Source of the DNA: an uncultured Prochlorococcus sp. | GTDB taxonomy: Bacteria; Cyanobacteriota; Cyanobacteriia; PCC-6307; Cyanobiaceae | Assembly (NCBI GenBank): GCA_902596585.1 | Contig: CACJUL010000004.1 | Location: forward strand, 1-64,000 | Length of the DNA: 64,000 nucleotides | Direction: 5' to 3' | Notes under the pieces: generated by a model | The model's input: only the letters and a program-made list of their open reading frames with translations | What the model was told of the DNA's origin: nothing | Database searches by the model: none | Program-made: the position numbers and the translations under genes | Shown here: in pieces, positions 1 through 64,000 of the stretch | How the letters are laid out: each line of letters opens with the position of its first letter | How positions within the stretch are numbered: position 1 is the first letter of the stretch

Positions 1-1240
1 TGTTAATTGGAGCACCAATTAAAAACCAATCAAAAAAAATATTTAATAGTATCCCTGCAAATGACAACTTGAAGGGGAATTTTGTTTTTTCTATTGAATA
101 GTAAGTTCTTACTAATAAATCTCTATAAAGGTAAAATGGTATGCCAACTGCATAAGTAATTAATATATTCTTCACTTTTAAAGTTGCTGAATAATCAAAA
201 GCTCCTCTTTGAAAAACTAACTGCACAATTTGGTTATTGAATGTTACAAAAAATCCAGTTAGAAAAATAGTTGTCAAGAAACAGTACTCTATTCCTGAGA
301 TTAACTTTTTTTGGAGTCCTCTGCTGTCTTTACAACTTCTCAATTTAGAAAATTTTGGAAGTAATGGCAAAATTAAAGAGTTAGATAATATCCCTAGTGG
401 CGCTTGTATGAGAAAGTTTCCGTAAGCCAGCCCTGATGCTGCTCCTTGAAAACTGGAAGCGAAAAACATATCAATAAAAACATTGATTTGACCTAGACCA
501 GATGAAATAGATGCTGGAATAATTAGTTTGAAAATTCTTCTCTCTTCATTTTTAAAAAATTGGAAGGTTGACTCCAATCTAAATAGACCTATTTTATTTA
601 TTTCCCAAATTTGAACAATAAATTGAATCACAGTTCCTGTCAAAGTTGCAAAAGCTAGTAATCCGGTATAAGTAAGAAAATTTGAAGTTGTATTTTCTTG
701 GTTGAAAATCCAACTAAATGAGATAAAAAAAATAGTAGTTACGCTTGTTATGGCGGGACTTACACTTGATAAAAAGAATTTTCGTCTGGAATTTAGGGCG
801 CCAAAGCTTAAACCTATGAAGCCAGATAAAGGGATACAGGGTGTAAGAATTCTTAGTTGGTAAGTGGCAATAGATTTAGCTTCGTTGCTTAAATTGGGTG
901 CCAATAAATCAATTAATAAACTTGAATTAAAGTAAATTAATAACGCTAAAAAGAATAATAATATTGAAAGTTTGATGCTGACTTGAGTTAGAACAATCCC
1001 CCCCTTTTTTTTGTTAAGGGGAGTAAGAACTGCAACAATCGCATTATGTAAAGGCCCATTAATCCCGCCAATGATTATGAGCAAAAAGCCTGGAATTATA
1101 TAGGCATAATTAAATGCGTCATATGTTATTCCAACCCCAAAGGCAGCAGCTATAAATATTTGTCTTATACATCCAGCCAATTTACTTAGACTAGTGCCAA
1201 ATGAAATTGAAAAAACACTATTTTTTAAAAATGAATGCAT
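1..1240 (-). CDS. murJ: MurJ/MviN-family lipid II flippase-like protein, truncated by the left window edge
   Basis: Reverse strand from ATG at 1240 reads MHSFLKNSVFSISFGTSLSKLAGCIRQIFIAAAFGVGITYDAFNYAYIIPGFLLIIIGGINGPLHNAIVAVLTPLNKKKGG, typical MviN N-terminus; open to the window edge. Confidence 0.85.
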   Translation of the reverse strand, partial: MHSFLKNSVFSISFGTSLSKLAGCIRQIFIAAAFGVGITYDAFNYAYIIPGFLLIIIGGINGPLHNAIVAVLTPLNKKKGGIVLTQVSIKLSILLFFLALLIYFNSSLLIDLLAPNLSNEAKSIATYQLRILTPCIPLSGFIGLSFGALNSRRKFFLSSVSPAITSVTTIFFISFSWIFNQENTTSNFLTYTGLLAFATLTGTVIQFIVQIWEINKIGLFRLESTFQFFKNEERRIFKLIIPASISSGLGQINVFIDMFFASSFQGAASGLAYGNFLIQAPLGILSNSLILPLLPKFSKLRSCKDSRGLQKKLISGIEYCFLTTIFLTGFFVTFNNQIVQLVFQRGAFDYSATLKVKNILITYAVGIPFYLYRDLLVRTYYSIEKTKFPFKLSFAGILLNIFFDWFLIGAPIN

Positions 1241-1310
1241 TTGGCTTTATCTAAAATTTTCAAGGAGACCAAGTCTCAATTATATTTGATTTTTAACTAA
1301 CTACATATTT

Positions 1311-2051
1311 ATGAATGATCGGATAATTGAATTTGATCCATTAATTGAGGGGGTTTTAATTAAAAGGTATAAAAGGTTTCTTGCAGATATAAAGTTAGAG
1401 ACTGGAGAGGTAGTAACTGCTCATTGTGCTAATACAGGGCCAATGAAGGGACTTTTGACCGAAAGTGCAAAAGTAAGAATAAGTGTTTCCTCCTCTCCAA
1501 AAAGAAAATTACCTTTCACTTGGGAACAAGTATGCGTTTTAAATGCCAAAAATGAGGAGGTTTGGGTGGGAATTAATACTTTATTTGCAAATAAGCTTAT
1601 CAAAAAGGTTATTGAGAAAAATCTGCTAAAGGAAATAATTGGAGAAATAGAGACAATTTCATCTGAAGTTCCGTACGGGAAAGATAAAAAAAGCAGAATT
1701 GACTTTTTTTTAACTCCTAAATCTTCAAATCCTGATAATCGTAACATTTACATCGAGGTAAAAAATACTACCTGGATTAAAAAAAATGTCGCTCTATTCC
1801 CTGACACAGTAACGAAAAGAGGACAAAAACACCTCATAGAATTAAAGGAATTAATTCCCGAAAGTAAAAGTATTCTATTGCCTTGTATTGCTCGAAATGA
1901 TGCTGATTTTTTTACTTCTGGAGATGATGCAGATCCCTTGTATGGCAAGCTATTTAGAGAATCTTGCAGTGTAGGTATGATAACTATCCCTTGTTCCTTT
2001 AAATTTCATAAAGACCACGTATCATGGAATGGATTTAAACCTTTGAAATAA
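1311..2051 (+). CDS. sfsA: SfsA family sugar fermentation stimulation protein / nuclease-like
   Basis: 246 aa ORF; [17 protein letters not shown] and IEVKNTTW motifs. Confidence 0.88.
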
Positions 2052-2135
2052 GCAAAAAGCTAGATATTTTGAAATCCAAAAAAAAATAATTTTTTAATTT
2101 AACAAACAATTTTTTAGTACGCAACTATAAAATTG

Positions 2136-2178
2136 GTATCAACAGCTACTAGACACTGATAAGTTTTTTGAATAAATT
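2136..2178 (+). promoter_or_regulatory. NtcA-activated promoter of amt1: GTATCAACAGCTAC (GTAN8TAC) then TAAATT (TAN3T) after 23 nt
   Basis: Perfect GTA-N8-TAC at 2136-2149; -10-like TAAATT at 2173-2178; located ~85 nt upstream of the amt start. Confidence 0.75.
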
Positions 2179-2232
2179 TAAATTTGAAAGGAAACAGCAC
2201 AAACTGTTTTTTTGCAGATCTAATTTTTTTTT

Positions 2233-3693
2233 ATGACCACTGCTTTGCAAACGCCTCAAAGGCGCTCTAGGTCCAAGTTACAGGATGCAAGTCTTGTTAA
2301 CGGACCTATGCTCCTTTTGAGGAGTATTCGAGGATTTAGTTCAAACCGCTCTATGTTGTGGCTTGCAACTGTTCCTTTAGCTTTGTTTGGTTTAGGTATT
2401 TTTAATCTTTCAGCTCACGCAGCTGATTTACCTGAGTTGAATGCAGCTTTTCTTGCTAACAATTTATGGCTTTTGATCGCTACTATCCTAGTGATCTTTA
2501 TGAACGCTGGTTTCGCTATGGTTGAAGCAGGTATGTGCCGTTCTAAGAACGCAGTAAACATCCTTGCTAAAAACCTATTCGTATTTGCTTTAGCTGTAAC
2601 CTCTTACTGGTTTATTGGCTATTCATTAATGTACGGAGGAAGTGTTGCTGACGGATGGCTTTATTTTGGAGGCTTATTTTTCGATCCAACAGTTACTGCA
2701 GATATGGTAACTGATGCTGGATTAGTCCCAACAGTTGATTTCTTGTTCCAGTCTGCATTTGCAGGAACTGCAGCAACTATCGTATCCGGTCTTGTTGCTG
2801 AAAGAGTTAAATTTGGAGAATTTGTTGTTTTTGCCATTGTATTAACTGCATTTATATATCCAATTGCTGGTAGCTGGAAATGGAATGGTGGTTGGCTTGA
2901 TTCTTTAGGTTTTGTCGATTTTGCTGGTTCTTCAATTGTTCACTCAGTTGGAGCATGGGCAGGTCTTGTAGGAGCTATGCTTCTTGGACCAAGAATTGGT
3001 AAATACTCTGATGGCAAACCACAAGCTATGCCAGGACATAATATGGCTATAGCTACTTTAGGTGCATTAGTTCTATGGATAGGTTGGTATGGATTTAACC
3101 CTGGTTCCCAACTTGCTATGGATCAATGGGTTCCATATGTTGCTGTAACAACTACTTTAGCAGCAGCAGCTGGAGCCATTGGGGCAACTATTGTATCAAC
3201 ATTAACTTCTGGTAAGCCTGATCTTACAATGATTATTAACGGAATCCTTGCTGGTTTGGTTAGTATCACTGCCGGTTGTGGTGACATGACTCTTGCTGGA
3301 GCCTGGTTCGCAGGACTAGTAGGTGGAATTATTGTTGTATTTTCTGTTGCGGCTCTTGATGCCGCTGAGATCGATGATCCTGTAGGAGCATTCTCTGTTC
3401 ACGGAGTTTGTGGTGTATGGGGTACTTTAGTTATCGGTCTTTGGGGTACAGCTGTACAAGGTGATGGAGCAGGTATGGGATTGTTCAACGGTGGAGGAAT
3501 TAGCCTTCTTCTTGTTCAAGCCCTTGGTGCCGCAGCTTATGCTATCTGGACACTCGTTACTTGCTGGATTGCTTGGTCTGTAATCGGCGGATTATTCGGA
3601 GGCATCCGAGTATCTGAAGAGGAAGAGACTCAAGGCTTAGATATAGGAGAGCATGGAATGGAGGCATATCCAGACTTTGCATCTGCTAAATAA
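2233..3693 (+). CDS. amt1: Ammonium transporter (Amt family)
   Basis: 486 aa, FMNAGFAMVEAGMCRSKNAVNI, GWYGFNPGS, HSVGAWAGLVGA motifs. Confidence 0.95.
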   Translation: MTTALQTPQRRSRSKLQDASLVNGPMLLLRSIRGFSSNRSMLWLATVPLALFGLGIFNLSAHAADLPELNAAFLANNLWLLIATILVIFMNAGFAMVEAGMCRSKNAVNILAKNLFVFALAVTSYWFIGYSLMYGGSVADGWLYFGGLFFDPTVTADMVTDAGLVPTVDFLFQSAFAGTAATIVSGLVAERVKFGEFVVFAIVLTAFIYPIAGSWKWNGGWLDSLGFVDFAGSSIVHSVGAWAGLVGAMLLGPRIGKYSDGKPQAMPGHNMAIATLGALVLWIGWYGFNPGSQLAMDQWVPYVAVTTTLAAAAGAIGATIVSTLTSGKPDLTMIINGILAGLVSITAGCGDMTLAGAWFAGLVGGIIVVFSVAALDAAEIDDPVGAFSVHGVCGVWGTLVIGLWGTAVQGDGAGMGLFNGGGISLLLVQALGAAAYAIWTLVTCWIAWSVIGGLFGGIRVSEEEETQGLDIGEHGMEAYPDFASAK

Positions 3694-3716
3694 TCTAAAC
3701 TAAAACTTAATTTAAG

Positions 3717-3748
3717 AAACCTGACTTATGTCAGGTTTCTTTTTTTTA
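3717..3748 (+). terminator. Rho-independent terminator after amt1
   Basis: AAACCTGAC TTAT GTCAGGTTT followed by an 8-T run. Confidence 0.85.
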
Positions 3749-3782
3749 TTAAAAACTATTGAAAATGTTGTAATATCAAAAG

Positions 3783-4979
3783 ATGGACACCCAAGCTTTT
3801 AGAAGATCCCTTCATCACTCTGATAGATATAACAGAAGAGGTTTCGATTCTCCAACAAAAAGAGCACAAGCTTTAGAAGAAGCTTACCAAAGTGATTTGA
3901 TAAGTTCTATAAGAGATAATGGTTTTACTTATAAAAAGGGTCGACTAAACATCAAGTTAGCCCAAGCCTTTGGCTTTTGTTGGGGAGTTGAAAGAGCTGT
4001 GGCAATGGCCTATGAGACAAGAAGACATTACCCTAATGAGAATATTTGGATAACTAACGAAATAATTCATAACCCCTCAGTTAATGATCATTTAAGAAAA
4101 ATGAATGTAAAATTCATTTCTGCCAAAAATGGAATAAAAGATTTTTCGTTAGTTTCAAATGGGGATGTGGTTATACTGCCTGCATTTGGCGCTACTGTGC
4201 AAGAAATGAAACTCCTTCATGAGAAAGGATGTCACATTATAGATACTACTTGTCCTTGGGTTTCAAAGGTTTGGCATACTGTTGAGAAGCATAAAAAACA
4301 TGTTTTCACATCCATAATCCATGGAAAATTTAAGCATGAGGAGACTCTTGCTACTAGCTCATTTGCAGGAAAGTATTTAGTTGTTCTTGATTTAGAAGAA
4401 GCAAATTATGTATCTGACTATATTCTGGGTAGAGGAAACAGAAATGAGTTTATTAATAAATTTGCTAAAGCTTGTTCTAACGGATTCGATCCTGATAAAG
4501 ATTTAGATAGAGTAGGAGTTGCTAATCAGACAACTATGCTCAAAAGCGAGACTGAGGAAATTGGAAAAGTTTTTGAACAAACGATGTTAAGAAAATTTGG
4601 ACCACAGAATCTAAATAGTCACTTTTTAGCGTTTAATACAATTTGTGATGCAACTGAAGAAAGACAAGATGCAATGTTTTCATTGGTAGATGAAGATCTT
4701 GATATTCTTGTTGTTATAGGAGGATTCAATTCTTCAAATACTACGCATTTACAAGAAATTGCCATTACTAAGAACATTGCTTCCTTTCATATAGACACAC
4801 CTGAGAGGATTTCAGTTAAAGAAAACTCAATATTACATAAACCATTAGGATCAGACTTAAAACTGAAAACTAATTTTTTACCGAGTGGAAATATTAATGT
4901 TGGAATTACTTCAGGTGCATCTACTCCTGACAAGGTTGTTGCTGACGTTATTGAGAAGTTAATAGACATAGCCGCTTAA
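3783..4979 (+). CDS. ispH: 4-hydroxy-3-methylbut-2-enyl diphosphate reductase
   Basis: 398 aa; [41 protein letters not shown]; cyanobacterial/plant-type long IspH. Confidence 0.95.
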
Positions 4980-5083
4980 ATTTGAAATATTATTTAGATA
5001 ATTACTTAGTTTTTTTAAATTATTAATCAGATATTTACTAAAGATCTACTTTATTAACTAGAATAATGAAAAATTTATGAAGT

Positions 5084-5641
5084 ATGGAAGACAAAACGCA
5101 GGCAAATCCGGTTGAAGAAGCCACTATAAATAGAACTAAAGCTCCTCAAAAAGTTGAAGTTGTTGTTGCTAATTCATCTTCAGGAGAAGAGGTGAATATA
5201 CTTGGGGAACTATCTATCTTTGTCTTAAGAATTGGTTTTTGTGCCTTGATGATTCATCATGGTCTAGAGAAACTGCAAGATCCACAAGGTTTTGCTGAGT
5301 TTGTAGTTGGTAAATACTTCCCCTTTTTGCCAGGAGATCCTGTTATTTGGACATTTGGAGCAGCTATTACTCAATTAGTTTGTCCATTAGGGCTGGCTAT
5401 AGGGATTTTTGCAAGGCTTTCTTCTCTTGGTTTATTTTCAACGATGGCATTTGCTGTTTATTTTCATCTCCTAGATACTGGATTGGAAGGGTTTCCTCTT
5501 GCAGTAGTTGAAGGTCATAATTATGCTTTTGAATTGTCTTTCATATATGGTGCTATTTCTCTTTACTTTCTATGCGCAGGACCAGGTAAACTCTCTTTAT
5601 TTAGAAAGACTAACAAAATTACTTACTATCCTAAATCTTAA
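5084..5641 (+). CDS. DoxX family membrane protein
   Basis: 185 aa; RIGFCALMIHHGLEKLQDPQGFAEFV and DoxX-like TM pattern. Confidence 0.75.
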   Translation: MEDKTQANPVEEATINRTKAPQKVEVVVANSSSGEEVNILGELSIFVLRIGFCALMIHHGLEKLQDPQGFAEFVVGKYFPFLPGDPVIWTFGAAITQLVCPLGLAIGIFARLSSLGLFSTMAFAVYFHLLDTGLEGFPLAVVEGHNYAFELSFIYGAISLYFLCAGPGKLSLFRKTNKITYYPKS

Positions 5642-5645
5642 CTAC

Positions 5646-7199
5646 TCAATGCAGAAAATGTCTTTTTTGAGTAAATACCATTGAGATACCTTTTGAATTA
5701 CACATTTCAATACTTTCTTGGTCTCTTAAGCTTCCTCCTGGTTGGATAATAGCTTTGATTCCAAACTCATTTGCAAGTTCCACAGTATCTGCAAATGGGA
5801 AAAATCCATCACTAGCTAATACAGCCTCAGAACATAACTCTCCAGCTTCTTGTAATGCAATTTTTGCGGCTCCAACTCTATTCATTTGTCCAGCTCCAAT
5901 TCCAATTGTTTTTTGATCTTTTGCAATAACAATCGCATTTGATTTCACATGCTTACAAATTTTCCATGCAAAATTTAGATCCAAGTTCATTTTTTTACTC
6001 GGAATTTTTTCAGTTACTGAAATCCAACTTCCAGTTTTTTGTTCACTATCGTCAGTATCTTGAACAAGTAAGCCCCCCATTATTGATTTTGAAGAGGTTT
6101 GGTTCTTTTTTGTAAGTTTATCTTTTGAAAACTTTAAAATTCTTAAATTCTTTTTGATTTTTAAAATTTCTAAAGCTTCTCCATCAAAAGACGGAGCAAC
6201 TACACATTCTAAGAAAATATCTTTAAGATTAATCGCTGTTTCTCTATCTACATTTGAATTAAAAGCAACTATTCCTCCAAATGCACTAACTGAGTCGCAT
6301 TTCAAAGCGTTTAAAAAGGCTTTAGATGATGAATTACTAAGAGAAGCACCACAAGGGTTATTATGTTTTAGGATGACTGAAGCAAACTTGTTTGTTGTGG
6401 GTTCATCCTTTACTTCATAGCCAAATTCTAAAACTGTTGAAAGGGCTGACTCAAGATCTAATAGATTGTTGTAACTTAACTCTTTACCTTGTAGTTGTTC
6501 TGCTGAGTTCCATCCAATATTACTTAAACCGTACCAAGAAGCCTTTTGATGAGGGTTCTCGCCGTATCTTAAAGTTTTGATTAATGGATAAGATTCAATA
6601 TGTTTTGAAGATTGTAAACCTCTTTCTTTACTTATCCAACTTGATATTGCGGCGTCATAGTCAGATGTATGTTGAAAAGCTTCAAGGGCTAATTTTGCTC
6701 TATATGAATCCTTCAATTCCCCTTTTTTACTCTCATCAATAAATTCTTTATATTGACTAGGATCTACTAAAACGGAAACATCTTTGTGATTTTTCGCTGC
6801 AGAACGAATCATTGATGGCCCCCCGATATCTATATTTTCAATAGCATCTTCCCATTGAGACCCTTTTTCAATAGTTTTCTTGAAAGGATATAGATTCACA
6901 ACTACTAAGTCAATTAGTTCTAGGTCATTAGTTTCAATGTCTTTTTTATGTTCCTCGTCAGCTCTTTTGGCTAAAATTCCTCCGTGGATTTTTGGATGTA
7001 GAGTTTTAACTCTTCCTCCAAGAATTTCTGGAGAATTAGTAAAATCTGCAATTTTGATGACTGGAATATTTGCGTCTATTAAATGTTTAGCAGTTCCTCC
7101 ACTTGATAAAATTTTATAATTAAATTTTTCTACCAATTCTTTACAAAATGGGATTATATTTTTTTTATCAGAGACACTAACTAAGGCAAATGATGACAT
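5646..7199 (-). CDS. purH: Bifunctional AICAR formyltransferase / IMP cyclohydrolase
   Basis: 517 aa; ALVSVSDKKNI, GGRVKTLHPKIHGGILA, LRYGENPHQKA, KHNNPCG. Confidence 0.96.
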   Translation of the reverse strand: MSSFALVSVSDKKNIIPFCKELVEKFNYKILSSGGTAKHLIDANIPVIKIADFTNSPEILGGRVKTLHPKIHGGILAKRADEEHKKDIETNDLELIDLVVVNLYPFKKTIEKGSQWEDAIENIDIGGPSMIRSAAKNHKDVSVLVDPSQYKEFIDESKKGELKDSYRAKLALEAFQHTSDYDAAISSWISKERGLQSSKHIESYPLIKTLRYGENPHQKASWYGLSNIGWNSAEQLQGKELSYNNLLDLESALSTVLEFGYEVKDEPTTNKFASVILKHNNPCGASLSNSSSKAFLNALKCDSVSAFGGIVAFNSNVDRETAINLKDIFLECVVAPSFDGEALEILKIKKNLRILKFSKDKLTKKNQTSSKSIMGGLLVQDTDDSEQKTGSWISVTEKIPSKKMNLDLNFAWKICKHVKSNAIVIAKDQKTIGIGAGQMNRVGAAKIALQEAGELCSEAVLASDGFFPFADTVELANEFGIKAIIQPGGSLRDQESIEMCNSKGISMVFTQKRHFLH

Positions 7200-7232
7200 T
7201 ATTGGAAAGATTGCTTACTTAAGAATATAAAC

Positions 7233-7850
7233 ATGAAATACGATATCAATCACGAATTTGTCTCGATTAGCTCTCAAAATGCTACTCATAGAATTATCTT
7301 AATACATGGTTGGGGAGCGGATGCAGATGATCTTTTAATACTCGGAAAGGAGATAACAGAAAAATTGAATTTTGATTTTGAGGTAATTTCTTTAAGGGCT
7401 CCTGGATTACATCCAAGTGGGCAGGGAAGACAGTGGTATGGATTATACCCACATGATTGGAATGGGGCTGAAGTTGAAGTAAATAAACTCTCTATTACAT
7501 TAAAAAAGTTTGATACCAATCAAATATCTCTTAAAAAAACAATTTTGTTAGGTTTCTCTCAAGGTGCAGCTATGGCAATCGATGCTGGATTTAAGTTAAA
7601 TCTAGGACTAATAGTTGCTTGTAGTGGTTATCCTCACCCAAACTGGCTTCCAGGAGAGGAATGCTCACCATTGATTGTAAGTCATGGCATCTTTGATGAT
7701 GTGGTACCTATTGGAGCATCTAGGATTATTTATGAAAAAGTTAAAAGTAAATCTTCTAAATTTTGCCAATTCATAGAATTTGATGGTTTTCATCAAATTG
7801 ATTCAAATTTAATTAATGTGATAAGTTCACAGATGAATAATATCTTTTAA
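7233..7850 (+). CDS. Alpha/beta hydrolase (carboxylesterase/phospholipase family)
   Basis: 205 aa; ILIHGWGADADD, LLGFSQGAAMAID (GxSxG), HGIFDDVVP. Confidence 0.82.
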   Translation: MKYDINHEFVSISSQNATHRIILIHGWGADADDLLILGKEITEKLNFDFEVISLRAPGLHPSGQGRQWYGLYPHDWNGAEVEVNKLSITLKKFDTNQISLKKTILLGFSQGAAMAIDAGFKLNLGLIVACSGYPHPNWLPGEECSPLIVSHGIFDDVVPIGASRIIYEKVKSKSSKFCQFIEFDGFHQIDSNLINVISSQMNNIF

Positions 7851-8215
7851 ACGAAAGCATATTCATATTCTTCAATTTCTTCCCAATCATCTGCAGTAAG
7901 TTCTAGTCCTTCAAATATTTTATCTTCACCAATTCCTTCAACTACATGTTTTAGCGATGGAAATAAAAAGTGATTTTCTTCGGCATATTGTGCGCTAAAA
8001 AGACCTTTTTCACCCCAAAAAAATCTATCAGTGGTATGTTCGTTTCTTCGAACGTTGAAAACTGAAGGCGCAGATAAGGCATTTTCAGCTATAAATCTTC
8101 TTGCAGCTGTAACTGGTTTATGTTTGCCGGTTTCGATATGATATATGGGTACATGTGCCATAACTCTTTGTCCGGCCAATCTTCTTCTGCTAATTCTTTT
8201 TCTTTTTTTTGACAT
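7847..8215 (-). CDS. DUF3155-like conserved cyanobacterial protein
   Basis: 122 aa basic N-terminus MSKKRKRISRRRLAGQRVMAHVPIYHIETGKHKPVTAARRFI. Confidence 0.7.
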   Translation of the reverse strand: MSKKRKRISRRRLAGQRVMAHVPIYHIETGKHKPVTAARRFIAENALSAPSVFNVRRNEHTTDRFFWGEKGLFSAQYAEENHFLFPSLKHVVEGIGEDKIFEGLELTADDWEEIEEYEYAFV

Positions 8216-8459
8216 TGATTGGTACTCCTGAAATTATTTATGAGATTAGTCTTATTTATTTCACTAATCTTATATGAGTGATTTTTGATTCACTCCAAAT
8301 TACATAGAGGACCCATCAACCTCTGATGTAGATTAAAATATGATTAAGCGTTCATATTTAGGCTGGTGAAAATCAGACTTTCTATATCTTAATACTTTTT
8401 TCATATTTTACAAGCCTTTTTCAGATTTTTATAAAAAATTTCCCCAATTTTCATTACTT

Positions 8460-9596
8460 ATGATTCTCTCAAAAAAGTTTGAAGAATTAATCATAAAACA
8501 GCTAGAGAGTTTTGGCTGCTCGATGGGAGTGACTCATTTAGTTATGTATCTAGCTTCGGCTAAACGAGGAACAAAGGCAAATTTTGAAATGATCGGTCAA
8601 TGGCCAAGTATTGATAGACTTCTACTATCAATAGAGGATGATCCTTCTCTAAAAGTTTCTTCTCCTAATAGAAGATGGTATCCCCTTCAAGAAAATGATA
8701 TTCTACTTGGTGTTCTTAGGGTGGAAACTGATTTGAAGGAGGGAAATTGGCCCGTACCTTTAGATTCTAGATTAAAGGCGCTTTCAATATCTTTAGCTAA
8801 ATGCGTTTCTATTGAATTAGAACGTCAAAATAAAAATAAAGAAATCCATTATTTAAAAAATCAAGTTAATGTTATAGTCCATCAACTTAGAAACCCATTG
8901 GCTGCCTTAAGAACATATGCAAAATTACTAATAAAAAGACTTGGTTCAGATAACGATTCAATTGAAATAGTAGAACGTATGCTCATAGAACAAAAACAAA
9001 TTAATCAATATATGGATACTTTTGAAAACTTAAATGAACCCCCTCAACTTCCATTAGAATTAGGAGAGGAAAGATTATTATTACCCCCAAATTTAGATAA
9101 TAAAACTGCAATAACTGTTCAGGGTTTATTGAGGCCAATTTTAGAAAGAGGAGAAGCTAATGCGAAATTAGAAAATAGAGCTTGGACTGAACCTTCTATT
9201 TGGCCAGAATGGACTTTATTACCAGTAAAGGCAAAATATGTTGTAATTGCTGAAATTGTTGCCAATTTACTAGAAAATGCTTTTAAGTATGCTCAAAAAG
9301 ACGCTGAGATTGGAATCGGGATTACGAGTAAAGGGCTTTATGTATTTGATAATGGCAAAAAAATTTTAAAAAATGAAAATGAGAAGATTTTTCAAAAAGG
9401 TTTTAGAGGATCTGCTTCCATGAAAAAGGATGGTACTGGGGTGGGACTTTTTTTGGCGAGGAAGTTAGCACGACAAATTGGGGGAGACCTGAAGTTGCTC
9501 GAAAAAGCTACAATTAAAGATGTTAAAGAATTAAAAAATCTCAAGAAAAAAAATATTTTCTATTTAGAACTTCCTACAAAAGAATTGCATACATGA
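8460..9596 (+). CDS. Sensor histidine kinase
   Basis: 378 aa; H-box VHQLRNPLAALRTYAKLL; N-box AEIVANLLENAFKYA; GTGVGLFLARKLARQIGGDL. Confidence 0.88.
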   Translation: MILSKKFEELIIKQLESFGCSMGVTHLVMYLASAKRGTKANFEMIGQWPSIDRLLLSIEDDPSLKVSSPNRRWYPLQENDILLGVLRVETDLKEGNWPVPLDSRLKALSISLAKCVSIELERQNKNKEIHYLKNQVNVIVHQLRNPLAALRTYAKLLIKRLGSDNDSIEIVERMLIEQKQINQYMDTFENLNEPPQLPLELGEERLLLPPNLDNKTAITVQGLLRPILERGEANAKLENRAWTEPSIWPEWTLLPVKAKYVVIAEIVANLLENAFKYAQKDAEIGIGITSKGLYVFDNGKKILKNENEKIFQKGFRGSASMKKDGTGVGLFLARKLARQIGGDLKLLEKATIKDVKELKNLKKKNIFYLELPTKELHT

Positions 9597-10338
9597 ATAA
9601 CATCATAGTTTCGACGAGTACGACACTTGCACCGCAAGCATCACCATTGAAACCTCCAATTTTATTCCCTAGCATATTTGGAATAGAATAACTTAAAAAA
9701 ATACCTATCAAAATAAGAAATAGAAATTTAATTAGTATTTCTTGGGATGTAAATAAAAATAATTGATACGCAATAAAAATTATGATAAAAACAATGGAAA
9801 TAAAAGATTCTTTTTTGAATCCATTCCAATATTTTTTATGACTAATAGATTTTTTTTTATAACTAACATATTTAAACTTTTCTATAAAGAATAAATTTGA
9901 AAATCTTCCCCAAAATAAGCATATTGGTAAAAAATGGATTATCTGGTTTTGAATCTTTATTATGCAAGCAATTTGAATTAAGGTTATAAAAACTAAAGAT
10001 TGAACACCGAAGGAGCCAACTTTACTATCTTTCATTGCTTTTAAACGTTTCTTTTTGCCAGCAAAAATACCATCAAAGGTATCCATTAAGCCATCAAGAT
10101 GTAGGCCACCAGTTATTAAATATCCAGAAGCTAAACAAATTAATGAAGATGGATAAATAGACCAAGAATTTTCCCTTAAAAAAATAAAAATACAACTTTG
10201 TATTATCCCTATAAAAAAACCTATAAGTGGTGCGAATTGCGCAATATTTTTAAATTCTGGATTAATTAGAGGTATTTTTGGAAATGTCGTGTAGAAAATC
10301 CAAGATCCTGCTAAATTTTTTATAAAATATTTTTTGAT
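9574..10338 (-). CDS. cobS: Adenosylcobinamide-GDP ribazoletransferase; start codon not canonical (see findings)
   Basis: ITGGLHLDGLMDTFDGIFAGKKKRLKAMKDSKVGSFGV motif; open frame extends upstream to a TAA at 10354-10356 with no ATG/GTG/TTG upstream of 10086; 10338 is a provisional ATC start. Confidence 0.8.
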   Translation of the reverse strand: MKKYFIKNLAGSWIFYTTFPKIPLINPEFKNIAQFAPLIGFFIGIIQSCIFIFLRENSWSIYPSSLICLASGYLITGGLHLDGLMDTFDGIFAGKKKRLKAMKDSKVGSFGVQSLVFITLIQIACIIKIQNQIIHFLPICLFWGRFSNLFFIEKFKYVSYKKKSISHKKYWNGFKKESFISIVFIIIFIAYQLFLFTSQEILIKFLFLILIGIFLSYSIPNMLGNKIGGFNGDACGASVVLVETMMLFMYAILL

Positions 10339-10410
10339 GAGATAAAAATAACTTTAATATTAAATAATAGGTTAGATTAATAAAAAAGGAAAAAATTTTC
10401 ATAAATAAAC

Positions 10411-11529
10411 GTGTTCGAATTTGAAATTACATCAAATTGTTGTAATACAGAAGCAAGAACTGGTATATTTCATACCCCACATGGTCAGGTAAATACTCCT
10501 AAATTTATGCCTGTGGGCACTTTGGCAACAGTCAAAGGTATTTCATCAAAACAGTTAGCATCTACAGGATCTGAAATGATTCTCTCTAATACCTTCCATC
10601 TTCACCTTCAACCTGGAGAAAAATTAGTTAAAGAAGCTGGCGGCATTCATAAATTCATGAATTGGCCTAAACCTATTCTGACCGATTCAGGCGGATACCA
10701 AGTTTTTAGTTTGGCCAAATTGAATAATATTTCAAATAGAGGGGTGGAATTTAAAAATCCTAGAGATGGCAGTCATGTTTATTTGTCCCCTGAAAAAGTA
10801 ATGCAGATACAAATGGATCTTGGTTCCGATATAGCTATGGCTTTTGATCATTGCCCCCCGCACACGGCTAATGAAAATGAAATTGAAGATTCTTTACAAA
10901 GAACTCACTTATGGTTGCAACAATGTGTCGAAACACATCAGAAATCTAGTCAAGCACTATTCGGAATAGTTCAGGGCGGAAAGTACCCTAAATTAAGGGA
11001 AAATAGTGCTAAATATATAAGCTCTTTTAATCTCCCTGGAATAGCCGTTGGAGGTGTTAGTGTTGGAGAGTCTGTAGACCAAATACATAGTGTCATTAAT
11101 CACGTCACAAAATTCTTACCAATAAATAAACCAAGATATTTAATGGGAATTGGTTCTTTAAATGAAATATCTTTAGCTGTTGCAAAAGGATTTGATCTAT
11201 TCGATTGCGTTTTGCCTACAAGATTAGGAAGACATGGGACTGCATTTTTTAATGATGAAAGACTGAATTTACGAAATGCTCGGTTTAAAAATGACTTTTC
11301 TCCGATAGACAAAACTTGTACATGTGAAACATGCAAGTCTTTTTCTCGCGCATATTTGCATCATCTTATTAGAAATGATGAAATTTTAGGCCTTACACTA
11401 ATAAGTTTGCATAATATTGCTCATTTAATAAGATTTACCAATGCCATATCTAATGCAATAAAAGGTAATTGTTTTACAATTGATTTCGCTCCTTGGAAAA
11501 CATCCTCTATTGCTCACCATACATGGTAA
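10411..11529 (+). CDS. tgt: Queuine/archaeosine tRNA-guanine transglycosylase (GTG start)
   Basis: 372 aa; [41 protein letters not shown]-like, [17 protein letters not shown]. Confidence 0.95.
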
Positions 11530-11564
11530 CGTCTTAACATAATTAATTAATTTTTTTAAAAAAG

Positions 11565-11705
11565 GTGCTCATTCTATTTAATACATTCGCTGAATTGCCT
11601 GAGGCTTATAAGGCTTTTGCTCCAACAGTTGATGTTCTTCCACTTATCCCTTTATTTTTCTTTTTATTGGTATTTGTTTGGCAAGCTGCAGTTGGATTTA
11701 AATAA
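11565..11705 (+). CDS. psbK: Photosystem II reaction center protein K (GTG start)
   Basis: 46 aa read manually: (M)[45 protein letters not shown]; downstream of tgt. Confidence 0.92.
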
Positions 11706-11725
11706 ATTTATCTTAGATAAAAATC

Positions 11726-12730
11726 TTAAAATGGATTTTCAAGCAGGATAGCATCCCCAGAATTTTCTACAGCACACTCTATAAAATCAGCAATTTTTAA
11801 GGCTCTTGAGGCTTGCTCCCCATCTACTTCTGGTATTTCTTTGCCTTGGACACAACTAAGGAAATGCTCTAATTCTGCATAAAGAGGTTCAATGGAAGTT
11901 GTACTAACTTCTTCTACATATCCATCATTTCTATAAACCAATTCTCCATGATCTGCTGAATATGATTCATGGGACTTCCGATGGATTTGTAAAGAGTGAT
12001 TTAAAAAGTCGGTCTCTACTAATCCATTTTGACAATGAGCACTTAAACTCCTAATTTTTTTATGACTCATTTTGCTTGCAGTTAAGCTTGCGATTACATT
12101 ATTTTTAAAAACTAAAGTAGCGTTTACATAATCAATTAATCCTTCACTGTTTCTACCTCCAACAGCTGCTAATTTTTGTATTTTTGAGTTTACGAGCTCT
12201 AAAACAAGATCAATGTCATGGATCATTAAATCCATTACTACCGATACATCATTTGCTCTATCTGCATGAGGACTATGCCTTCTTGCTTCTAAAACAACAA
12301 TCTCTTCATTATGTACAATTTTATTTAGTTCCCTAAAGGCGGGATTAAATCTTTCAATATGCCCAACTTGTAATAGACAATTACTTTTATTAGCAGCTTC
12401 TATTAAAGATTTTGCTTCTGCCTCATTAGCTGCAATTGGTTTTTCGATGAGAACGTTGGTGCCTCTCTTAAGACAATCCAGTCCTACCTTATGATGAAGT
12501 AGTGTAGGGACAGCGATACAGATAGCATCAACTTTTGGAATTAATTCCTTATAATCACTAAACCATTCACATTGAAATTGATCAATGGCTAATTTGCCTC
12601 TCTTTTCATTTGGATCTGCAACCCCAACTAAATTTGCATCTTTAAGTAAACTGAGCACTCGAGCATGATGCCAGCCCATATTCCCTATACCTATGACTCC
12701 AACCTTTACTGGTGATGAGGTTGGTTGCAT
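11726..12730 (-). CDS. Gfo/Idh/MocA family NAD(P)-binding oxidoreductase
   Basis: 334 aa; VGVIGIGNMGWHHARVL, VLIEKPIAAN, VMDLMIHDIDLVLEL. Confidence 0.88.
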   Translation of the reverse strand: MQPTSSPVKVGVIGIGNMGWHHARVLSLLKDANLVGVADPNEKRGKLAIDQFQCEWFSDYKELIPKVDAICIAVPTLLHHKVGLDCLKRGTNVLIEKPIAANEAEAKSLIEAANKSNCLLQVGHIERFNPAFRELNKIVHNEEIVVLEARRHSPHADRANDVSVVMDLMIHDIDLVLELVNSKIQKLAAVGGRNSEGLIDYVNATLVFKNNVIASLTASKMSHKKIRSLSAHCQNGLVETDFLNHSLQIHRKSHESYSADHGELVYRNDGYVEEVSTTSIEPLYAELEHFLSCVQGKEIPEVDGEQASRALKIADFIECAVENSGDAILLENPF

Positions 12731-12780
12731 AACTTTAAATTTATATATTAATTATTATTATCCTCTACAAGAAGCCCTAT

Positions 12781-14049
12781 TTAGCTTTTCGGAAGGATAA
12801 TTTTAACACGATCAATTTTCGGACCTGACATTGAAATAATTTCAAATTTAATATTATTGGAATCTAAAACGTCGCCAATTTTTGGAACCATTTGAAATTT
12901 TTCTAGCAGAAATCCAGCAAGGGTATAGTAGTCTGCACCTTCTGGAATAGAACATCCTAACTTTTTATTGATATCTATAATTTCTGATTTTCCAGCTATT
13001 GACCATTTTCTAGAGAAATTATCTAACATTTTCATGTCCGAGTAAATCCTACTATTCAGCATTTCTTCTCCAACTATTTCTCCATTAAGATCAGCTGCAG
13101 TTATAAGACCCTCTGTTCCACCATGTTCATCAACTACAAGTAAGAAAGGATTGTATTCTCTCACTATTGGCAATATTTCTGCTAGTGAGCAGGTTTCTAT
13201 TATTTTTGTCACTGGTAAAAGGAAGGGCTCCAATAATGTATTGGCTTCCATTTCTCCCTTTGATATTGGCTTAGCTAAATAACGCAAATCTAATACACCT
13301 AATACATCATCTAGAGATTCGCCAATCACAAAGAAGCGTGCATGTCGAGTTTGGTCTACTTTTTTCATAAGTTCTGAAAAAGTAATGGTTTTTGGCAAAG
13401 TTACCATCTCTGATCTTGGAATCATTACTTCTTTTACTTGAGTATCTTTTAAGGCAAAAACTCCTTCAAGAATATTTTTTTCATCTGGCTTTAAACCTGT
13501 AACATTATCAGTTTCTATAAGAGTTTCTAATTCACCTGCGGATAAACCCGAATTTAAAGAATCCCATTTATTATTTAAATTGAACAAACCTAGACATGCG
13601 CTGGCAAAGAATTCGATTGTCGTAACTATGGGTTGCATACCTTTTCTCACGGCATCAAATATGGTGGTTAACCTTAATGCTGCAGATTCTGGATTGTTAA
13701 TTACTAGGGCCTTAGGAATTAGTCCAGATATCAGAGTGACTACTAACACCACAAATAAAAATAGCAGAAGATCATAAAGTCTATTTGTCAAAATATTTCT
13801 TTTCCAATAATCATTTGCGATGCTATTGCTTAGCCATCCAATTGATATTAATGAAATTGTTACTCCAAATTGAGAAGCAATTAAAGAAGATCTAAATCGT
13901 TTTTGAATTTTTAGAATTGAAAATGCTCCTTTCTTTTTTTCTTCTATTAGTCTTAATACTTTGCTAGGCCTTATCAATAAAAAAGAGAGTTCACTAGCCG
14001 CGAAAAAAGCTGGGAAAAATAAAATCAATAAAAGTAGGGTTATTTTCAT
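12781..14049 (-). CDS. CNNM/CorC (hemolysin-like) CBS-domain transporter
   Basis: 422 aa; N-terminal DUF21 TM region, VKEVMIPRSEMVTLP, VVDEHGGTEGLIT, C-terminal CorC domain. Confidence 0.87.
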   Translation of the reverse strand: MKITLLLLILFFPAFFAASELSFLLIRPSKVLRLIEEKKKGAFSILKIQKRFRSSLIASQFGVTISLISIGWLSNSIANDYWKRNILTNRLYDLLLFLFVVLVVTLISGLIPKALVINNPESAALRLTTIFDAVRKGMQPIVTTIEFFASACLGLFNLNNKWDSLNSGLSAGELETLIETDNVTGLKPDEKNILEGVFALKDTQVKEVMIPRSEMVTLPKTITFSELMKKVDQTRHARFFVIGESLDDVLGVLDLRYLAKPISKGEMEANTLLEPFLLPVTKIIETCSLAEILPIVREYNPFLLVVDEHGGTEGLITAADLNGEIVGEEMLNSRIYSDMKMLDNFSRKWSIAGKSEIIDINKKLGCSIPEGADYYTLAGFLLEKFQMVPKIGDVLDSNNIKFEIISMSGPKIDRVKIILPKS

Positions 14050-14067
14050 TCAATGACAAATTAACGA

Positions 14068-14140
14068 TGGGGGTGGCGAGGATCGAACTCGCCTAAGCCA
14101 AATTATGAGTTTGGTGCATTCACCAGATTGCTACACCCCC
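14068..14140 (-). tRNA. tRNA with CAU anticodon (Met elongator or lysidine-type Ile2 not resolved)
   Basis: GGGGGTGTAGCAATCTGGTGAATGCACCAAACTCATAATTTGGCTTAGGCGAGTTCGATCCTCGCCACCCCCA folds as cloverleaf; loop CTCATAA. Confidence 0.9.
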
Positions 14141-14282
14141 AGGGGATATTGATGTAATTTTAATTACATTGAATTTCAATATACAATATAAAAACATTAT
14201 TTCAAAAAAAACCTTATTAGAAAGTTTTTGTGAGATTTCTTTTTTTTCTTCTAATCTTTAAATATAAACTAAACTTTTACTA

Positions 14283-14843
14283 ATGGGCAATTTCTCAAAA
14301 AAGTATGATTTGAATAGAGCTAAATTGTTAAAACAGTTAGTTGAAAAGTCCTACAAGAGGGGAGACTTCACCTTGGCTTCCGGTAAAAAAAGTAGTCATT
14401 ACTTAAACTGTAAACCGGTATCTTTAAATGGCGAAGGTCTAAACTTAATAAGTGATTTATTTTTAGATTTAAAAGACTCAAGGTCACAAGCTGTAGCCGG
14501 ATTGACATTAGGTGCAGATCCTCTTGTAAGTGGATTAATCGTCAAAGCAGCTTCGCAAGGCCTAGAACTTAATGGTTTAATTATTAGGAAAGAAGTTAAA
14601 AAATATGGTACCAAAGCTGGCCTAGAGGGGCCTATATTAGAAGAGGGAACTTTGGTAACTGTCGTAGAGGATGTTGTTACAACTGCTGGTTCAGTAATAA
14701 AAGCTATAAAAAAGTTACGAGAAAATAATTATATTGTTGAGGAAGTTTTGTCAGTAGTTGATAGACAAGAAGGGGGATTTGAAGCCCTTAACGCTGAAAA
14801 TGTTAAATTAAAGAGTCTTTTTACAATAAAAGACTTTTTATAA
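14283..14843 (+). CDS. pyrE: Orotate phosphoribosyltransferase
   Basis: 186 aa; [33 protein letters not shown]. Confidence 0.93.
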
Positions 14844-14853
14844 TTATCTCAAA

Positions 14854-15690
14854 ATGCAAGATATTAAAAAAAAGTTTTGGCTTGAAAAATTTGATTGTTT
14901 TTCTGTTACTGGGAAAGATGCCAGAAAGTTTTTGAATGGGATAACAACTGGAAATATTCTTAATTCAGAAAATAAAGTTATCAAAACTTGTTGGTTAACT
15001 CCAAATGGAGTTCTGAGGTCATTAATTGAAATTATTTTTTTAGAAAGAAACTTAGAAGTAATTATCTTGGCGGGTAACACTAATGAAATAATTTATTACT
15101 TTAATCAAATTATTTTTCCAGCGGATGATGTACTTCTAAGTGAACCCTTCTTGATAAATAGAATTCAGGAAATTGATGAATCTATTTCATGGAGAAGTTA
15201 TAAGCCTATTTTCTTCAAAACAGAAGATAAAGAATTTGAAATATATAAAAATAACCTAAATTTGCTTAATTCAAATGATTTAAAGATTTGGAAGGTTAAT
15301 CAGGCAATACCCTCTTTAGATATGGAAATAAACGGAAAAAATAATCCTCTTGAACTAGGATTAAAAGATCTTATAGATTTTAATAAAGGTTGTTTTTTAG
15401 GACAAGAAACAATGTCAAAAATAAAAAATGTTGATTCTTTAAAACAGGAAATAAGAACTTGGAAATCATTAGAATCTAATTTGAATTTAGAAGTTGAAGA
15501 TAAAAATTTATATATAAATTCCGCCAAGGATATTTCTGCAGGCAAAATCACTAGTTTTTTTAAATCAGATTCTCAAATAAAAGGTTTAGCTATGATAAAA
15601 AGAAAATATTTAGAGGAAGGAAGTTGTCTTTTTTCAGAAATTTTTGGAAAAATTATTATCAATAAGTCTGTAGGATCAATTTTTCTTTAA
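14854..15690 (+). CDS. YgfZ/GcvT-like folate-binding protein
   Basis: 278 aa; DLIDFNKGCFLGQETMSKI resembles the K-G-C-[FY]-x-G-Q-E YgfZ signature. Confidence 0.85.
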   Translation: MQDIKKKFWLEKFDCFSVTGKDARKFLNGITTGNILNSENKVIKTCWLTPNGVLRSLIEIIFLERNLEVIILAGNTNEIIYYFNQIIFPADDVLLSEPFLINRIQEIDESISWRSYKPIFFKTEDKEFEIYKNNLNLLNSNDLKIWKVNQAIPSLDMEINGKNNPLELGLKDLIDFNKGCFLGQETMSKIKNVDSLKQEIRTWKSLESNLNLEVEDKNLYINSAKDISAGKITSFFKSDSQIKGLAMIKRKYLEEGSCLFSEIFGKIIINKSVGSIFL

Positions 15691-17091
15691 TTGATTTTTG
15701 ATTAAATATTCTGCAATTTTTAGAGTAGCTAAACAATCATCTTTGTTATATTGGATAATTTTTTTTAAAAATATTTCGTTTTCTGTAATTTGATATTGAA
15801 TCCACCAATAAAGTGCTTTCGAGCCACTTACATTTTTCTGCACCCATTCGAATCCAAGCCAATTAGAAACAGTTTTTAAGCTATAGTTTTTTAGTGGTAA
15901 TATCCAAGACTTTCTTATTAAGATATGTAAGTCAATAAATCTTGAGGCAAGAGAATCAATTTCTTCAAAACTAAAATTTAGTTCTTTAGCAATATTAATT
16001 ATTGATATTTTTTCAGTTTCTCCGTAATGCAAAACTGGCCATTCCTTGTGTGAAAAAAGTATTTCAATAATTTGCCTGTAAGATTCTTCTTTATTGTTTT
16101 TAAGATTTAAGGTTGATTCATAAATAAGATCTTCTTTTTTTATAGACAAATTATTTACTTTTAAAAATCCATATAAAAAATCATGCTTTTCATCTGGATT
16201 GGACTCAATATCAAATATATAAAATCCCGAACATATTTTTTCTAATAAATCTTCCGTACTCTTATTATAGATGAAATATGGTTCTCCAGAGATATATGCT
16301 TGTGCTTGCTTTATAAATATGGACGCTTTTTCATACTTTTGATCGTTGAATTTAGATAATTTCTCTCCAAGTTGTTTTTCGTTATACGAAGCTAATATTT
16401 GGGTATTAGTTATTTCTTTTGCTTTGAGTAATGAGGCTGTTTTGGACCCTATTCCATCTATATCTGTTAGATATCCATTTTCTTTTGCTTCTTTGTCACA
16501 AAATTTTTGCCAAGAACAAATAGTACATTTTTTTCTATCTTTAGTTATTTCTGGTATAGATCCCTCCAAGCATTCATGCAAATTTAATAAAACATTTAAA
16601 ACTTTTCTTCTTAATTTTTTATTAAAGTAAATTTCTTCAAATTTAACTTTTTTATCAAAAGTTGAAATAACAAATCCTTTCTCAATTTTAGATTCTTGAA
16701 AAGATTCCAACAGCATAGAACAAAAAGCTAAGTCGAATAGATGTTCTTTTGTTGTTTTGCGGCCTAACTTATAAACAGCAGGTAAATATTTATATTGACC
16801 CCATTTACTTTTACCTTTAGTCTTTACAAGTAATTGTGGACGTATTTCTGCGTTTATATTTTGGTAAAGATTCCCTTTGATTTTTAATCCAATTACCCCT
16901 TGATAACCATTTTCACAGGCTTTTAATCCTGTATATATTTCACCATTACAAAATTCAGAGAAAATTTGAAACTGATTAATTTTATCTATAGCTTTATGGG
17001 GAGACCAAACTTCATAAGATTTTTTACCCTTAAAATCGAGCCATGCTTTTCTTTTGCATCTTGTAAAACTTTTTAAATGAAGAGAATTCAA
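15676..17091 (-). CDS. TM0106-type RecB-like nuclease with helix-hairpin-helix and C-terminal RNase H-like domain
   Basis: 471 aa; Cys pattern CTICSWQKFCDKEA, DIDGIGSKTASLLKAKEI, FIFDIESNPDEK, YNKDDCLATLKI. Confidence 0.75.
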   Translation of the reverse strand: MNSLHLKSFTRCKRKAWLDFKGKKSYEVWSPHKAIDKINQFQIFSEFCNGEIYTGLKACENGYQGVIGLKIKGNLYQNINAEIRPQLLVKTKGKSKWGQYKYLPAVYKLGRKTTKEHLFDLAFCSMLLESFQESKIEKGFVISTFDKKVKFEEIYFNKKLRRKVLNVLLNLHECLEGSIPEITKDRKKCTICSWQKFCDKEAKENGYLTDIDGIGSKTASLLKAKEITNTQILASYNEKQLGEKLSKFNDQKYEKASIFIKQAQAYISGEPYFIYNKSTEDLLEKICSGFYIFDIESNPDEKHDFLYGFLKVNNLSIKKEDLIYESTLNLKNNKEESYRQIIEILFSHKEWPVLHYGETEKISIINIAKELNFSFEEIDSLASRFIDLHILIRKSWILPLKNYSLKTVSNWLGFEWVQKNVSGSKALYWWIQYQITENEIFLKKIIQYNKDDCLATLKIAEYLIKNQLKKN

Positions 17092-17172
17092 ATTATTTTT
17101 TTAGTGGCGGTTTTAAAATTTACTCATATAAATTAGTATAGATAATTAAGATAAATCAAGGAAATTTTAAAT

Positions 17173-18627
17173 TTGACAGCTTATAAATTTGACAAGATAA
17201 AATTTGGGACTGATGGTTGGAGAGGAATTATTGGCTTTGACTTTAACCTGTCCAATCTTTCAAGAGTTGTTGTCGCTGCATGTCAGGAGTTGAATTATCA
17301 ATACTATAAAGAAGTTAATTCAAAGAAAATTATTATTGGATATGATCGTAGATTTATGGCTTGTGAATTCGCCAAGCAAATAGTACCTTTTGTAAGAGGA
17401 TGTGGTTTCGAACCGATCTTATCTAATAGCTTTGTTACAACACCTTCTTGTAGTTTCTATGCCAAAGAAGTCGGCTGTCTTGGAGCGTTAGTAATTACAG
17501 CAAGCCATAATCCATATAATTGGCTAGGTCTGAAAATAAAGAGCTTTAATGGATGTTCTGTTGACGAATCTTTTACAAGTGAAGTTGAAAAAAGATTAAT
17601 GCTTGGAAATTCTATTGAAAAAATAGATGGTGTTAATCAATTGGTAGATATTAAGAAATTTCATTTAGATAAAATTAAATCCCTTTTTGATATTGACTAT
17701 ATTTCCAAGAGATTAAAAAAAATGAAATTGAGAATTTTTGTAGATTCTATGTATGGTTCAGCTGCAAATTGTATGGCTGAGATTTTTGATTCTAATGATT
17801 TAGAAGTTATTTCAGAAATCAGGAAAGATGCTGACCCTTTTTTTGGAGGTAAACCTCCTGAACCTCTTTTGAATTATGCAGATGATCTAAAACAAATACT
17901 AATGGAAAAGTCAACAAATGAAGTGAAAACTTTAGGAATTATATTTGACGGTGATGGTGATAGAATTGCGGCAATTGATGAAAAAGGGAGATACTCTAGC
18001 ACTCAAGATTTACTCCCATACTTTATTAGTTATCTGGGCGAAATTAAAAATAATTCTTATCCAGTTTTAAAGACTGTTAGTGGTTCAGATATTATAAAAA
18101 ATATATCAGAGAGTCAAAATAGAGATGTTTTTGAACTTCCAGTTGGCTTTAAATATATTGCTGAAAAAATGATCAAAGAAAAAATATTTATTGGAGGAGA
18201 GGAATCTGGGGGAGTTGGTTTTGGTGACTTTATGCCTGAAAGAGATGCTCTATATGCAGCGATGGTTTTATTAAATGGAATTGCTGAAAAATCTCAATAT
18301 TTATATGAAACCTTAGATGAAATTCAAGAAGATTTTGGCCCAAGTTTTTATAAAAGAATTGATATTAAATTTCCAAATCAGTCAGAAAAAAATAACGTAA
18401 AAGAATTTATCATAGATAATATTCCTGAGAATATTAATAATCACAAGTTAAAAAGTATCTCAAAAATCGATGGAATAAAGTTGAGAATTGATAAAAATTT
18501 TTGGCTTCTTTTTAGGTTTTCAGGAACGGAACCTCTTTTAAGGTTATATTGTGAAGCACCGAAAGAAACTTATCTAACTGAGGTATTAGAGTGGGGTCAA
18601 GAATTTATAAATTTGGCAGGAAAATAA
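17173..18627 (+). CDS. Phosphoglucomutase/phosphomannomutase family (TTG start)
   Basis: 484 aa; FGTDGWRGIIG, VITASHNPYNWLGLKI, FDGDGDRIAAID, FRFSGTEPLLRLY. Confidence 0.92.
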   Translation: MTAYKFDKIKFGTDGWRGIIGFDFNLSNLSRVVVAACQELNYQYYKEVNSKKIIIGYDRRFMACEFAKQIVPFVRGCGFEPILSNSFVTTPSCSFYAKEVGCLGALVITASHNPYNWLGLKIKSFNGCSVDESFTSEVEKRLMLGNSIEKIDGVNQLVDIKKFHLDKIKSLFDIDYISKRLKKMKLRIFVDSMYGSAANCMAEIFDSNDLEVISEIRKDADPFFGGKPPEPLLNYADDLKQILMEKSTNEVKTLGIIFDGDGDRIAAIDEKGRYSSTQDLLPYFISYLGEIKNNSYPVLKTVSGSDIIKNISESQNRDVFELPVGFKYIAEKMIKEKIFIGGEESGGVGFGDFMPERDALYAAMVLLNGIAEKSQYLYETLDEIQEDFGPSFYKRIDIKFPNQSEKNNVKEFIIDNIPENINNHKLKSISKIDGIKLRIDKNFWLLFRFSGTEPLLRLYCEAPKETYLTEVLEWGQEFINLAGK

Positions 18628-18629
18628 GG

Positions 18630-19205
18630 ATGAAAAATTTATATTTAGCGAGTAAGAATAAAGGTAAAATTGAAGAATATAAGAAATTGCTTGCTGGAGT
18701 TAATTGTAAATTGTTACTCCAGCCAGAATCATTAGACGTTGAAGAGGATGGACTGACATTTAGAGATAATGCAATTAAAAAAGCGAGTGAAGTTTCGAGA
18801 AAAACGAATAATTTTTCAATAGCAGATGATTCAGGAATTTGTATTGAAGCACTGGGTGGTAAGCCTGGCATTTACTCATCTAGATATGCAGAAAATGATC
18901 AGAAGAGAATTGAACGAGTTTTAAGAGAACTTGATGAAGTTCAAAATAGAAGTGCTTTCTTTATAGCTAATATTTGTGTTTGTTCACCAAATGGTGAAGT
19001 GATTATTGAATCTGAGGCCAAATGTCATGGCAATATCATTTTAAACCCAAGAGGAAAAAGTGGTTTTGGTTATGACCCAATTTTTGAGGAGAGTTCTACC
19101 AGATTAACTTTCGCAGAAATGAATAATGATATTAAAGACTCTTGTAGTCATAGAGGTAAAGCATTAAAAAAAATTATTCCAGATTTAATTGAAATTTTTT
19201 CTTAA
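18630..19205 (+). CDS. dITP/XTP pyrophosphatase (RdgB/HAM1 family)
   Basis: MKNLYLASKNKGKIEEYKKLL, ADDSGICIEALGGKPGIYSSRYA; ORF track start 18591 is upstream of the better ATG at 18630. Confidence 0.9.
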   Translation: MKNLYLASKNKGKIEEYKKLLAGVNCKLLLQPESLDVEEDGLTFRDNAIKKASEVSRKTNNFSIADDSGICIEALGGKPGIYSSRYAENDQKRIERVLRELDEVQNRSAFFIANICVCSPNGEVIIESEAKCHGNIILNPRGKSGFGYDPIFEESSTRLTFAEMNNDIKDSCSHRGKALKKIIPDLIEIFS

Positions 19206-19207
19206 AT

Positions 19208-20731
19208 TCAATTAACCCAAGATCCATGAAGGCCATGAGGAATTGAAATGGGTAATTCATAAACAGCTAATTCTTTTAAGTCTTTTGCGTCTAATATCAC
19301 TAAATCGCTTCCTCTTCTTTCTCCGTTCCATAGAAGTATAAATAAAAATCCCTCATCTTCTTTTGAAGAGTTTTCTGATGGAACCATAATTGGTTCACTA
19401 ACAAATCCACTTGGACCTGCTGACCAAGAAATCTCTTCCTTAGAAATTAAATTTATTTTTTTTATTGCTTGAAGTGGAGCGTTACCAAGCTTTTGGGATG
19501 TGCTTGCCATCCAACTAAAAGTTGCTTTTAATCCTAAGTTTTTAGGATTAACAACAGCAAATTCACAACATTGTTCACTGAAAGTTTCAAGTTCACAATT
19601 TTTTGTCTTTAGATCGATAATTGATCTTTTCAGTTTTCCTTCTGGATATTTATCAAAGTCAATATCCCTAAAATTCTCGTCTGGACCAACTGATGGGAAA
19701 TCATCATAAAAAATACTATCTAATACGATTTTGGAATCTTTTTCAAATGCATTTACATGATGAAAAACGAATCCTTCTGGAGCATCTATCGTTAAAGGAG
19801 GTTGTCCCCTAAATAATCCACTTTCTCTGGGAATGATAAAAAACTTTGCCTTTTTATTTGGGTTTGACTTTAGACATTGTGCTGCTCCTCTTTGACCCAT
19901 TACAAATGGAAGAGGATTAAAATCAATAGCATTCTGTAAAAATATTGCCCAATTAGTTGTGATTGCGAAATCATGAAGAAATGCAAAGCCATTAAAGGTA
20001 TCTTTTCTGTCAAAAATGAGCTCTCCAGAATTTGTACCAGCATTATTAAATTCCATTAATCTAATGGTACTTTTTGGCCCGGTTTGTACTCCAAAAGTGA
20101 CTAAAAGTTCTGAAGATGCATTTGAGTTTAGGTCTGTTTTGGGATGAGCACTGAATGCTTCGTTAGGCTTGAGTACCCCTTTTAATGTTGTTAAACCAAT
20201 AGTGTCAAGACTATCAGGATCCATTGCATGTGGACCTGCTGCTTCCCATAATGCGAGAATTTCATCTCCTAATTTAATGACGTGTGTATTAGCGATATTC
20301 TTGAATTTTAGATCTAATGCATTATTTAAAATTCCTCCATTTTTTTGTGTGCCAAAAACACCTCTATAAATAAATTTATCTATTTTTTCTTCTTCCAAAT
20401 AGCCTTTAGTTTTAACAAATCTATTTGTTAAGAATGGCTGACCATTTTCGAATTTTATGGATGTTATCATTCCATCACCATCAAATGGATGATGAACCCA
20501 TTGTCCACCTCTCTCTAATATTCCTGGTCCATTTCTTAATAATGTTCCATTTAGATTTTTAATATTATTACCTTTGCAAATTTTTAGAGGCTCTTTAGTG
20601 AGCTCCTTTTCTACATTTTGATAAGCACTTGACCAATCTTCTTTATTAAAAATTTTAAATTTATCAATTTTTTTATCTTGTAAATTAGTCACAACAAAAT
20701 AATCATTTTCTCTATCATCGCCAAAAATCAA
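19208..20731 (-). CDS. Carotenoid cleavage dioxygenase / retinal pigment epithelial membrane family
   Basis: 507 aa; LNGTLLRNGPGILERGG, HHPFDGDGMI, FLHDFAITTNWAIF, FHHVNAFE, IPHGLHGSWV. Confidence 0.9.
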   Translation of the reverse strand: MIFGDDRENDYFVVTNLQDKKIDKFKIFNKEDWSSAYQNVEKELTKEPLKICKGNNIKNLNGTLLRNGPGILERGGQWVHHPFDGDGMITSIKFENGQPFLTNRFVKTKGYLEEEKIDKFIYRGVFGTQKNGGILNNALDLKFKNIANTHVIKLGDEILALWEAAGPHAMDPDSLDTIGLTTLKGVLKPNEAFSAHPKTDLNSNASSELLVTFGVQTGPKSTIRLMEFNNAGTNSGELIFDRKDTFNGFAFLHDFAITTNWAIFLQNAIDFNPLPFVMGQRGAAQCLKSNPNKKAKFFIIPRESGLFRGQPPLTIDAPEGFVFHHVNAFEKDSKIVLDSIFYDDFPSVGPDENFRDIDFDKYPEGKLKRSIIDLKTKNCELETFSEQCCEFAVVNPKNLGLKATFSWMASTSQKLGNAPLQAIKKINLISKEEISWSAGPSGFVSEPIMVPSENSSKEDEGFLFILLWNGERRGSDLVILDAKDLKELAVYELPISIPHGLHGSWVN

Positions 20732-20764
20732 TTAAATTGTGGCTGATTCGAAAAAATTCCTATT

Positions 20765-21370
20765 TTATTGTTTTTCTAACATTCCTTTACTGCTTGGAAT
20801 TGAATCAGATCTTCTTGGATCTATTTCGGTAGCCATTCTCATTGATCTTGAAAAAGCTTTAAAGCACGCCTCAACTATATGATGTGAATTACTTCCTCGT
20901 ATTTGATTAATATGCAGAGTAATACCGCTGTTATTTACGAAGGCAATAAAAAACTCTCTTACTAGTTCAGTATCATAATTTCCTATTCTAGGGGCTTTTA
21001 ATTGAAGATCATAAGATAGGTGCGGTCTACCAGAGCAGTCTAAAGTGACTTGAACTAATGCTTCATCTAATGGAGCAAAGAAATGTCCAAATCTGCTTAT
21101 TCCTTTTCTTTCTCCTAAGGCTTTTGAGAATGCCTTGCCTAATGCGATTCCTACATCTTCATTTGTATGGTGATCATCAATATGGGTATCTCCAATTGCT
21201 TTTATTTTTAAATCGAACAAACCATGACTGGATATTTGATGAAGCATATGATCTAAGAATGGTATCCCGGTATCAATCTCAGAAATTCCATTTCCATCTA
21301 AGTTTATAAATACAGAAATATCTGTTTCATTAGTTTTTCTTTTTATTTCAGATTGCCTTAGAGATGACAT
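20765..21370 (-). CDS. hisB: Imidazoleglycerol-phosphate dehydratase
   Basis: 201 aa; [45 protein letters not shown]. Confidence 0.96.
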
Positions 21371-21390
21371 TTTTATGCAAAATACTTAGT

Positions 21391-22173
21391 TTACATTCCA
21401 TTAATGCAGTAACCCGCATCAACATAAATTGTTTGGCCTGAAATACCGCTAGAGAGATCACTTAATAAAAAAGCAGCTGTATTACCTACTTCTTTTTGAG
21501 TGACTGTTCTGCGTAAAGGAGCCTTTTCTTCAACATTGTGAATCATATCTAAAATGCCACCTATAGCAGAACTCGCAAGTGTTCTTATAGGCCCAGCACT
21601 TATTGCGTTAACTCTGACTTGTTTTTCGGGACCAAGTTCTGCAGAAAGATATCTTACTGAAGCTTCTAACGCTGCTTTAGCAACTCCCATCACGTTATAG
21701 TTAGGAATCGCCCTTTCTGAACCTAAATAGGTTAATGAGACAACTCCAGCACCATCACTAAAAAGTGGTTTTGCTGCTTTACATAAAGGTGCTAACGAAT
21801 ACGCACTTATATTAAGAGCCCTATCAAAACCCTCTGAAGTGGTAGCACTATAATCTCCAATCAATTCATCGCGTCCTGCAAATGCTAGGCAGTGAACTAA
21901 TCCGTCAATTTGCCCCCAATTGTCTTTTATATTTTTAAATATTTCTTCAATTTGAGCTGGATTTTGAACATCAAGTGGCAAAAATAAAGATGGGTTTAAA
22001 GGTTCAGTTAGTTCTCTAACTTTAGACTCGAATCTTCCCTTATCATCAGGCAAATATGTGATTCCAAGTTCTGCGCCAGCTTTTGAAAGTTGTTGAGCGA
22101 TTCCCCATGCTATTGAACGATTGTTGGCAATTCCCGTAACAAGAATTTTTTTGCCAGTTAGATTTAGAAGCAT
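21391..22173 (-). CDS. fabI: Enoyl-ACP reductase (NADH)
   Basis: 260 aa; GKKILVTGIANNRSIAWGIA, YNVMGVAKAALEASVRYLSAELG, GQTIYVDAGYCINGM. Confidence 0.96.
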   Translation of the reverse strand: MLLNLTGKKILVTGIANNRSIAWGIAQQLSKAGAELGITYLPDDKGRFESKVRELTEPLNPSLFLPLDVQNPAQIEEIFKNIKDNWGQIDGLVHCLAFAGRDELIGDYSATTSEGFDRALNISAYSLAPLCKAAKPLFSDGAGVVSLTYLGSERAIPNYNVMGVAKAALEASVRYLSAELGPEKQVRVNAISAGPIRTLASSAIGGILDMIHNVEEKAPLRRTVTQKEVGNTAAFLLSDLSSGISGQTIYVDAGYCINGM

Positions 22174-22272
22174 TTTGTTTATTATTTCTATTATTCTCCT
22201 ATATAAAAGTACCTATCTTTACGGATTACTGCAAAATATACAATAATTTTCAAATATCAAAGAATTTTTAAC

Positions 22273-22872
22273 TTGAACATGGTAAGAACAAATTCTATGG
22301 TTTTGGAATTAGGTTTTCAATTAACGAATTTCGAAATGTTAAATGCTAATTCTTCAGAAAATGAATATTTCAATTCTAATAATCTAGATAATCGGCATTT
22401 ACTTTTAATGTTTATTTGTGCCCATTGCCCATTTGTTAAATATATTGAGAATCAAATTTTCGCCTTAAGTAAAGAAATTGCAAATACAGTTCAAACAGTT
22501 GCAATTTCCAGTAATGATATTGGGACTCATCCTTCAGATTCTCCTAAAAATTTGAGATTGCAGGCACAAACACAGGGATGGAGTTTTCCTTATCTATACG
22601 ATGAAAATCAAAATTTTGCTAAGGAATTAAAAGCGGCTTGCACCCCAGATTTTTATCTTTTTTCAAATGAAGGAAATGGTGATTTTTCATTGTATTATCA
22701 TGGTCAATTAGACGATAGTAGACCAGGTAATAATATCCCTCTATCTGGAAAAGATTTGCGCTCTGCTGTAAAAGATTTGAATCAAAATAATTCTTATCCT
22801 TCAAATCAGATGCCTTCTTTGGGTTGCAATATAAAATGGACTCCTGGTAAAGAACCAAGTTGGTTTAAATGA
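22273..22872 (+). CDS. Thioredoxin-fold redoxin (AhpC/TSA-like)
   Basis: 199 aa; LLLMFICAHCPFVKYIENQI; TPDFYLF. Confidence 0.8.
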   Translation: MNMVRTNSMVLELGFQLTNFEMLNANSSENEYFNSNNLDNRHLLLMFICAHCPFVKYIENQIFALSKEIANTVQTVAISSNDIGTHPSDSPKNLRLQAQTQGWSFPYLYDENQNFAKELKAACTPDFYLFSNEGNGDFSLYYHGQLDDSRPGNNIPLSGKDLRSAVKDLNQNNSYPSNQMPSLGCNIKWTPGKEPSWFK

Positions 22873-22923
22873 ATTAAAAATTTTTTACCCATAGAAATAT
22901 GGTTTAGGGTTAATATATTTATT

Positions 22924-24129
22924 ATGCAGATACCTCCATTTACTTTAAATAGGCAGTACCACGAAATTGGCTCAGAAATTGAGAGTGAGGTTTTTAAAGT
23001 TTTAAAAGAGGGTAAGTATATTGGAGGACATGAAATTGCCAAATTTGAGGAGAGTTTTTCAAATCTGATTGGTGTTGAAAATACTATTGGATGTAATAGT
23101 GGAACTGATGCTTTAGTATTAGCTTTGCGCGCATTAGATATTGGTCCGGGTGATGAAGTTATTACCTCATCTTTTAGCTTTTTTGCAACTGCAGAGGCTA
23201 TTAGTGCAGTTGGTGCTAATCCTGTTTTGGTAGATATAGATCCAGAAACTTATCTCATTAATACTGAACTGATAGAAGAAGAAATAAATTCTAATACCAA
23301 GGCAATTATGCCAGTTCATCTATTTGGTAATGCAGTGAATATGACCTTAATAAAATCTTTGGCCAAGAAATATGATTTAAAAGTAATCGAAGATTGTGCT
23401 CAGGCAACATGCACAATGTGGGAAAATTCTAAAGTTGGTAGTATCGGTGATATAGGCTGTTTTAGCTTTTTCCCTACTAAAAATTTAGGAGCTGCTGGAG
23501 ATGGTGGAGCAGTAACAACTTCAGATCAGAAGATTGCAAAAAAAATTAGAGAACTGGCTGTACATGGCAGTCCAATAAGATATCATCATACCCAAATTGG
23601 ATATAACAGCAGACTTGATACCATTCAAGCTGCCATATTAAACATTAAAATTAAATATATTTCTAAGTGGATTAATAATCGCCAAAAAATTGCTAATAAT
23701 TACCTTGATTTATTAGAAAAAAATACATTTATTAGTTTTCCAAAAATTAGCTCTGATTCAATTACCCATTCTTGGAATCAATTTGTCATCAAATTAAGAA
23801 ACGATAAATATTTTTTAAATGAAGATTTTTCAAATTTATTTGATACTGATTGCAAAAAATACTATTCCTTGAGGAATTTGGTAAAACAACAACTTTTTGA
23901 AAAAGGTATTAATTCAATTATTTACTATCCAATTCCAATACACGCACAAATAGCTTACAAAAATAAAAATTTTTCTAGAACAAAACTCATTAACACAGAG
24001 AGAATTTGTACAGAAGTTCTTAGTCTTCCAATGTTCCCTGAAATTTCTTATGAAGAACAAGTTTATGTAGCAGAAAATTTAAATAAAGTTTTAAAGAATT
24101 GTATAGAGGAAATTCAAATTTCAGCATAA
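22924..24129 (+). CDS. DegT/DnrJ/EryC1/StrS PLP aminotransferase
   Basis: 401 aa; GCNSGTDALVLALRAL, VIEDCAQATCT, FSFFPTKNLGAAGDGGAV. Confidence 0.92.
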   Translation: MQIPPFTLNRQYHEIGSEIESEVFKVLKEGKYIGGHEIAKFEESFSNLIGVENTIGCNSGTDALVLALRALDIGPGDEVITSSFSFFATAEAISAVGANPVLVDIDPETYLINTELIEEEINSNTKAIMPVHLFGNAVNMTLIKSLAKKYDLKVIEDCAQATCTMWENSKVGSIGDIGCFSFFPTKNLGAAGDGGAVTTSDQKIAKKIRELAVHGSPIRYHHTQIGYNSRLDTIQAAILNIKIKYISKWINNRQKIANNYLDLLEKNTFISFPKISSDSITHSWNQFVIKLRNDKYFLNEDFSNLFDTDCKKYYSLRNLVKQQLFEKGINSIIYYPIPIHAQIAYKNKNFSRTKLINTERICTEVLSLPMFPEISYEEQVYVAENLNKVLKNCIEEIQISA

Positions 24130-25547
24130 AGTGATTTAAATAATCTTTGTTGTATGTTGTGATTGACAATAGGGCTTGAATAATTATTTTTTTCTAAATT
24201 AGATATCTCGCCATTTAATAATTCTGAATTTGACACTTTAGATAATTCAGGAATCCAAAATTTTATATATTCGCAAATAGGATCAAATTTTTTTGCTTGG
24301 GTATATGGATTAAAAATTCTAAGAGGTTTTGGATCCATACCGCTACTGGCGCTCCACTGCCATCCCCCATTATTTGCAGCTAAGTCTCCATCAACCAAAG
24401 TCTCCATAAATTTTTTCTCGCCCATTTGCCAATTGCATATAAGATCTTTTACCAGAAATGAAGCGACTATCATCCTACATCTGTTATGCATCCAGCCAGT
24501 ACTATTTAGTTGACGCATTGCAGCATCAACTATAGGTACCCCTGTCTCTCCGTTGCTCCAATGCTGAAACCATTCATTATTGTTTTGCCATGGAAAGTGA
24601 TCCCATTTTTTTCTATATGGACCTTTCTCTAGCTCTGGGAAATGGAATAAGCAATGTTGATAAAATTCACGCCAAACAAGTTCTTTTTGCCAAGTTTCAA
24701 TTGATAGATAATTTCCTTGATTCTCCAAATCTGAATTTAAATTTAATGTGGCGTTCCAAACTTTTCTAATGCTGATGGTGCCGAATCTGAGAGATGCACT
24801 TAGAAAAGATGTCCCATTATGGGAAGGAAAATCTCGTGCAGAATTGTAAGAATATATTTTTTTTTCGTTAATGAAGTTTTCTAATAATGTTTCTGCAGCA
24901 TTCTCTCCAGGTCTACATGGACAAATATTCGAACCAGGAAATTTGATATTTTTGATAAATTTCTCTAGAACCGAATCAGATGAATTTATTGTCTTATCTT
25001 TGAGTTTATTATCTATATCTTTAAACTGGAAAACAACTTTATCTTGTTCATATGAACCTAATAAATTCATTTTTGATTTAAGGTTTTTATAAAAAGGGCC
25101 ATAAACTGAATAAGGATTATTATTTCCTGAAAATATTTTTAAAGGTTCTACTAATAAGTGATCCCAAGTTTCAATAACTTGTATATTTTGTTCTTTTAAA
25201 TTTTTTTTTATTTGTAAATCGCGATTAATCTCATGAGGTTCAATTGATCTATTCCAAAAAACAAATTTAGCATCTATTTTCTTTGCTAATTGAGGAATTA
25301 TTAATACCGGATCTCCTTCTCCTATAACTAATCTACTACCCATTTTTTCCCAATTATTTCCTAATTCTTGTAGTGAATTTCCTAGAAACCAAGCTCTTGA
25401 ACTTGCATTGAAATCATGTGAGTAATTTTTATCAAATACATAAGTTGAAGTAATAGCATTTGATAATGAAAAAGCTTTGATTAAAGCTTGATTATCAAAT
25501 ATTCTTAAATCCTTTCTATGCCAAAAAAGTATTCTAGGTTTATTCAT
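24114..25547 (-). CDS. Deoxyribodipyrimidine photolyase / cryptochrome family
   Basis: 477 aa; ILFWHRKDLRIFDNQAL, WQKELVWREFYQH, GVPIVDAAMRQLNSTGWMHNRCRMIVASFLVKDL. Confidence 0.93.
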   Translation of the reverse strand: MNKPRILFWHRKDLRIFDNQALIKAFSLSNAITSTYVFDKNYSHDFNASSRAWFLGNSLQELGNNWEKMGSRLVIGEGDPVLIIPQLAKKIDAKFVFWNRSIEPHEINRDLQIKKNLKEQNIQVIETWDHLLVEPLKIFSGNNNPYSVYGPFYKNLKSKMNLLGSYEQDKVVFQFKDIDNKLKDKTINSSDSVLEKFIKNIKFPGSNICPCRPGENAAETLLENFINEKKIYSYNSARDFPSHNGTSFLSASLRFGTISIRKVWNATLNLNSDLENQGNYLSIETWQKELVWREFYQHCLFHFPELEKGPYRKKWDHFPWQNNNEWFQHWSNGETGVPIVDAAMRQLNSTGWMHNRCRMIVASFLVKDLICNWQMGEKKFMETLVDGDLAANNGGWQWSASSGMDPKPLRIFNPYTQAKKFDPICEYIKFWIPELSKVSNSELLNGEISNLEKNNYSSPIVNHNIQQRLFKSLYAEI

Positions 25548-26107
25548 TATTTATCTAAAAATTGTTTAGCTCTAAACCAAGCCGTAACGGTTTTTGCGTC
25601 AAGAATTTCATCCCCACTAGAAATAAGATTATCTAGTTCGTCTGGATCTAAAATTAATACTTCTATATCTTCATCTAAATCACCTTTAACCTCGGAATTG
25701 AGTTTTTTTAAATCACGGGCTAAAAATAAATAAATTTCTTCATCTGCATAACCAGGAGCAGGGACAAGAGTTCCTAGTTCATCCCATTTGTTTGCACTGA
25801 ATCCAGTCTCCTCTTGTATTTCTCTTTGAATTGAATTAATAGGAGTTTCACCTATTTCTAATGTTCCTGCTGGAAATTCTAATAAATATCTTGAAACAGC
25901 AAATCTATATTGCCGAAGAATGATAACTTTATTGTCTTTTGTAATAGGTACGGCTAATGCTGCCCCAGGATGCTTAATGTATCCATATTCACCTTCATGT
26001 CCATTTGGAAGCTCAATTCTATTTATTTCGAAACTAAATTTTTTTGACTTTAACTCAGATATTTTTTCTTTAAAAATTGATTTTCTTATAAGGTTTTTAT
26101 TGCCCAT
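25547..26107 (-). CDS. NUDIX hydrolase (ADP-ribose pyrophosphatase-like)
   Basis: 186 aa; GTLEIGETPINSIQREIQEETGF Nudix box. Confidence 0.9.
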   Translation of the reverse strand: MGNKNLIRKSIFKEKISELKSKKFSFEINRIELPNGHEGEYGYIKHPGAALAVPITKDNKVIILRQYRFAVSRYLLEFPAGTLEIGETPINSIQREIQEETGFSANKWDELGTLVPAPGYADEEIYLFLARDLKKLNSEVKGDLDEDIEVLILDPDELDNLISSGDEILDAKTVTAWFRAKQFLDK

Positions 26108-26158
26108 AATTTTTAAATAAAAACAGCTTAACAGTTATTTTTTGGTTTTGTAAATCAT

Positions 26159-26734
26159 TTATATAGACCATTTTGGAGCATCAAACTTTGTGATTTTTTG
26201 GCTTCTACTTAAGATTTCAGATAGTGGCGTAATAACAAAATTACGATTCATGAATCTAGGGTGAGGTAATGTTAATTCCTCGTCAACCATATGAAAATCT
26301 TCCCACCAAAGAATATCTAAATCGAGACATCTTGATAGCCATTTCTTGCCTTTTGGCGTCTCTTTTCGCCCGAAAAATCTCTCTAACTTTTTTAGCTCTT
26401 TTAGAAGTAATTTAGCTTTTTTATTTGATGGTTGTGGGAAAGAATTACTTTTTATAAGTAATAGAGTATTTAAATAATTTGGCTGCTCATTATCAACACC
26501 ATGGGGTAAAGTCTCATAAATTGAAGACCAAATAAAGTTTGCATGAAATTTGCTTTTCTCTTCTTTTTTTTTGTTAGAACTATCTCCCCACTTATTTATT
26601 GTTTCCTCTATTTTTGGTTTGCAAATAAATAGTGACTCAAGAGGGCTTCCGAATTTACTATCAATATTTGCTCCAAGGGATATACATAGTCCATTTTTGA
26701 TATTAAGATTTGATAATTCCACTACAAAAAACAA
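26159..26734 (-). CDS. folK: 2-amino-4-hydroxy-6-hydroxymethyldihydropteridine pyrophosphokinase
   Basis: 191 aa; [42 protein letters not shown]. Confidence 0.88.
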
Positions 26735-26770
26735 AGTTATTGGATAAATTCTATATCAGGCATTTTTAAA

Positions 26771-28954
26771 GTGATTTTGAACCCCGAACTTAAAGAGAAA
26801 GGAGAAATAAAAGATTTAATGAAGTCAAAGGATTCATTTAGAGCTTTCCCTTTGGCAGCAATTACAGGTCATAGTTTATTGAAATTGTCTTTGCTTCTAG
26901 CAGCAGTTGACCCAAGTTTAGGAGGGGTGATTATTGCTGGAGGAAGAGGTACTGGTAAGTCAGTATTAGCAAGGGGTTTGCATACGTTGCTCCCTCCCAT
27001 TGAGGTATTAGATAATGAGTCATTACTGGAAAAACTAACTAAGATAAATAGCAATACTTCATTAAGACCAATTGGTAGGAATTTAGATCCCGATAAACCA
27101 GAAGAATGGGATATTAGTACTAATAAATTGTTAGAGCAGGTAATTGGAAGTGATTATTTTAATCAAATTGAAGAAATTCCAAAAAAAGTAAGAGAGGCTC
27201 CATTTATTCAAGTTCCTATTGGAATAACTGAAGACAGACTTGTTGGATCAATTGACGTTGCTGCCTCATTAAGTACGGGAGAACAAGTTTTTCAACCTGG
27301 GATTTTGGCAGAGGCGCATAGAGGTGTTCTTTATGTAGATGACATAAATCTATTGGATGATGGTATTGTGAATTTAATTCTCGAAGCTACAGGAAGAGAG
27401 AAAAATAATATTGAGAGAGATGGTTTAAGCCTCTCTCATCCTTGCAAGTCACTTTTAATAGCAACTTATAATCCTGAAGAAGGTGCTTTAAGAGATCATG
27501 TTTTAGATCGTTTTGCGATTGTGCTTTCCGCAGATCAATCTATTGATAATGCCCAAAGAGTTGAGATTACAAAATCTGTCTTATCACATGCAGAAAACAA
27601 TATTAAATTTTCAGAAAAATGGTCCGAAGAATCTGATAATTTATCCACTCAATTAATTTTGGCAAGGCAATGGTTAAAGGATGTCAAGATAACAAAAGAG
27701 CAAATAACCTACTTAGTGAATGAAGCCCTCAGAGGAGGAGTAGAAGGGCATAGATCAGAATTATTTGCAGTAAAAGTAGCAAAGGCTAATGCGGCTCTTC
27801 GAGGTGATGAAAATGTAAATTCTGAAGACTTAAAAGTAGCAGTAAGATTAGTTATTCTTCCAAGAGCGATGCAAATACCTCCAGAAGATGATGATATTCA
27901 ACCCCCTCCTCCCGAAGACCAGAGTCCGCCACCTCCTCCTCAATCAAATAATGATGATTCTGAACCTGAGGCTAATGAAAATGATAATAATCAAGAGCAA
28001 GAACAAGAAGAAGATAGTTCTGATGGAGAAGAAGAATCCACTCCAGAAATACCGGAAGAATTTATATTAGATCCTGAAGCCTGTATGGTTGATCCAGATT
28101 TACTACTTTTTTCATCAGCTAAGGCAAAAGCAGGAAATAGTGGAAGTAGATCAGTAATATTTAGTGACAGTAGAGGTAGATATGTAAAACCCATAATTCC
28201 AAGAGGTAAAGTAAAAAGAATTGCGGTAGATGCAACTCTTCGAGCTGCCGCTCCCTATCAGAAATCAAGACGATTAAGGAACCCCAATAAATCTATAGTT
28301 ATCGAAGAGAATGATTTCAGGGCGAAACTTCTTCAAAAAAAAGCTGGTGCTTTAGTTATTTTTCTTGTTGATGCAAGTGGTTCTATGGCACTCAATAGAA
28401 TGCAAAGTGCTAAAGGTGCAGTAATAAGACTTTTAACAGAGGCTTATGAAAATAGAGATGAAGTGGCTTTAATACCCTTCAGAGGTAATCAGGCTGAAGT
28501 ATTATTACCTCCTACAAGATCTATAACTGCAGCAAAAAGAAGACTAGAAACAATGCCTTGCGGAGGTGGATCTCCTTTGGCACATGGTCTAACACAGTCA
28601 GCAAAAGTGGCAAAAAATGCACTTTCCACTGGAGATATAGGTCAAGTTATTGTTGTTGGGATTACTGATGGAAGAGGTAATGTCCCTTTGGGATTATCTT
28701 TAGGCCAAAATGATCTTGATGAAAAAGATAATGAAAATGATAATGTAAATCTAAAGCAAGAGGTTCTTGATATTGCTGCAAAATATCCCATGCTTGGGAT
28801 AAAACTTTTGATAATTGATACGGAAAGAAAATTTATTGCTAGCGGATTTGGTAAGGAATTAGCAGAGGTTGCAAACGGTAAATATGTCCAACTTCCTAAA
28901 GCGACAGATAAAGCTATCGCAGCTATGGCGTTAAATGCGATAAATGAACTCTAA
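26771..28954 (+). CDS. chlD: Magnesium chelatase subunit D
   Basis: 727 aa; AAA+ domain, acidic/proline linker [39 protein letters not shown] vWA MIDAS. Confidence 0.95.
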
Positions 28955-28963
28955 CTATATAAG

Positions 28964-29809
28964 TTATGGGTAAATTTCATTAAGAAATTTTGAAAGTCCA
29001 ATTGTTAAATCTCTTATAGATTTAGTTAATTCTTTGTCTTTTGTTAACTTTTCAAAATCATTGCTCATATCATCTATTTTATTGGAAATAGATTTTGCAG
29101 CATTTATTGTTGTTTTAATATCATTAAGGGTTTCTTTATCATTGATTGTAGACAAAATATCATTCAAATTATTAGCAGCAATAGTGATTTCTTTGATTAA
29201 AGGTTTCACTCTTATGATTTCTTGCTTTGATAAATAAATAAGTTCATCTAGATTTTCTTGGGTCCTATCAAATTGGTCCATTGATTTAACTATGTTCTCA
29301 ATTAAGTTTTCTTGATTTGATTCTTTTAAAAATTGACTTATTCTATTGGTTACATTCGAAAGACTTGAAAGTTGTTTGCCTGTGATAGTATCTCCCTTAC
29401 AAATAATTAATGAGGAATTACATTCTTCGGATGTAGGTTTTGCTAAATTTTTAGGGATTGTTTTGTCACTGGTTTCTAAAGCGACTTGAACATCTCCTCC
29501 AAGAAATGAATTTGTTACGACCCTTGCGAATGCTGGCCTAGGGAGAATAATTTCAGGATTATTTAGAACTATTTTTGCTTGAATTGATTCATTAGTAAAA
29601 AAGATATCCTCTATTGAACCTACTAATATCCCTCTGTAAGTAACAGGAGATTTTTTTGATAAACCGCTTGCATTATTGAATTCAGCAAAGATGTGCCAAT
29701 TTTTTTTTGATAATTTTACTCCTTTTAGCCAAAAAGAAAAAAATGTGAATATTAAAATTCCTCCTAATAAGGAAAATCCGACAATTGAATCTCGTACACT
29801 TCTACGCAT
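28964..29809 (-). CDS. MlaD/MCE-domain protein (substrate-binding component of lipid ABC transporter)
   Basis: 281 aa; single N-terminal TM, ASGLSKKSPVTYRGILVGSIEDI, FLGGDVQVAL. Confidence 0.85.
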   Translation of the reverse strand: MRRSVRDSIVGFSLLGGILIFTFFSFWLKGVKLSKKNWHIFAEFNNASGLSKKSPVTYRGILVGSIEDIFFTNESIQAKIVLNNPEIILPRPAFARVVTNSFLGGDVQVALETSDKTIPKNLAKPTSEECNSSLIICKGDTITGKQLSSLSNVTNRISQFLKESNQENLIENIVKSMDQFDRTQENLDELIYLSKQEIIRVKPLIKEITIAANNLNDILSTINDKETLNDIKTTINAAKSISNKIDDMSNDFEKLTKDKELTKSIRDLTIGLSKFLNEIYP

Positions 29810-29814
29810 AATGT

Positions 29815-30600
29815 CTAAATGTCTTTGGGTTGCATTGGACCATTAAGTTTACCATTCCTAAATTGAAATACATAGGGATCATTACTCTCTTTAAATTCAT
29901 TAATAGAACCTGCCCATCTAAATTTACCTCCATAAAGCATTAAAACTTTATCTGATGTTCTCTCTATAGTACTAAGAACATGGCTGACCACAATAGATGA
30001 TCCGTTGGCTTTATCGTTTGTATTATTTATTAAATCTTCAATTCTAGATGAGGCAATTGGATCAAGACCTGCAGTTGGTTCATCAAAAAGTAATAAAGGT
30101 TTGGTCTTTGACTTAAGAGTTTCATCTGTTATCAACGCTCTAGCAAAACTGACTCTTTTTTGCATACCTCCGCTTAATTCATTTGGTAGTTTGTTTTCTA
30201 CATTAAATAAGCCTACCTCAGCTAGGCATTCGCATACAATTTCATGGATTAATTTTTTAGATAAGTTTTTATTCTTTCTAAGTAGAAAACCTACATTTTC
30301 TTCAATGGTTAAAGATCCTAGTAATGCTGGGTTTTGAAAAACTAGTCTTACATCAGGTGGATTATTTTGGTCTAATCTTAAGTATGATTGTTTTTCTCCA
30401 AATATCCTTAATTCCCCTTCGGTAGGTAAAATTAGGCCTGCTAATATTTTTAAAATAGTTGATTTGCCTGAACCTGAAGGGCCAACGATAGCTAATTTTT
30501 CACCATTATTAAGTTCAAAATTTAGTTGATCGAGTACTTTAACTTCACCCCAGCTTATTGAGAGGTTGTTTGTTTCAACTGCGTGCTTTGATTTTTTCAA
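29815..30600 (-). CDS. ABC transporter ATP-binding protein (MlaF-like)
   Basis: 261 aa; VGPSGSGKSTIL, NELSGGMQKRVSFARAL, LLFDEPTAGLDP. Confidence 0.92.
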   Translation of the reverse strand: MKKSKHAVETNNLSISWGEVKVLDQLNFELNNGEKLAIVGPSGSGKSTILKILAGLILPTEGELRIFGEKQSYLRLDQNNPPDVRLVFQNPALLGSLTIEENVGFLLRKNKNLSKKLIHEIVCECLAEVGLFNVENKLPNELSGGMQKRVSFARALITDETLKSKTKPLLLFDEPTAGLDPIASSRIEDLINNTNDKANGSSIVVSHVLSTIERTSDKVLMLYGGKFRWAGSINEFKESNDPYVFQFRNGKLNGPMQPKDI

Positions 30601-30735
30601 AACTTAAATAGAGAACAAATTGATCTTCTATTACATATTGCCCATTTTTAGAAATAAAAAAAGGATGTATGAATTTGATTTATAATAGATGTGTGTAGTT
30701 ATTAATTTGAGTAAAATAATTTAGAGAGGTTTTTA

Positions 30736-32121
30736 ATGAATAAGCCTAAAAAAAGAATAAGGAAACACTATAGGTATTTTAAAAGGTCTAATTTTGACTT
30801 ACTAAATAAAATTCTAAGAATCTTAAGCTGGCTTCTACCAGGACTGGTTATAAAAAGATGGATGATGACATCCGCAATAGGATTTTTGACTTCGTTATTA
30901 GGTCTTGCAATATGGACAAATTTAAGGCCACTTTATTGGCTTATTGAATTATTTTTTTGGTTAATGACAGGTTTGACTAGTATTTTTCCTATTTCATTAT
31001 TGGGCCCATTGATTTTTGTTATTGGACTTTTATTAATTGGTATTGGACAAAATAGAAGTATTAACTCTATTCAAAAAGCGCTCGTTCCTGAAAAAAGTAC
31101 AGTTCTAGTTGATGCACTTAGAGTTAAGAGTAAATTAAATAGAGGTCCTAACATTGTTGCAATTGGCGGAGGTACAGGATTATCTACTTTATTGAAAGGT
31201 CTAAAAAATTACAGTAGTAATATTACAGCAATCGTCACAGTATCCGATGATGGTGGAAGTAGTGGAATTCTAAGAAAACAATTAGGTGTACAACCTCCAG
31301 GGGATATTAGAAATTGTTTGGCAGCCTTATCAAATGAAGAGCCTATTTTAACTAGATTATTTCAATATAGATTTTCAGCAGGAAGTGGCCTAGATGGCCA
31401 TAGTTTTGGGAATTTATTCTTGTCAGCTTTAACAACTATTACAGGTAGTTTAGAAAAAGCAGTACAAGCCTCTAGTAAGGTTTTAGCTGTACAAGGTCAA
31501 GTTTTACCGGCAACAAATATTGATGTTATGTTATGGGCTGAATTAGAAAATGGTGAAAAAATTTTTGGAGAAAGTAACATCAGTAAATCCCAAAAAGCAA
31601 TCTCAAGGATTGGTTACCTACCAGAAAATCCTTCTGCTTTACCAAGTGCACTCGAATCTATAAAGGAAGCTGACTTAATTGTTCTTGGCCCAGGGAGTTT
31701 ATATACTTCTTTATTACCCAATTTGTTAGTACCAGAGATAGTCGATGCTTTATTAAAAAGTAATGCGCCTAAAATTTACATAAGTAATTTGATGACTCAA
31801 CCCGGAGAAACAGATGGACTTGATGTGTATCAACATATAAAGTCAATAGAAAAACAATTATCAAATTTTGGAGTTAATAATCGAATTTTTAACGCAATCT
31901 TATCTCAGATTCATTTTGAAAAGTCACCGATAGTAGAGTACTACGAGAGTAGAGGCGCGGAACCTGTTAGATGTAATAAAGAAAAATTATTATCTGAGGG
32001 TTATTATGTTTTGGAGGCACCATTATACTCGAAAAGAATAACTCCAACGCTAAGACATGACCCCAGAAGGCTAGCAAGAGCAGTAATGTTTACTTACCGC
32101 AAATTAAAGAAATTAAACTAG
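30736..32121 (+). CDS. YvcK/CofD-like gluconeogenesis factor family with N-terminal TM region
   Basis: 461 aa; [61 protein letters not shown]. Confidence 0.92.
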
Positions 32122-32648
32122 TAAGCATCTTGTAGTTCATAGAAGTCAGGCTGTATATAGTCTTTTCGTAATGGCCAACCTCTCCAATCTTCAGGCATCA
32201 AAAGTCTTTTGGGATTTGGATGGTCAATAAAATTTATTCCATACATGTCATATGTCTCTCTTTCTTGCCAATCACTTCCTTGAAAAATTTTATATAAACT
32301 AGGTACAGATAGATCAGAATCTCTATTCAAGAAAACTTTTAATCTTACTTCTTGAATTTTTTCGATTTTTTGTAAGTCGTCAACAGTAATAAAGTGATAG
32401 AAACTCACAAGATTCTTACCAGGACCTTCATCATAACCTCCTTGACATTGTAGATAGTTGAAACCGTAATTCTTCAGAGCAGATACCGCCTCGTATAGTT
32501 TGTTGGGTTCCACAGAAATATTTTCTATCCCTATATGATCATTTGGTAATGGTTGGTTTGTTATTCCATCTTTGGTTAAATTTTGACTTACAAATCCCTC
32601 TTTTTCTACTGCATTATCTGAGGATTTAGCTAAACCGTCTTTTTCCAT
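32118..32648 (-). CDS. ndhJ: NAD(P)H-quinone oxidoreductase subunit J
   Basis: 176 aa; [41 protein letters not shown]. Confidence 0.96.
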
Positions 32649-33382
32649 TAATCTTTTTTAGTATCTATGATTTCAGTTTTTTCAGAGTTTTCAGGTAATT
32701 CAGTTATTATTTCTTTTTTGGAGGAGGCAATTACGTTAGCTGAAGTTTTGTTTAAATATTCACCAGTATTTTCTGAGAAAACGAGATTCATTTCGTGATC
32801 ACATGTTATGTATCTGTGAGTTTGCTCTGTTTTTGTGCGCTCTAAAATTGATTCATTACCAACTTTTTTTCTTAATTTAATTACAGCATCAAAAATTGCT
32901 TCTGGTCTTGGTGGGCATCCAGGAAGGTATAAATCAACTGGTATCAATTTATCAACTCCTCTTACAGCAGTTGTAGAATCTGCGCTGAACATCCCCCCAG
33001 TAATTGTGCAAGCACCCATGGCAATGACATATTTTGGTTCAGGCATTTGTTCATAAAGTCTTACTAGGGCTGGAGCCATCTTCATCGTTACTGTTCCTGC
33101 AACTATTAACAAATCTGCTTGCCTTGGCGAGCTTCTAGGTACTAATCCAAATCTATCAAAATCAAATCTAGATCCGATTAAAGCAGCAAATTCTATGAAA
33201 CAACATGCTGTTCCATACAAGAGAGGCCATAGACTGCTTAATCTAGCCCAATTATGAAGATCATCTAAACTTGTCAATATGATGTTTTCGCTTAAATCTG
33301 TTGTAACTTGGGGTGCACCAAGAGGATTGCAAGTACCTTCTCGGATTTCTCTTATTGCTTTTGGGGATAATTGTGGATTCAA
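32648..33382 (-). CDS. ndhK: NAD(P)H-quinone oxidoreductase subunit K
   Basis: 244 aa; [36 protein letters not shown]. Confidence 0.96.
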
Positions 33383-33386
33383 TTGT

Positions 33387-33749
33387 TTAACTCCATTCTA
33401 AAGCACCTTTTCTCCATGCGTATGCCAGAGCAATAACAAGTATTGCAATGAAGATTAATGCCTCAATAAAAGCTAATAAGCCTAATCTATTGAAAGCAAC
33501 AGCCCAAGGATAAAGGAATACTGTCTCAACATCAAATATAACGAAAACTAAGGCAAACATGTAATAACGAATATTAAATTGAATCCATGCTCCTCCTATG
33601 GGTTCCATTCCTGATTCATATGTAAGTTTTCTCTCTCCTGTCCTACCTTTTGGAGCAACGATGAGATTAGTAACTAGAGCTAATATTGGAACAGCTGCAG
33701 CAATTATAAGGAAACCTAAAAAATATTCATAACCAGTTAATACAAACAT
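33387..33749 (-). CDS. ndhC: NAD(P)H-quinone oxidoreductase subunit 3
   Basis: 120 aa; [44 protein letters not shown]. Confidence 0.97.
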
Positions 33750-33826
33750 CTTAAAAAATTAATTTTGAATAAAAGTCGCTTAATTAAGCAAAATCTTTTA
33801 AAGTTCTTAAAGAACAATAATAAACC

Positions 33827-34255
33827 GTGAGTGAAAACATTCAACCAGCCTCTGAGGAAAACAAAATAGTTGAAGGCTTTGGGAAAGAAAAACTTTCTGA
33901 AAATTCCTCAGGAGTAAATGTTGAGCAACCTTCATCTAATCTAGAACAAAATAGGTTCGAATGTAGAAGTTGTGGATATATTTATGATCCATCTGAAGGA
34001 AATAAAAAGTTAAACATACCTAAAAATACACCTTTTTCAGAGTTGGATGGGAATACCTTCGCTTGCCCCGTTTGTCGAGCTGGTAAAAATTTTTATAAGG
34101 ACATAGGTCCTAAATCTAAACCTAGTGGTTTTGAAGAAAATTTAGTTTATGGGTTTGGCTTTAATAGTTTACCTCCTGGACAAAAAAATATATTGATTTT
34201 TGGAGGGTTGGCGTTTGCAGCTGCTATGTTCCTTTCTTTGTACTCTTTGCATTAA
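33827..34255 (+). CDS. rubA: Rubredoxin with C-terminal TM anchor
   Basis: 142 aa; CRSCGYIYDPSEG ... FACPVCRAGKNFY; upstream of ycf48 and psbEFLJ. Confidence 0.92.
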   Translation: MSENIQPASEENKIVEGFGKEKLSENSSGVNVEQPSSNLEQNRFECRSCGYIYDPSEGNKKLNIPKNTPFSELDGNTFACPVCRAGKNFYKDIGPKSKPSGFEENLVYGFGFNSLPPGQKNILIFGGLAFAAAMFLSLYSLH

Positions 34256-34264
34256 TATATATAA

Positions 34265-35281
34265 ATGAAAAAAATTATTACTAGCATTCGCAGTCTTCTG
34301 TTACCTCTTCTTTTATGTTTTGTATTGAGCAGTTGTTCATCTACAGGAGTAAAGATGGTTGATAGCAGCCCTTGGAAAACAATTCAGTTTGAGGATCAGG
34401 CTAATGCTTTAGATGTTGATTTTATAGATGATAAAAATGGATTTTTAGTAGGTTCTAATCGACTTATTATGGAATCTAATGATGGAGGAGAAACTTGGGA
34501 GAAAAGAAATTTAGATTTGCCAAGCGAAGAAAACTTCCGCCTTTTAGATATTGATTTCAAGGGACAAGAGGGATGGTTAATTGGTCAGCCCTCATTGGTT
34601 ATGCATACTCTCGATGCTGGAAAAAATTGGATTCGTTTATCACTAGGTAATAAATTGCCAGGCCAACCATTCCTCATAACAACTGTTGATGACGGAGTTG
34701 CGGAATTAGCTACCACTGCAGGTGCAATATATGAAACATCAGATAGTGGTGAATCATGGAATGCAAAAGTTGTTGATGCATCAGGTTCAGGGGGAGTAAG
34801 AGATTTAAGAAGAACTAAACAAGGAGATTATGTAAGCGTAAGTAGTCTTGGCAACTTCTTTTCTACTTTGAAAAATGACAGTGATACATGGATAGCTCAT
34901 CAAAGAGCAAGTAGTAAAAGAGTGCAAAGTATTGGTTTTAATCCAGAAGGTAGTTTATGGATGCTTTCTAGAGGAGCTGAAATTAGATTTAGTGAAGATA
35001 ATGATGACCTTGAAAGTTGGTCTAAGCCAGTAATTCCTATCCTAAATGGATATAATTATCTAGATATGGGTTGGGACCCAAACGGTGATATTTGGGCCGG
35101 TGGTGGTAACGGCACCCTCATTGTAAGTAAAGATCAAGGTAAAACCTGGAATTCAGATCCTATTGCTTCTGGTTTGCCCACAAATTACATTAAGATACTT
35201 TTTCTAGATAAAGATGCTTTAAACAATCAAAAAGGATTTGTACTTGGCGAGCGTGGTTATATCCTTAAATGGGACAGCTAA
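34265..35281 (+). CDS. ycf48: Photosystem II assembly factor Ycf48/HCF136
   Basis: 338 aa lipoprotein-like (LSSCSS), [16 protein letters not shown]-like repeats; syntenic with rubA/psbEFLJ. Confidence 0.93.
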
Positions 35282-35417
35282 TCTTAAATAGCATTTGTAA
35301 ATAGTAAAAAAAAACTTAATTTTTAATAAATTTAGCAACTGTCTGTAACCAAGCTGTTAATTTCTTCACGAACTTATGATTTTACACTGTAAGATCATAG
35401 GGTAAACATTTGTGATT

Positions 35418-35666
35418 ATGGCCGCAGGTTCAACGGGTGAACGCCCATTCTTTGAAATAATCACCAGTATTAGGTACTGGATTATTCATGCAGTAACATT
35501 ACCAGCTATTTTTATAGCAGGCTTCTTATTTGTATATACAGGTTTAGCCTACGATGCTTTCGGAACTCCTCGTCCGGATAGTTATTTCCAATCATCTGAA
35601 TCTAAAGCACCTGTCGTAACTCAAAGATATGAAGCTAAGTCCCAACTAGATTTAAGAACACAATAA
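35418..35666 (+). CDS. psbE: Cytochrome b559 alpha subunit
   Basis: [56 protein letters not shown] at 35418 preferred over GTG 35412. Confidence 0.97.
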
Positions 35667-35668
35667 CC

Positions 35669-35815
35669 ATGACTAATTCTCAAGCTCCAATGCAGGCTGC
35701 GGAAGTCCGCGTTTATCCTATCTTTACTGTTCGTTGGCTAGCAGTTCACGCTTTAGCTATTCCATCAGTATTCTTTTTGGGTTCTATTGCTGCAATGCAA
35801 TTTGTAGCCCGATAA
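35669..35815 (+). CDS. psbF: Cytochrome b559 beta subunit
   Basis: 48 aa read manually: [48 protein letters not shown]. Confidence 0.97.
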
Positions 35816-35826
35816 ATTTAACTACC

Positions 35827-35946
35827 ATGCAAGTAAACAAAAATCCTAACAAAGTTCCAGTTGAACTTAATCGTACAAGTCTTTATTTAGGCTTATTATC
35901 TGTTTTTGTATTGGGAATATTATTTTCCAGTTACTTCTTCAACTAA
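35827..35946 (+). CDS. psbL: Photosystem II protein L
   Basis: 39 aa: [39 protein letters not shown] (ORF track gives an over-extended start at 35734). Confidence 0.96.
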
Positions 35947-35955
35947 ATTAAAATT

Positions 35956-36153
35956 ATGAGTAAATTAAAAGGACCTGATGGAAGAATTCCAGATAGACTA
36001 CCAGATGGTAGACCAGCAGTGGCTTGGGAAAGAAGATGGACAGAAGGAACTCTTCCTCTATGGCTTGTTGCTACAGCAGGCGGAATTGCAGTTATATTTG
36101 TTTTAGGCATATTCTTCTATGGCTCATACCAAGGAGTTGGAGCTGGAGGCTAA
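35956..36153 (+). CDS. psbJ: Photosystem II protein J
   Basis: 65 aa; [34 protein letters not shown]-like C-terminus. Confidence 0.95.
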
Positions 36154-36197
36154 CAAAATCCTTACTTTGACCTGACAATCACTTATATTAAATAAGT

Positions 36198-37091
36198 TTA
36201 ATAAGAATCAGTAAATATCCTTAGTTTCTCTTTTGTGGAGCTTGGGATATTTTCTTTTTGTGTTATCAATCCATCTTTTAATGAAAAATGTGACTTGCTT
36301 TTTGGTCTTTCTTCTTCAATTGATTTAGCTACTTCAAATATTATTTTATTAGCCACTTCAGTATTCGATCTAAGATTACCCAAAACCATCTCTACAGAAA
36401 CTTCTTGATGAGTTTGATGCCAACAATCGTAATCAGTAACCATAGATAATGAGGAGTAAGCTATTTCAGCTTCTTTAGCTAATCTTGCTTCTGTGTGGTT
36501 CGTCATTCCTATTATTGAACATCCCCAACTTCTATATAAATTAGATTCTGCTCTTGTGGAGAAAGCGGGACCTTCCATTGCTAGATAAGTACCTCCTCTA
36601 TGCAATTGTCTACCTCCAGGAATATTTTTTTCTCCGATTTCACTTAATATGCGTGATAAATTTGTGCAGAAGGGATCTCCCATAGTTACGTGTGCCACAG
36701 CTCCCTCGTTAAAGAAGGTTGCGGGTCTATTTTTTGTTCGGTCTATAAATTGATCTGGCACAACCATATCAAGTGGTCTTATCTGTTCTTGTAATGAACC
36801 AACTGCTGATGGAGCAATAATCCATCTTACTCCTATTGATCTTAGAGCCCAAATATTAGCTTTGTAAGGTATTTCGGAAGGATTTAATCTATGTGTTCTG
36901 CCATGTCTAGGAATGAATGCTATCTCTAGATTTCCAAGATTATATACTCTTATTGAATCAGAAGGTTTACCATAGGGTGTATTGATTTCTAGTTCTCTTA
37001 AGTACTCTATTTGATCCATTGAATAAAATCCACTCCCTCCAATCACTCCTAATTTTGATTTTTCAATTGGTAATAAATGTTCTTTATTCAT
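36198..37091 (-). CDS. mtnP: S-methyl-5'-thioadenosine phosphorylase
   Basis: 297 aa; LGVIGGSGFYSM, FIPRHGRTHRLNPSEIPYKANIWAL, MEGPAFSTRAES, GMTNHTEARLAKEAEIAYSSL. Confidence 0.93.
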   Translation of the reverse strand: MNKEHLLPIEKSKLGVIGGSGFYSMDQIEYLRELEINTPYGKPSDSIRVYNLGNLEIAFIPRHGRTHRLNPSEIPYKANIWALRSIGVRWIIAPSAVGSLQEQIRPLDMVVPDQFIDRTKNRPATFFNEGAVAHVTMGDPFCTNLSRILSEIGEKNIPGGRQLHRGGTYLAMEGPAFSTRAESNLYRSWGCSIIGMTNHTEARLAKEAEIAYSSLSMVTDYDCWHQTHQEVSVEMVLGNLRSNTEVANKIIFEVAKSIEEERPKSKSHFSLKDGLITQKENIPSSTKEKLRIFTDSY

Positions 37092-37101
37092 AGTGTTGTA
37101 A

Positions 37102-39273
37102 ATGACTTTTAATCATCTGGTATTAATTGGAGGAGGACACACAAATGTCCTTCTATTGAAGAAATGGTTAATGTCTCCGAATTTAATGCCAGAAATTCCT
37201 GTTTCAATTATATCTAGAGATTCTCATTTGGTTTATTCGGCGATATTCCCATCAGTAATTTCAAAATCAATCACTTTAGAAGATTGTTTAATTGATATAA
37301 AATCTTTAGCAAAAAATGCAAAAGTATCTTTCATAGAAGAGGAAGTAAAGGATATTGATTTTAATTTAAAGAAAATTGTTTTAAGTAATAGACCTTCAGT
37401 TAATTATTCGAAGTTGGTGCTTAATTATGGAAGTCAAACAATAATTCCAAAAGAATTTGAATCACTAGTTAAAAATCAAAATGCTTTTACAATTAAACCT
37501 TTTTTAAGGGCTTATGACTCAATACTAAAAGAGGACATTTTTGATTCAGTTAATGAACTTCCATTTGTAATTGTTGGAAGTGGCTTAGCTGCAATTGAAG
37601 TATCATATGCTTTGAGAAAAAGATGGGGAGATAGACCTTTAAAACTATTATGTGATTCAAGAAAAATTAATAATACAATTCTAAAAAGTTTAAGGAATTC
37701 CAATATTGATTTAGTTGAAAAACTTAATTTTGATTATGGCAAGATTCTTTTATGTACTGGAAATACATCTCCGTTATGGGCACAAAAAAAATTATTAGAT
37801 TCGGATACTCATGGCAGAATAATCACAAATCAGAATTTGCAGATAAAAAGTTTCTCTGGAATCTTTGCTGTCGGCGATTGCGCAGTTGTAGGTGCAGCAA
37901 AAAGACCAGCATCTGGAGTTTTTGCTGTAAAAGTAGTAAATACATTAGTCCAAAATCTAAACAAAGATATAGAAGGGAGACCATTAAAAAAGTGGTTTCC
38001 TCAAAAGATCGGATTGCAAATAGTAAATATATTTCCAAGCCATCATCCAAAGGCTTTTGCTATTTATCGCAATTTTGTTTTCGGCCCCTCTTTTATTTTT
38101 TGGATTTTAAAGCATAAAATTGATCTCAACTTTATTAAAAAGTTCAGATCAAAAAGGCTAATTATGAAAAGTAGTGAAAAAAATATCTCATTGAATGATT
38201 GCAGAGGATGTGCAGCTAAAATTCCTCAATTAGTTTTGAATAAATCATTAATAAATTCTAATTTAAATTCTTTTGCCTCATCACCCGAAGATTCAGTTGA
38301 GATATATCAAAATGGTCAAGATATTATCTTGCAAAGTGTAGATGGATTTCCTGCTTTGGTAAGTGATCCTTGGCTTAATGCAAAAATTACTACTTTGCAT
38401 GCTTGCTCAGATTTATGGGCATGCGGAGCCAAACTTTCATCTGCGCAGGCTTTAATTTCATTACCAAAAGTTGAAAGGGAATTTCAGAGTTACCTCTTTT
38501 CTCAATCACTTCAAGGTATTAAATCAACAGTTGAGAATCATGGAGGTGAATTACTTGGAGGCCATACTTTCGAGGCAAGAAGTTTAATAAATAAACCCTA
38601 TTCATTAGGAATAGATATTTCTTTAACAGTTCAAGGTATTTTAAAAAATGGAGCAAAACCATGGCTTAAATCTGGAATGAATGATGGGGATATCTTAATG
38701 ATGTCTAGACCTCTAGGAGTTGGAATCTATTTTGCCGGTCAAATGCAAAATATTAATATGCTAGGTAGTTCTTCTGCAATAATGAATAATTTAGTAAAGA
38801 GTCAGCAATATTTGATTGATCAAATTTATCTTTTTCAAAATCAATTTAAAGAATCATTAGTCAATGCTGCGACTGACATTACTGGATATGGATTTATTGG
38901 GCATCTTAAAGAAATGGTTGAATCATCCAATTTATATAGGCAAAGCAATAATCTTGAGCCACTTAAAGTTTTATTAGATTTATTTGCATTTAAAGCTTAT
39001 CCTGGAGTATTTGATTTAATAAGAAAAGATGTTAAAAGTACTTTCTTTGAATCTAATCAAGAAATTTTTGACAAAATTTATAAATTAAATAAGCAAAAAA
39101 GAATAATTAATTTTTTAAACGAAAATTCATTAGATCAAGAGACTTTTAAAGAGAGAATACCATTACTATTAGATCCTCAAACATGTGGACCCTTGTTGAT
39201 TAGTTGCAATCGCAAATATGAAAATGTTCTAAAGGATAAATGGTACAAGGTTGGAGAAGTTGTAAAAATGTAA
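37102..39273 (+). CDS. selD: Fusion protein: N-terminal FAD/NAD(P) oxidoreductase (NDH-2-like) + C-terminal selenophosphate synthetase (SelD)
   Basis: 723 aa; LVLIGGGHTNVLLLKKW and FAVGDCAVVGAAKRPASGVFAV in N-half; DCRGCAAKIPQLVLNKSL, ATDITGYGFIGHLKEM, LLLDPQTCGPLLIS in C-half. Confidence 0.9.
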   Translation: MTFNHLVLIGGGHTNVLLLKKWLMSPNLMPEIPVSIISRDSHLVYSAIFPSVISKSITLEDCLIDIKSLAKNAKVSFIEEEVKDIDFNLKKIVLSNRPSVNYSKLVLNYGSQTIIPKEFESLVKNQNAFTIKPFLRAYDSILKEDIFDSVNELPFVIVGSGLAAIEVSYALRKRWGDRPLKLLCDSRKINNTILKSLRNSNIDLVEKLNFDYGKILLCTGNTSPLWAQKKLLDSDTHGRIITNQNLQIKSFSGIFAVGDCAVVGAAKRPASGVFAVKVVNTLVQNLNKDIEGRPLKKWFPQKIGLQIVNIFPSHHPKAFAIYRNFVFGPSFIFWILKHKIDLNFIKKFRSKRLIMKSSEKNISLNDCRGCAAKIPQLVLNKSLINSNLNSFASSPEDSVEIYQNGQDIILQSVDGFPALVSDPWLNAKITTLHACSDLWACGAKLSSAQALISLPKVEREFQSYLFSQSLQGIKSTVENHGGELLGGHTFEARSLINKPYSLGIDISLTVQGILKNGAKPWLKSGMNDGDILMMSRPLGVGIYFAGQMQNINMLGSSSAIMNNLVKSQQYLIDQIYLFQNQFKESLVNAATDITGYGFIGHLKEMVESSNLYRQSNNLEPLKVLLDLFAFKAYPGVFDLIRKDVKSTFFESNQEIFDKIYKLNKQKRIINFLNENSLDQETFKERIPLLLDPQTCGPLLISCNRKYENVLKDKWYKVGEVVKM

Positions 39274-40521
39274 TTAATTTCTATTTAATTTGTCAATTTC
39301 CAAATATCTTAATCTTTTGATTTCCTTTCCCATCTCTTTACCAGGATCCCATCCTTCTTTTTTTAATGTTTCTCCATCTTTTTTTGATTTTATGAATTTG
39401 TAAATAAATAACCACTTAAACAATTTACGCCAGTATGGACCTCCATCACAAATTAATAATTTGACTGTCTCATCATTAAGGTTTCTGTCCTCAATAAACT
39501 CTGTCCAACTTGATGGAGAAAAATGATTGAAATTTTTTTGGTTTGTATTTAATGTCTTTTTGATATTTAAATAATCTTCTAATATTTTTATCTCACTATT
39601 ATTTACCAAAAATCTTTGACATGCTTTTTCTAAATTTTCTGAATCTTTTAATAAGTAAAGCATATGATTTCCCTTTAACTTCTTAATCCAATTTAGTCCT
39701 CTTAAAAACCTTTTATCGACTTTAATATTTTCATTTAAGATTGAGATAATTTCCCATTTATGAATTATAGAAATTACATTAGTCAAATTATCGTGTTTGC
39801 AAATTTCAGCTAGTTCCATCCTTATTCGTATGCCTAGTGCAGGAGGGTAAATCATTGTCTGATGAGTTTCTGAACTTTTCCATGGCCATTGTCTAACTGT
39901 TTCTTGAGATTGTTTGAGGGAATTATTTGAAATATTGAAATCTAATCTTGAAGCATATTTTGCACATCTAATTAATCTACTTGGATCATCTGAAATACTA
40001 TTACCGTGAAGTAAGTTCAATCTTTTACTTTTTATATCAGAAATTCCTCCATAAAGATCATAGATTTTCCTTGTAGAGACCTCGAAGGCTATTGAATTTA
40101 TACTAAAGTCTCTCCTCTTAAGATCCTCCTCAATAGTACTTTTATTTACTTTGGGATTTAAGCCTGGAGCAGAATAAATTTCTTTTCTTGCAGAAGCAAT
40201 ATCAATTTTATAGTCATTAATATTTATTTCTACAGTGTTGTATAAATTAAATTCCTTGATTAAACATAAATCTACATTTACAATATTTTTTTTTATAAAT
40301 TTTGCAAGAGAAATAGAGGATCCTTCAATAACAAGATCAATATCTACAGGTTTAGAAAACGATTTTTTGTGGAATTTACTAATTAATAAATCTCTTAAAT
40401 AACCGCCAACAAAAGCTACTTTAGTATTGTTATTAGATTCTATGTATTTAGCAATTAGGTTATATAGATTAAATGGAATTTTGATTAATTCCCCTTGGAT
40501 GTAATCAGAGATATCGTTCAT
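39274..40521 (-). CDS. tRNA nucleotidyltransferase / poly(A) polymerase family (CCA-adding)
   Basis: 415 aa; VAFVGGYLRDLLI, DIDLVIEG, DLKRRDFSINSIAFEV, DDPSRLIRCAKYASRLDFNIS. Confidence 0.92.
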   Translation of the reverse strand: MNDISDYIQGELIKIPFNLYNLIAKYIESNNNTKVAFVGGYLRDLLISKFHKKSFSKPVDIDLVIEGSSISLAKFIKKNIVNVDLCLIKEFNLYNTVEININDYKIDIASARKEIYSAPGLNPKVNKSTIEEDLKRRDFSINSIAFEVSTRKIYDLYGGISDIKSKRLNLLHGNSISDDPSRLIRCAKYASRLDFNISNNSLKQSQETVRQWPWKSSETHQTMIYPPALGIRIRMELAEICKHDNLTNVISIIHKWEIISILNENIKVDKRFLRGLNWIKKLKGNHMLYLLKDSENLEKACQRFLVNNSEIKILEDYLNIKKTLNTNQKNFNHFSPSSWTEFIEDRNLNDETVKLLICDGGPYWRKLFKWLFIYKFIKSKKDGETLKKEGWDPGKEMGKEIKRLRYLEIDKLNRN

Positions 40522-40526
40522 GAGTT

Positions 40527-42935
40527 TTAACTTACATAACGAATTGGAGCTAATCTGGGATCTAGAATTTTACTTCCTTTATCACCAAATTTTACTGCTA
40601 AAGATATCTTTTCCCCACTCCCAAAAATATGTATGATTTCACCTTTCCCAAACTTTGAGTGAATTAGCTTATCTCCTACTAGCCAGCTTTTTCCTTTACT
40701 GGGACCTGAATATAATTTCCTTACTGCATTTATTGGTTTGTTAACAAATTCATTTGGATTGTTTCGATCAACTCTAGTTAAACGATCAAGATGCCAATCT
40801 CTTCTAATTGAAGCACCACCAGTTTGTGGTAATTCGCCATCCATTAGATCTTCAGGTATTTCTGAAAGAAATATTGAAGGAATTGTTGCTTCACGCATTC
40901 CACCCCATAATCTTCTTTCTCTGGCATGACTTAAGAAAACTCTTTCTTTAGCTCTAGTAATACCTACATAGCATAATCTTCTTTCCTCTTCAAGAAGTGA
41001 GGGAGTATCTATTGATCTATGGCTAGGGAAGAGACCTTGTTCTAGCCCAGTGATAAAAACATTTTGAAATTCTAATCCTTTACTATTATGCAGAGTCATG
41101 AGAGTTACAGAGTTGGGATTATTTTTCTTCGTATCATTATCAGTTGTTAAGGCTGCTGTAGAAAGAAATCCCTCTACATCTCCACTTTCTGTTTCTTCTT
41201 CATATTGAGTAGCTGCATTAATTAGTTCTTGTAAGTTATTTCTTCTATCTTCAGATTCTTCGGTCCCACTAGAGAGCAAGTCACTTAAATAACCACTTTT
41301 TTCTAAAATTAGTTGTAATAGTTGAGCAGGTCCTGAATTTTCAAGATAACAAAGTAGATCATTCATAACTTCAGTAAATTTATTAATTCCTTTTGATGAT
41401 CGGCCTATTGTTTCTTCAAGACTTTGCTTATCATTTAGAACCTCCCATAATGGGATATTTAACCTATTAGATAGTTCATTAAGTTTTTGAATAGTAGTCT
41501 TACCAATCCCTCTTCTAGGAACATTTATGATTCGTAAAAGACTAACGTTATCTGAAGAATTAACCAGAACTTTCAAATATGCTATTGCATCTTTAATTTC
41601 TCTTCTATCATAAAAACGTAAACCTCCAAAAATTGTATAAGGAATGCGCCACCTTACAAGAGACTCTTCTAATACTCTTGACTGAGCTCTGGTTCGATAT
41701 AAAATTGCAAAATTTTTCCAAATTGGGTTTTGATTATGGTTATTGAGTGATTTTATTTTATTGGTAATTGCTTCTGCCTCAGAAATTTCATCATCACAGC
41801 TGAGTAACGTTAAAAGTTCCCCTTTTTCTTTAGTAGCCTTTAAGACTTTGTCAATTCTTTCGGAGTTGTTTTCAATTAGTGAGTTTGCAGCATCAAGGAT
41901 ATTAGAAGATGACCTATAATTTTCTTCTAATTTAATTAAAGATGATTTTTTATCTTCATTAAGTGAAGTTTTAAAATCTTCTTGAAAACCAATTAAAATT
42001 CTGAAGTCAGCTGCTCTGAAACTATAAATACTTTGATCAGCATCTCCAACTACAAAAATTGACCGATCCTCCCAATTGAAGAATTTTTTTGGTTCAGTAT
42101 TTCCAGCCGTAATTAATTTAATAAGTTCATATTGTGTTCTATTTGTATCTTGATATTCGTCAACTAAAATATGTTTAAATCTTTTGTGCCAGTAATCTCT
42201 GACTATATCATTTTGCCTCAATAAGAAAACAGGCAAAAGTAGAAGATCATCAAAGTCTAAAGAATTATTTTTTGAGAGCGAAATTCTATATCTCTTATAG
42301 GCTTCTGCAACTGTTTTATCAAAATTATTATCTGCTTTTTCTAAAAGATCGTTAGAAGTTAAGCATTGATTTTTAGCATTACTTATTAATCTTTTAATCT
42401 TTTTAGGATCATATCTTTTTGGGTCAAGATTCATATCTTGACTGATAATTTCTTTTACTAATGTTTGAGAATCTGTTTCATCATAAATTGAAAATTGCCT
42501 TGTCCATTTTAGGCCTTCTGGATCAGTATATTTTTCAATATCGTATCTTAGAAGTCTTGAAAATAAAGAATGGAAAGTACCGATCCAAAGGTTCTGAAGC
42601 CTCTCTTGGTGAATATTTGTTCTTAATTGATTTTGATCAATTTCTTTAAGAGTTGTCCAAGGCTGCCCAAATTGATTAAAAGCTAATTCTTGGGCTAGAA
42701 GAACCTCTAATCTTGCTTTCATTTCTTTAGCAGCTTTGTTAGTGAAAGTGACTGCGAGAATGTTATAGGGATCTATAGAGTTACCCTCAATAAGGTTTGC
42801 AATTCTGTGAGTAAGAGCCTTAGTTTTTCCGCTACCTGCACCTGCAACAACTAATAGTGGTCCATAAACATGTTTTACTGCTTGAAGTTGCTCATTATTT
42901 AAAGATTTAAAAAGAAAATTGTTGGTTTCAGGCAC
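40527..42935 (-). CDS. UvrD/PcrA-type superfamily 1 DNA helicase
   Basis: 802 aa; LVVAGAGSGKTKALTHRIA, AVTFTNKAAKEMKARL, ILVDEYQDTNRTQYEL, VGDADQSIYSFRAAD, LMTLHNSKGLEFQNVF. Confidence 0.96.
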   Translation of the reverse strand: MPETNNFLFKSLNNEQLQAVKHVYGPLLVVAGAGSGKTKALTHRIANLIEGNSIDPYNILAVTFTNKAAKEMKARLEVLLAQELAFNQFGQPWTTLKEIDQNQLRTNIHQERLQNLWIGTFHSLFSRLLRYDIEKYTDPEGLKWTRQFSIYDETDSQTLVKEIISQDMNLDPKRYDPKKIKRLISNAKNQCLTSNDLLEKADNNFDKTVAEAYKRYRISLSKNNSLDFDDLLLLPVFLLRQNDIVRDYWHKRFKHILVDEYQDTNRTQYELIKLITAGNTEPKKFFNWEDRSIFVVGDADQSIYSFRAADFRILIGFQEDFKTSLNEDKKSSLIKLEENYRSSSNILDAANSLIENNSERIDKVLKATKEKGELLTLLSCDDEISEAEAITNKIKSLNNHNQNPIWKNFAILYRTRAQSRVLEESLVRWRIPYTIFGGLRFYDRREIKDAIAYLKVLVNSSDNVSLLRIINVPRRGIGKTTIQKLNELSNRLNIPLWEVLNDKQSLEETIGRSSKGINKFTEVMNDLLCYLENSGPAQLLQLILEKSGYLSDLLSSGTEESEDRRNNLQELINAATQYEEETESGDVEGFLSTAALTTDNDTKKNNPNSVTLMTLHNSKGLEFQNVFITGLEQGLFPSHRSIDTPSLLEEERRLCYVGITRAKERVFLSHARERRLWGGMREATIPSIFLSEIPEDLMDGELPQTGGASIRRDWHLDRLTRVDRNNPNEFVNKPINAVRKLYSGPSKGKSWLVGDKLIHSKFGKGEIIHIFGSGEKISLAVKFGDKGSKILDPRLAPIRYVS

Positions 42936-42957
42936 TTTTGGAAGGGTTTTTCAAAAA

Positions 42958-43164
42958 TCAGACTTTACTATGAGATTCAGATTCCGTTTCAAGATCTTTT
43001 AACGCTTTTTTTAAATTTATAAGTTCATTATTGTTATTAATTATTTCTTCAAATTTATTTTGAGGTATCTTTAATTTCATACTTCTTTGTAGAATTTCTT
43101 TTTCCAATCTCTTTTTATATGAGGAAATAAGTTTCTTTGATAATTTTAAATCTTGTTGATCCAA
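42958..43164 (-). CDS. Small hypothetical protein
   Basis: 68 aa charged ORF with ATG in intergenic context downstream of cpeB's divergent region; no recognised motif. Confidence 0.5.
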   Translation of the reverse strand: MDQQDLKLSKKLISSYKKRLEKEILQRSMKLKIPQNKFEEIINNNNELINLKKALKDLETESESHSKV

Positions 43165-43343
43165 AACTTTAATAAAAATGTAGTTTTATTTTAGCGGAAA
43201 AAAATTTTTTTATTTGAATTATTTCAACTATCACTTTGGAATGAAGTTATTAATTAAGAAGCGTTGCGTTAATTTTGAAATTGTATTATTTCTACAAGCT
43301 TTGTATTAATCTTAAGAACGATCTTTAAATTTTTACTTCAGGA

Positions 43344-43856
43344 ATGTCAGTTTCAAAGGAAAATCAATTATTGTCAGTTGATAAGAAATTAAATGATTTA
43401 AGCAATATAAAAGAATTTATTAATAGTGCAAACTCAAGATTAGATGCAATAACTTCTATAACAAGTAATTCACATGCAATTGCAGCAGACGCTGTAACAG
43501 CAATGATTTGTGAAAATCAAGATTCAGTTAATTCAAAAATATCTTTAAATACAACTAACAAGATGTCCGTTTGTTTAAGAGATGGAGAAATAATCCTAAG
43601 GATTGTTGCTTATCTTTTAATTTCTAATGACGAATCAGTTTTAGAAAAAAGTTGTTTAAAGGATCTTAAAAATACTTATCTTGCTCTTGGTGTACCTTTA
43701 AGAAATGCAAGAAGGGTTATTGAATTAATGCAAGATGCAACAATCTCTGATTTAAATTCAACAGTTAATAATATGCAAGGAAACAAAGGCTTTCTTCCAA
43801 AATTAGTATCTGAAACAAAGTTTCAATTTGAAAGGATAATTAATCTTTTAAGCTAG
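43344..43856 (+). CDS. cpeB: Degenerate class III phycoerythrin beta subunit
   Basis: 170 aa; [65 protein letters not shown]. Confidence 0.93.
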
Positions 43857-44391
43857 CTAAATTCCTTATTTCTGAAGTATGTGACGTCTGTATTACTGAG
43901 TTATTTTCAAGGTTTCTAATAGTAGAAAATCTAGATCTTATGTGAGTTGATAAAAAGGAAATTCTTTCTTCAGAAACTGTTGATTTGTAAAAAGTGTTAA
44001 TGTGTAAATTACTTTGTTCATCTACAAAATAATTGGATGATGAAATAATAGATTCTGTATAACCTTTATTTCGTAAAACAATTCCTGAATTTTCATCTTT
44101 GGGTAAAAATATCAAAATAGTTTCATCTCCCTCATTTATATCATGATCTTCCCAATCACTGATAGCTTGCCATTTTATAGAAATAGCTATGCTTTCAAGG
44201 TTTAAACTTAATTTATGATTATTTAGAATTTCAACTACTTTTTTATTTTTTGAGTTGATATGTTTTATAAATATTTGACTAGTTGAGTTTTCAAATTCCT
44301 GAAAAGCTAAAGTATGAGTACTTCTTATAGATTTCCACTCTCCTATACTTTTATCAATAAATTGATTAATTGTTGTTAGATTCTTCGTCAA
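43840..44391 (-). CDS. cpeS: CpeS/CpcS-type phycobiliprotein lyase-like protein
   Basis: 183 aa; [32 protein letters not shown] pattern typical of CpeS fold; convergent and overlapping cpeB. Confidence 0.8.
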
Positions 44392-44545
44392 GTTTATCTT
44401 CTACGGAATGATTTTCTGCTTTTTGAATCATCCTTACCATTGAATCCACCATTAATCTTTTTGCAGAAGTTACTTTTAATCCAGAGGGAGTGGTTGATAT
44501 TTGTTCTCCAGGGCGATCATATGAAGTTGGTCTAAATGGAGTCAT
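44366..44545 (-). CDS. Small conserved-looking protein overlapping cpeS start
   Basis: 59 aa read manually: [59 protein letters not shown]; 26 nt overlap with the cpeS start; not in ORF track. Confidence 0.65.
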
Positions 44546-44662
44546 CTAATCACTTTAAAAATTAATCGATTACTATTCTTGCATGAATTCTTCTTGATGT
44601 AGTTGTTGTTTGCAAAAATGTTATATCTTTATTCTTTAATTACAGAATTCTTAATTAATTTG

Positions 44663-45298
44663 TTATTTAGGCATTTTATTTTTTGCTAACCCTGAAATAG
44701 TAGCTAAAGCAAACATTCCCAAAAGAGCAACACCTAGAAATAATCCTGCTCCCTGGCTAACTCCAGCTCCCACCGCTACAAGTATAGAGTCACTGATTAT
44801 AAGACTTATTAATAATGCTGGAGTAAATATTTTCCAGCGAGTTCCTCCAATACCAATTGCATAGCTTAGAAAATCAAAAAGGCCAGTCATTAGTAGACCT
44901 GTCATAAGAAAGAAATTTTCTTCTAGTTGGTTTTGATTGAAACTTTCAATCTTTTTCATTGCTTTTGGGCCTACTAAATTACGTACAGGAACCCGACCAT
45001 AATTTCTTGCAATAAAGAAAGCAGCTTGGCAAAAAACGATATCAGAGAAGATTATTGTCATGTAACCTTTTTGAAATCCTAGTAATGAACCAGCTAGCAG
45101 AGAATAAGCTGAACTTGGAAGAGCGGGCAAAATAATACTTACTCCTCTAAGTATGAATATTCCAAAAGGAGCCCAAATTCCCATACTTTCTATTTTGTTT
45201 CTAAGAGGCTCAATCCCATAATTTTGGATTAAGTAAATCAATACAACAAATATTGCTATAAAAAAAACTACTGAGAGAAATTTTTGTATTTTATTCAT
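44663..45298 (-). CDS. TVP38/TMEM64 (DedA-like SNARE-associated) membrane protein
   Basis: 211 aa; FGIFILRGVSIILPALPSSAYSLLAGSLLGFQKGY. Confidence 0.82.
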   Translation of the reverse strand: MNKIQKFLSVVFFIAIFVVLIYLIQNYGIEPLRNKIESMGIWAPFGIFILRGVSIILPALPSSAYSLLAGSLLGFQKGYMTIIFSDIVFCQAAFFIARNYGRVPVRNLVGPKAMKKIESFNQNQLEENFFLMTGLLMTGLFDFLSYAIGIGGTRWKIFTPALLISLIISDSILVAVGAGVSQGAGLFLGVALLGMFALATISGLAKNKMPK

Positions 45299-45446
45299 TA
45301 TTTTTCTAATTAACTTATTGAAAGTAAGTTTTTAATTTAATATTTGATTGTATCTATAATAGAAATACTAATCAATAAAAATTTTTACAAATTTTTAATC
45401 TTGTATTTACCCCCTGATAAAAAATTTTTGTATTTCAGAAGTATTC

Positions 45447-45866
45447 ATGGTTCATTATAAGAATAAAATTAGTTCAATATTTCTTAGAAATAGCATTGGT
45501 TTAGTCCTTTCGATAATCGTTTCCATTTGTATATCTATAAATCAAGCAAATGCTTTGACTCATGAATGGGTTGGAGTTCCTAAAAGCGAATATGGAGAAC
45601 AGTTTTGGGATAGAGAAAGCATTAAAAGGAATGAGGATGGTTCTGTGAGAATATTGAGTAAATTTATTCCCAAAACAAAAAGTGAGATTACTAAGGATAT
45701 TCTTTATACAATGGATATAAATTGTTTTGAAAAATCATTTAGAGACGTTGATGTCTCTATAGATGAAGTAAATAGTGATTTTAATGATTTAGCTGATTGG
45801 CAAGATCCAAATGGAGACGAATTGATTTTGGGAGTTATTGGTCAAGTCTGCAGAGTGGAAAAATAA
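45447..45866 (+). CDS. Secreted hypothetical protein
   Basis: 139 aa with N-terminal signal-like TM ending ANALTHEW; no domain recognised with certainty. Confidence 0.6.
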   Translation: MVHYKNKISSIFLRNSIGLVLSIIVSICISINQANALTHEWVGVPKSEYGEQFWDRESIKRNEDGSVRILSKFIPKTKSEITKDILYTMDINCFEKSFRDVDVSIDEVNSDFNDLADWQDPNGDELILGVIGQVCRVEK

Positions 45867-45930
45867 AAAATTTGAATTATAAAAAATAAAATGAAAAAGA
45901 AATTACAAGTTCTCCATTTTTAGAAAGTAG

Positions 45931-45955
45931 AAAACCCCGCCAAGACGAGGTTTTA
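45931..45955. terminator. Hairpin terminator-like structure
   Basis: AAAACCCCGCCAAGACGAGGTTTT inverted repeat flanked by A/T tracts. Confidence 0.6.
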
Positions 45956-45957
45956 AC

Positions 45958-45979
45958 GGTGCCAGGACCCAGATTTGAA
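45958..45979 (-). repeat. 22-nt duplicate of the 3' end of tRNA-Phe (att-like)
   Basis: GGTGCCAGGACCCAGATTTGAA identical to 46645-46666 at the 3' end of tRNA-Phe, same orientation. Confidence 0.85.
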
Positions 45980-45997
45980 TGAGGTGCTGGTGGGACC

Positions 45998-46021
45998 TTA
46001 TAACTCAAAACATAGTTATAA
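45998..46021. repeat. 8-bp perfect inverted repeat TTATAACT...AGTTATAA
   Basis: Read directly; 8 nt loop. Confidence 0.7.
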
Positions 46022-46049
46022 CTTAATTCTTAATTATAAAAACCACTAC

Positions 46050-46068
46050 TTCCATACCACTTCCATAC
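46050..46068. repeat. 19-nt direct repeat copy 1: TTCCATACCACTTCCATAC
   Basis: Identical to 46585-46603; itself two TTCCATAC octamers at 11 bp spacing. Confidence 0.9.
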
Positions 46069-46148
46069 TGGGTTGATAATTTTGTTAAAAGAAAAAATCA
46101 TAATTTGAATCTTTTAAAGTATGGAAGTTTATATTTTCAAAAATAAAT

Positions 46149-46574
46149 GTGTTATTGTTTTATTTAATAAATTTTCATAAAATAAAGAACAAAAAAATAT
46201 TCCTTTTAGCATTTATACCTTTTCTTATTATTGGATGTGACTCAGTAGGTGGAGTAAATTTAACTGATACCAGAGGAAATAAATATACGTTTAAAAATGA
46301 GAGTGTTACTTGTACCGCAGATTCTGTGTGGGGAGATATAGATTGTGTTGGTTCTGCAATTAAGAAAGATATTGGGGGTTCAAGGTTTACAACTCAATTC
46401 CCAGAAACAGAATGCATGAGTTACTTTATGTTTTCAAAGAGTGCTTTTGGTCCTGCAAGAAGATACTATACAAAGTTAAAAAAGGATGTCTTATGTCAAG
46501 CAGCAAATCAACTTGGGAAGATATCCCCTCTTAAAACAAAAGAAGTATTTAATGTTCCAAGTAAATATAAATAA
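46149..46574 (+). CDS. Putative lipoprotein of unknown function (GTG start)
   Basis: 141 aa; N-terminal TM with lipobox-like FLIIGC. Confidence 0.6.
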   Translation: MLLFYLINFHKIKNKKIFLLAFIPFLIIGCDSVGGVNLTDTRGNKYTFKNESVTCTADSVWGDIDCVGSAIKKDIGGSRFTTQFPETECMSYFMFSKSAFGPARRYYTKLKKDVLCQAANQLGKISPLKTKEVFNVPSKYK

Positions 46575-46584
46575 ACATTTTATT

Positions 46585-46603
46585 TTCCATACCACTTCCA
46601 TAC
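46585..46603. repeat. 19-nt direct repeat copy 2: TTCCATACCACTTCCATAC
   Basis: Identical to 46050-46068. Confidence 0.9.
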
Positions 46604-46617
46604 CACTATAAAAAATA

Positions 46618-46642
46618 AAAACCCTGTCATAGACAGGGTTTA
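46618..46642 (-). terminator. Terminator hairpin downstream of tRNA-Phe
   Basis: AAACCCTGTC ATA GACAGGGTTT immediately 3' of the tRNA (minus strand). Confidence 0.8.
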
Positions 46643-46646
46643 AAGG

Positions 46647-46719
46647 TGCCAGGACCCAGATTTGAACTGGGGACACGGCGATTTTCAGTCGCCTGCTCTA
46701 CCAACTGAGCTATCCCGGC
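46647..46719 (-). tRNA. tRNA-Phe (GAA)
   Basis: GCCGGGATAGCTCAGTTGGTAGAGCAGGCGACTGAAAATCGCCGTGTCCCCAGTTCAAATCTGGGTCCTGGCA cloverleaf, anticodon GAA. Confidence 0.96.
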
Positions 46720-46811
46720 TCTAACTTATATACTTTAAATTAAGATGTGTAGTTTGTGAAACCTTTTTCATTAAAAAATTTATATCTTGATCGAATATCT
46801 TAAAGAAACTA

Positions 46812-48041
46812 TCATTTAGCATTGATTGCTAATATTGCAGTTCCAAATGAAGTGGTTTTTTTACAAGAAATTATCGGTATGTTTATAATTCTTTCTCTTA
46901 TTTTTCTCCATTGAGGATTTTTTGAACCGCCACCAACAGTAATAATTTTTTTTGGAAGTGAACCTGTAAACTCCTGCATTTTTTCCCATCCTTTCAGTTC
47001 AATGTTAGCTAGACCCTCGAATAATGCATGTAAATAAAGTGAGTCGCTAACTGGTCTAGGACCAAGAACCGGCTCTAAATTAGAGTCATTAATAGGAAAT
47101 CTCTCACCCTTACTATTTAGAGGTAAAAGATTTAAAGAAGTATTTTTCGATGTGTTTATTTGTCTACTAAGTTCTTTGATTTCCGAATCAGAAAAAAATT
47201 TAGATAAGATACCACATCCTGCGTTTGAAGACCCTCCGCAGACCCAATCATTACGTACTCTATGAGTTGTAATTCCTTTTTCTTTTATTGGATGATTAAT
47301 AATTTTTTTAACCACTATGGTTGTTCCTAAAACTGTAAGACCATCTTCTTTTTCTAAACCTGCAGCAATTAAATTTGCATTGGAGTCAGTAGTGCCTGAG
47401 ATTAAAATTAATTTTCTACTCAAGTTGAATTTTGCTGCTAAACCAGAATTAACTGGCCCAATAATTTCTCCACTCTTTATTATTTTAGGTAAGCATTTTT
47501 GCCAAGCAGTATTAAGAAAGCTTTTGGGCCATGACTCTTTTATTAAATCCCAACCAAGTTTAAGATTATTTCCTTCTTCTCCATGCGTCCAATCTTTTAA
47601 AAACCAGCCAGTGATCCAATCAGATTGATGTCTTAAAAGTATATTTGTTCCATATTGATCGATTAGTTTTAATGCTTTAGAGAGACTACTGTATGGTGTG
47701 CGTAAATGATCGTCTTCTGAAGTTAACGATTCAATAAGGATTTTATTTTCAATACAAGCCTCTCCATAAGGTATTGCTTCTCCTAAGGGCTCGCCTTTTA
47801 AATTTGATGCTGTCAAAGTTCCTGATGTGCCAGATATGGCCAATTTATTAAGATTACTTTTTACCTCAATAGGAACTTTATCTAAAAGATTTTCACAAGA
47901 ATTTATCCAAGAATTTGGATTTTTAAAGCCGTATTTGTAAGGGACTGAGTTCGAATATATTAAATCCTTATGAATATTAATTATAGATATTCTTGCACCA
48001 CTGGTTCCAAAATCTAATCCTCCAAAAAAATTATCAGGCAT
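46812..48041 (-). CDS. FGGY-family carbohydrate kinase
   Basis: 409 aa; GGLDFGTSGARISII, GTTDSNANLIAAGL, ITVGGGSKNPQWRKIRERI. Confidence 0.88.
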   Translation of the reverse strand: MPDNFFGGLDFGTSGARISIINIHKDLIYSNSVPYKYGFKNPNSWINSCENLLDKVPIEVKSNLNKLAISGTSGTLTASNLKGEPLGEAIPYGEACIENKILIESLTSEDDHLRTPYSSLSKALKLIDQYGTNILLRHQSDWITGWFLKDWTHGEEGNNLKLGWDLIKESWPKSFLNTAWQKCLPKIIKSGEIIGPVNSGLAAKFNLSRKLILISGTTDSNANLIAAGLEKEDGLTVLGTTIVVKKIINHPIKEKGITTHRVRNDWVCGGSSNAGCGILSKFFSDSEIKELSRQINTSKNTSLNLLPLNSKGERFPINDSNLEPVLGPRPVSDSLYLHALFEGLANIELKGWEKMQEFTGSLPKKIITVGGGSKNPQWRKIRERIINIPIISCKKTTSFGTAILAINAK

Positions 48042-48048
48042 AAATATT

Positions 48049-49290
48049 TTATAAAAATACTTTTGATGCCTCTGCTAATTGAACTGCTTTATCTTCTACA
48101 TTTTCCCAAGGTAGCTCAAGATCTCTTCTGCCAAAATGTCCGTATGATGCTGTCTTTCTGAAAAAATTACCCCCCATTTGTTTGGGTAAATTTCTTAAGT
48201 TAAATTCTTTTATTATTGCTTCAGGTCTTAAATCAAAGTGCTCAATTATAAGCTCAGTTAAGTTAGCTTTAGATATAACTCCAGTATCAAAAGTTTCTAC
48301 GAGAATGGAAATCGGTTTTGCTACACCAATCGCATAACTTAATTGTACTTCGGCTTTTTTTGCTAATTTTGCCTTTACTATACTTTTTGCTACATAACGT
48401 GCAGCATAAGCGGCTGATCTATCCACTTTTGTGGGATCTTTGCCTGAGAATGCACCACCTCCATGTCTTGCATATCCACCATAAGTATCTACTATTATTT
48501 TTCTACCTGTAAGTCCTGCATCCCCCTGAGGTCCTCCTACGACAAATTTCCCTGTTGGGTTAACTAAGAATCTTGTTTTGTTAATGTTTGGTTTGATTTT
48601 TAAATCTTCAGTAGCTGGAATTACAACATTAGTCCATAAATCATTTTTTATTTTTTGACGTATCTCTTGTTCATCTTTGATTCCATCAATTTCAGGATTA
48701 TGTTGAGTTGAAATTAAGATGGTATTTATTGAAACTGGAACCCCTTTTTCGTAATCAATGCTTACTTGAGTCTTGCCATCAGGTAATAGATAGTTAAGGA
48801 CTTTTTCATGTCTTACTTTGGCAAGTTGAATGGCTAATCTATGCGCCAAGCTAATCGGTAATGGCATCAATTCAGGCGTTTCATCGCATGCATAACCAAA
48901 CATTATTCCTTGATCACCAGCCCCGGTATTGTTTTCCAAATCATAGTTAATATCATCTGCTTCGTTTACTCCTTGTGAAATATCGGGCGATTGCTCATCA
49001 AGGGCTACTAAAACAGCACAACTATTTGCGTCAAAGCCACCTGCTTTATAGCCCTCATATCCAATTTCTTTAATTACATTCCTGACTAGTTTTATATAGT
49101 CAACTTTTGCTTTTGAAGTTATTTCTCCAGTAAGTAAACAAAGACCAGTATTAACAACAGTTTCGCAGGCAACCCTGCTTTCTGGATCTTCTGTTAATAG
49201 AGCATCTAAAACAGCGTCACTTATTTGATCACAAATTTTGTCTGGGTGTCCTTCAGTAACTGATTCGGAAGTGAAGATGAAATCACTCAT
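48049..49290 (-). CDS. metK: S-adenosylmethionine synthetase
   Basis: 413 aa; [59 protein letters not shown]. Confidence 0.97.
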
Positions 49291-49429
49291 TGATGTTTGG
49301 TTTGTAGTATCAAAGGTTATCCTAATTTAGACTGTCATTACTAATCAAATATTGTAAATTTTAAAAAACTTCTTCAAAAGTAAAAGCCTTTTTATTTGTC
49401 ATGTCTATCTTCAACAAAAAAGTATGAGT

Positions 49430-50521
49430 TTAGACTGTTTCAGGTGCAGTCACTGGAATTTCTTCATTTTCGTCAGTTTGCTCAAATAACATTTGCTTAT
49501 ATTTCGCTGCCATTTCTTCAGCTTTACTAAATACTTTTTGAGGGTCAGTTAGCATATCGCCTGGTTCAGGCTCAAGCGCTTTTGTAGATAATGAAATTCT
49601 TCCTCTTTCAGAATCAAGATCAATAATCATTACTTTCATTTGATCACTAACATTTAAAATATTATGAGGAGTTTCTATATGTTCATGACTGATCTCAGAT
49701 ATATGCAAAAGACCACTAACTCCTCCAATATCAATAAAAGCTCCATATGGCTTAATACCTTTAACTGAGCCTACTACAACTTCACCTACTTCAAGTCTAT
49801 TCATTTTTTTCTCGACCAATGCTCTTCTATGACTTAATACTAATCTGTTTCTCTCCTCATCAACTTCAAGAAATTTTAGAGGTAAGTACTCACCTTCTAA
49901 ATCATCTTTAATCTTTCGAGCACTGATGTGAGAACCTGGGATAAAACCTCTTAACCCTTCAACCCTAACAAGTGCTCCTCCTCTGTTTGTTGCAAAAACT
50001 TCAGAATAAATAGTTGCATCTTCTTTTTGTAGTTGTCTAACTCTTTCCCACGCTCTTTGATATTCAATTCTTCTAATTGAGAGTGCTAATTGTCCATCTT
50101 CATTTTCTTCGCTCATTATGAAAAATTCTCTGCTTTCTGAAGGTTGTAAAACTTCAGTTAGTCCCTCAACCCTATTTATTGATACCTCTTGAACAGGCAT
50201 AAAAGCAGCAGTTTTTGCACCTATGTCAATCATTGCTCCTTTGGGTTCTAGGGCAAAAACAGTTCCTTTTACTAAATCACCAGGCTTAAAGTTATAGTCA
50301 TATTTACCCAAAAGCGATGCGAATTCTTCTTGTGTGAATCCTGCATTATCAAAATCCGTATTTGTTCTGCTGGAGGAAGAATCTGCTGAAGGAACATCGT
50401 TCTTTTCAAATGATAAATCTTCCTCATTTTGGGATACTGAATCAGTTTCTAAGTTAGACGAATTGTTAATCTCTTTATCTTCAGAAAGTTCCTTAATTGT
50501 TGGAGAAGAATTTTCGTTCAT
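49430..50521 (-). CDS. rpsA: 30S ribosomal protein S1
   Basis: 363 aa; multiple S1 repeats: GDLVKGTVFALEPKGAMIDIGAKTAAFMP, GEVVVGSVKGIKPYGAFIDIGGVSGLLHISEIS. Confidence 0.95.
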   Translation of the reverse strand: MNENSSPTIKELSEDKEINNSSNLETDSVSQNEEDLSFEKNDVPSADSSSSRTNTDFDNAGFTQEEFASLLGKYDYNFKPGDLVKGTVFALEPKGAMIDIGAKTAAFMPVQEVSINRVEGLTEVLQPSESREFFIMSEENEDGQLALSIRRIEYQRAWERVRQLQKEDATIYSEVFATNRGGALVRVEGLRGFIPGSHISARKIKDDLEGEYLPLKFLEVDEERNRLVLSHRRALVEKKMNRLEVGEVVVGSVKGIKPYGAFIDIGGVSGLLHISEISHEHIETPHNILNVSDQMKVMIIDLDSERGRISLSTKALEPEPGDMLTDPQKVFSKAEEMAAKYKQMLFEQTDENEEIPVTAPETV

Positions 50522-50627
50522 TTTTTACATCGCAGACTACCTTGGGTAGTTAGAAAGGAATGCTATTAGCCTGCAAACAAATAGCAAAAATATTAATTTA
50601 ATTATTCTACACTCAAAGATGCTTATT

Positions 50628-51107
50628 TTATAAAATTGAAGCTAATTGGTTTTTTGAATTTCCTTTTAAAGATTCGAGGGTAGAGATAAAATCTTTTACT
50701 CCATTAAATTTTCTGTAAACTGAAGCATATCTTATGTAAGCTACTTCGTTTTCTTTCCTCAGGTTTTTAAGTATTAACTCTCCAATTTGAGTTGTTTTAA
50801 TATCTTTATTAGAGTTATGTATAATTTGTGATTCAATACCATCTACAAAATTAATTATTGCTTCACTAGTGAAGGAAGTCTTCTCGCAAGCCCGTGATAT
50901 ACCAGTAAATAATTTTTCTTTATCAAATAATTCTCTGCCCCCATCTTTTTTGATAACCGAAATTGGCATTGATTCAACTCTTTCATAAGTGGTAAATCTA
51001 AAGCTGCAATTTAAACATTCTCTCCTCCTACGAACACTTTTACCACTATCAGCAGATCTTGATTCCAAAACTCTGCTATCTGTATTTTGACAGGTTGGAC
51101 ACTGCAT
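50628..51107 (-). CDS. nrdR: Transcriptional repressor NrdR
   Basis: 159 aa; [43 protein letters not shown]. Confidence 0.96.
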
Positions 51108-51168
51108 ATAGCTAAATAAGGTGATCTTTAACCCTAATACTAGAGTATTATTTAAATTATGAAAAGTA

Positions 51169-51197
51169 AAAAACCCTCTTTAACAAGAGGGTTTTAA
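51169..51197. terminator. Bidirectional-looking terminator between psbT and nrdR
   Basis: AAAACCCTCTTTAACAAGAGGGTTTT perfect stem. Confidence 0.8.
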
Positions 51198-51204
51198 AAT
51201 TGAT

Positions 51205-51303
51205 TCATTTTCTATCAAATTTAGGGGGATCTCTAAAGGCGACAGCGAAGAATAAAGTAACAACTGCGAGAGTTAAAATAAGAACGTAAGCAAAAGCTTC
51301 CAT
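51205..51303 (-). CDS. psbT: Photosystem II protein T
   Basis: 32 aa read manually: [32 protein letters not shown]; next to psbB. Confidence 0.96.
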
Positions 51304-51326
51304 GAGATTAATTAATAAAGTTTAGT

Positions 51327-52850
51327 TTAAACCCTTCCAGGGATTCTTCTAGTGGATTCGTCACCAAGTTTTTTGAATAAACCGAATTCAACTTGGTCTC
51401 CAATCTCAGCATCAATACCAGCAAAGGAATTTCGATAAAGAGTTCTTGAAGCATGCCACCAGTGGCCAAATAGGAATAGCAATCCAAAACATAAATGTGC
51501 GTATGTAAACCATGCTCTAGGGGAGCTTCGGAATACACCGTCAGACTTATAAGTTTCTCTATCAAACTTGAAGGCTTCTCCAAGCTGCGCTTTTCTAGCT
51601 AATCTTTTAACTACTGCAGGATCAGTAAATGTTTGACCGTTTAAGTCACCTCCATAAATAGTTGCAGTAATGCCAGTTTGCTCGAATGAATACTTTGCTT
51701 CAGCTCTTCTAAATGGAATGTCTGCCCTTACATTTCCTTCTTTATCTTCAAGTATAACAGGGAAGTTTTCAAAGAAATTAGGTATTCTTCTAACCTCTAA
51801 CTCGTTACCTTCCTTATCTTGGAAAGCAATGTGTCCTTGCCAACCAGTTGGTAAACCGTCGCCATTGACTAGAGCACCCACTCTGAATAATCCTCCTTTA
51901 GCTGGACTATTTCCAACATAATCATAGAAGGCTAATTTCTCTGGAATCGATGCGTATGCCTCTTCTTTAGTGGCACCATTATCTATAGCAGCTTGAACCC
52001 TTCTATTGATTTCAGTTTTGAAATAGCCTGAATCCCATTGATATCTGGTGGGTCCAAATAACTCAACTGGAGTAGTAGCTGATCCGTACCACATTGTTCC
52101 GGCTACAACAAAAGATACAAATAAAACGGCAGCTAGAGCACTAGCTAAAACCCCTTCAAGACTTCCAAGTTTTAAAGCTCTATAAAGTCTTTCTCCAGGT
52201 CTGTTGGTAATATGAAAAATCCCTCCGATTATACCCATAAGTCCAGCCGCAATATGATTAGCAACTATTCCTCCTGGATTGAAAGGATTAAATCCTTCAA
52301 CTCCCCAGGATGGAGCTACAGGTTCTACATGACCAGATAAGCCATAAGGATCAGAGACCCAAATCCCAACGTTGGCACAATGAAATGCTCCAAAACCGAA
52401 ACAAGTAAGTCCTGCTAAAAGAAGATGAATTCCAAAGATTCTTGGGAGGTCCAGAGCAGGCTCTCCGGTTCTTGAGTCTTCCCATAAATCTAAGTCCCAG
52501 TATGTCCAGTGCCAAATAGAAGCCAACATGAGTAATCCACTAAATACTATGTGTGCTGCTGCAACTCCTTCAAAACTCCAGAATCCAGGATCAACTCCAG
52601 TGGCACCAGTAATATCCCATCCGTTCCAACTACTTGTAATACCTAGTCTTGACATGAAAGGCATTACATACATTCCCTGTCTCCACATAGGATTAAGAAC
52701 AGGATCAGAAGGATCAAAAATGGCTAATTCATAAAGAGCCATAGAACCGGCCCAGCCGGCTAATAATGCAGTATGCATAAGATGCACAGCGAGTAGTCGA
52801 CCTGGGTCATTAATAACTACTGTGTGAACTCGATACCAAGGCAATCCCAT
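51327..52850 (-). CDS. psbB: Photosystem II CP47 chlorophyll apoprotein
   Basis: 507 aa; [43 protein letters not shown]. Confidence 0.98.
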
Positions 52851-53072
52851 CGGTTAATTTCTAGTAACTATGCTGAATAAACAGCTAAACATCACGATAG
52901 TAAGGGTTTTTTAGTCTTTGGGGGATTTTTGTAAATAAATTTATTTTCTTGCAAAAAATGGCCAAATCAAAGTTAAGCACTTTGTTTACAAGGAATTTTG
53001 GGCTAAAAATTGTTAATATTTTGGTCACAATTCTCAAAGTAAAACGCCAAAATAAGAAAAATAACAAAAAAA

Positions 53073-53435
53073 ATGGCAACTATTAGATTCATCCGTGAGG
53101 ATTTGGAGATCCAATGTAATCCTGGCGAAAATTTAAGAGAACTAGTGATGAGAGAGAATCTACAACTTTATGGATTAAAAGGTATCTTAGGCAACTGTGG
53201 AGGCGCAGGACAATGTAGTACTTGTTTTATTTCAGTTGAAGGAGGAAATAAAAACTCACTAAGTCCTCTTACCTCTGTTGAAGAAGAAAAACTCAAAAAT
53301 AGGCCAGAAAATTGGCGACTTGCTTGCCAAACACTCATTAAATCTTCTGCAGTGATTTTAACAAAACCACAATCTCCTCCATCTAACCTAGAAGAACTAA
53401 AAAAAATTAGCGAAAATAAAAAATTACCTCGATAA
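53073..53435 (+). CDS. 2Fe-2S ferredoxin-like protein
   Basis: 120 aa; GNCGGAGQCSTCFISV ... RLACQT. Confidence 0.9.
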   Translation: MATIRFIREDLEIQCNPGENLRELVMRENLQLYGLKGILGNCGGAGQCSTCFISVEGGNKNSLSPLTSVEEEKLKNRPENWRLACQTLIKSSAVILTKPQSPPSNLEELKKISENKKLPR

Positions 53436-53538
53436 ATTGTTTAAGACTGTTAATCAGTTAATAAAAATTGTTGATTTTTTCACTTTATTCCAATTTATGT
53501 GTCTATAGTCTTAATACTTATATAGAACTCTCTTTTAA

Positions 53539-53691
53539 ATGGAAACAACCAACTTTGGATTCGTAGCAAGTTTATTGTTTGTAGGAGTGCCAACAATATT
53601 CCTTATAGGATTATTTATCTCTACCCAAGATGGTGAAAAATCAAGCTTCTACTCAGATTCTAGTAAAGGTAGGCTTGGGCCAAAACGTTAA
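53539..53691 (+). CDS. psbM: Photosystem II protein M
   Basis: 50 aa read manually: METTNFGFVASLLFVGVPTIFLIGLFISTQDGEKSSFYSDSSKGRLGPKR. Confidence 0.93.
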   Translation: METTNFGFVASLLFVGVPTIFLIGLFISTQDGEKSSFYSDSSKGRLGPKR

Positions 53692-53701
53692 AATTCTATA
53701 A

Positions 53702-54571
53702 ATGCTTTGCATTTCTATAAAAGAATTTTTATTTTGGAAAAAAAAACAACTCTCTAAGGGTGGAGATCAACAATCTTTTACTTTTTTAATCGATTGTATT
53801 GGCGGTATTTCAACAAGTGATCTTAATTCTCTAACTATAAATCCTGAAGGTAAATTATATTTAAAAAAAAACTTATATTATTTAGAGTCAATCTGGGATA
53901 ATTACCTACTACATTCCACTCCCATCCAATACCTTTGTGGGGTTACTTTTTGGAGGGATCTAAAATTAAGAGTTACAGACAAGGTACTTATTCCTAGGCC
54001 AGAAACAGAACTTGTTATTGATATTGTCCACGGGATATTTGGAAATAAATCTCAAAAATTATTTTTTGTTGAATTAGGAACAGGATCAGGGGCTATAAGC
54101 ATCGCTCTGGCATTAAAGTTTCCAATGTGGGAAGGAATTGCAACTGATATTGATCAAGATGTATTAGAAGTCGCAAAAGAAAATTATGTAAGCTCTTCTG
54201 AAAAATCAAATTTGAAATTTTGTTGCGGACATTGGTGGACTCCTCTTGAGAGTTTTAAAGGCAAGCTAGATCTTGTTATCTCAAATCCGCCTTACATTCC
54301 TAAAGATATTTATGAAAAATTGCCTAAAGCAGTCAAAAAGTTTGAGCCAAAGATTGCTTTAATAGGGGGTGAAGATGGTTTAGAACATATTAGTGAAATA
54401 ATTCAGAAAGCTCCACTATATTTGAGAAAAAAAGGATGGCTAATTTTAGAGAATCATTTTGATCAAGCTGAGAAAGTAAAAAAATTACTAATTAAAAACA
54501 AATTTACATCGGTAGAAATTGTGAATGATTTTTCAGGTGTGGGTAGATTTACTATTGGACGATATAAATAA
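53702..54571 (+). CDS. prmC: Peptide chain release factor N5-glutamine methyltransferase
   Basis: 289 aa; VLIPRPETELVID, FVELGTGSGAISIALAL, LVISNPPYIP. Confidence 0.93.
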   Translation: MLCISIKEFLFWKKKQLSKGGDQQSFTFLIDCIGGISTSDLNSLTINPEGKLYLKKNLYYLESIWDNYLLHSTPIQYLCGVTFWRDLKLRVTDKVLIPRPETELVIDIVHGIFGNKSQKLFFVELGTGSGAISIALALKFPMWEGIATDIDQDVLEVAKENYVSSSEKSNLKFCCGHWWTPLESFKGKLDLVISNPPYIPKDIYEKLPKAVKKFEPKIALIGGEDGLEHISEIIQKAPLYLRKKGWLILENHFDQAEKVKKLLIKNKFTSVEIVNDFSGVGRFTIGRYK

Positions 54572-54594
54572 ATTAAAATTGGTTTATAGTTTAA

Positions 54595-55176
54595 ATGAAT
54601 TTGATAAATTGCAAATCAGCATTTAAGTTGCTCAAAAGTGGATTACCTGTAGTTTTCCCGACAGACACTTTACCTGCGATTGGATGCTTACCAAAATTTT
54701 CAAATATTATTTATGAGTTTAAAAAAAGAGATAAGAATAAACCCTTAATTCTTATGGGGTCAGACCAAAATCAATTAATCGATTACGTTCATGATTCAGC
54801 TAAAGAAGATTACGAAAATATCGCTTCAAAATACTGGCCTGGAGCTTTGACAATGGTTATTCCTTCTTCAGGTCAGGGAAGCGAAACCATAACAAGCAAC
54901 GATCACACTATTGGGTTAAGAATCCCAAATTCATATATGGCACAATCTCTTCTCACAGAAATAGGCCCCTTGTTAACTTCAAGTGCAAACATTTCAGGCT
55001 TTACGGGATCAATTACTGCTGAGGGTATTGCTTTAGACTTTCCTTCTTTAGGGATTTTAGGACCTGTTCCATGGGAAAAAAGTAGTGGCAAAGCAAGCAC
55101 CATAATCTCTTGGAAAAAAAACAGGGATTGGAGGCTGATTAGAAAAGGGGAAGTATCAGTTGAGGAATTGAATTAA
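54595..55176 (+). CDS. Sua5/YciO/YrdC (threonylcarbamoyl-AMP synthase) family
   Basis: 193 aa; PVVFPTDTLPAIGCLP, KRDKNKPLILM, SSANISG. Confidence 0.9.
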   Translation: MNLINCKSAFKLLKSGLPVVFPTDTLPAIGCLPKFSNIIYEFKKRDKNKPLILMGSDQNQLIDYVHDSAKEDYENIASKYWPGALTMVIPSSGQGSETITSNDHTIGLRIPNSYMAQSLLTEIGPLLTSSANISGFTGSITAEGIALDFPSLGILGPVPWEKSSGKASTIISWKKNRDWRLIRKGEVSVEELN

Positions 55177-55337
55177 TGTTTGTATTATTTTTTCTTGTTT
55201 CATTAATTCAGTTTTTTATTTTTTGGATAATTGAACCTATTGTCTCTTCATTAGAATTTGTTTTAGAAATAAGACTTCTCCCTATAATTTTTTTAATTGG
55301 TTTTATTTTGTTATTTTCAGCAAAAAATATTAAATAG
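55176..55337 (+). CDS. Small hydrophobic protein
   Basis: 53 aa: MFVLFFLVSLIQFFIFWIIEPIVSSLEFVLEIRLLPIIFLIGFILLFSAKNIK; ATG overlaps the upstream stop by 1 nt; not in ORF track. Confidence 0.55.
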   Translation: MFVLFFLVSLIQFFIFWIIEPIVSSLEFVLEIRLLPIIFLIGFILLFSAKNIK

Positions 55338-55355
55338 AATTAAATATATTAAAAA

Positions 55356-55427
55356 TGCCGGCTAACAGATTTGAACTGATGACCTTCGCTTTACAAAAGC
55401 GCTGCTCTACCACTGAGCTAAGCCGGC
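55356..55427 (-). tRNA. tRNA-Thr (TGT)
   Basis: GCCGGCTTAGCTCAGTGGTAGAGCAGCGCTTTTGTAAAGCGAAGGTCATCAGTTCAAATCTGTTAGCCGGCA; anticodon TGT. Confidence 0.95.
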
Positions 55428-55491
55428 ACTATTACATCTTACAATTAGGAAGTAGCAATTATTATAATTTTTTTTAGCTTCTTAAAATTTA

Positions 55492-55827
55492 TTACTTTTT
55501 GATATCTTTGTCAGTTTTGCTAATTTGATCGTTTTTTTTAAACTTTATTTCTCCAGAAAGAGTTCTTTTGATTGGTAAATTGGCAACTAATGCTGTCATC
55601 CTGTCTTCAGTTTCTAAACTTACTGCCACCTCCTCAAAATCAATCTCAACATATTTAGCAACAACATCAAGAATTTCTTTCCTCATTTTATCCAAAAGAT
55701 CAGTTGTTAATGAACTCATATCAACTCTGTCATGAGCAAGAACAAGTTGAAGTCTTTCTCTAGCAGTATTTGCGCTAGCAGTTTCTCTGCCTAGTAATTT
55801 GTTTATAAGATCTCTGAGGGTCATCAT
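55492..55827 (-). CDS. minE: Cell division topological specificity factor MinE
   Basis: 111 aa; [33 protein letters not shown]. Confidence 0.95.
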
Positions 55828-55828
55828 T

Positions 55829-56643
55829 TTAAAAAACCTTTGTTTGCATCAATCTCATGAACTTATCTTTAAGGCTTTTACCTTCATTTTTAGGGTCAAT
55901 AATAGGCACATCATCACCTCTAAGTCTTTGAGATACATTTAAATAACATTTTTTGCTGGTGAACTACTTTCGGTAAGAGTTAGAGGCTCACCTCTATTAG
56001 TACTTATTATTACTTGTTCATCTTCTAAAACAATTCCTAACAAAGGTAAAGAAAGTATTCCTTGAACATCCTCAATTGATAGCATTTCTTGACTTGCCAT
56101 CATGTTAGGACGAACTCTATTTATTACAAGTTGAATAGGCTCAATATCAGATGTATTAAGAATTCCTATTACTCTATCGGCGTCACGTACTGCCGATAAT
56201 TCAGGGTTGGTAACAACGATAGCTTCCTTACATGCCGCAAGAGCATTTTTAAAACCATCTTCTACTCCTGCAGGACAATCTACTAAAACATAATCAAATT
56301 TTTCACTAAGAAGCTCACTAATTCTTTTCATATCTTCTGGCTTCATCCAATCCAACATTCTAGGATCTCCGGCAGGTAAGAGAGCAAGATTAGGCTCTTT
56401 TTTATGTCTGACTAACGCTTGTTCTAGGCGACAATTTTCATCAAGAACGTCTTGAGCGGTATAAATAATACGATTTTCCAATCCTAGAAGAAGATCTAAA
56501 TTTCTCAGGCCGAAATCGGCATCTAAGACAGCAGTGGTCGCTCCACTGTTGGCAAGTGCTATGCCTAAATTTGCAGTTAAAGTAGTTTTACCAACTCCTC
56601 CTTTCCCTGAACAAATTAGGATTGTGCGAGTACTTTCCGCCAC
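55829..56643 (-). CDS. minD: Septum site-determining ATPase MinD, interrupted by an apparent -1 frameshift at 55948-55954 (conceptual 271 aa; uninterrupted ORF 55939-56643 is 234 aa)
   Basis: [37 protein letters not shown]; shifted frame reads [39 protein letters not shown] then TAA at 55829-55831, next to the minE ATG. Confidence 0.88.
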
Positions 56644-56762
56644 GAAATTTAATTAGTTTTTCAAATGATAAGTCCACTTTAAAAAAGTTAAATCTTTCAA
56701 ATATTAAGTAATTCTTAAATTAATAAAGTTTGAATTAATTTATTTCAAATGATTGATTAATT

Positions 56763-57419
56763 TTAAGTTTTTATTATGTAAGGCTTGATATTTATTGTTT
56801 GTTTATCGACTAAAGCAATTTCAGGATAATGATTTTTGGGCTTATCCTTTGGACCGATAGCTATTACATCGGCAATTCTTAACTGTAAGGGGTTTAAATA
56901 AAGAGATGAAATTGAGGCATTTTTATTCCCATCCTTGCCTGCGAAGGCGATTCCAAGTAGTTTCCCCCAGACGTAAATATTATTCTTAGCGGAAACTATC
57001 GCCCCTGGATTTACGTCTCCAACAATGCAGAGGTTACCATTTGAAAATATTCTTTCTCCTGATCTAACGGTCCCTTCGTGAAAAATATCATCTTTCTTTT
57101 GCGAATCGATTAGAAGTAACTCATCCTTAATAGCTTGTTCTTTGAAGAAAGTTGAGTCTATTTTTAAAGATTTTCCTGCCAATATTGTGTCTCTGTTATT
57201 TGAGCAAATTGATAAAGAATGAATGTTCAGGTCGTCAAAATTATTTTTGAATTTCGATAATTGATGAGAACTGATTGACTCATTGATTGAGAATATTTTT
57301 GCCTCCAAAGGGACTTTCATCGAGGAAAATTGTTTGAAAATTTCATAGATATCGTCAAGATTTTTAAAAGATATAGTTTCTAGATATTCATTATCAGTAG
57401 TAGTTATAAAAATTTTCAT
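56763..57419 (-). CDS. minC: Septum site-determining protein MinC
   Basis: 218 aa; RSGERIFSNGNLCIVGDVNPGAIVSAKNNIYVWGKLLGIAFAGKDGNKNA; upstream of minD. Confidence 0.93.
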   Translation of the reverse strand: MKIFITTTDNEYLETISFKNLDDIYEIFKQFSSMKVPLEAKIFSINESISSHQLSKFKNNFDDLNIHSLSICSNNRDTILAGKSLKIDSTFFKEQAIKDELLLIDSQKKDDIFHEGTVRSGERIFSNGNLCIVGDVNPGAIVSAKNNIYVWGKLLGIAFAGKDGNKNASISSLYLNPLQLRIADVIAIGPKDKPKNHYPEIALVDKQTINIKPYIIKT

Positions 57420-57423
57420 TAAA

Positions 57424-58686
57424 TTAATTAATATAATTGCTTTTTAATAACGAAATTTGTTTTTTAATCTCATTCTTGATTAGACCTGGGTAAATAATAA
57501 AGGAGCTTTCCTCCGATTTCATTAGAGTTTTTATTAATGCAGAATTATTTTCTAATGAATTTTGATATATTCCATCCCATATTTTTAGAGCGTTATTAGA
57601 TTCAAAACCTTTAAAAGATCTTTCCTTAATTCCACAAAATATTTCTGAATTGTAATTATTCGATTCGCATAATTCCCTTGCAAATGCAAGTATCTTTAGT
57701 CTATCTATTTTACTTAAAAAACTTATGTCTGATGCCTTTAATAGATCCCTATCAATAAACATTTTGCAAAGGGTAGAGAGTGGTTCGAAAGATTCATCTT
57801 TCCATCTAATCAGATGGTAGTAAAAGGTTATATCATCATTTCTTATGAAATCATCAAAATCAACCTTTGAAGGAGAAAATATCCAATTGTGAAGAGATTT
57901 ATCTATCGAAATCTTCTTTTCCGAATTATTTTTTATTGTGCATAAAATTTTTTCTAAAATCCATGTGGATATCTCATTTATTTTATGGTTATAGATAGTT
58001 CTATACATCAAGTTTCTTAATACTAAGAAATGTTCAATAGCAACTATCCCTTTTGGTTTAATCGCAATATTACCGTCAGGAGAAAAAGTCAGGGCTGAAA
58101 TAATTCTCTCCAAATCTACCAAGCCATATTTGGTGCCTGTGTTGTAACTATCGCGTAAAAGATAATCGAGACGATCGCAATCTATTTCACTGCTAATCAA
58201 TGTTTTTAAAGGTTTTGAAAATAATTGTTTTGATTCAAATAATTCTCCAATTTGTCTGGGTAGTTCCTTATCATATTTTTTTAGTATTGAATTTATTGGA
58301 GAGTAGTATTTAACAAGTTTTTGAGACCACTTTTCATGATTATGATCGAATATTGTTTCGCTTGTATGACTTAAAGGTCCATGGCCTAAATCATGTAAAA
58401 GAGCGGCACCATAAAGAACAAATTTATTTTCACTAAATGAAGATTTTTTCTGAGTTAATCTCTGACATATTTTTCTTGCGATATAAAAAACGCCAATTGA
58501 ATGAGTAAACCTACTCGACTCTGCGCCATGAAAAAGTAATGATGCAGCGCCCAATTGTTTTATTCTTCTTAATCTCTGAAAAGCAATTGTATCAATTAAT
58601 TCCATAATCATTAATTCCTCAGGCTTTCCTGAATCAAACACTATTTCTTTGTGAATCGGATCATGGAAAATTCTTTTAATACTCAT
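57424..58686 (-). CDS. HD-domain phosphohydrolase (dGTPase/SAMHD1-like)
   Basis: 420 aa; DPIHKEIVF, SRFTHSIGVFYIARKI, LYGAALLHDLGHGPLSHTSE, EIDCDRLDYLLRDSYNTG. Confidence 0.92.
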   Translation of the reverse strand: MSIKRIFHDPIHKEIVFDSGKPEELMIMELIDTIAFQRLRRIKQLGAASLLFHGAESSRFTHSIGVFYIARKICQRLTQKKSSFSENKFVLYGAALLHDLGHGPLSHTSETIFDHNHEKWSQKLVKYYSPINSILKKYDKELPRQIGELFESKQLFSKPLKTLISSEIDCDRLDYLLRDSYNTGTKYGLVDLERIISALTFSPDGNIAIKPKGIVAIEHFLVLRNLMYRTIYNHKINEISTWILEKILCTIKNNSEKKISIDKSLHNWIFSPSKVDFDDFIRNDDITFYYHLIRWKDESFEPLSTLCKMFIDRDLLKASDISFLSKIDRLKILAFARELCESNNYNSEIFCGIKERSFKGFESNNALKIWDGIYQNSLENNSALIKTLMKSEESSFIIYPGLIKNEIKKQISLLKSNYIN

Positions 58687-58701
58687 CTTTTATAAATTTT
58701 T

Positions 58702-60027
58702 TTAATCTTTTGCTACTACATTTATTGTCTCTTCACTTTTAAATTCATTATCTTCAATTGAAACTTCTTCTTTTTCTAAAAGTGACTCCAGAAATAATTC
58801 TGCATTTCTAACCCATTTGTCATCAGAACTTCCGTATTCACTAGTATCGACTAAGTCTAGTAATTTATCAGGTGTAATTCCTTGACCTTGAATATTATTA
58901 CCGTTGGGAGTTAGATAACTAGCCACTGTTATGGCTATTCCACTATCTTCTCCTAAACTTTTTAAGGATTGAATTAAACCTTTCCCATACGTCTGTTCTC
59001 CCATGAGAATTGATCTATCATTATCTTGCAAAGAACCTGCAAGTATCTCACTAGCACTAGCAGTCCCTTTATTAACCAAAGTCACCATTGGTCCATCAAA
59101 TGATGTATCTTCTTGAGACGTGATTGCGTCTTTGATCCCATTTCTATCTTTTGTTTCTACTACTGGTCTTTTGCTCAGCAATGAATCTGCAACTGCTATT
59201 CCCGAGCTGACTAATCCGCCTGAATTATTTCTGAGATCCAATATCAATCCTTCAACTTCTTTCTCTCTTAGCTCCTGAAGAGCTTCTTCAACTTTTTTAG
59301 GTACGCTCTCGCTAAATTGAGTGATCCTTAAATATCCAATTGTGTGAGAATCGTCTCTTAGTCTCTTGGTTCTTACAGGTCTAAGATCTACTGATCTTCT
59401 TTCCAAATCAACCTCTCTAATTTCTCCTAATTTTGACGTAATTTCAACTAAAACTTTTGTTCCTGATTCACCTCTTAATTTAGAGGCAGTATTCGCAAGT
59501 CCTAATACATTTGTCGGAATCCCATCTACCTTCTCAATAAATTCCCCACTAACTATTCCAGATTCTTCCGCTGGTGAGCCCCCGAGAGTAGATACTACTA
59601 TTACTTTTTTGCTATCCTCATCCTCACCCAATTGGAGTCCTACACCATTAATTTCACTACCAAAATTGCTCGATTTCAAGAGTTCATAATCTTTAGGGCG
59701 TAAAATTCTTGTATATGGATCTTCTAGGGGTCTTAGCATGTCTTCAATCGCTGAATAAGCTTCTTCACTTGTTTCAATTTGTTTCTGTAATGTTTTTTGT
59801 CTAATTCTCTTCCATTGTATTTCATCAAACTTGTCTGGGTCGTAGAAACCCTCGTTCACTAAGGTCCAAGCATCAAGGACTAATTGCTTGCTATCACTGA
59901 GAGCATAGACTCCTTCAATCAATAAAAAATTTGTAGAAAGAACAATGATCATTAATATATTGATCATTGTCTTGAATGTTAAAAGTTTGTTAAAAGATGA
60001 ATTCATTGGGTTAAGGGTTAACACCAA
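58702..60027 (-). CDS. Carboxyl-terminal processing protease (S41)
   Basis: 441 aa; [77 protein letters not shown]. Confidence 0.94.
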
Positions 60028-60077
60028 GTATAAGAATTTTAAGTAAGCTCTTTATATCAAAGCTAATTTTTTTTTGG

Positions 60078-60734
60078 ATGGCGAATTCTTCATCTGTTTA
60101 TGACTGGTTTCAAGAAAGGCTTGAAATCCAAGACATAACTGACGACGTAACTTCCAAGTACGTACCCCCTCACGTAAATATTTTCTATTGTTTAGGAGGC
60201 ATAACTTTAGTATGCTTCTTAATTCAATTTGCAACAGGTTTTGCAATGACTTTTTACTATAAGCCAACTGTTACGCAAGCTTATAGTTCTGTAAGTTATT
60301 TGATGACTGATGTAAGTTTCGGATGGTTAATAAGATCAGTACACAGATGGAGTGCATCTATGATGGTCTTAATGTTAATTCTCCATGTCTTTAGAGTTTA
60401 TCTTACAGGTGGTTTCAAAAGACCAAGAGAACTAACTTGGGTCACAGGTGTTGTAATGGCGGTCATAACTGTTGCTTTTGGTGTTACGGGTTATTCCTTG
60501 CCTTGGGATCAAGTTGGTTATTGGGCAGTCAAAATTGTTTCAGGAGTGCCTGCAGCCATTCCAGTAATTGGAGATTTTATGGTTGAACTACTTAGAGGTG
60601 GAGAAAGTGTTGGTCAATCTACATTGACCAGATTTTACAGTCTTCATACTTTTGTTTTGCCATGGTCATTAGCAGTTTTCATGTTGATGCATTTTCTAAT
60701 GATTCGTAAACAGGGTATTTCAGGTCCTTTATAA
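60078..60734 (+). CDS. petB: Cytochrome b6
   Basis: 218 aa; [41 protein letters not shown]. Confidence 0.98.
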
Positions 60735-60766
60735 ACCTTTATACTTAAATTATCTCCAAGATTCAA

Positions 60767-61249
60767 ATGTCAACGCTTAAAAAACCAGATTTATCAGATC
60801 CAAAATTAAGAGCAAAGCTAGCCAAAGGTATGGGTCATAACTACTATGGAGAGCCGGCATGGCCAAACGATTTACTTTATATTTTCCCAGTAGTGATTCT
60901 CGGGACTATCGCATGTGTCGTTGGATTAGCTGTCCTGGATCCCGCAATGTTGGGAGACAAAGCAAATCCTTTCGCTACTCCTTTAGAAATATTACCTGAA
61001 TGGTATCTCTATCCAGTTTTTCAGATATTAAGAGTTGTCCCTAATAAGCTTTTAGGTATTGCGCTTCAAACATTAATACCTCTTGGTTTAATGATTTTAC
61101 CTTTTATAGAAAACGTAAATAAATTCTCTAATCCTTTCAGAAGGCCAGTAGCGATGTCAGTTTTTTTATTTGGTACTTTTTTAACAATTTATCTTGGTAT
61201 TGGAGCTTGTCTACCTATAGATAAATCCCTAACTTTAGGTTTATTTTAA
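60767..61249 (+). CDS. petD: Cytochrome b6-f complex subunit IV
   Basis: 160 aa; [47 protein letters not shown]. Confidence 0.98.
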
Positions 61250-61252
61250 ATT

Positions 61253-62692
61253 TTAGATTTTAAACATACTTAAGTCATCATTATCTTCTCTTAGAAAATG
61301 ATTCATTAATAAAAAACCAACTATGGTCCATGTTTGATATGTTCTTGATTGTTGTCCAACCCAAGTACCTGTTGGCCCATCAAAATATTCGGCCCATTCT
61401 TGTTTAGGTAATTGATTAAGTTGACACCAATAAGATTCTTCTATTAAAGATTTCATTTCCTCCATTAGCATTACATCATCTGAAGGGAATTTTTTTTGAT
61501 GTAAAAGAACAGCTGTGCCAAAAAACCAAAGTAAACTTGGCCAGTGACCACCATTATGATAACTCCAAGGCCAATTCTTTGGGTCCGAACCAGTTTTATT
61601 TTGCCATTCTTCGACATCCATATGAGGGTGACAAATTCTCATAGGCATTTGAGCCATCAAATGCTGCCTGTTGTGTAAAACTAATCTAAATAAAGCTCTT
61701 TGTTCTGCAGGCGGGAGTACGCCGAACATACAAGCTAAGGAATTTCCCAAACTATAAAATCGAAAGTCAGGTCTTCCTGTTCTAATATTTCCAATTAAAT
61801 ATCCACCTCTATTTTCTAACCAATCTTGAAGCCATGAGGGAACTACCTGAGGTTGAACGTTGAATTCATTGAAGTGTTGATCATCTCCATACTGCTCTGT
61901 TGGCCTTCTTCTTAGAATTTGCATTGTTTGGCTGGTAACCCAATAATGTTTTAAAAGAAAACTTCCTAAATCCTTAACCCATTGATTTGTGAGAATAAGT
62001 CTTTGATCTAATAGCCTACTTACATGATCTGCTCTACTTAGTTCCATTAAGTTTATACAGCTTTTCAAACATCCATGCAGTAAAACTTCAACTTCTAGTG
62101 GTGCTCCCCATACATCCATAGGTCTATCAATCATAAATGCACAATCCGGAACAAAAAGTACGGGAGTACCTTCAAATGTTGGATGCAGAACTAAATCCAA
62201 TAAAAGTTGAATACCTCGTTGCACGCTTTGACTTTTTCCAAATTCATAATCACCACTCTTATTAACATAATACCAACATAAAATGGGCCACCATAAACTC
62301 GCATCAGCCGAAGTAATTCTGCCAATTGATCTTTGGCCATAGTCACCAATTAGCTTCCCATTCTCTTCAACGAAACTAGTAGGAAATACCCCACGCGTTT
62401 GATAATTAGTGCTTTGTAACTCAAGGCATACACTTAAAAACTTTTTTACAATTCCGTACCGTTTTTGGGTAAGGAGATAAATCATTACAGGAACATTGTC
62501 TCTTAAAAATATTTCGCCATAATTTAACGTTTTATTTTTTGTTGGGTGTTCTAGTGCAGCCACACTGCCTACCACCTCGCCTGAAATTTCAACTAAGGTT
62601 TTTTCAAAGTGTTTTTGCGCATTTGTTACAATTTTCTCCTCTTCGGAACTTGGTCTTACTCTTAAATTTTTTTGACTAAATCTTTCTGCCAT
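61253..62692 (-). CDS. Neutral/alkaline invertase (GH100 family)
   Basis: 479 aa; GEIFLRDNVPVMIYLL, YGQRSIGRITSADASLWWPILCWYY, WPWSYHNGGHWPSLLWFFGTAVL. Confidence 0.9.
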   Translation of the reverse strand: MAERFSQKNLRVRPSSEEEKIVTNAQKHFEKTLVEISGEVVGSVAALEHPTKNKTLNYGEIFLRDNVPVMIYLLTQKRYGIVKKFLSVCLELQSTNYQTRGVFPTSFVEENGKLIGDYGQRSIGRITSADASLWWPILCWYYVNKSGDYEFGKSQSVQRGIQLLLDLVLHPTFEGTPVLFVPDCAFMIDRPMDVWGAPLEVEVLLHGCLKSCINLMELSRADHVSRLLDQRLILTNQWVKDLGSFLLKHYWVTSQTMQILRRRPTEQYGDDQHFNEFNVQPQVVPSWLQDWLENRGGYLIGNIRTGRPDFRFYSLGNSLACMFGVLPPAEQRALFRLVLHNRQHLMAQMPMRICHPHMDVEEWQNKTGSDPKNWPWSYHNGGHWPSLLWFFGTAVLLHQKKFPSDDVMLMEEMKSLIEESYWCQLNQLPKQEWAEYFDGPTGTWVGQQSRTYQTWTIVGFLLMNHFLREDNDDLSMFKI

Positions 62693-63299
62693 TTCATTAA
62701 TATCCCTTTATTTAAGCCTAGTTGTTTAAGGAGACTTTGAACAAATAAAAAATTAATAAAAAAGTTTTGTATAAAAGGTTGCATAATTACAGTCGGATGG
62801 TTTAGTATTTCCTTCTGGGCAAAAAAAAATTTTTTTGCAGAATTCAGACGATTATCTTAAATCTGATTTTTGGTAATTTAATGAATTTTTGAAGATTTGA
62901 TTTCGATCAATATTTTCAGCCAGAAGAAGGGTTTTCCCTTCGAAGTGAGTTATTCACTTGTTGTTTAACTCTGCACCTAGAAAATTAAAAAACTTAGGAA
63001 CTGATGCTTTTATTGCGTCAAAACTTTATCAAATTTGATTTGGTAATTTTGAGATGTATTTGCAATAAAGGTGTGAGGTCCCGTCAAGAATATATAAATT
63101 GTTTTCATTTACTAACTTTTAGTTTTGAAAACCAACGGATCTGAGATCTTGGAAAGTCACTTTAAAATATTTTTAATGTGCACTCAAAGTAATCCTTAAT
63201 TACTTAAGGAGGCTGAACCTAAATAATTTAAGTCAATCTTATTTTTATTTGGAGAATGCAATTCATATTGAGTAGATTTATCTACAAAAGGATTTGAAC

Positions 63300-64000
<701 letters not shown>

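Follow-up and report, generated by a model that had tools for sequence, protein, structure and literature searches.

A private one-base deletion in the A7 run of minD in a draft Prochlorococcus genome is most likely technical and not a recoding signal

We analyzed a window of 64,000 nucleotides, bases 1–64000 of a 70,027-base contig belonging to a draft Prochlorococcus assembly (54 contigs totalling 1.166 Mb, with a completeness of 72%). The assembly looks like a single amplified genome, as most of the named relatives are single-cell genomes. The division gene minD sits between minC and minE, all three on the minus strand (Table 1). Its reading frame starts with GTG at 56643 and ends shortly past a run of six A, seen as T6 on the plus strand, with the residues S P A K N V I and a stop (CCA GCA AAA AAT GTT ATT TAA). 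The −1 frame past the run encodes the rest of the protein, with its stop at 55831–55829 and the ATG of minE at 55827. An earlier note on this DNA had described minD as broken at the A6 run, with the conserved C terminus in the −1 frame next to minE, and both the coordinates and the reading were confirmed.

Table 1. Features of the min locus in the window
Feature	Position	Strand	Description and evidence
minE	55492..55827	−	Intact, 111 aa; TIGR01215, E 1e-25
Conserved MinD C terminus	55829..55948	−	39 codons and stop, membrane-targeting helix; −1 frame; sequence comparison
A6 run	55949..55954	−	Site of the 1-nt deletion, A7 in most relatives; sequence, comparison with relatives
minD zero-frame ORF	55939..56643	−	234 aa, cut off past the A6 run; NCBIfam TIGR01968, E 8e-97
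minC	56763..57419	−	Intact, 218 aa; NCBIfam MinC models

The zero-frame product retains the ATPase domain, scoring 323.6 bits against a TIGR01968 family cut-off of 212.9, and its profile match ends at position 227 of 261. The C-terminal membrane-targeting helix, which in Escherichia coli covers MinD residues 256–270 (PMC6803595), is encoded in the −1 frame, and the 234-aa product, having no C terminus that matches the E. coli helix, would be expected to have lost membrane binding. The locus agrees with other minC-minD-minE clusters in MinD sequence, gene order, and encoded C-terminal helix, but differs from them in the absence of one A, which shifts the final 39 codons of minD into another frame. 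The junction had been read in the earlier note as a slippery heptamer of the form X_XXY_YYZ, and the zero-frame A_AAA_AAT does have that form; a ribosomal −1 slip on it would, however, yield AKN-CYL, whereas one A added in the DNA or mRNA would yield AKK-CYL. The relatives encode AKK-CYL, the form expected from one extra A.

At the DNA level, 224 of the 266 genomes of the genus matched the minD stretch, and 192 of the 266 contained the in-frame pattern CCNGCNAARAARTGYTAYYTNAA. The A6 form was present in four genomes, and it lay inside minD in only two of them, this draft and the single-cell genome of Prochlorococcus sp. AG-355-A09 (G157; contig QCDG01000013.1, 39,164 bases). The other two matches to the A6 pattern (G213:C11 and G223:C4) were rejected as broken minD genes, as neither locus gave a MinD match. 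The frame break was not conserved: among the 146 distinct Prochlorococcus minD sequences, 144 were unbroken 271-codon ORFs, and the two broken ones were those of this draft and AG-355-A09. Nor was the slip sequence conserved beyond codon usage in the 144 intact genes. The site reads GCA AAA AAA (A7) in 121 of them, the remaining 23 having the run broken up by GCT, GCC, GCG, AAG, or AGA codons, and the codon entropy at A230 and K231–232 falls within the range shown by A and K codons elsewhere in minD. The A7 run is thus not kept as a slip site, since codon changes interrupt it in those 23 genes.

In AG-355-A09, the same one-nucleotide loss is found in the A run of minD at 38685–37874 on the minus strand of its contig, in a different lineage. 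Over the first 231 codons of minD, that genome differs from its closest intact relatives at ~19 codons, while ~75 codons separate the gene of this draft from its own closest relatives. The two A6 genomes thus represent different lineages and not sisters with one shared deletion, and the losses are independent and recent because the nearest relatives of both genomes are intact. The out-of-frame tail in the window carries two to five nonsynonymous differences from its nearest relatives, a number usual for intact pairs of that divergence, and the break is therefore either recent or not real. The tail of AG-355-A09 shows three nonsynonymous changes against its near relatives; only 2.5% of comparably diverged intact pairs show this, a weak sign that constraint may be relaxed in that genome.

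We computed the background rate of frame breaks by comparing 68 reference genes of the region with 125 sequences, comprising this contig, the AG-355-A09 contig, the three regions used as reference, and 120 further genus stretches, none longer than 20 kb. The survey covered 2,360 gene instances (~2,240 in the denominator outside minD) and gave six clear breaks outside minD, all in drafts and distributed over five genomes, corresponding to a private frameshift rate of ~0.27% per gene instance. The same sequences contained 4,873 sense-strand runs of at least six A. With two to four of the breaks located in such tracts, 0.09 to 0.18 further cases would be expected at one site in 224 genomes; one further case of A loss was seen at the minD site, an outcome with a probability of ~0.09 to 0.17. 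This probability counts only the second case, AG-355-A09, because the window itself was chosen for its break. The minD site may thus be a mild hot spot or a place where the loss of an A is tolerated. On the contig itself, minD was the only clear frameshift among the ~70–77 genes compared with three relatives; its frame break is therefore not chance, and the comparison gave no sign of generally poor quality of this contig.

The deletion is seen directly, is nearly absent from the relatives, and affects an A run that is not conserved as a slip site; its most likely origin is technical, in amplification, sequencing, or assembly (probability about 0.65). The normal gene carries an A7 run (GCA AAA AAA TGT) within one continuous 271-codon frame. 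The draft lacks one of these A, so that its final 39 minD codons are displaced from that frame; most likely the A was lost by slippage when the whole genome of a single cell was amplified, sequenced, or assembled. Private frameshifts in other genes of draft genomes support such an origin, and a benchmark of a Prochlorococcus single-cell workflow gave 3.0 indels per 100 kbp (PMC6122165; also PMC8443664), or about two on this contig, although this rate is an upper guide as our survey shows far fewer coding breaks. The minD case resembles the indels of single amplified genome assemblies (PMC6122165) in being a one-nucleotide homopolymer loss private to one assembly, a likeness drawn here from the assembled sequence. 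Counting against a technical origin are the status of minD as the sole clear frameshift on a 70-kb contig of an assembly that is not generally bad, and the loss of the same A in a second genome, against an expectation of about 0.1 to 0.2 such cases from the background rate in A tracts.

These two observations speak for a genuine, recent, and private one-nucleotide deletion in this cell, which we consider possible but clearly less probable than a technical loss. MinD would then stop at 234 aa, lacking its final segment and the membrane-targeting helix, and would probably not bind the membrane. Runs of seven A are hot spots of replication slippage, the identical deletion arose independently in AG-355-A09, and the weak hint of relaxed constraint on the tail of that genome points in the same direction. 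On the other hand, the tail in the window shows no such relaxation, large marine populations would be expected to lose a core division function only rarely, and the error rate of single-cell assemblies alone suffices to account for the break (PMC6122165).

The earlier note had offered a sequence or assembly error, a natural one-nucleotide deletion, and functional slippage as causes; the first two fit the data, but the third is not supported and we regard it as very unlikely. It would require either ribosomal −1 slippage on A_AAA_AAT or insertion of an A by RNA polymerase, giving full-length MinD alongside a soluble 234-aa form. The heptamer, the still normal constraint on the tail, and the commonness of the A7 run in the genus agree with such slippage, and sporadic bypass of frameshifts over homonucleotide repeats is known (PMC3812077). 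The relatives had been proposed in the earlier note as a check, A7 throughout the close relatives speaking against programmed frameshifting, and A7 does predominate: MinD occupies a single frame in nearly all relatives, and other codons interrupt the run in part of the intact genes. The motif itself is unremarkable in this AT-rich window, which contains 158 copies of AAAAAAT against 130 ± 10 in shuffled sequences. We also looked for the stimulatory stem-loop or upstream Shine–Dalgarno sequence that had been suggested, and found neither at a suitable place. The 80 nt 3′ of the heptamer have an ordinary predicted fold (−12.8 kcal/mol, z −1.4), whose first stem lies ~24 nt away, giving no stimulatory structure at the right spacing, and the downstream fold of the relatives has a mean z of +0.7 (60 nt, mononucleotide shuffle). 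Visual inspection of the 20 nt preceding the heptamer showed no Shine–Dalgarno-like or GGAG-like motif. Selection against A/T runs is evident in many bacterial genomes only from nine nucleotides (PMC1088944), and the run here, with six A, lies below that onset. The locus shares with dnaX-type −1 programmed frameshifting and transcriptional slippage an A-rich slippery heptamer followed by a −1 ORF, but here the site is not conserved, stimulators were not found, and the full-length MinD of the relatives is the single-frame form. Programmed frameshifting is thus unsupported by the conservation of the break, the conservation of the run, the downstream folding, and the motif frequency. Still more improbable is a contingency-like slippage spot at which the membrane anchor would be lost and regained by one-nucleotide changes, slippage providing some full-length protein in the meantime.

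If real, the deletion would represent a natural MinD without a membrane anchor in a free-living cyanobacterium; the titles among the matches listed suggested no earlier report of such a MinD frameshift in Prochlorococcus, in a search that also caught the plain word "mind". Considered as a probable technical loss, the case advises caution, in that A-run frameshifts in single AT-rich marine draft genomes need to be checked against relatives before recoding is claimed.

The frame comparisons also produced some minor observations. At 21372–21461 of the window, a 231-aa ORF of one relative (G006) matches in two frames, and likewise in AG-355-A09; the break is absent in comparison with two other relatives (G019 or G020), and the start of the G006 ORF is possibly over-long or shifted. 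In the survey, one 20-kb stretch (L185, G056:C5) contained two separate private frame breaks, in the homologues of g54868 and g58840, which suggests lower consensus quality of that stretch; these are two of the six breaks outside minD. Nineteen apparent breaks in g64271, a gene of the reference G019, were rejected as artifacts, because its ORF start is predicted too far upstream in that reference and a T run precedes what is probably the true ATG. This T run, whose length varies among the genus genomes, lies just upstream of the probable ATG (ATGGCGAATTC), and automatic surveys give false breaks there.
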